Position numbers and translations under genes: made by a program
IMG/VR virus record: IMGVR_UViG_3300025704_000105
Span: 1 to 24,630 of that record
Length of the DNA stretch: 24,630 nt
Source of the DNA: a virus
Strand: one strand, 5' to 3'
The notes under the pieces: generated by a model
What the model saw: only the letters and a program-made list of their open reading frames with translations
What the model was told of the DNA's origin: nothing
The model's database searches: none
Shown: positions 1 through 24,630 of the stretch, one piece after another
Layout of the letters: the number at the start of each line of letters is the position of its first letter
Numbering within the stretch: position 1 is the first letter of the stretch

Positions 1-911
1 GGGTTCTCTTCAGCCTTAAGTAAAGTACCATCATTAGCAATAACAACGATAGCCTCTACGTAGTATGAATCACTTTCTTCATTAGCGACTAGTTCTTCTA
101 CTTCTTCGTCTTCTTCTTGTGCCGATTTTAAGAGATGGCGGGGCACTAAACCATAATACTTAGTTAGACGTACTTTATCGTCCTCAAATACCGATAGGTC
201 TTTATCTGGTTCAATGTCAAAGTCTGAGGGTGCTTCACCTACGTATACGTCACGATAGACTCCCGATTCCTGTAGTTGCTCTACAGAGTGCATGGGGACA
301 AACTCATCTACTGCACAACCCAATGCTTCCTCAATGGAAGTAGCTAGTGGGTCAATAAGGAAGTTCTGAGGCATTACTGGTCGTAACTTTACGCAAGTCT
401 TATCTACGATGTTGACACCAACTGCTGTTAAGTCTCCGCCCATTACAGGTTGTGTTGCAGGTTGAAACTCTTTCTCTTCTTCTAATACTACTTCAGCAAT
501 ACCTGTACCGAATACAGCCGCGTTAATAAGACACTCAGCTACGCTTTTACGGACTTTATTCTTTTTAAAGTCTTTGTATAGGACTTCACGTAACATCGCT
601 ATATCACGCTTCTCGTTGTCCGTAACGTCATCCTCAATGTCAAACCACTTGCCACGCCCAAAGGTAGCTTCCTCTAGTTCCGCAACGGATGACTCAACTG
701 CTTGCTGTAGAGCAGGGGAAATAATACGTGAGCGTTCCGAATCTCTGGTCTTGTCCTCTGCCGCCCACTGACCACGCCATAGGCGATAGTACTCATCAAA
801 CTTCTGTGAGTAGTTAGACTCATAGTGGTCACGCCAACTTTGACATTTGTCAATGACCCAATCCTCTAGGCTTTGCTCGAGTGTAAATTCTTCCTTATCT
901 TCTAGTAACAT
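1..911 (-). CDS. Portal protein, 3' end cut by window edge
   Basis: An open frame reads leftward from ATG at 909-911 to the window edge without a stop, giving the N-terminal 303 residues. It begins MLLEDKEEFTLEQSLEDWV and contains RDHYESNYSQKFDEYYRLWRG, a basic and aromatic N-terminal helix region typical of portals of marine T7/SIO1-like podoviruses. A later stretch (PQNFLIDPLA) resembles the portal segment that lists conformational and ring contacts in that family. The portal is the dodecameric ring at one capsid vertex that docks the terminase and later the tail. The gene starts just 1 nt after the large terminase stop, the usual terminase-portal neighbourhood. The call rests on position plus sequence character; the catalytic-type motifs that would make it certain do not exist in portals. 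The C-terminal half is outside the window. Confidence 0.8.
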   Translation of the reverse strand, partial: MLLEDKEEFTLEQSLEDWVIDKCQSWRDHYESNYSQKFDEYYRLWRGQWAAEDKTRDSERSRIISPALQQAVESSVAELEEATFGRGKWFDIEDDVTDNEKRDIAMLREVLYKDFKKNKVRKSVAECLINAAVFGTGIAEVVLEEEKEFQPATQPVMGGDLTAVGVNIVDKTCVKLRPVMPQNFLIDPLATSIEEALGCAVDEFVPMHSVEQLQESGVYRDVYVGEAPSDFDIEPDKDLSVFEDDKVRLTKYYGLVPRHLLKSAQEEDEEVEELVANEESDSYYVEAIVVIANDGTLLKAEEN

Positions 912-912
912 A

Positions 913-2166
913 TTAGTACCCTGCGTAAGTATCTAAAAATTCAAATTCTTCTTCCACATAGTCCGAGGTGTAGGCTATGTTAGCCAACTGGTCTATGTAA
1001 GCGAGTGAGTCAATCAAGTCATCGTGTACAAGTTGATTGGGGAACTGGAATAGTTCATCTAGGAACTCTGTATTCCACGAACCCTTGTTAAGTGTAATCT
1101 TACCGTGTTCAAACCTACCCTGCAAAGCCCACACGATTCTATCGGTCTTCTTCTTGTTGCCGTGAGTTAGTTCCTCGATACGGAAGAACCTATCATTAGA
1201 CTTCATTAAGTCTGAGATGTATGGAAGTACAGCGTTCTTTAACGCTCCTTTCTCAATCCCGACAGATACTGGACGATAGTCCCGTACAGCTTCAAAGATT
1301 TTACGTGCAGTTTCTTCCACACCCCAACGACCATGAATGATGTCAGCAACGTACCAACCTTCTTCATTTGCTTTAACAACCGAGATAGCCGTTTGGTCAA
1401 GTCGTTTAGTTTTAGTTGTAACTTTTGCCACATCAGCAAACCCCGCCAAATCGACAGCAATATAATACTGACCACTAGTGGGTTCTTCTTCAGAAAACTT
1501 AATGTAATCTTCTTTAAATAATTCACTGCCCTGTGCCTCGAACGATGCCATGAACTCCTGACGGAAACTAAATGCGGACATGGACTTCTTAGCCGCTTCA
1601 ATCTCTTCAGGGTCTAGTAGTGGATTATCGTAGCTTGTGAAGTGATAACCTACAAAGGTCTCGTCCTCTGCTACACAAGCATAGGTATATAAGTCATAGA
1701 AGTGATTACGTCCCATTGGCGTACCAATGAACAGTGCATCTCCCTTCTGGTCAGCTAGTGCAGGTCTAAGGATTTGCTCCCAGACCTCTGGCTTCATATC
1801 CGCATACTCATCCATAACGAGGAACTTAAGACTGACACCACGCATGGTTTCTGGTCTATCTGCACCCTTAAGTGCTATGGTTGCCCCGTTAACTAGCTTT
1901 ATTTGTAAGTTATTAACGTGACTAGATGCTATGACAGGATTGCCTATCTCCATCAATACCTGCCACATAATGTCCCTAGCCTGACCCTGTGTAGGTGCAA
2001 CGTAGAAGACATGACCCTTATCAGACTGTAAAGCCCTGATGATTAACATCCATGCGGCTAGACGGGACTTGCCTGTACGTCTACCTGCGGCTATGACCTT
2101 GAATCTAGTTGTGTCCTCAAAGACTTCCTGTTGCCACGGTAGGAGTGATACGTTAAGTTCAGTCAA
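913..2166 (-). CDS. terL: Terminase large subunit (TerL)
   Basis: This is the ATP-driven DNA packaging motor and headful/terminal nuclease, 417 aa. The N-terminal ATPase has Walker A GRRTGKS at residues 28-34, Walker B KFLVMDE at 114-120 with the catalytic Glu, and a motif III-like IGTPMGRNHFYD at 147-158. The C-terminal RNase H-like nuclease has the acidic triad positions D239 (YIAVDLAGFAD), E305 (VGIEKGA) and the cluster D382/D383/D386 (VHDDLIDSLAY). All key residues are present, so it should be active. The length is short but normal for podovirus and siphovirus TerL proteins. The start abuts the stop of the M15 peptidase gene (2167), and the portal follows at 911, so packaging genes form one leftward operon. 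Confidence 0.95.
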   Translation of the reverse strand: MTELNVSLLPWQQEVFEDTTRFKVIAAGRRTGKSRLAAWMLIIRALQSDKGHVFYVAPTQGQARDIMWQVLMEIGNPVIASSHVNNLQIKLVNGATIALKGADRPETMRGVSLKFLVMDEYADMKPEVWEQILRPALADQKGDALFIGTPMGRNHFYDLYTYACVAEDETFVGYHFTSYDNPLLDPEEIEAAKKSMSAFSFRQEFMASFEAQGSELFKEDYIKFSEEEPTSGQYYIAVDLAGFADVAKVTTKTKRLDQTAISVVKANEEGWYVADIIHGRWGVEETARKIFEAVRDYRPVSVGIEKGALKNAVLPYISDLMKSNDRFFRIEELTHGNKKKTDRIVWALQGRFEHGKITLNKGSWNTEFLDELFQFPNQLVHDDLIDSLAYIDQLANIAYTSDYVEEEFEFLDTYAGY

Positions 2167-2529
2167 CTAGTAAGTCCACATTACATAAGGGGTTGTATCG
2201 TCAGGACTGCGGATATCAACATGGACGAAGCCACGAGCAACTCCCACGCCTGTGAATCCAAGCGCGATAGCCTTCTCAACGATACGAAACCGTTGGTAGC
2301 CGTTAGTGACTTTAATATCCGCGGCAATGCCTTGTGCATGAGTTCCTGTTCCTGGTTTTGCTTTCTTAGCTTCAATGGGGTGTGTTTTATCTCTAAATCC
2401 TGACGTAATTACAAAGGGGAAACCACAGGCTTCTCTCAGCTTATCTAGCTTCTCAATGAACTCTTCTTTAATTTCGTTGTTGCCTGTGTACTGACAAGCA
2501 AACTCATCTCTATCAAAGTACTTAGCCAT
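2167..2529 (-). CDS. M15-family zinc peptidase (candidate endolysin)
   Basis: A 120-aa protein that matches the compact Peptidase_M15_3 pattern along its full length. It has FVITSGFRDKTHP at 39-51, the zinc-binding GTHAQGIAADI with H64 and D71, and FVHVDI with H103 as third ligand and D105. Members of this fold cleave peptide stems of peptidoglycan (L-Ala-D-Glu or D-Ala-D-Ala type). In phages they serve as endolysins, or as virion-associated murein hydrolases. There is no signal peptide or membrane segment, so a holin would be needed for export. It overlaps the upstream putative small terminase by 8 nt and abuts terL, so it is expressed with the packaging genes rather than in a separate lysis cassette. 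Lysis is the likely role; a virion-entry role is possible. Confidence 0.87.
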   Translation of the reverse strand: MAKYFDRDEFACQYTGNNEIKEEFIEKLDKLREACGFPFVITSGFRDKTHPIEAKKAKPGTGTHAQGIAADIKVTNGYQRFRIVEKAIALGFTGVGVARGFVHVDIRSPDDTTPYVMWTY

Positions 2530-2926
2530 CTATGATTTCTCCATCGTCTATGACATCCTCTGCATTACCTGACACCACTGTAGTCTCTCCTCCAACTCCA
2601 GTAATGTTTATCTGTATCGCTGACTTACCCGCGCCCTTAATGACATCATTCTCAAATACAGCTGTGGGTAATATCCTGTCCATGACTAACTTCCATGCCG
2701 CGGCTTGATTCTTATGGTCATCGTTAAGTGCCGCATCGAATATCGAGTCTAGGACTTTACGAGACTTGGGGGATGACAACATCCTGCCCTTGTACTCGTT
2801 AATGATAGCCGCATCACCCTTCGGGCGACCCCTTGACAAACCAGTAGTGCCTTTTTTTCTTGACACCATGTCTGACTTCTTAGGTCTGCCCCTTCTCCTT
2901 TTCGGAGTAGCTGTATCATTGTCCAT
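2522..2926 (-). CDS. Putative terminase small subunit with two AT-hook-like motifs
   Basis: A 134-aa basic N-terminal, acidic C-terminal protein. Residues 10-17 (RRRGRPKK) and 31-37 (SRGRPKG) are AT-hook-like cores, which bind the minor groove of AT-rich DNA. The middle (about 40-95) is predicted helical and ends in AAAWKLVMDRILPTAVFE, resembling the DUF5681-type/small-terminase helical segment. The C-terminus (about 105-134) looks like a beta strand followed by an acidic tail. Position as first gene of the lysin-terL-portal operon suggests the DNA-recognition subunit of packaging. The ATG at 2924-2926 follows an AAGGAGAA ribosome site at 2931-2938. A transcription regulator is the main alternative, since AT-hooks are not specific to terminases. 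It is the first gene after the perfect leftward promoter at 3063-3091. Confidence 0.55.
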   Translation of the reverse strand: MDNDTATPKRRRGRPKKSDMVSRKKGTTGLSRGRPKGDAAIINEYKGRMLSSPKSRKVLDSIFDAALNDDHKNQAAAWKLVMDRILPTAVFENDVIKGAGKSAIQINITGVGGETTVVSGNAEDVIDDGEIIDG

Positions 2927-2935
2927 TGTATTCTC

Positions 2936-2961
2936 CTTAAGTTATCTTAAGTATACTTAGG
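2936..2961. repeat. Phased CTTAAG-type repeat array 1
   Basis: CTTAAG at 2936-2941 and at 2946-2951 and the variant CTTAGG at 2956-2961 are spaced exactly 10 nt start to start, with 4-nt AT-rich spacers (TTAT, TATA). The core TAAGTATACTTA at 2948-2959 is a perfect 12-nt palindrome. The array lies in the 5' leader of the leftward operon, partly overlapping the ribosome site of the putative small terminase gene. It is probably a protein-binding array on one face of the helix. Confidence 0.65.
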
Positions 2962-3009
2962 GACGCGTTTAGTATTTAACTTTAAAGAATAATCATTAAA
3001 GAATAATAT

Positions 3010-3034
3010 CTAAGACTACTTAAGTACGCTTAAG
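3010..3034. repeat. Phased CTTAAG-type repeat array 2
   Basis: CTTAAG occurs at 3019-3024 and 3029-3034 with the spacer TACG, again a 10-nt period, preceded by a variant CTAAGA at 3010-3015. The array lies roughly 20 to 45 nt downstream of the expected start of transcription from the leftward promoter (-10 at 3063-3068), a usual place for an operator or roadblock. Confidence 0.6.
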
Positions 3035-3062
3035 GCTTTAAATTAATCTATACTATAAGTAT

Positions 3063-3091
3063 ATTATAGCATATTTACAGCTTAATGTCAA
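3063..3091 (-). promoter_or_regulatory. Perfect consensus sigma70 promoter driving packaging operon
   Basis: On the minus strand, TTGACA (plus-strand 3086-3091) and TATAAT (plus-strand 3063-3068) are separated by exactly 17 nt (3069-3085). Both hexamers match the bacterial consensus at all positions. Transcription would start near 3056 and run into the putative small terminase, M15 peptidase, terL and portal genes after a leader of about 130 nt that contains arrays 1 and 2. No other minus-strand promoter of comparable quality was noticed in the window, so this may feed much of the virion arm. Confidence 0.85.
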
Positions 3092-3156
3092 GTACTTTAT
3101 TATCTTATTTAGACCCGCGAGCCAACTTTTTAGTTCCATAACTAATAGTAATTAAA

Positions 3157-3186
3157 TTGTCCCTTTATATGAATATTTGTCATACT
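3157..3186 (+). promoter_or_regulatory. Weak rightward sigma70-like promoter candidate
   Basis: TTGTCC at 3157-3162 and CATACT at 3181-3186 are separated by 18 nt. The -10 is only 4/6 to consensus. Repeat array 3 starts at its -10 box, so a protein bound there could block it. No gene follows closely, so the call is tentative. Confidence 0.25.
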
Positions 3187-3210
3187 TAAGTATACATAAG
3201 AATACATAAG
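3185..3210. repeat. Phased CTTAAG-type repeat array 3
   Basis: CTTAAG at 3185-3190, then CATAAG at 3195-3200 and CATAAG at 3205-3210, with spacers TATA and AATA, keep the same 10-nt period as arrays 1 and 2. The first two units form a near-palindrome around TATA. Confidence 0.6.
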
Positions 3211-3310
3211 GAAAACAAATACTTAGGGGATAAACTTCGGTTAATTCTTTTTATTGAATATTGGCTTTTTTAGTATACATGCGGGTACACCTATGATTAA
3301 CTCAGGTCAG

Positions 3311-3328
3311 CCCGCCCCCCCGTCCCCC
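3311..3328. other. C-rich tract, potential G-quadruplex on minus strand
   Basis: Runs of 3, 7 and 5 C separated by single or double bases (3311-3313, 3315-3321, 3324-3328) stand out in AT-rich surroundings. The minus strand therefore has G5, G7 and G3 runs; the G7 run can supply two G3 tracts, enough for a four-tract quadruplex with one-base or two-base loops. Whether it forms or matters is unknown. Confidence 0.4.
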
Positions 3329-3567
3329 TTAAGCATATCCAAAAGGAGAACACAAGGGCTATGGGTGACTGGGAGACCTGAGATAGTCACAAGGAATCTT
3401 GACAACACAAGTGTGTGTGTGCTTAAGGATACCTACAGACCATACCTGAGAAAACACTTGACAGCCAATCCACTGTGTGATACTCGCGCGTGCGTACGTG
3501 TAATAAAGGAAGGGACAAGGTCATTACCTGTGTGCATATAGTTAATTGAAATCATGCATATAAATCA

Positions 3568-3596
3568 TTGTACAACATAGCAAACTTCTATATAAT
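3568..3596 (+). promoter_or_regulatory. Sigma70 promoter for the early operon
   Basis: TTGTAC at 3568-3573 (4/6) and a perfect TATAAT at 3591-3596 are separated by exactly 17 nt. Transcription would start near 3603, about 38 nt before the first early gene (ATG 3641), leaving room for its ribosome site (GGAGGGCG). This is the best rightward promoter upstream of the small-gene cluster and implies recognition by host RNA polymerase at entry. Confidence 0.8.
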
Positions 3597-3640
3597 GAAC
3601 GGCATACACAGACAAACAAGCCCAACGGAGGGCGGACATT

Positions 3641-3940
3641 ATGACTAAGACAGCTATCTATAACCAGTTGAAACAGGCGGAATACAAGCTAGACATTGAA
3701 GCAATACAAGCGTTAATCTGGGCGGAGCAGTCATACTACGCAGACGGGCGCACAGACTGGACAAAGAGAGCAGAGCGCAAGCAAAGCGAAGCAATGGGAA
3801 TGTTCAAGGCATTGAAGGAACTATTGCCAGATACATCAAAGCTAAAACTTAATGAGGAAACCCGCAAGCTAATGTGGCAACATGTGGAACTTAAACAGGA
3901 ACTCAGAGAAATCAGAATACCTTACGAAGAGGTGGCATAA
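3641..3940 (+). CDS. Early phage protein of unknown function (99 aa)
   Basis: I do not recognise this gene. It encodes 99 residues that look entirely helical, with many Lys/Glu/Gln and four Trp, and no membrane segment or cysteine. The start ATG 3641 follows ACGGAGGGCG, a strong ribosome site. It is the first gene after the rightward promoter and so the first protein expected in infection. Its stop overlaps the next start (TAATG at 3938-3942), which couples its translation to its neighbour. Such leading genes often encode host-takeover or anti-defence proteins; that is inference from position only. Confidence 0.75.
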   Translation: MTKTAIYNQLKQAEYKLDIEAIQALIWAEQSYYADGRTDWTKRAERKQSEAMGMFKALKELLPDTSKLKLNEETRKLMWQHVELKQELREIRIPYEEVA

Positions 3941-4158
3941 TGAAATACTGGCAAACGATAGACCCGACAACGGGCGAGCAAATCCGCATTGAATGGAACG
4001 AGGGCGCGACCTTCAATCTACAAACGGCAATAGGCGGGCAATGGGTAGATTATCACTGCTTCACCTGTTACAATATAGAGACAGAGCAGGAGGCGTTAGA
4101 ATGCGCCCTTGAGGTTGTCGAACTAGAAGCACAAAAAGACTTGGAGGAGATAGCATGA
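3940..4158 (+). CDS. Early phage protein of unknown function (72 aa)
   Basis: A 72-aa acidic protein that starts within the TAATG overlap with the preceding gene and ends in an ATGA overlap with the next, so the three are translationally coupled. The N-terminal half (WQTIDPTTGEQIRIEWNEG) looks like beta hairpins, followed by a helix rich in Glu (EQEALECALEVVELEAQKD). Two cysteines at HCFTC could suggest a small metal or disulfide site, but there is no full zinc motif. No function can be assigned. Net negative charge and small size fit a host-protein-binding early product. Confidence 0.72.
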   Translation: MKYWQTIDPTTGEQIRIEWNEGATFNLQTAIGGQWVDYHCFTCYNIETEQEALECALEVVELEAQKDLEEIA

Positions 4159-4457
4159 GACAGATAGAGAAGGACATAGTTGGAGCATTCATTCGCGGAG
4201 AAGATGCGCGCAAAGACAACACAGAGAGCGCAGGAGGTACGTTGTATCTACACGGCAACGCAATTGCAAAACACTATGACGGAATAATTTTAGTATCTAA
4301 CGCGGGTTGGGAAACACGTACCACGCAGAGCAGACTTAACGCTGTGCTACAACTGGCGGGTAAAGAGGCGCGAGTTTACACCAGAGACTGGTCAATGCAC
4401 ATTGAACGCAACGGCAACAAGGAGGCAATGTCGAGCAGTTGGTACGCTGTAAAATAA
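4155..4457 (+). CDS. Conserved-type phage protein of unknown function (100 aa)
   Basis: A 100-aa protein starting at ATG 4155, six nt after GGAGGAG, in an ATGA overlap with the previous stop. Its central part has the pattern TLYLHGNAIAKH, then GWETRTTQSRLNAVL. I recognise this from memory as a recurring phage family (beta strand 'LhGN.IA', then 'GW.T.TTr.RLNal') found in many tailed phages with no known role. The fold is probably mixed alpha/beta. It closes the first coupled block of three early genes; a weak promoter follows at 4462-4490. Confidence 0.75.
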   Translation: MRQIEKDIVGAFIRGEDARKDNTESAGGTLYLHGNAIAKHYDGIILVSNAGWETRTTQSRLNAVLQLAGKEARVYTRDWSMHIERNGNKEAMSSSWYAVK

Positions 4458-4461
4458 TTAG

Positions 4462-4490
4462 TTGCAATCTAGTCGGGTATTCTGTAGAGT
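4462..4490 (+). promoter_or_regulatory. Possible second early promoter
   Basis: TTGCAA at 4462-4467 and TAGAGT at 4485-4490 have 17-nt spacing; each hexamer is about 4/6. The -35 and its upstream bases (TAGTTGCAA) are the same as in the promoter at 5970-5998. A short inverted repeat (GGGTA ... TACCC, about 4475-4494) overlaps the -10 region. It lies in the only real gap (76 nt) of the small-gene cluster. Confidence 0.45.
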
Positions 4491-4533
4491 ACCCCTCTAA
4501 ATTGAAATTAAACAAGCCTACGGAGGCATGAGC

Positions 4534-4737
4534 ATGAATAACGAAAAACTAGCGGAAGAACTGAGAGGCAAGCACGTAGAGGATAGTTTGTGGGACGCGT
4601 CCTGTAGATTGGAGCAATTACGCAAGCGTTGCGGTGAGTCATTACAAGACGATGTTTTCGACTTTGAACAACGCCTCGACAACCTCCGCGAGGAGATAAA
4701 AGATTATGCCCTATGGTTGGGCGAGGAGGGCGAATAA
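4534..4737 (+). CDS. Small acidic helical early protein (67 aa)
   Basis: Not recognised. Two in-frame ATG codons exist, at 4528 and 4534. The ribosome site CGGAGG ends at 4526, one base before the first ATG but seven before the second, so 4534 is the likely start (67 aa, MNNEKLAEELRGKHVEDS). The sequence is all-helical and strongly charged, with heptad-like Leu spacing in the second half (FEQRLDNLREEIKDYALWL), suggesting a short coiled coil or dimer. It couples to the next gene through TAATG at 4735-4739. Confidence 0.7.
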   Translation: MNNEKLAEELRGKHVEDSLWDASCRLEQLRKRCGESLQDDVFDFEQRLDNLREEIKDYALWLGEEGE

Positions 4738-4913
4738 TGAAAGTATTTAATCTAGCGGAACAACTAGCAGACTTGTATCTGGAATGGTTCAACAACTATT
4801 CGACCGTGGAAAAGTTCGCAGAGCATTACCAAGTGACGGAAAAAGACGCACATCAGATGCTACGCAATGGCAGACGATACCATGAGGAACGAGTAGAGAG
4901 GTCTAAAAAATGA
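4737..4913 (+). CDS. Small helical early protein, possible HTH (58 aa)
   Basis: An upstream in-frame ATG at 4713 exists, but ATG 4737 sits in a TAATG overlap and follows GAGGAGGG at a good distance, so 58 aa is preferred. The sequence MKVFNLAEQLADLYLEWFNN leads into a segment (TVEKFAEHYQVTEKDAHQML) with the size and spacing of a helix-turn-helix: helix, a turn around HYQV, then the helix TEKDAHQMLRNG. The tail is basic (RRYHEERVERSKK). A DNA-binding role is plausible but not shown. Confidence 0.68.
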   Translation: MKVFNLAEQLADLYLEWFNNYSTVEKFAEHYQVTEKDAHQMLRNGRRYHEERVERSKK

Positions 4914-5059
4914 TGTATACAGTTTGGGTGGGAGGCGTAGAGGTCGCAGATTACTTTGTAAGGCGTGAAGATGCCGAAGATATAGCGGAGGTCTGGCGCA
5001 ACATTGGACACACTGACGTAGCCATTGAGGAGGTTTCTATTGATTTCTCTTGGACGTAA
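4910..5059 (+). CDS. Very small conserved-type phage protein (49 aa)
   Basis: The frame opens at ATG 4910 (a second ATG follows directly at 4913), overlapping the previous stop, and ends at TAA 5057-5059. The ribosome site GAGAGG is about nine nt upstream. The 49 residues include TVWVGGVEVADYFV, then a helix (REDAEDIAEVWRNIG), then VAIEEV: a beta hairpin-helix-strand pattern that I recall from several marine podoviruses and cyanophages, where it is unannotated. No function is known to me. Confidence 0.65.
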   Translation: MMYTVWVGGVEVADYFVRREDAEDIAEVWRNIGHTDVAIEEVSIDFSWT

Positions 5060-5210
5060 ACTCTGGCGGCTGTGGGCGTTGTCTCTTGGTGAGAAACTAG
5101 GAGACAACAACAAAGAGGCAGATATAGTCGCAATGATGCGGTCTGCTGTGGTATTATTAAACTTGGTGACGTGCCTATTTATTATTGCGGGCGTAGTCCA
5201 TAACTGGTAA
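5040..5210 (+). CDS. Small membrane protein with TTG start (56 aa)
   Basis: The best start is TTG 5040, seven nt after a perfect GAGGAGG at 5027-5033; an in-frame TTG at 5025 has no such site. The 56 residues have a basic, Trp-rich N-terminus (ISLGRKLWRLWALSLGEKL), a polar middle, and one membrane segment near the C-terminus (SAVVLLNLVTCLFIIAGVV) ending HNW. One membrane pass with a cationic amphipathic N-terminus could suit a pinholin or holin-like protein, or an inner-membrane takeover factor. Its place among early genes argues against a pure lysis role. It overlaps the previous gene by 20 nt. Confidence 0.65.
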   Translation: MISLGRKLWRLWALSLGEKLGDNNKEADIVAMMRSAVVLLNLVTCLFIIAGVVHNW

Positions 5211-5223
5211 TGAGAGGTAAAAC

Positions 5224-5442
5224 ATGAGTAAGGACGCAATACAGCAAGCACAGCTTGAAGATTTAGCAGAGAACACGTACAATATGCAACAATATTTCCA
5301 AGAGTTTACAGACATGGAACGCGGTGAATATGACGGGGTCAATGGCTTTAACTGTGACCCAGACGGCAACGAATCGTACCAAGAAGGCTACAGGACGGGC
5401 TACGAGTACGCACAGAAGATAGGAGCAAACCAAGATGGGTAG
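5224..5442 (+). CDS. Early phage protein of unknown function (72 aa)
   Basis: A 72-aa acidic protein, ATG 5224, with GAGAGG about eight nt upstream. The N-terminal half is helical (DAIQQAQLEDLAENTYNMQQYF). The C-terminal half is Gly/Tyr/Asp/Asn-rich (GVNGFNCDPDGNESYQEGYR), with a DPDGNE stretch that resembles a calcium-loop but lacks the full EF-hand spacing. I cannot name a family. It is followed with a small overlap by another Tyr/Asp-rich tiny gene at 5435. Confidence 0.68.
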   Translation: MSKDAIQQAQLEDLAENTYNMQQYFQEFTDMERGEYDGVNGFNCDPDGNESYQEGYRTGYEYAQKIGANQDG

Positions 5443-5581
5443 AGACTATTGCAGGGTTGACGATGACCCTAGTTACGACTACAGCGATTATGACGAAGGT
5501 AAGGGATACTACAAGCCTTATGATACTAACGATGATTACCACGATGACGACTTAACAGCGAGAGAACTAGACAATGATTAA
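5435..5581 (+). CDS. Tiny Asp/Tyr-rich early protein (48 aa)
   Basis: A 48-aa frame from ATG 5435 to TAA 5579-5581, overlapping both neighbours. AGGAG at 5421-5425 is nine nt upstream. Almost half of the residues are Asp or Tyr (for example DDDPSYDYSDYDEGKGYY), giving a very negative charge. Such acidic proteins can mimic DNA and block DNA-binding host proteins, but this is speculative at this size. It could also be a disordered or regulatory peptide. Confidence 0.6.
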   Translation: MGRDYCRVDDDPSYDYSDYDEGKGYYKPYDTNDDYHDDDLTARELDND

Positions 5582-5783
5582 CACAAAAATATTTGACAGA
5601 CTATTGACAATTGAATTAAGGAATGGCGTAGGGATAGATTTGGAGTTTGTTGACTCTAAAGCAGTCTGGGTGTATAATCACCTGACAGAGGAACACAGCA
5701 CAATGCCCTTCGAGGGCGTAGTAATCCTGCTACCGTTCCTATCAATAACCTATGGCAGACCCTATACGGAGGCTGAACAATGA
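5574..5783 (+). CDS. Small early phage protein of unknown function (69 aa)
   Basis: A 69-aa mostly beta-stranded protein (MINTKIFDRLLTIELRNGVG, then IDLEFVDSKAVWVYNHL), with a short hydrophobic helix (VVILLPFLSITYG) near the C-terminus, too short and mixed to be a sure membrane segment. The ATG at 5574 lies inside the end of the preceding gene, with a moderate ribosome site (GCGAGAG). It ends in an ATGA overlap with the zinc-ribbon gene at 5780. I do not recognise the family. Confidence 0.68.
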   Translation: MINTKIFDRLLTIELRNGVGIDLEFVDSKAVWVYNHLTEEHSTMPFEGVVILLPFLSITYGRPYTEAEQ

Positions 5784-5956
5784 GCAGATGCAAAGCGTGT
5801 GACGTTATACTGACTGAAACAGAGCTACGAAGAAAAGACAGAGTGACCGATGAGTTTCTTGACCTGTGCTCCGAGTGTCATACGGCATCAGAGGAGGCGA
5901 TAGAAGAGAACTGGTCAACAGCGGAAGAACGTGATATAATAAGGAGTAATAATTAA
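5780..5956 (+). CDS. Small zinc-ribbon-like protein (58 aa)
   Basis: A 58-aa frame from ATG 5780 to TAA 5954-5956, starting in an ATGA overlap after ACGGAGG. The first CxxC pair is CKAC at 4-7 and the second is CSEC at 30-33, with LTETELRRKD between, a classic treble-clef/zinc-ribbon layout. The tail is a Glu-rich helix (EEAIEENWSTAEERD). Similar tiny two-CxxC proteins recur in T7-like marine phages. The DksA/TraR-like look (zinc finger plus acidic helix) makes an RNA polymerase contact thinkable, but the protein is too short to carry the coiled coil. It is the last gene of the small cluster. Confidence 0.7.
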   Translation: MSRCKACDVILTETELRRKDRVTDEFLDLCSECHTASEEAIEENWSTAEERDIIRSNN

Positions 5957-5969
5957 TTTATATAAGTAG

Positions 5970-5998
5970 TTGCAACCAACAGTAATACATGATATAAT
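5970..5998 (+). promoter_or_regulatory. Strong sigma70 promoter for the replication module
   Basis: TTGCAA at 5970-5975 (4/6) and a perfect TATAAT at 5993-5998 with exactly 17 nt between. Transcription would begin around 6005, just before the hairpin at 6013-6058 and about 100 nt ahead of the SSB gene. Shares TAGTTGCAA with the weaker promoter at 4462. Confidence 0.8.
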
Positions 5999-6009
5999 AT
6001 TTATGTAAT

Positions 6010-6080
6010 CTAAAGGATACTTAGTTATATATATTAAAATATATCCTAAAGTATCCTTAAGATACTAAAGTAATCTTTAA
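6010..6080. repeat. Phased CTWAAG repeats and imperfect hairpin upstream of SSB gene
   Basis: Units CTAAAG (6010), CTTAGT (6020), then CTAAAG (6046), CTTAAG (6056), CTAAAG (6065) and CTTTAA (6075) recur at 9-10 nt steps, as in the arrays near 3 kb. In addition AAGGATACTT (6013-6022) and AAGTATCCTT (6049-6058) are perfect 10-nt inverted arms, and the AT-rich stretch between them can extend the stem imperfectly. In RNA this would be a long hairpin in the leader of the replication operon; in DNA it is a likely binding array or origin element. There is no gene in 5957-6103. Confidence 0.6.
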
Positions 6081-6103
6081 TTAACTATAAAAGGCAAATT
6101 ACA

Positions 6104-6472
6104 ATGGCAGTATTAGAAGGCAACGTAGCGTTCGCAAACCTTGACGAACACGAAGAATATCAGGGTCAATCAACAGGTAAGTACTCACTGGTTTTATCAT
6201 TAGAACCAGAAGATGCAGACAAACTTGCTGATAAAGGTGTCAAGCTACGAGAGTACGAAGGCACAGCACAGCGTAAGTTTAGCACCAAGTACGAAGTACC
6301 GATGTTTGATGCAGATGGCAAAGACTTCGTAGGTCGCCTGACCCGAGGCTCTAAGGTACGGGTTAAGTACGCAGAGGGTAAACCCCACCCAGTACATGGC
6401 ACGTCAACGTATCTATCAGCCATCAAGGTGATTGAACTCGCAGAGGCTACCGAAGGAGGTGGCGACTTCTAA
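6104..6472 (+). CDS. Single-stranded DNA-binding protein, T7 gp2.5-like
   Basis: A 122-aa protein directly ahead of the primase-helicase and polymerase genes. Its strand pattern (YSLVLSLEPEDADKLADKGV, then VRVKYAEGKPHPVHG and YLSAIKVIEL) suits the short OB-fold SSBs of T7-like phages. It ends EATEGGGDF, a flexible acidic tail with a terminal Phe as in gp2.5, where the tail contacts the DNA polymerase and helicase. It would coat replication-fork ssDNA and aid annealing. The ribosome site is weak (AAAAGGC), but the promoter upstream is strong. The start of the next gene overlaps its stop. The family is divergent, so the call rests on context, tail and predicted fold. Confidence 0.68.
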   Translation: MAVLEGNVAFANLDEHEEYQGQSTGKYSLVLSLEPEDADKLADKGVKLREYEGTAQRKFSTKYEVPMFDADGKDFVGRLTRGSKVRVKYAEGKPHPVHGTSTYLSAIKVIELAEATEGGGDF

Positions 6473-8091
6473 TGACTGACTCGCATTTTGTTAAGCATGA
6501 GCCATGCCCTTCGTGTGGCTCTAAGAACAATCTCGCGAGGTACTCCGATGGGCACGCCGTCTGCTTTACAGGCGGTTGTGACCACTACGAGAGGGCAACA
6601 GGCGAGGTTATAGAGAGTAAACCAAAAGCGAACAGGACATTAGAGATGAACGGAGTAGTAGCATCAATACCCGACAGACGTATATCAGAGGCAACGTGCA
6701 AAAAGTTTGGCGTTACAGTTGAGTACGATACAGAGGGTCAGATAAGTAAGCACCACTACCCATACTTTGACAAGGACACAGGCACGCAGACAGGGAACAA
6801 GTCACGCATTGTAGGTAACAAGGCATTCTATGCAAGCGGTACGTTCGACAATGCGGGGCTGTTTGGTCAGCAAGCGTTCAAAGGTGGTGGTAAATACATA
6901 ACGATTGTAGAAGGAGAAGCAGACGCTCTAGCAGTGTCAGAGATGTTTGACGGTAAGTGGGCTGTAGTGTCAATACGCTCAGGTGCATCAGGCGCAGTGA
7001 AGGACATTAAGCAGAACTTGGAATGGCTTGAATCCTTTGATAACGTGGTCATCTGTTTCGACAGTGACAAAGCAGGTCAGGAAGCATCACGCGCGGTGTT
7101 GGATTTGTTTACACCGAACAAGGCGAAGAACGTACAGCTATCTGCAAAGGACGCAGGAGATATGCTCAAGGAGCGTAACGTACAGGGATTCATCAAGGAA
7201 TGGTGGAATGCTAAGACCTATCAACCAGACGGTATCATTGCAGGACTAGATACTTGGGATTCAATCGTAGCACAGGAGGACGTTAAGTCCATACCATACC
7301 CGTGGTCGTGCTTGAACGATATGACCTTTGGTTTCAGAGAGAAGGAACTTGTAACAATTACCAGTGGTTCTGGTATGGGTAAGTCACAGATTGTCAGAGA
7401 GTTGGAACACTACTTACTAGGTGCGACTGACGACAACATTGGCATACTCGCGTTGGAAGAGGACATACCAAAGACTGCTCTAGGGATTATGAGCATCGAG
7501 GCAAACCAGACTCTACACCTGAGCCGCGACTTTAGCAGGGAAGATAAGAAGGTATTTTGGGACAAGACATTAGGCACAGGACGTATCTATATGTTTGACC
7601 ACTGGGGTTCTACCAACGAAGACAACTTACTAAGTCGCATTAGGTATATGGCGAAAGGTCTTGATTGTAAATGGATTATTCTTGACCACTTGAGTATCGT
7701 TGTGTCAGACCAAGAGAACGGTGACGAACGTAAAGCCATCGACAGTATCATGACTAAGCTACGACAGTTAGTGCAGGAGACAGGTGTTGGATTGTTCTTG
7801 GTGTCTCACCTACGCAGACCATCGGGTAAAGCACACGAAGATGGTGGACAGATTAGCTTGGCTGAGTTACGTGGTTCTGCCGCAATTGCACAGCTATCGG
7901 ACATGGTGATTGGTTTAGAACGTGACCAACAGAACAAAGATGCACAGGTACGCAACACAACTACAGTGCGTGTACTTAAGAATAGATATGCAGGACTAAC
8001 GGGTGCGGCTTGCTACCTGTACTATGACAAAGATACTGGTCGTATGATTGAAACATCGTGCCCTGTATCGGACGATAATCAGGAGTTCTAG
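6472..8091 (+). CDS. Bifunctional DNA primase-helicase, T7 gp4-like
   Basis: A 539-aa protein with all gp4 parts in order (T7 gp4 is 566 aa). The N-terminal zinc-binding domain has C12, C15, C31 and C36. The TOPRIM primase core has VEGEADAL with E147 and FDSDKAG with D197/D199. The RecA-like helicase has Walker A SGSGMGKS at 298-305, Walker B WIILDHL at 401-407 and the SHLRRP motif at 445-450. The C-terminus (SCPVSDDNQEF) is acidic and ends in Phe, as in T7 gp4, where this tail docks on the polymerase. It lays RNA primers and unwinds the fork as a hexameric ring. It overlaps the SSB stop by one base (TAATG) and the polymerase start by one (TAGTG). Confidence 0.95.
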   Translation: MTDSHFVKHEPCPSCGSKNNLARYSDGHAVCFTGGCDHYERATGEVIESKPKANRTLEMNGVVASIPDRRISEATCKKFGVTVEYDTEGQISKHHYPYFDKDTGTQTGNKSRIVGNKAFYASGTFDNAGLFGQQAFKGGGKYITIVEGEADALAVSEMFDGKWAVVSIRSGASGAVKDIKQNLEWLESFDNVVICFDSDKAGQEASRAVLDLFTPNKAKNVQLSAKDAGDMLKERNVQGFIKEWWNAKTYQPDGIIAGLDTWDSIVAQEDVKSIPYPWSCLNDMTFGFREKELVTITSGSGMGKSQIVRELEHYLLGATDDNIGILALEEDIPKTALGIMSIEANQTLHLSRDFSREDKKVFWDKTLGTGRIYMFDHWGSTNEDNLLSRIRYMAKGLDCKWIILDHLSIVVSDQENGDERKAIDSIMTKLRQLVQETGVGLFLVSHLRRPSGKAHEDGGQISLAELRGSAAIAQLSDMVIGLERDQQNKDAQVRNTTTVRVLKNRYAGLTGAACYLYYDKDTGRMIETSCPVSDDNQEF

Positions 8092-9812
8092 TGAAGAAGA
8101 TTGTTTTTGATATAGAAGCTAACGGACTAAAGCCTACAAAGGTTTGGGTAATCGTTGCTTGCGACCTATCGAACCAAGAGACAGTTACGTTCTCAGGTGA
8201 TACGTTGCAGGACTTCAATGCTTATATCAAAGATGCTGAGGTCATTGGTCACAACATCATTGGCTATGACGTACCAGTTCTTGAACGCTTGTTAGGTACA
8301 GACTTTAGTAGTTGTAAAATTACAGATACATTGGTATTGTCAAGACTTACTGACCCATCACGGGAAGGTGGTCACAGTTTAGATAACTGGGGACAGCGAT
8401 TAGGTTTCCCTAAAGGAGAACACAGTGATTGGACTACGTATTCGCAAGACATGGTGGAGTATTGTAAGCAAGACGTGTTGGTTAATGTCAAAGTGTACCA
8501 CGCGTTACAAGGGGTACTGGCTAATTTTAGAAGCGAAAGCATTGACCTTGAACACAGCGTACAGAATATTATTACTCGCCAAACAGAAACAGGATGGTTG
8601 TTAGATGAAGAACACGCTTTCCTATTATTAGCAGAATTAAAGGAGAAGAAATATGAACTTGAAGACATGGTACATGAGAAATTCATACCACTACCTACAT
8701 ATGTTAAACAAGTCACCCCGAAGTATAAGAAAAGTGGCGAAGCGTCTGTGGTCGGTCTTAAATTTGCAGGAGAGCAGTGGCGGGATTATGTACAGACGTT
8801 CTCGCGCATAGACTACCCAGAGTTCAACTTAGGTTCACGTCAGCAGATAGCTAGATACTTGCAGTACTTTGGTTGGAAGCCAGAGAAGTTTACAGAGAAG
8901 GGTCAAGCTATTGTCGATGAGTCTGTACTATCTAAGGTAACTGGTATACCTGAAGCCAATATGATTGCTGAGTACCTAATGGTTCAGAAGCGTATTGCAC
9001 AGATACAGTCATGGTTAGATGCTGTTGCAGATGATGGGCGTGTACATGGATATGTAAATGCTAACGGAGCAGTGACTGGTCGTATGACACACTCGTCACC
9101 CAACCTTGCCCAATGCCCCAGTTCAAGCGCACCTTATGGCACAGAGTGTCGTGCTTGTTGGACATCACCCAAAGGCTACAAGATTGTAGGTATGGATGCA
9201 TCGGGACTTGAGTTACGTATGTTGGCTCACTACATGAAGGATAAGGACTATACAAATGAAATACTCACTGGAGACATTCATACAGCAAACCAACTTGCTA
9301 GTGGTGTTGACACACGAAGTCAAGCAAAGACTTTCATCTATGCGTTCCTCTATGGAGCAGGGGATGCAAAAATCGGAAGTATCGTTGGAGGAACTGCTAG
9401 AGATGGTAGACGACTTAAGGAGAAGTTCCTTACAAACACGCCATCTCTTAGAGACTTACGAGAAAGAGTTAGTGTGGCATCTCGAAGAGGTTATGTTCTC
9501 GGATTGGACGGGCGAAGGGTCTCAGTACGCTCAGAACACTCAGCACTAAACACTCTGCTACAATCAGCAGGTGCTATCGTTATGAAGAAGGCACTGTGTT
9601 TGTTGGACGAGTACGCTACACTGTGGAACTTAGACTACAAGTTTGTTGGTAACATCCACGATGAGATACAGACAGAGGTTAAAGAGAGTGAGGTAGATAC
9701 ATTCGGTAGGCTTGCTGTTTCCTGTATGGAAGCGGCAGGTCAACACTTTAACCTTAACTGCCCACTTGCGGGCGAATATCAGACAGGAGATAACTGGAGT
9801 GAAACCCACTAA
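8091..9812 (+). CDS. Family A DNA polymerase, T7 gp5-like
   Basis: A 573-aa replicative polymerase starting with GTG 8091 behind AGGAG. The 3'-5' exonuclease has motif I DIEANGL (D7, E9), motif II GHNIIGYD (D60) and motif III YCKQD (Y124, D128). Polymerase motif A is GMDASGLELR (D369), motif B RSQAKTFIYAFLYGAG (R409, K413, Y421) and motif C NIHDEIQ (H523, D524, E525). All catalytic residues are intact. The residue four after the motif B Lys is Y417, matching Tyr526 of T7 and position 762 of E. coli Pol I. The protein is about 130 aa shorter than T7 gp5 (704 aa); much of the loss lies in the thumb stretch (about 196-245) that holds the thioredoxin-binding loop in T7. Confidence 0.96.
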   Translation: MKKIVFDIEANGLKPTKVWVIVACDLSNQETVTFSGDTLQDFNAYIKDAEVIGHNIIGYDVPVLERLLGTDFSSCKITDTLVLSRLTDPSREGGHSLDNWGQRLGFPKGEHSDWTTYSQDMVEYCKQDVLVNVKVYHALQGVLANFRSESIDLEHSVQNIITRQTETGWLLDEEHAFLLLAELKEKKYELEDMVHEKFIPLPTYVKQVTPKYKKSGEASVVGLKFAGEQWRDYVQTFSRIDYPEFNLGSRQQIARYLQYFGWKPEKFTEKGQAIVDESVLSKVTGIPEANMIAEYLMVQKRIAQIQSWLDAVADDGRVHGYVNANGAVTGRMTHSSPNLAQCPSSSAPYGTECRACWTSPKGYKIVGMDASGLELRMLAHYMKDKDYTNEILTGDIHTANQLASGVDTRSQAKTFIYAFLYGAGDAKIGSIVGGTARDGRRLKEKFLTNTPSLRDLRERVSVASRRGYVLGLDGRRVSVRSEHSALNTLLQSAGAIVMKKALCLLDEYATLWNLDYKFVGNIHDEIQTEVKESEVDTFGRLAVSCMEAAGQHFNLNCPLAGEYQTGDNWSETH

Positions 9813-10212
9813 AGCAGACAGAAAGAAGTTCGACCTCGACTTACAGTACGGAGAAGTCAGGGAGGATAAGGTAGCTGAGATGCTACAGGACAAGAAGATT
9901 GAGGTTAAATCAGAGAAGGACTTATGGCAGAAGACAGGTAACATCTGCATTGAGTATGAGTCTTGGGGTAAGCCGTCAGGCATTGAGGCTACCGAGTCAG
10001 ACTACTGGTTTCATAACCTCTGCATAGGTGACGATGAGTACTGTACATTAGTATTTAAAACACCAGTGTTAAAGAAGATTGTTAACAAGCTAGACACATT
10101 TAGAAGCGTATCAGGAGGAGACCATAACGCAAGCAGGATGCACTTGGTTAACCTTAAAAAGTTATTCTCAAGCGATGTCATTAAGGCATTCAAGGACATA
10201 GAAGATGAGTAA
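9799..10212 (+). CDS. PD-(D/E)XK-like nuclease (putative, 137 aa)
   Basis: The frame is open further upstream, but GTG 9799 follows AGGAG by nine nt and lies just before the polymerase stop, so 137 aa is chosen. The pattern DLDLQYGEVREDKVAEML, then KIEVKSEKD (E35, K37), then GNICIEYE and KPSGIEATESDYWFH fits the restriction-endonuclease fold: an N-terminal helix with Glu, a beta strand with ExK, and a following strand with Glu. I recall similar genes next to polA in marine podoviruses, without known function. It could be a repair, recombination or host-DNA-degrading nuclease. The catalytic Asp before the ExK strand is uncertain. It overlaps the exonuclease gene by 8 nt. Confidence 0.6.
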   Translation: MKPTKADRKKFDLDLQYGEVREDKVAEMLQDKKIEVKSEKDLWQKTGNICIEYESWGKPSGIEATESDYWFHNLCIGDDEYCTLVFKTPVLKKIVNKLDTFRSVSGGDHNASRMHLVNLKKLFSSDVIKAFKDIEDE

Positions 10213-11086
10213 AACAATACATACATTGGTAGATGATATATACCGACTGATGGAGACAAAAGAGGCAGAAGAATCTGTAGATGTAGAAGCAGAGATTGAG
10301 AAGTTCGGTGAGAACATGAAGACTCTAATGCGTACCGAGTTCGGACGTAAGCGCATCAGAGACAACCGAACACTGCGCCTGTCAAACATCGGTCGTGACG
10401 ATAGAGTACTTTGGAATGTTGTTAATGGTACTGAGAAGGAAGCTATACAACCTGCAACCTACATTAAGTTCATGTATGGTCACTTGATTGAAGAGATGTT
10501 GTTGTTCCTTACACGCATGGCAGGACACTCGGTAACTGACGAGCAGAAGGTATGCGAAGTGGAAGGCATCAAGGGACACATGGACTGTAAGATTGATGGT
10601 ATTGTTATTGATGTTAAGTCCGCTAGTTCCTTTGGGTTCAAGAAGTTTAAGGATGGTACACTGGCTATGGACGATGCCTTTGGTTATGTTGACCAGATTA
10701 AAGCATACGCCCATGCCTGTGGTGAGACTGAGTTCGGTTGGTTAGCTATGGACAAAGCCAATGGACACCTCGCGGTACTTAAGTACGACTTAGAGGATAC
10801 TCAAGCACCAATCTATAAGTACATTAAGGGGGACATTAAAGAGCGCATACGCCACGTAAAAAAGCTAGTAGGCTTGCCAGAGCCAGAAACCTTCTGTACC
10901 GACTCTGTACCAGACGGAAAATCTGGGAATATAAAATTGGGTATAAAATGCTCGTACTGTCAATACAAAAAGCACTGCTACCCAGAGGTAAGAAAGTTTG
11001 CCTACTCGTATGGTCCAAAGTTCTTAATAAATGTAGAGTACGAACCAAACGTACAGGAGGTCGAAATTGAGCAAGAAAAGCGGTAA
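10205..11086 (+). CDS. Cas4/RecB-like PD-(D/E)XK exonuclease with Cys cluster
   Basis: A 293-aa protein with a RecB/Cas4-type nuclease core: GHLIEE (H93, E96), GHMDCKIDG with D127, IDVKS with D136 and K138, and YVDQIKAYAH carrying the QxxxY motif (Q164, Y168). Near the C-terminus are four cysteines, C231 and then CSYCQYKKHC (C249, C252, C258), as for a 4Fe-4S cluster. It stands where T7 has the gene 6 exonuclease and probably does the same jobs: degrading host DNA to nucleotides, removing RNA primers and feeding recombination. In Cas4 and AddB the first cluster Cys lies far N-terminal; here all four are in the last quarter, so the cluster assignment is an inference. Confidence 0.85.
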   Translation: MSKTIHTLVDDIYRLMETKEAEESVDVEAEIEKFGENMKTLMRTEFGRKRIRDNRTLRLSNIGRDDRVLWNVVNGTEKEAIQPATYIKFMYGHLIEEMLLFLTRMAGHSVTDEQKVCEVEGIKGHMDCKIDGIVIDVKSASSFGFKKFKDGTLAMDDAFGYVDQIKAYAHACGETEFGWLAMDKANGHLAVLKYDLEDTQAPIYKYIKGDIKERIRHVKKLVGLPEPETFCTDSVPDGKSGNIKLGIKCSYCQYKKHCYPEVRKFAYSYGPKFLINVEYEPNVQEVEIEQEKR

Positions 11087-11453
11087 GTTCAGGTCGGCAC
11101 TGGAGAAAGAGTTTTCTAAAGAGGTCAAGAGTAAAGGGTTCAAGTACGAACCCTATGGAGTCCCTTACACAGTATACAGGACTTATATGCCAGACTTTGT
11201 ACACGAAGAAAAGAAAGTTATGGTGGAGGTAAAAGGTTTCTTTCGTGTAGGAGATACCTTGAAATATAAGTCAATTCGTGATACAATATTAGAAGATGGT
11301 TACGAATTAATATTCTTACTGTCCAATGAACACAAGAAGGTACGTAAGGGCGGTAAGATTACAATGGGTCAGTGGTGTGAGAAGGAAGGTATGAAACACT
11401 ACACACTACATACCGCACAGGAACTTGTCAAATATGTTGAAGGAAAAGAATAA
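11067..11453 (+). CDS. Endonuclease I-like Holliday junction resolvase (T7 gp3-like)
   Basis: A 128-aa protein beginning at TTG 11067, six nt after AGGAGG; the 20-nt overlap with the exonuclease gene couples them. It aligns by eye with T7 endonuclease I: FRSALEKEFSKEVKSKG (E13) with the N-terminal helix, YMPDF (D43), and VMVEVKGF (E54, K56), matching the T7 catalytic set E20, D55, E65 and K67 in order and nearly in spacing. The later GQWCEKEG matches the T7 segment GEFCEKHG. It resolves branched DNA before packaging and takes part in recombination and host DNA breakdown. Its length is a little below T7 (149 aa). Confidence 0.9.
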   Translation: MSKKSGKFRSALEKEFSKEVKSKGFKYEPYGVPYTVYRTYMPDFVHEEKKVMVEVKGFFRVGDTLKYKSIRDTILEDGYELIFLLSNEHKKVRKGGKITMGQWCEKEGMKHYTLHTAQELVKYVEGKE

Positions 11454-11617
11454 TGTCACATACATTGGAGGAACTCAAGGAAGCAGTAGCAAGGGACTAC
11501 GATGCGGTACTGGTTGTCGAAGCATTAGACATATCAGTTGAGGACTTGCTAGAGGCTTTTGAGGATAGATTAATTAGGAACAGAGACTTATTTACGGAGG
11601 ATGATTATGAGCATTGA
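11453..11617 (+). CDS. Small phage protein of unknown function (54 aa)
   Basis: A 54-aa frame from ATG 11453 (TAATG overlap with the resolvase stop) to TGA 11615-11617. It is acidic and all-helical: LEELKEAVARDYDAVLVVEA, then LDISVEDLLEAFEDRL, ending DYEH. The pattern 'vvEaLdIs.EdLLeaFedrl' recurs in small phage proteins of unknown role and resembles part of a helix-turn-helix, though the recognition helix is acidic. It overlaps the following DUF3310 gene by 11 nt. Confidence 0.65.
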   Translation: MSHTLEELKEAVARDYDAVLVVEALDISVEDLLEAFEDRLIRNRDLFTEDDYEH

Positions 11618-11942
11618 TGATGCAAGCCCCGCTGACTGGGATAGGCTGAGAGACAAACACCCTGCCCTAGTTAAGAAGTATGAAGACTATCTGGTAAACA
11701 ACCCAGATGAACAGACAGAGGATATGGTTAACCACCCCAAGCACTACGCTTATGGTAGTATAGAATGTATCGAGGCTATTGAAGAGTCAATGACAACAGA
11801 GGCATTCAAAGGTTATCTCAAGGGCAACACCATGAAGTACCTATGGCGATATGAACGCAAAGGTAAACACGTAGAGGACTTAGAGAAAGCCCAGTGGTAT
11901 TTAGATAGGCTGACCAGTGTAGTAACTCAGGAGGTTAGGTAA
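11607..11942 (+). CDS. DUF3310 protein (T7 gp1.7-like nucleotide kinase family)
   Basis: Two in-frame ATGs exist at 11601 and 11607. The ribosome site GGAGG ends at 11600, leaving no spacer for the first and six nt for the second, so 11607 is chosen (111 aa). Residues 41-47 (VNHPKHY) and 69-82 (GYLKGNTMKYLWRY), followed by EDLEKAQWYLDRL, are the hallmark of DUF3310. This domain is found in T7 gp1.7, which has been described as a thymidylate/deoxyguanylate kinase active in dNTP supply. Its place directly before the ribonucleotide reductase supports a nucleotide role here. The protein is shorter than gp1.7, so activity cannot be assumed. Confidence 0.85.
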   Translation: MSIDDASPADWDRLRDKHPALVKKYEDYLVNNPDEQTEDMVNHPKHYAYGSIECIEAIEESMTTEAFKGYLKGNTMKYLWRYERKGKHVEDLEKAQWYLDRLTSVVTQEVR

Positions 11943-12106
11943 TGAAAGGACAGACGCAGTATGGCAAAGGGTCGGCACAACGACCCACTGACCCCAAGAA
12001 GTACGCAGATAACTTTGATGCTATCTTTGGCAAACTTAATGTCAATGACCACTCAGACGAAGATATAGAGAAAGACAAACTAAAAAATAAGGAAGTTAAG
12101 AAATGA
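11942..12106 (+). CDS. Small basic conserved-type phage protein (54 aa)
   Basis: A 54-aa frame from ATG 11942 (TAATG overlap) to TGA 12104-12106 (ATGA overlap with the RNR start). The N-terminus has GKGSAQRPTDPKKYADNFD followed by AIFGKL, a pattern ('GKGSx.RP ... Y..nfd.IFG') I recall from many phages near nucleotide-metabolism genes; its role is unknown. The C-terminus is a charged helix (DEDIEKDKLKNKEVKK). AGGAGGTTAGG lies just upstream as ribosome site. Coupling on both sides suggests a function tied to DUF3310 and RNR. Confidence 0.65.
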   Translation: MKGQTQYGKGSAQRPTDPKKYADNFDAIFGKLNVNDHSDEDIEKDKLKNKEVKK

Positions 12107-13980
12107 ATCAGTACCAACAGTTTATACACAAGTCCCGTTACGCACGTTGGCTACCTGTCGAAGGTAGACGTGAGACATGGGCAGAGACAGTACAGCGTTA
12201 CGTAGACTTCTGGGATGGTCGTGGTCAGATAAGCAAAGCCGAAGGCAAGAAGTTATACAATGCTATATATAACCTAGAAGTAATGCCCAGTATGCGCTGT
12301 ATGATGACAGCGGGTGAGGCGTTAGATAAGGACAATGTAGCAGGGTTTAACTGTAGCTACCTACACATTGACTCACCACGTAGCTTTGATGAGCTTATGT
12401 ACGTACTTATGTGTGGTACAGGCGTAGGGTTCAGTGTTGAACGTAACTTCATTACCAAGCTACCAGTCATCGCTGAGTCATTCCACGAGACTGACAGTAC
12501 CATTGTAGTGGCAGACAGTAAGATTGGTTGGGCTAGTGCATTCCGCGAGTTAATCGCTATGCTGTACGCAGGTAAGATACCTAAGTGGGACGTGAGTAAG
12601 GTACGCCCATCGGGTGCTAGACTCAAGACCTTTGGTGGTCGCGCTAGTGGCGCAGAGCCTCTTGAGGATTTATTTAACTTCTGCATAGGTATCTTCCAGA
12701 AGGCATCAGGACGTAAGCTAACGAGCATTGAGTGCCACGATGTTGTATGTAAGATTGCAGACATTGTAGTTGTCGGTGGTGTACGTAGGTCAGCATTGAT
12801 TAGTTTGTCAAACCTATCAGACCCACGCATGGCTAAGGCTAAGTCTGGTCAGTGGTGGATGGATGAAGGACAACGTAGACTGGCTAACAACAGCGTAGCG
12901 TACACAGAGAAGCCAGACTTTGAGTCATTCCTTACTGAGATGCACACCATGTACGACAGTAAGGCAGGTGAGCGTGGTATCTTTAGTCGTGTGGCGGCAC
13001 AGAAGATAGCCGCTAAGAACGGACGTAGAGACCCTGAGCAGGACTTTGGTACTAACCCTTGCTCTGAGATTATCCTACGCAGTAATCAGTTCTGTAACCT
13101 ATCTGAGGTCGTTATACGTGCAGACGATGACCTTGTTAGTCTTAAAAAGAAAGTTGAAGTAGCTTCCATCATCGGAACTCTACAGGCTACCTTGACTGAC
13201 TTCCGCTACCTACGCAATGTATGGAAGAGAAACACAGAAGAAGAAGCACTATTAGGTGTAAGTTTAACTGGGATATGTGACCATTACTTGTTAGGTAAAG
13301 ATTCGCCTGACCTAGATAAGTGGTTGACGGAGATGAAAGATGTTGCAATCAAAACTAATAAAGAGTGGGCTGACAAACTTGGCATTGCTCAGTCTGCGGC
13401 TATTACTTGTGTTAAGCCAAGCGGTACTGTGTCTCAGCTTGTTGATTCTGCTAGTGGCATACATCCCCGTTTTTCTAAGCATTATATCCGTAGAGTGCGT
13501 TCAGACAAGAAAGACCCGCTTGCTCAGTACATGACAGCCGCAGGTTTCCCTGTAGAAGATGACGTAATGAGTAAGTCTTCTCTGGTCTTTGGCTTCCCTA
13601 TCAAGTCACCCGACAACAGTACTACAGTAAAGCAGGTGGGTGCAATGGAACAGCTAAAGGTCTGGAAGAAGTACCAAGATTACTGGTGCGAACATAAGCC
13701 AAGTATCACTGTTTATTATACAGATAGTGAGTTCCTGCAAATAGCACAGTGGATATGGGATAACTTTGATTCGGTTAGTGGTATTAGTTTGTTGCCTGTC
13801 AGCGACCATGTTTATCAGCAAGCCCCTTATGAGGACATAACCGCTGAGAAGTATGAGGAGTTACTAGCGGCTATGCCAGTGGATATTAAGTGGGAAGACT
13901 TAGAACACTTCGAGAAGGAAGATAATACTACAGGTTCGCAAGAACTGGCGTGTGTCGGAGGCGCGTGTGAAATAGCATAG
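12103..13980 (+). CDS. nrdJ: Adenosylcobalamin-dependent (class II) ribonucleotide reductase
   Basis: A 625-aa monomeric class II enzyme (RTPR type). Key residues line up with the Lactobacillus leichmannii enzyme: C84 in GFNCSY (C119), NPCSE with N318, C320 (thiyl radical C408) and E322, C331 in QFCNLS (C419, same 11-residue spacing), and the C-terminal swinging pair C617/C622 in ACVGGAC (C731/C736, same spacing of five). VKPSGTVSQ at 437-445 is the phosphate-binding segment. It makes dNTPs from ribonucleotides without oxygen or a second subunit, but needs host or environmental vitamin B12. It is about 110 aa shorter than the bacterial enzyme. It is the last gene of the rightward operon and is followed by a terminator. 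Confidence 0.94.
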   Translation: MNQYQQFIHKSRYARWLPVEGRRETWAETVQRYVDFWDGRGQISKAEGKKLYNAIYNLEVMPSMRCMMTAGEALDKDNVAGFNCSYLHIDSPRSFDELMYVLMCGTGVGFSVERNFITKLPVIAESFHETDSTIVVADSKIGWASAFRELIAMLYAGKIPKWDVSKVRPSGARLKTFGGRASGAEPLEDLFNFCIGIFQKASGRKLTSIECHDVVCKIADIVVVGGVRRSALISLSNLSDPRMAKAKSGQWWMDEGQRRLANNSVAYTEKPDFESFLTEMHTMYDSKAGERGIFSRVAAQKIAAKNGRRDPEQDFGTNPCSEIILRSNQFCNLSEVVIRADDDLVSLKKKVEVASIIGTLQATLTDFRYLRNVWKRNTEEEALLGVSLTGICDHYLLGKDSPDLDKWLTEMKDVAIKTNKEWADKLGIAQSAAITCVKPSGTVSQLVDSASGIHPRFSKHYIRRVRSDKKDPLAQYMTAAGFPVEDDVMSKSSLVFGFPIKSPDNSTTVKQVGAMEQLKVWKKYQDYWCEHKPSITVYYTDSEFLQIAQWIWDNFDSVSGISLLPVSDHVYQQAPYEDITAEKYEELLAAMPVDIKWEDLEHFEKEDNTTGSQELACVGGACEIA

Positions 13981-13985
13981 GTAAA

Positions 13986-14014
13986 ACTAAGGGGGCGCAA
14001 TGCCCCCTTTTGTT
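13986..14014. terminator. Bidirectional intrinsic terminator
   Basis: AAGGGGGC (13989-13996), a five-base loop GCAAT and GCCCCCTT (14002-14009) make an 8-bp GC-rich stem. On the plus strand it runs into TTTTGTT, on the minus strand into TTAGTTTT. It sits in the 32-nt gap between the converging RNR and virion genes and should stop transcripts from both sides. Confidence 0.92.
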
Positions 14015-15806
14015 ATTCATCGTCTGATAAGGCGGCTACTGTACCTGCTGTCAACATACCACCAGTTCCTAAAGCAATACCTGCATTCTGTAGTGCTTTT
14101 AGTTTGTCTTCTTTAGATACGATGACGTTCGATTCCAAGATTGCTCTACGTACAAACTGTCTTTCTGTCTCTCCCTTCTTACGAGACACGCCTGTCATTT
14201 GCTCTACATTAGACACAGCATCTCTGGTTTTCTGTTTAGAACCTTTAGCCGCAGTTGTGTCGGCTAATCCTGCTCTCTTACCATACTTACCTGCCGCGTA
14301 ATCTAAAGATACTATAGGCTGTACTGTTATCATGTTCTCGCCCTGAATAGGGTTAAGACCTCCTATGTCGTGTTTGTCGGAAATACCTACATACGCTCTC
14401 TGTGTTTTAGGGTCAACAGATATGAATGCGTTAGCACCTCCCAGTTCTTTTTGAGATGATTTAAAGAATTGTTGTAGCGTTAAGAAGTCACCATCTTTGA
14501 CATCTCCAATCATGTCTAAAGAATCGTTACTTAGTAGATTACCTGCATCGTCTTTAACAGCCGCAAGTCTTTGACCTGTGTTTTTATTTACAGGCATTTT
14601 ATTAAAAGACTCTAACGCTCGTTTTTCTTTCTTACCTAAAGTACCGCCTCTGGCTACTTTGTTTCTTGCTCTTGCTAGAGAAGCTACGGCACTTGTTACA
14701 TTCTCAAAACCATTCTTTTTAAAATACTTGTTAAACGCTATTGGGTCTAAAGCACCAGATATTTGTAAAAACTCTACAGTTTGTTTTGGTGTCAAAGCCT
14801 CTTGACCCAGTTCTGCTAAGTATGCTTTCCTAGCGTTGCCTTGTAGTGCTTTAACAGCCGTAGGTGCTACAGACTTCTGCCCTGCCGCCTCAGCTTGTCC
14901 TGCACCACCACCTGCTCTTGGGTTTTTAACATTTACCAACCCTTTGCCGTCTACTTGCGCCTGAGCGTGTCTAGCGAACCTTAGAGCCGTTTTCTCAGGT
15001 ACTTGATGTTTAGTCTTGCCGTGTACAAACTGAGTAGAAACAGCGTCAGAAAGGCTTTTAGTGTCAGACACATCCATGTTTGTAGCTAAATATGTTTTAG
15101 AGGTTATAGGAGATAACAGCGTAGGTGACTTTCCTTTCGATATTTGACTAGCCATTAACTCAGCAGTCTCGCTTGCTCCTTCAGCACCTGCGGCAATTTC
15201 TCTAGCCTTTACAGCAGGAAAACCTGTTGTTCTTTCAAAAGCTATGTCTTGGGGGTTTATTTTACTTCTAAGAGTAGTACCTAAAGCACTCAAACCCTCA
15301 CCCACTGTAGATACACCTGTCAGCATTGGCGTGTAGTAAGGCAAGCCCGCGCCTTTAGTCTTACCACTGCTGTGGGGTATTTCTTTAGGTTTTATGCCCA
15401 TTTTGCTTTGAACAGCGGGCATCTTATCTAAAGCATCACCGATGAACCCACCGCGTACATTGGTAGGCATATTCATAGCTACATCATTTATAAACTTATT
15501 TACACCTGTAGCTTGACTTAGTTTAGATAAACCTTTCGTTATAGGACGTATACCCGCGCCTAGAAAAGGAAAAGCACCTGCGGTAGCCAACATACCCATG
15601 CCAGTCCTGCCTTCTTCAAAGTAATCCTTAGCTTCCATAGCGGATATAATTTCACCACTGACAGGAAGAAAACTGGCTACGTTATATGCGGCATCTAGTT
15701 GTTTCTGTCGTTCTTCTTCGGGGGTCAATTGTACTCTCGGACCACCTCTAGTTCTTTTCCTAGCAAGTTTGTCATAAGGACTTGCAGTATCTAAAGCATC
15801 ACTCAT
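14013..15806 (-). CDS. Large internal virion/ejection-type protein (597-599 aa)
   Basis: The last gene of the leftward virion arm. ATG codons at 15812 and 15806 are both in frame; GGAG (15816-15819) is three nt from the first and nine from the second, so 15806 is preferred. Most of the protein is Ala/Gly/Lys-rich and helical without a known enzyme motif. A hydrophobic Gly/Ala patch lies near residues 70-88 (GMLATAGAFPFLGAGI) and another at the C-terminus (AGIALGTGGMLTAGTVAAL), followed by an acidic end SDDE. Size, order after the tail genes and hydrophobic patches fit T7 gp14-16-like proteins that are ejected and form a channel through the cell envelope. No lysozyme or transglycosylase motif is visible. 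Confidence 0.6.
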   Translation of the reverse strand: MSDALDTASPYDKLARKRTRGGPRVQLTPEEERQKQLDAAYNVASFLPVSGEIISAMEAKDYFEEGRTGMGMLATAGAFPFLGAGIRPITKGLSKLSQATGVNKFINDVAMNMPTNVRGGFIGDALDKMPAVQSKMGIKPKEIPHSSGKTKGAGLPYYTPMLTGVSTVGEGLSALGTTLRSKINPQDIAFERTTGFPAVKAREIAAGAEGASETAELMASQISKGKSPTLLSPITSKTYLATNMDVSDTKSLSDAVSTQFVHGKTKHQVPEKTALRFARHAQAQVDGKGLVNVKNPRAGGGAGQAEAAGQKSVAPTAVKALQGNARKAYLAELGQEALTPKQTVEFLQISGALDPIAFNKYFKKNGFENVTSAVASLARARNKVARGGTLGKKEKRALESFNKMPVNKNTGQRLAAVKDDAGNLLSNDSLDMIGDVKDGDFLTLQQFFKSSQKELGGANAFISVDPKTQRAYVGISDKHDIGGLNPIQGENMITVQPIVSLDYAAGKYGKRAGLADTTAAKGSKQKTRDAVSNVEQMTGVSRKKGETERQFVRRAILESNVIVSKEDKLKALQNAGIALGTGGMLTAGTVAALSDDE

Positions 15807-17505
15807 CGTCATCCGCTCCTTCAGGTGCTGTAGGTAGTTTCATTAACTCGACAACAAAAACACGGTCAGCTTTTATAGCCGCACGCATCTCTTTGCTTAG
15901 TTTACTACTTAACAGGTCGTCTGTCACTCTAAGAGATTTTGCTAAAGCCTTACGAAGTGAGGGGCTTATAGAACCACGATAGACTGCATATCCTATTGTC
16001 CCTGCTCCTATACCTGTAGCCAAGTAAGGCAACGCACCTAGAAAACCCGCACCGCCAACGATACTTGTTGCTAGACCAACAGTAGCTACTTTGCCTAACA
16101 TAGTCTTGGGAGGTGTAGTCCCTGTAGCGTGATAAAAATTATCAATTCTGCGACCTAGCTTTGTGTCAGCCTCTTGTGCGGCTTTGGGTCTAAGCCTATC
16201 TTCAGCGCGTAGTAACAAATGTTGTTTACGTAGTTTGTCCAACACAGCAGTTTCAGGTACAGCATCAGCTACTTTTGTGTTTAGGAAGTCACGTACAGCA
16301 CGTTGTGCTACTGTATAGGCATTCTCGTTACCATCAAAACTGCCTTTGCCGCTTTTCTCCACCCACTTGTCTAAGTCCCTACGTACTTGCATAAGTTGTG
16401 CGGGAGACCCGTCTGTTTTTGCCATGAGTTGCTGTGCTTTGCTAAATATTCTTTTAGCAACTACTGAAGCATCACCAACAAGTACAGTATTAGTTTCCTG
16501 TAGGTCGTCTACAATTGCTTCTAACTCGGTGTTCAATTCTTTCTTATTTAACCTGACTTTAGATTTACCTAGTTGTTTGACCAAAGAGTTATGTGCTTTA
16601 CTTACTTCTTTTTTTAATATAACCATGTTACCGACTAAACTATTGTCAGCATTTATTGGCGTACGCTTTAAGACGTTCACCATCTCTATTTCTTCCTGAC
16701 TGGGATTATAAACATTACGACCTTTATCGTTCTGAGTCATACGTTTAACACGCTCTTCATCATTGGCTTTAGTAGATACAGGCGTAATAAAATCTTCTAA
16801 ATAGTCTCTACGTTGGTTAGTCTCCAAGTGTTTAGCGCGGTCAAACTGTTTGTCAGCCTGTGTACGAAACATAGTTTTATCGGGAATAGGCTTACGCTTA
16901 AACGAAGGAGCAAATACTTCTGCTACATTGATAATACTTTCTACACCCATAGCATCGTTAGGGTTTTCTGACTTCCACTGTAGATAGGACTGGTAGCCTT
17001 CACCAATTGCTTCTAGTCCTTTCTGAACAGTAGGTATTTCACCTAGCTTTTTAACTGCGTCAGTAACACCATCAACAACTTTCTTTTCTACACTGTCAGG
17101 GATAAACTTGCTGACCTCTCTAGCTGAAAGGCTTATACCTGTCCCTACCAAATCAAGACCAGTACCTAGTCCACCTCTACCACTTAACGAGCTATAAATA
17201 CCACGTTCTCTGTTGGACAACGTACCTGCTTCTTCCTTCTGTCTTAACTCTTCTAAAAACACAGGTAAGTCGTCTACTGTTTTACCTGCGTCAGCTAGTA
17301 CTTTTCTGTAAGACTCTTTGGAAACAAACTCTTCGGGCTGATAGCCTTGAGACTTGTCAAACTCCTCAAGCATACCAGTAAGCTCGGTGACCGCCTGACT
17401 TGCCTTTGTAATATCCTCTGGTGAAGCATTAGGCATTTGTGCCGCTTGGTCAGCCATTTCTAAAGCGTCAAGCAATTCATCTTTTGTATAATTTTGAATT
17501 TGCAT
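15799..17505 (-). CDS. Large internal virion/ejection-type protein (568 aa)
   Basis: ATG 17505 follows AGGAAG at five nt. The protein is mostly long charged helices with coiled-coil-like stretches (for example 322-338, KELNTELEAIVDDLQET, and 345-385). A hydrophobic Gly-rich segment at about 473-509 (VATVGLATSIVGGAGFLGAL, then PYLATGIGAGTIGYAVY) could cross a membrane as a hairpin. It ends in EGADDDE, an acidic tail like that of the next gene. The layout resembles ejection proteins that sit inside the capsid and enter the cell envelope with the DNA. No enzyme motif is seen. It overlaps the following gene by a few bases. Confidence 0.6.
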   Translation of the reverse strand: MQIQNYTKDELLDALEMADQAAQMPNASPEDITKASQAVTELTGMLEEFDKSQGYQPEEFVSKESYRKVLADAGKTVDDLPVFLEELRQKEEAGTLSNRERGIYSSLSGRGGLGTGLDLVGTGISLSAREVSKFIPDSVEKKVVDGVTDAVKKLGEIPTVQKGLEAIGEGYQSYLQWKSENPNDAMGVESIINVAEVFAPSFKRKPIPDKTMFRTQADKQFDRAKHLETNQRRDYLEDFITPVSTKANDEERVKRMTQNDKGRNVYNPSQEEIEMVNVLKRTPINADNSLVGNMVILKKEVSKAHNSLVKQLGKSKVRLNKKELNTELEAIVDDLQETNTVLVGDASVVAKRIFSKAQQLMAKTDGSPAQLMQVRRDLDKWVEKSGKGSFDGNENAYTVAQRAVRDFLNTKVADAVPETAVLDKLRKQHLLLRAEDRLRPKAAQEADTKLGRRIDNFYHATGTTPPKTMLGKVATVGLATSIVGGAGFLGALPYLATGIGAGTIGYAVYRGSISPSLRKALAKSLRVTDDLLSSKLSKEMRAAIKADRVFVVELMKLPTAPEGADDDE

Positions 17506-17514
17506 TATAACTTC

Positions 17515-18891
17515 CTATTGAGGTACTTGTTGAGTTCTTCTGTCTCTTGCTTGCTCTAGGTAAGTCTGAGCCGCTTGTGTCGGTACATAACCTGTAACTG
17601 AAGGCTCTGGCATAGGCACAAAGAACGTATCCAATAGAGCAGAGTCTTCGTCTGCACCAACATACTGCTTCATTACTTCTAGGCGTGAGTTACTTTTAGC
17701 AATAGCATTCCTAGCGGCTCGTTCTTCAATACGCATAATACGTGATAAAGTTTCTTTGTTCAACGTAATTTGCTGACCCGCTACTTCCTTCATAAACGCC
17801 ACATCTTTATCCGAAATACCAGTACCCGAACCAACGTCTCCTGAGCCTAACAACGCAAGGACTTGCTTGCCTCGTTCAGCCATAAATGTTTGAGTAGCTA
17901 TTAACGTATCTTCAACACCTTGCGGTACAATGCCTAACTGTACACCAATACTAGCCATACCTGATAAGAAATTAGCCCCTGCTCCAGTAATAATACCTTC
18001 CTCCATCAATGAACGAGAGTTAGCGTTAATTCCCAATACTTTCTGAGCAGTCAGTGCTTTTTCATTGGCAACAAAGAAGTTATCTGTAGCCTTGTCTTTT
18101 AGCTTGCTAGATATTCTATCAGCATCAGTAATTGTTTTAGTCAGCTGTGCGGCTTGTGTCAGACCTAACTCAGAAGGCATAGCCCACTTTTCTGTATCTT
18201 TGTTGTATACTTTACCCGACTCATTTACACGGAAGGGTTTTGCTTTCCCAGTGGAATCTGTATAGACTTTAAGTGTTGCTTTTTCACCTGAAAGTACTTT
18301 AAGGAAGTCTTCGTTGCTTAAGGAATCATACTCGCCTCCTGTTATAGACTCAAGCATAGGTGCTCCTACATCACGTGTTCTTGCTATAGCTATTTTACCC
18401 TTACGACCTTGTTTGCTGACAATATTTGCTTCTTGTCCTTTACGTATGTCCTCTGCGGCTTTTTCTAAACTACCACCGTTTGTCAACAAAGTAGCAGTTT
18501 GGTCTAAGCCTAAACTGGTGGCTTGGGAAATCATAGACATCCGTCTATTATCGTTTGCTAGTCTTTGTGCAGATTTTTGTGCCTGAGCCGCCAGTTGTCC
18601 TGCTAAAGCAGTCTCACCAGAAGCCTGTAGTTGCGCTATGATTTGCTTTTGTTGAGCAGGTTGCATTGTATCAAAGTTACCAAGTAAATCTGCTAGACCT
18701 GCCTTACGTTGCTCTTCTGGCGTTCTTCTGTCTCCACCCATCATACCACGGACACCGCGACCCATACGCTCCATACCGCTGTAAAAAGCATCTGATTGCA
18801 TTTGTTGTGGTGTCATCTTTGCTCTAGGGTCAATACCCCTGCTAGGCTTAGTTGTCAACAAACCCATTATATCTATATTGTTATTAGCCAT
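17515..18891 (-). CDS. Internal virion protein-like structural protein (458 aa)
   Basis: A 458-aa protein with a Met/Gln/Gly-rich start (about 20-55), a long Gln/Ala helix (76-112, QPAQQKQIIAQLQASGETAL onward), a central beta part (about 205-245) and helical C-terminal half. The stretch LLGSGDVGSGTGISDKDVAF at about 345-364 resembles a motif I have seen in virion and ejection proteins of marine phages. It stands first of the three large internal-type proteins, separated from the upstream gene by the only sizeable gap in this arm (69 nt, in which I see neither a clear promoter nor a terminator). The ribosome site is weak (AAGGGA). Role by position: internal core or ejection component. Confidence 0.55.
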   Translation of the reverse strand: MANNNIDIMGLLTTKPSRGIDPRAKMTPQQMQSDAFYSGMERMGRGVRGMMGGDRRTPEEQRKAGLADLLGNFDTMQPAQQKQIIAQLQASGETALAGQLAAQAQKSAQRLANDNRRMSMISQATSLGLDQTATLLTNGGSLEKAAEDIRKGQEANIVSKQGRKGKIAIARTRDVGAPMLESITGGEYDSLSNEDFLKVLSGEKATLKVYTDSTGKAKPFRVNESGKVYNKDTEKWAMPSELGLTQAAQLTKTITDADRISSKLKDKATDNFFVANEKALTAQKVLGINANSRSLMEEGIITGAGANFLSGMASIGVQLGIVPQGVEDTLIATQTFMAERGKQVLALLGSGDVGSGTGISDKDVAFMKEVAGQQITLNKETLSRIMRIEERAARNAIAKSNSRLEVMKQYVGADEDSALLDTFFVPMPEPSVTGYVPTQAAQTYLEQARDRRTQQVPQ

Positions 18892-18960
18892 TTGTATTAT
18901 CCCTTATTATGCGTAATTGCTGTAATCATTATTTATAACTTGACTAGCAGTCCCTACATC

Positions 18961-19893
18961 TTAGTCAGGGTCAGGGTCTCCGCCTAACCACTCTGGTAAG
19001 TACTCATTCCCTAAGTCCTTAATCCACTGAGGAGTAGGAGCATCACCACCGCCCATTGAAGCCCACAAACCGTCAGCAGTAGTCGCTCCTGTGCCGAAGA
19101 CACTATCTACCATGTTTTTTCTCATCTGTGCTTCATAGCCACCTGCCATTTCTTCACCCTGCATTAACGCTTCAACACCTGACTGACCTAAACCAGAGTA
19201 CAGACCTAACATTGTTGACGTTAAGTTGGCAGGAATAGTTGCTATATCACGACCTGTGCTTAGTACATCTAACAGTTGATTTTGAGGTCTATAAGCATCA
19301 CTAAACATACCAGTACCAATATCAAAGGCTTGTTTTTGCTCACCCATTACTTGTTCCCTAGCACCTAAGTTAGCCGCTAACATAGCTTCTTGTTCTGCTT
19401 GTGCTTGTGCTAATAACTCTGGTGAAGAACCACCGTATGCCGCTGACTGTACACCCATACGTCCTTGAGACAACATACGCTCTTCTAAGGCTAAACGCTG
19501 ACGTTGTTCTTCAGGACGTTGTATGGCTCTTAAATCCTCATACAAAGCCGCTTGTGCTTGTCTAGGGTCGGTTATTGCTTGACCGAACATACTCCCTGCG
19601 CCAGTAAACAACTGTGACTGTAGTGCTTGTTCTTCAGGACTAAGTGACATTGTAAAGCCACCTGTGGAGTCAGTTACTGCTTGACCGCCTGTGGTGGATG
19701 CTACAGTAAAAGGTTTGAACTCTGCTTTACTTTCAACATCTGTAGCTACGCCACTAAGTAAGTCATAACCAAGTTGACCTGCCGCTCGTGCCGCTTCTTC
19801 GGCTTCTTTACCTAAGTAATAACCACTTACAGCGTCTGCTATGTTCTGACCAGAGCCTGTTGGGTTCGGACCATCTGTTGGTAATGCGCTCAT
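18961..19893 (-). CDS. Structural protein, probably internal/tail-associated (310 aa)
   Basis: A 310-aa Ala/Gln/Glu/Gly-rich protein. The middle is one long helical region (about 85-210: SPEEQALQSQLFTGAGSMFG, RPEEQRQRLALEERMLSQGR, ELLAQAQAEQEAMLAANLGA). Near its N-terminus GYYLGKEAEEAARAAGQLGY is an amphipathic helix. The C-terminus carries WIKDLGNEYLPEWLGGDPDP. It lies between the short tail protein at 19893 and the large internal proteins, where T7-like phages place gp14-like internal proteins. There are no enzyme motifs and no membrane span of full length. The start overlaps the preceding stop by one base. Confidence 0.5.
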   Translation of the reverse strand: MSALPTDGPNPTGSGQNIADAVSGYYLGKEAEEAARAAGQLGYDLLSGVATDVESKAEFKPFTVASTTGGQAVTDSTGGFTMSLSPEEQALQSQLFTGAGSMFGQAITDPRQAQAALYEDLRAIQRPEEQRQRLALEERMLSQGRMGVQSAAYGGSSPELLAQAQAEQEAMLAANLGAREQVMGEQKQAFDIGTGMFSDAYRPQNQLLDVLSTGRDIATIPANLTSTMLGLYSGLGQSGVEALMQGEEMAGGYEAQMRKNMVDSVFGTGATTADGLWASMGGGDAPTPQWIKDLGNEYLPEWLGGDPDPD

Positions 19894-20147
19894 TAGAACG
19901 TACCTCCGTCAATAGTGAAAGTACCCGCTATAGTACCTGTTAAAGTTGTAATGCCTGTAATATTGAAGTTTACAGCAGTGCTTGTACCCGTTATTGTTGC
20001 ATTCTGGCTGTTAGCTTTAGAATTTACAGCCGTTTTAATAGCATTAAATTCACTATCAAATTCAGAACCCCTGATTAGTTTATTAGGGTTTCCTGTTGCA
20101 AGCCCATCTTTTGTACTAAACCCTACCTGTCTTACATAGTTTGTCAT
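19893..20147 (-). CDS. Short tail-associated protein (84 aa)
   Basis: An 84-aa protein between the tail nozzle and internal virion genes, overlapping both by one base. The first half has the pattern GNPNKLIRGSEFDSEFNAIK followed by TAVNSKA, common at the N-terminus of phage tail fibres or fibre adaptors ('G..i.GSEFD.EFnaI..av'). The second half is Thr/Gly/Ile-rich short beta repeats (ITGTSTAVNFNITGITTLTG). It looks like a fibre N-terminal anchor without the long shaft and tip. It may be a fibre adaptor or the root of a beta-structured appendage; the rest of a fibre is not found nearby in the window. Confidence 0.6.
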   Translation of the reverse strand: MTNYVRQVGFSTKDGLATGNPNKLIRGSEFDSEFNAIKTAVNSKANSQNATITGTSTAVNFNITGITTLTGTIAGTFTIDGGTF

Positions 20148-22198
20148 TATTTTGCTCTCCCTAATAAAACTTGTACATCTATTCTTTGTATTGAGTAAGG
20201 ACTACCGTCAATCGTTGCTTTAAGACCAATAGTAATTACTTTGCCGTTTCCAGAACCCTGTGTTGCGGGTGTTTGGACTAATAAACCTGAACTGTATTCT
20301 GAAACCACATAACCTGTTTCGTTTAAAGGTGCTGAATATTCTGAAGTAACATATCCCGATGTTTCAGTAGCAGTAAACTTACTAACCTCTCTAATAGCGG
20401 GGCTTGAAACACTTACAGTTTGTCCTATATCGTTGCCCTGAAAAAGAAGAAGACTGTCATTAGCCGTTGCGGTAAAAATATTAGAGTAACCGCCATTTGT
20501 TAAAGGACTGGTAGAAACAGAACCGTTTGAACCAGAAAGGTCATCACCTGTTTTTACTACAAGTCTTCCCCCCGTTCCGTCTGCGGGCGCGTTGTCTACA
20601 GTATATGTCAAAACATACTCAGTACCTGCTATTAAAAGATTATTGCTAGACGAGTCAATAAGAGTTTTGTAAACTCTGTCTGTTCCTGTTATGGATGCTG
20701 AGTTATTTTCATAATTTATTACGCCAGTGTCAGCCCAGCTTTGGGCAGTAAAAGTAGTAGGGCACTTACTAGAGGGTACTGCGCTAAACTCTTTAGCAGT
20801 CGGTTCAGCATCTGGCGGCAAAAAGGGGCGAGATTTTACAGTACTGGGGTCGTAGTCATAGTACCAACTAAGAATTGAGTTTTCCCCTACATTACCAACT
20901 ACAGATGTTTCAAATTTTTTCAAAAACTTTAAATTAGAAGGATTCCCGAAATCCATAGGATTGCTTTCATATTCTAAAGAATAATTTAAATCCCCAGCGT
21001 TAAACGCCCCAGTCTGTGTATCTGTGTATGTGTCGTAAATATAAAAACCGCCCAGTCCTGAAATATATAAATTATTTTCACGGTCTAAACAAAAACCATG
21101 AGGCTGTAGTTGCGACCAAGTGGTTGTTTTTGCAGAACCGTTGGGAAGACGCTGTTTCAAATCAAAACAATATACAATGTCTTCATCGGGTATTGACAAT
21201 AAATAAAAACCATCTTTAGGGCTGTATATGGATTTCACATCGCCCGTGTTTCTGTCAAGAGACGCTAATAAATCATCACGTATGTTTGAGCTTAAATCTC
21301 CAATAGCTACTGATTTTTCTTGTATTGTACGACCTAAACTACGTAAACCGTTAGCTGACAAAAATATAATATCAGAGCCTGTGTTTTGTACAGAATCTCT
21401 TTCGATACAACCTATACCTTCAATAACATCTTCAAGAATCATATTGGCAGGACTTTCTGCTCCTGAATAAATTACTATAGAGTGTCTTCCAAAAATTACT
21501 AAAAATCCGTTGTGTGCCGCCAGTGCAACAATTTCGTCATGTCCTGTGTTCCATACTGTTGTTAAGTCTAAAGAACCTGAAGTACCTCCAGACCATGCGT
21601 GCCCGTTTAAAAGGTCGGAGAAATAAACTGTTGCTTTGCTCCCAGTCACATCAGCCGCCCAGACGCGCCCATAAGCCGCTATTGCTTCGTTAGCATAAGG
21701 AGCATTCCCAGTAGCATGGGAGTGGGAAGAAAAAGGTTCTAACTGGTAAGTCCCTCCATTGTCAAACCAAATTAAAGGCTCTTGGTCTCTACTAAAAAAG
21801 AAAGCATGGTCTTGAAGGCTAATTATTTTCCAATCAGAGGTTGTAATGGTGTGGTCGTTTGGAAAAGTACCCCCGTTTGATATAGGGTTGGTTAAGGTAC
21901 GACCCGTACCTCCCAATTCGTGAGAATAAACTTTATTATTATGAGACAATAAAAAAATATCGTTCCCGTCTGGGTCAATAAACTCAAATGCGCTCACAAC
22001 GGGAGCAAGGCTAGTAGTAGCGTCAATGCTATCTATTTTTCTTGTTCCCTTTCTAGCCCCTATTCGACCAAATTTATCAATAACGCAGTTGTTTGCTTTC
22101 CGAGCAAAAGAAGTATCAATAGATGTTGGAGAGTCTTGGGTGTTTATGCCCCCAAAACCCGCCGCTTCGATAGATATTGTCTGTAGTTGTTGTGCCAT
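20147..22198 (-). CDS. Tail nozzle / tail tubular protein B-like (gp12-like), with inserted jelly-roll-like domain
   Basis: A 683-aa protein directly after the gp11-like adaptor, matching T7 gene order. Residues 10-60 (EAAGFGGINTQDSPTSIDTS, then NNCVIDKFGRIGARKGTRKI) are the typical start of this family. Residues 160-440 are repeated beta strands (for example VALAAHNGFLVIFGRHSIVI), propeller-like. Around 475-608 there is a segment that looks unlike the rest: YVLTYTVDNAPADGTGGRL, TNGGYSNIFTATANDSLLLF and QTVSVSSPAIREV, the style of a carbohydrate-binding jelly-roll. Then comes a tandem pair ETSGYVTSEYS (612-622) and NETGYVVSEYS (626-636). The protein forms the tail tube tip through which DNA leaves, and may also bind the host surface. 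Confidence 0.8.
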   Translation of the reverse strand: MAQQLQTISIEAAGFGGINTQDSPTSIDTSFARKANNCVIDKFGRIGARKGTRKIDSIDATTSLAPVVSAFEFIDPDGNDIFLLSHNNKVYSHELGGTGRTLTNPISNGGTFPNDHTITTSDWKIISLQDHAFFFSRDQEPLIWFDNGGTYQLEPFSSHSHATGNAPYANEAIAAYGRVWAADVTGSKATVYFSDLLNGHAWSGGTSGSLDLTTVWNTGHDEIVALAAHNGFLVIFGRHSIVIYSGAESPANMILEDVIEGIGCIERDSVQNTGSDIIFLSANGLRSLGRTIQEKSVAIGDLSSNIRDDLLASLDRNTGDVKSIYSPKDGFYLLSIPDEDIVYCFDLKQRLPNGSAKTTTWSQLQPHGFCLDRENNLYISGLGGFYIYDTYTDTQTGAFNAGDLNYSLEYESNPMDFGNPSNLKFLKKFETSVVGNVGENSILSWYYDYDPSTVKSRPFLPPDAEPTAKEFSAVPSSKCPTTFTAQSWADTGVINYENNSASITGTDRVYKTLIDSSSNNLLIAGTEYVLTYTVDNAPADGTGGRLVVKTGDDLSGSNGSVSTSPLTNGGYSNIFTATANDSLLLFQGNDIGQTVSVSSPAIREVSKFTATETSGYVTSEYSAPLNETGYVVSEYSSGLLVQTPATQGSGNGKVITIGLKATIDGSPYSIQRIDVQVLLGRAK

Positions 22199-22869
22199 TA
22201 TACTGTATACCAGATAGTTTCAGAAGAAGAATGACGTGCCGCGTCTAAAGCAATAGCATCAGCTAAAGCAGAGTCAGCTATGTTAAACAATTCTTGAGAA
22301 GAACTACCGCCTGTTTCTCCTCGTTCTCTCGCGGCAAAGGCTACTGCATATTGAATAACGGGAGAAGATGGAACTAAAATAGGATTAGCGTCTTCAACCA
22401 TTTCAAGTACTCGCGGTTGTACCACGTTAATATTTATATCATAAACACCATCAGGGGTAGGGTATAGACGAATATTAGGTTCGTCACTTGCCGATGTTCC
22501 GCTGAATGTTTGATAATAAGCAGGAGAGCCTGTTGTTGGATTCAAATCAAAATTATTAGACCAACCGTCCGATACTTGCCTTAAGAATGCTTTTTGTGTT
22601 TGGTTTGTAGCAGTTAGTATCTTAACTCTGCTAGAAGTGTCTGCTGAATTTGAACCTGTGTTTCTTAAATTATAAGTAGATTGGTCTGCCGTGGTAGAAA
22701 AAGAGATAGTTTCTCTTAGATAACTCCAGTCCCAAGCGTCCTCTACAAGCCTGTTAGAATCGTTAACAAACTCGCCAATCAGCTTGCTGTAGTCATTATC
22801 TGTAACCGAGGCTACTTCGTTTTCACGCAGTCTTCGTAGCACGCTGTTTACTAGTTGTAAGTAAGTCAT
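22198..22869 (-). CDS. Head-tail adaptor / tail tubular protein A-like (gp11-like)
   Basis: A 223-aa protein whose start MTYLQLVNSVLRRLRENEVA is the standard opening of podovirus adaptor (gp11-like) proteins. WDWSYLRETISFSTTADQST, then YNL, is the family's strand after the N-terminal helices, and the beta-rich middle includes PNIRLYPTPDGVYDININVV. The C-terminal helices (VIQYAVAFAARERGETGG) complete the adaptor fold. It would form a ring under the portal that joins the head to the nozzle protein encoded next. It overlaps both neighbours by one base (TAATG junction at 22867-22871), so stoichiometry is probably set by coupled translation. Confidence 0.85.
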   Translation of the reverse strand: MTYLQLVNSVLRRLRENEVASVTDNDYSKLIGEFVNDSNRLVEDAWDWSYLRETISFSTTADQSTYNLRNTGSNSADTSSRVKILTATNQTQKAFLRQVSDGWSNNFDLNPTTGSPAYYQTFSGTSASDEPNIRLYPTPDGVYDININVVQPRVLEMVEDANPILVPSSPVIQYAVAFAARERGETGGSSSQELFNIADSALADAIALDAARHSSSETIWYTV

Positions 22870-24630
22870 TATCCGTACCTTCTTCTGTTTGTTGGACTAA
22901 GCATTCTTTGTGTAGACTTAATCTCTGTATCAAATTTAAATAGTTCTTTATCAAATAAAGACTCTGTAGCCGTTCTTTGTTGTTGTTGTCCCTGACCGCC
23001 TAGCATACCTCCAAGTAAGTCGCCCCCTGCTTCCACCAAATCTCCTAAAGGACTATCAACAGCATCTATAATATCATCAATAGGGTCTATAATGTCTTGA
23101 CCCACTTCCCCTACAGTTTGTAACACAGGGTCTACTACTTCTTCACCAAATGTATCTACGACATCATCAATAGGGTCTATAACCGTATCGTCAAAAGCAC
23201 GTCCTGCGTCTAAGATGTCATCCTCAACATCCGATGTGAAGTCTGAAATAGGCTGTACAGCTTCTTCAACTACATCACCTACCGCCTTTACTCCCTCGTA
23301 AACGGGTTTGACTATAGGTTCTATAAAATCTCCTACTGCTTGTCCTGTTGCAACAACAACGTCTCCTGCTTTTTCAAGCCACTCAGGAGTTTCAATTTCC
23401 CCTATTTGATTTCCAATGTCTGAAAGCACACCACCTACAGTATCACCAACACCTGCGACAATCGCATCACCTGCATTTTTCTTAAAGGACTCTTCAACTG
23501 ATTTTCCCGCAAGACCGTCTAGTGTTGTGTCTACGATTATTTTTTGTTGAACCTCTGATAGCTTGTCTAGGGGAATACCTATATCATCAAAGGTTTGTAA
23601 AACATCATCAAAAGCAATATCAGAAACTTCATTTCCCGCCCATGTTTTTGCCGCCGTTTTGATTACGTCTTCAAGGTCTCCTCCTGATGTGGCTACTTTA
23701 CCTCCCTGAATAACAGGCGCGATGGGAGGGTAAAGTACAGACGCTACATCAAGAACAATATTCATGGTTTTTTCAAAAGGAGACTGTTCGAGGTATACAG
23801 GTGCTATATAGCTAAACTCACCTACCTGTCCAACCGTACCATTTTCTTCTACTAAATTACTCGCAGGTATATGATTAAAAGCCGTTCCTGTGTTAAAGAA
23901 AACGTCCCCTCCTTTAAAGGCTTCAAACTCTAAGTTTGCGGCAGGGTCTTCTTTAAAATAACTTGCCGCTTTATTTCCTAGTTCTTCTCTTTGCGCTCCA
24001 ATCATGTAATCACCCATGACTGCTTCTTGTAAAGCCAATGCTTTATATTCTTCGTGCTTTAAATCAAAACCGTTTTCACTTTCAAATTTATGATTAGCGG
24101 CAAGGTTATCATAATTCTGTATATCCTTTAACGTATCAAAATTAGGAGCACCTTTATCTATAAGTTTTTGTATGCTTTGTTTTTCTTCATCCGTTGTAGC
24201 GTTTTCAAGACTTCTTTCAAGGCTTTGTACATAATAGCTGTCTGCGCTGTCTTTAGCGTTTTGAAAATCTACAGGGCGTGAATAATCAATTGTTCCATCT
24301 GTACGTGCAAGTCTTTGTTCAGCAGGACTTAGCCCAGAATAATCCTCTCCATAATCAAAATCATAAATTAAATTTTTATATCCTTCTTGCTCGCCAATAT
24401 AAATATTAATATCTTGAGGACCTGATGTTTCTCCTGATACGAAGTCTTCTTTTATTTCATCGTAAAGACGTTCGTCTCCTTTAGCCTGATTATCTTCATC
24501 AAAGTAACTTGTAGGTTTTAGAGAATCGTCTATTAAATCAAAGGGAGATGCTGTAAAGGCTTGTGCATCTAAAGAACCTTGACTAGCCATCCCTGTGCGC
24601 TGTTCGTTAAAATAAATCTCTTCTCTTTCT
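22869..24630 (-). CDS. Repeat-rich virion protein, 5' end cut by window edge
   Basis: An ATG at 24590 gives 573 aa, but the frame is open to the right edge and the 13 codons before the ATG look coding (EREEIYFNEQRTG); only AGGG directly touches the ATG, so there is no usable ribosome site. The true start is therefore probably beyond the window. The N-terminal half is acidic and mixed. Residues 408-530 (counted from the ATG) hold degenerate amphipathic repeats of the type 'vvdPIdDvvD' (IDPIDDVVDTFGEEVVDPVL; IDPIDDIIDAVDSPLGDLVE), ending in GGDLLGGMLGGQGQQQQ. The gene precedes the gp11-like adaptor. It is a virion protein by position; its exact role is unknown. Confidence 0.65.
   Translation of the reverse strand, partial: EREEIYFNEQRTGMASQGSLDAQAFTASPFDLIDDSLKPTSYFDEDNQAKGDERLYDEIKEDFVSGETSGPQDINIYIGEQEGYKNLIYDFDYGEDYSGLSPAEQRLARTDGTIDYSRPVDFQNAKDSADSYYVQSLERSLENATTDEEKQSIQKLIDKGAPNFDTLKDIQNYDNLAANHKFESENGFDLKHEEYKALALQEAVMGDYMIGAQREELGNKAASYFKEDPAANLEFEAFKGGDVFFNTGTAFNHIPASNLVEENGTVGQVGEFSYIAPVYLEQSPFEKTMNIVLDVASVLYPPIAPVIQGGKVATSGGDLEDVIKTAAKTWAGNEVSDIAFDDVLQTFDDIGIPLDKLSEVQQKIIVDTTLDGLAGKSVEESFKKNAGDAIVAGVGDTVGGVLSDIGNQIGEIETPEWLEKAGDVVVATGQAVGDFIEPIVKPVYEGVKAVGDVVEEAVQPISDFTSDVEDDILDAGRAFDDTVIDPIDDVVDTFGEEVVDPVLQTVGEVGQDIIDPIDDIIDAVDSPLGDLVEAGGDLLGGMLGGQGQQQQRTATESLFDKELFKFDTEIKSTQRMLSPTNRRRYG
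23001..23369 (-). repeat. Degenerate coding repeats (PIDD-type) in virion protein
   Basis: The DNA word CATCATCAATAGGGTCTATA recurs about 90 nt apart (around 23073 and 23162 on the plus strand), and the encoded protein has repeated IDPIDD and related EPIVKP, QPISDF and DPVLQT units. Internal duplication is the simplest explanation. Confidence 0.6.

Follow-up and report, generated by a model that had tools for sequence, protein, structure and literature searches.

Phased CTTAAG arrays in the 5' leader of a phage late operon as a putative bipartite operator

Gene layout and repeats of the window

The stretch of DNA analyzed here (the window) is an IMG/VR virus record of 24,630 bases. Leftward from position 2926 it carries, on the minus strand, a terS-like gene that is the first of the late operon (2522..2926), an endolysin-like gene of the Peptidase M15 family (2167..2529) and terL, encoding the large terminase subunit (913..2166; phrog_2 match, 5.6e-44). 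Rightward from 3641 run small early genes and genes for a gp2.5-like SSB, a primase-helicase, a DNA polymerase and a class II ribonucleotide reductase. The name of the primase comes from its translation and from the adjoining HTVC103P annotation. HTVC103P has a gene order identical to that of the window, and no CTTAAG array was seen in the terminal stretches of it that we examined. We call the gene at 2522..2926 terS from its position before terL. Its product bears two N-terminal AT-hook GRP motifs, matches AT_hook and DUF5681 (both under the Pfam cut-off) and aligns with small terminase genes of the DUF5681 type from other phages that bear the arrays. The TerS proteins of these phages had no match at E 1e-3 in 50,697 phage records, and a structure model of the TerS-like protein was poor (mean pLDDT of 57.9). 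A 69-aa early protein likewise had no match among phage records.

The leftward late and rightward early genes are separated by a 714-nt intergenic region (2927-3640). On its minus strand lies a perfect sigma70-type late promoter (TTGACA-N17-TATAAT, 3063..3091) with 12 of 12 consensus positions and an extended -10 TG, which reads toward terS, the peptidase gene and terL; relatives carry a promoter of similar kind. With a predicted start about 7 nt past the -10, the 5' leader of the late operon would span 2927..3056 on the minus strand and include two CTTAAG arrays, both conserved in relatives. Array 1 (CTTAAG-TACG-CTTAAG, 3019..3034, minus strand) is followed, ten nt nearer terS, by a weaker third unit that reads CTTAG on the minus strand. 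Array 2 (2936..2961) reads CTTAAG-TTAT-CTTAAG-TATA-CTTAGG on the plus strand. The element is read on the minus strand, where RNA polymerase would meet CCTAAG-TATA-CTTAAG-ATAA-CTTAAG, and its final unit overlaps the terS Shine-Dalgarno sequence (cTTAAGGAG). The order on the minus strand is promoter, array 1, array 2 and terS Shine-Dalgarno. An earlier note on this DNA had placed the arrays at divergent promoters; instead, the two conserved ones lie in DNA that should be transcribed as the leader of the leftward late promoter and that ends at the terS Shine-Dalgarno.

The same note had described three clusters of CTTAAG or close variants, phased at 10 nt with 4-nt AT-type spacers, and our counts partly confirm it. 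The third cluster (CTTAAG-TATA-CATAAG-AATA-CATAAG, 3185..3210, plus strand) lies about 95-120 bp upstream of the late -35. The 10-nt steps hold in all three, with five of the eight units exact; the other three have one mismatch (CTTAGG at 2956, CATAAG at 3195 and 3205). Every spacer is 4 nt long (TTAT and TATA; TACG; TATA and AATA), although TACG is not purely AT. The seven exact copies that had been reported (2936, 2946, 3019, 3029, 3185, 3328 and 3422, spanning 2936-3427) are all present, against 0.29 expected in the intergenic region, and none of 2000 shuffles reached seven. The other nine exact copies are spread over about 24 kb, with no two of them 10 nt apart; for the window as a whole, there is little excess (16 versus 10.6 expected). 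CTTAAG-N4-CTTAAG occurs twice in the window, compared to none in 300 whole-window shuffles and none in 5000 intergenic shuffles. Autocorrelation of CTTAAG with one mismatch allowed, a check akin to one that the note had proposed, gave a count of five at lag 10 in the intergenic region and at most one at each other lag from 6 to 19.

Related phages and a neighboring origin-like element

A first set of relatives consisted of 80 viral loci selected by TerL, in 47 of which we located a leader between promoter and terS; the remaining 33 are unclassified. At least two phased pairs are present in 19 of these 47 leaders, four have one pair, seven have CTTAAG without a pair and 17 have none. We also scanned IMG/VR contigs for the motif of the double array, with no gene information used; the scan returned at least 120 stretches, a sample whose loci hold two exact pairs by construction. 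Among the matches listed, a terS-like reading frame lies downstream of the array pair in 112 of 120 stretches, and 106 of those 112 terS-type loci have a sigma70 promoter (at most two mismatches) no more than 130 bp upstream of the arrays. Two of the other eight listed stretches end beside the array, and the remaining six place it in other contexts, with no terS recognized. A second, DUF5681-like kind of terS, whose product has 25-28% identity to the window protein, is also array-bearing (L098, L102, L118, L141, L144, L149 and L151), so the arrays are present in two phage branches. In loci that were mainly array-selected, the promoter-leader stretch has about 1.9 CTTAAG per 100 bp, with densities mostly below 0.1 in other parts; the exceptions are one bin at +1200 and, immediately upstream of the promoter, a smaller rise. 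The earlier note had named conservation in related genomes and density in coding DNA as tests of its reading, and we find that the arrays are conserved and that coding density is not equal.

Some copies that the note had counted lie outside the conserved element. The cluster at 3185 is whole in L001, the nearest relative by TerL, and reduced to CTTAAG alone in L002, and even L001 has mutations in the single copies at 3328 and 3422. Because 14 of 34 representatives hold CTTAAG 8-145 bp upstream of the -35 as well, sites can flank the promoter. In bacterial genome contigs, the double array was found in 12 stretches from five unrelated organisms. In two contigs of another kind (L129:8971-9057 and L163:3024-3110), CTTAAG units form a longer, near-perfect palindrome (CTTAAGTATACTTAAGTACTACTTAAG...), and no terS was recognized beside it. 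No description of the CTTAAG element was found in the open-access literature searched.

Sister clades carry other repeats in the leader. GCAAGAG/CTCTTGC replaces the CTTAAG arrays in L051, L059, L060, L070 and L079, and in L051 and L059 GCAAGAG also adjoins the G-run described below. In these five and in L057, GCAAGAG/CTCTTGC forms inverted repeats, with strong predicted folds in some (z of -5.6 in L059 and -4.1 in L060). The leaders of L031 and L045 have CTTTAAAG repeats in place of the arrays. Leaders without CTTAAG showed no common 10-bp period in a lag analysis that left out L072 and L076; the lags were 8, 10, 11, 17 and 25, mainly in L018, L031 and L045.

Upstream of the late promoter, the window contains a conserved G-run (GGGGGACGGGGGGGCGGG, 3310..3328, minus strand) that is a candidate GC cluster of an origin. 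Bacterial oriC combines DnaA boxes, with the motif TTATCCACA, and a GC cluster. The 500 bp upstream of 89 unique leaders held at least three DnaA boxes (at most one mismatch) in 42 cases and the G-run in 75, compared to one and two, respectively, of 304 control windows. The commonest gaps between boxes were 11, 22, 21 and 10. In many relatives, exact DnaA boxes cluster in the stretch that separates the early genes from the late promoter. The usual position of boxes and G-run is 200-400 bp upstream of the late -35 (as in L143, L002 and L132); the boxes come before the G-run and, in many of the loci shown, before a stretch around TATACAAAAAAG. In many relatives, these helically phased DnaA boxes and G-run look like an oriC-like origin, and the boxes suggest the use of host DnaA. 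The window keeps the G-run and has no recognizable DnaA box; the minimum of its cumulative GC skew falls in this region. The G-run is inverted, as a C-run, in the clade of L040 and L119. Five loci without DnaA boxes (L059, L070, L057, L118 and L031) have, by eye, other repeats in the same place, such as TGCCAACT in L059 and L070, as if initiator sites had been swapped between genomes.

Spacing of the hexamers and competing explanations

Identical leaders were collapsed from 151 to 111 unique ones, and leaders of 60-260 nt supplied 47 representatives with less than 85% identity. Across the 111 unique leaders, most of which were motif-chosen, one CTTAAG unit follows another at a short gap in 173 cases; the gap is 10 nt in 168 of them and 9 nt in the other five. 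The 47 TerL-selected leaders, 30 of them with CTTAAG, were not motif-chosen and gave 37 short gaps of 10 and five of 9; in these leaders, the places 10 nt from a CTTAAG hold an exact copy in 74 of 198 cases and a one-mismatch copy in 19. Where copies carry one or two mismatches (n = 55), the third and fifth bases vary most (25 and 21) and the first C less (11). The 4-nt spacers are variable, at 0.5-1.0 bit in 23 representatives with less than 85% identity, a set made up solely of two-pair leaders in which the 100% hexamers follow from selection. The same 23 divergent leaders prefer TATA or TATC as spacers, and on the inner side of an array a weaker third unit (such as CCTAAG, CTTTAA or CTAAAG) often follows after one more 10-nt step. 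The two arrays are direct copies, with the second lying 58-83 bp beyond the first. Helical phasing of the array-to-array distances was not significant, so a rigid loop is not indicated. When the spacers of the two arrays are compared directly, 59 of 92 positions match (44.0 when shuffled, with none of 5000 shuffles reaching the observed value), which is what a binding site present in two copies should give, although direct matching might instead reflect duplication. As complements they do not match (39 versus 42.4 expected).

Because of the 10-bp spacing, the variable spacers and the direct rather than complementary spacer copies, the pattern argues for a protein site at the level of DNA and not for an RNA stem. 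The phasing (168 of 173 gaps; 37 of 10 versus five of 9) and the variable spacers also fit the proposal of the earlier note that a protein binds one face of the DNA cooperatively, and we infer such binding here. Were the leader instead to act as RNA, the two arrays would pair in a long hairpin affecting stability, translation or antitermination. The arms can pair, inverted-repeat scores exceed those of shuffles in many leaders, and the window's last unit overlaps the Shine-Dalgarno. Some leaders also fold well relative to shuffles, both without CTTAAG (L018, L019, L031, L045, L059 and L060, z of -3.6 to -5.6) and with it (L100, -7.0; L184, -5.3; L144, -4.9; L127, -4.1; L027, -4.0). However, inverted repeats in DNA fold well as RNA anyway, the window itself gives a z of -0.75 for a 156-nt stretch or -1.9 for the leader alone, and the array leaders L040 (-0.65) and L042 (-0.74) are near zero. 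One-sided changes in the arms produce A.C 527 times versus G.U 349 times, and compensatory changes are few (175), both counts being from sequence pairs that are not independent. This substitution pattern, together with the orientation of the spacers, led us to reject the hairpin, and we consider a function of the leader as RNA very improbable. Rfam gave no matches at the gathering score for 15 sources. A protein reading that names its binder, and that we therefore scored apart from the general operator of which it is a sub-case, has a host response regulator of the OmpR/PhoB family, PmrA/QseB type, binding the arrays. One report (PMC3973317) gives CTTAAG, CTTAAT and CCTAAG among PmrA half-sites, arranged head to tail, and describes cooperative binding at a box with 4-bp spacing (TTTAAT, TTTAAG); the phage arrays likewise hold CTTAAG/CCTAAG half-sites in tandem. 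The earlier note had known of no regulator family for this site, which that report qualifies (PMC3973317), but the bacteria that we sampled favor an 11-bp rather than a 10-bp step. In 143 genomes from the class of L206 (Pseudomonas lundensis), to which the phage host may not belong, 11-bp CTTAAG pairs are enriched (95 matches in 37 genomes versus 22 for a reversed control pattern), whereas 10-bp pairs are not (23 in 16 genomes, seven of them in one tandem repeat, versus 37 for the control). Frequent bacterial spacers include GTTTC, GAAAG and CTTTC, compared to TATA and TATC in the phages. The spacing enriched in this one bacterial class is an 11-bp period with a 5-bp spacer, where the phage arrays have 10 bp, and a PmrA-type binder seems to us the least probable of the readings discussed here. 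Nine of the bacterial genomes, G104, G118, G140 and G089 among them, are enriched in CTTAAG-N5-CTTAAG at 4-12 per genome (control, 0), and these pairs are perhaps a PmrA/QseB-like regulon.

Two further readings tie the arrays to neighboring functions. They could belong to the replication origin, as phased iterons or as an unwinding element used with host DnaA, and the earlier note had offered an initiator at an origin as one option. In favor of this are the DnaA boxes (42 of 89 leaders with at least three) and the G-run (75 of 89), nearly absent from controls (1 and 2 of 304), and the GC-skew minimum of the window. The arrays themselves, however, are on the opposite side of the promoter from the boxes and G-run, which lie mostly 200-400 bp upstream of the -35, and they track the promoter and terS; the window, moreover, lacks a recognizable DnaA box. 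We doubt that they are part of the origin. The main rival to the operator reading given below, somewhat more plausible if still unlikely, is that they form a terminase recognition site (pac or cosB-like), at which TerS would bind the phased sites on concatemers, start packaging and perhaps repress its own operon. The arrays lie directly upstream of terS in the 112 of 120 listed scan matches and, among 25 mostly partial genomes searched as whole records, 13 of the 15 that bear arrays have exactly two pairs, that is, one place per record; the exceptions have three (G006) and five (G022). Both kinds of TerS have basic GRP/GNP N-termini of the AT-hook type, helically phased sites suit a DNA-wrapping ring, and the ends of the T7 genome carry CCTAAAG repeats. 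Yet the arrays are not present wherever this type of TerS occurs: 17 of the 47 TerL-selected leaders are without CTTAAG and the AT-hooks are shared. The same family, AT-hooks included, is found in L059 and L060, whose leaders lack CTTAAG, and the family also occurs in L078 and L080, which have almost no leader. Such genomes weaken the case for the AT-hooks of TerS as the sole source of specificity. Additionally, weaker units keep the outer C of the hexamer better than the third and fifth bases, and AT-hooks would not need a conserved outer C. The 83 contig ends are scattered; eight of them, a mild excess, fall close to the G-run at 222-304 bp upstream of the -35, and no fixed genome end was seen at the arrays.

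A putative operator and its relation to known systems

With moderate confidence, we favor the explanation that the two CTTAAG arrays are a putative bipartite operator, placed in the 5' leader of the late promoter and controlling late transcription. Each array would offer two, sometimes three, head-to-tail hexamers to an oligomerizing DNA-binding protein, whose subunits would sit side by side on one face of the DNA because the hexamers are exactly one helical turn apart. Once bound, such a protein would act as a roadblock at the beginning of the late transcript (terS, the peptidase gene, terL and probably structural genes beyond) or would loop it, and late transcription would be timed or limited in this way. 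Displacement of the protein, or its titration by replicated phage DNA, could then turn the late genes on. Such an operator calls for conserved sites that keep a fixed helical spacing next to a promoter, as is the case here, and the arrays fit an accessory operator because they are optional (the 17 of 47 leaders without CTTAAG) while promoter and TerS are shared. Standing against it are the several CTTAAG leaders that fold better than shuffles as RNA (L100, L184 and L144) and the early genes surveyed, none of which tracks the arrays.

Among the early products, a winged-helix-like (wHTH) protein of 66 aa and LYLDWFNNFLTVERFAEYYG type (4713-4913; HTH_45, E 0.0034, under the Pfam cut-off) was the HTH candidate for a binder. 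A homolog (L230:1178-1321) weakly matches the Cox-like excisionase/repressor PHROG 575 (phrog_575, E 4e-4). HMM search found the wHTH in 16 of the 69 loci with two pairs and in 2 of the 12 that lack CTTAAG; of 47 unique two-pair leaders that have at least 2,500 bp of early side, 10 have it. Some of the early regions surveyed are truncated, and several loci represent one contig twice. This pattern of presence and absence led us to reject the Cox-like wHTH as a general binder. All 31 long array-bearing early regions, which include L118, L141 and L188 with the second kind of TerS, encode a C4 zinc-ribbon-like product (5780-5956) and SSB; in long early regions without CTTAAG, the zinc-ribbon-like product is present in four of four and SSB in one of four. 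A weak test of gene co-occurrence over 22 partial contigs and 36 early regions, just four of them long regions without CTTAAG, gave no gene specific to the arrays.

A wider model, which we put forward as a speculative and improbable whole, would make the divergent region a control hub. In it, an oriC-like origin dependent on host DnaA would lie beside a single strong late promoter, whose leader would hold an exchangeable phased protein array, CTTAAG here and other repeats in sister clades. A single bound protein would keep late transcription silent until it is diluted or stripped away by replication starting at the neighboring origin. If this hub were real, late expression would be coupled to replication with no need for an RNA polymerase or sigma factor from the phage. 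The conserved, easily recognized array at the start of the terminase and late operon can also serve as bait for finding the regulator and, in contigs of uncultured phages, as a marker of late promoters and probable origins.

Several known systems resemble parts of this arrangement. Operators of the P2 Cox and Apl type are direct repeats about one helical turn apart that are bound by a small oligomerizing wHTH, with TTAAAG(G/C)NCA as the P2 Cox box. The phage arrays share the direct repeats and the one-turn step, but the window's own wHTH gene (4713-4913) was found in just the 16 of 69 two-pair loci. The R sites of lambda cosB and the pac boxes of SPP1 are TerS-binding repeats just upstream of or within terS. 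They are alike in being repeats beside terS, whereas the CTTAAG arrays are missing from genomes with the same type of TerS. Relatives of the window resemble bacterial oriC in having phased TTATCCACA boxes and then a G-run, from which the CTTAAG arrays are a separate element, and DnaA boxes were not found in the window. The short repeats at the ends of T7, a podophage, are similar hexamer-like units in arrays, near early promoters and genome ends. Their unit is CCTAAAG and their commonest step 13 bp (175/188, 213/226/239 and 293/306), in or next to the terminal repeat, in contrast to CTTAAG at 10 bp in the terS leader, and we rejected a T7-type terminal repeat on these grounds. The PmrA box shares head-to-tail CTTAAG/CCTAAG hexamers near a promoter and a variable spacer with the phage arrays (PMC3973317). 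The verified PmrA box has a 5-bp spacer, whereas the phage arrays are phased at 10 bp, doubled, placed downstream of the promoter and built with TATA- or TATC-like spacers.
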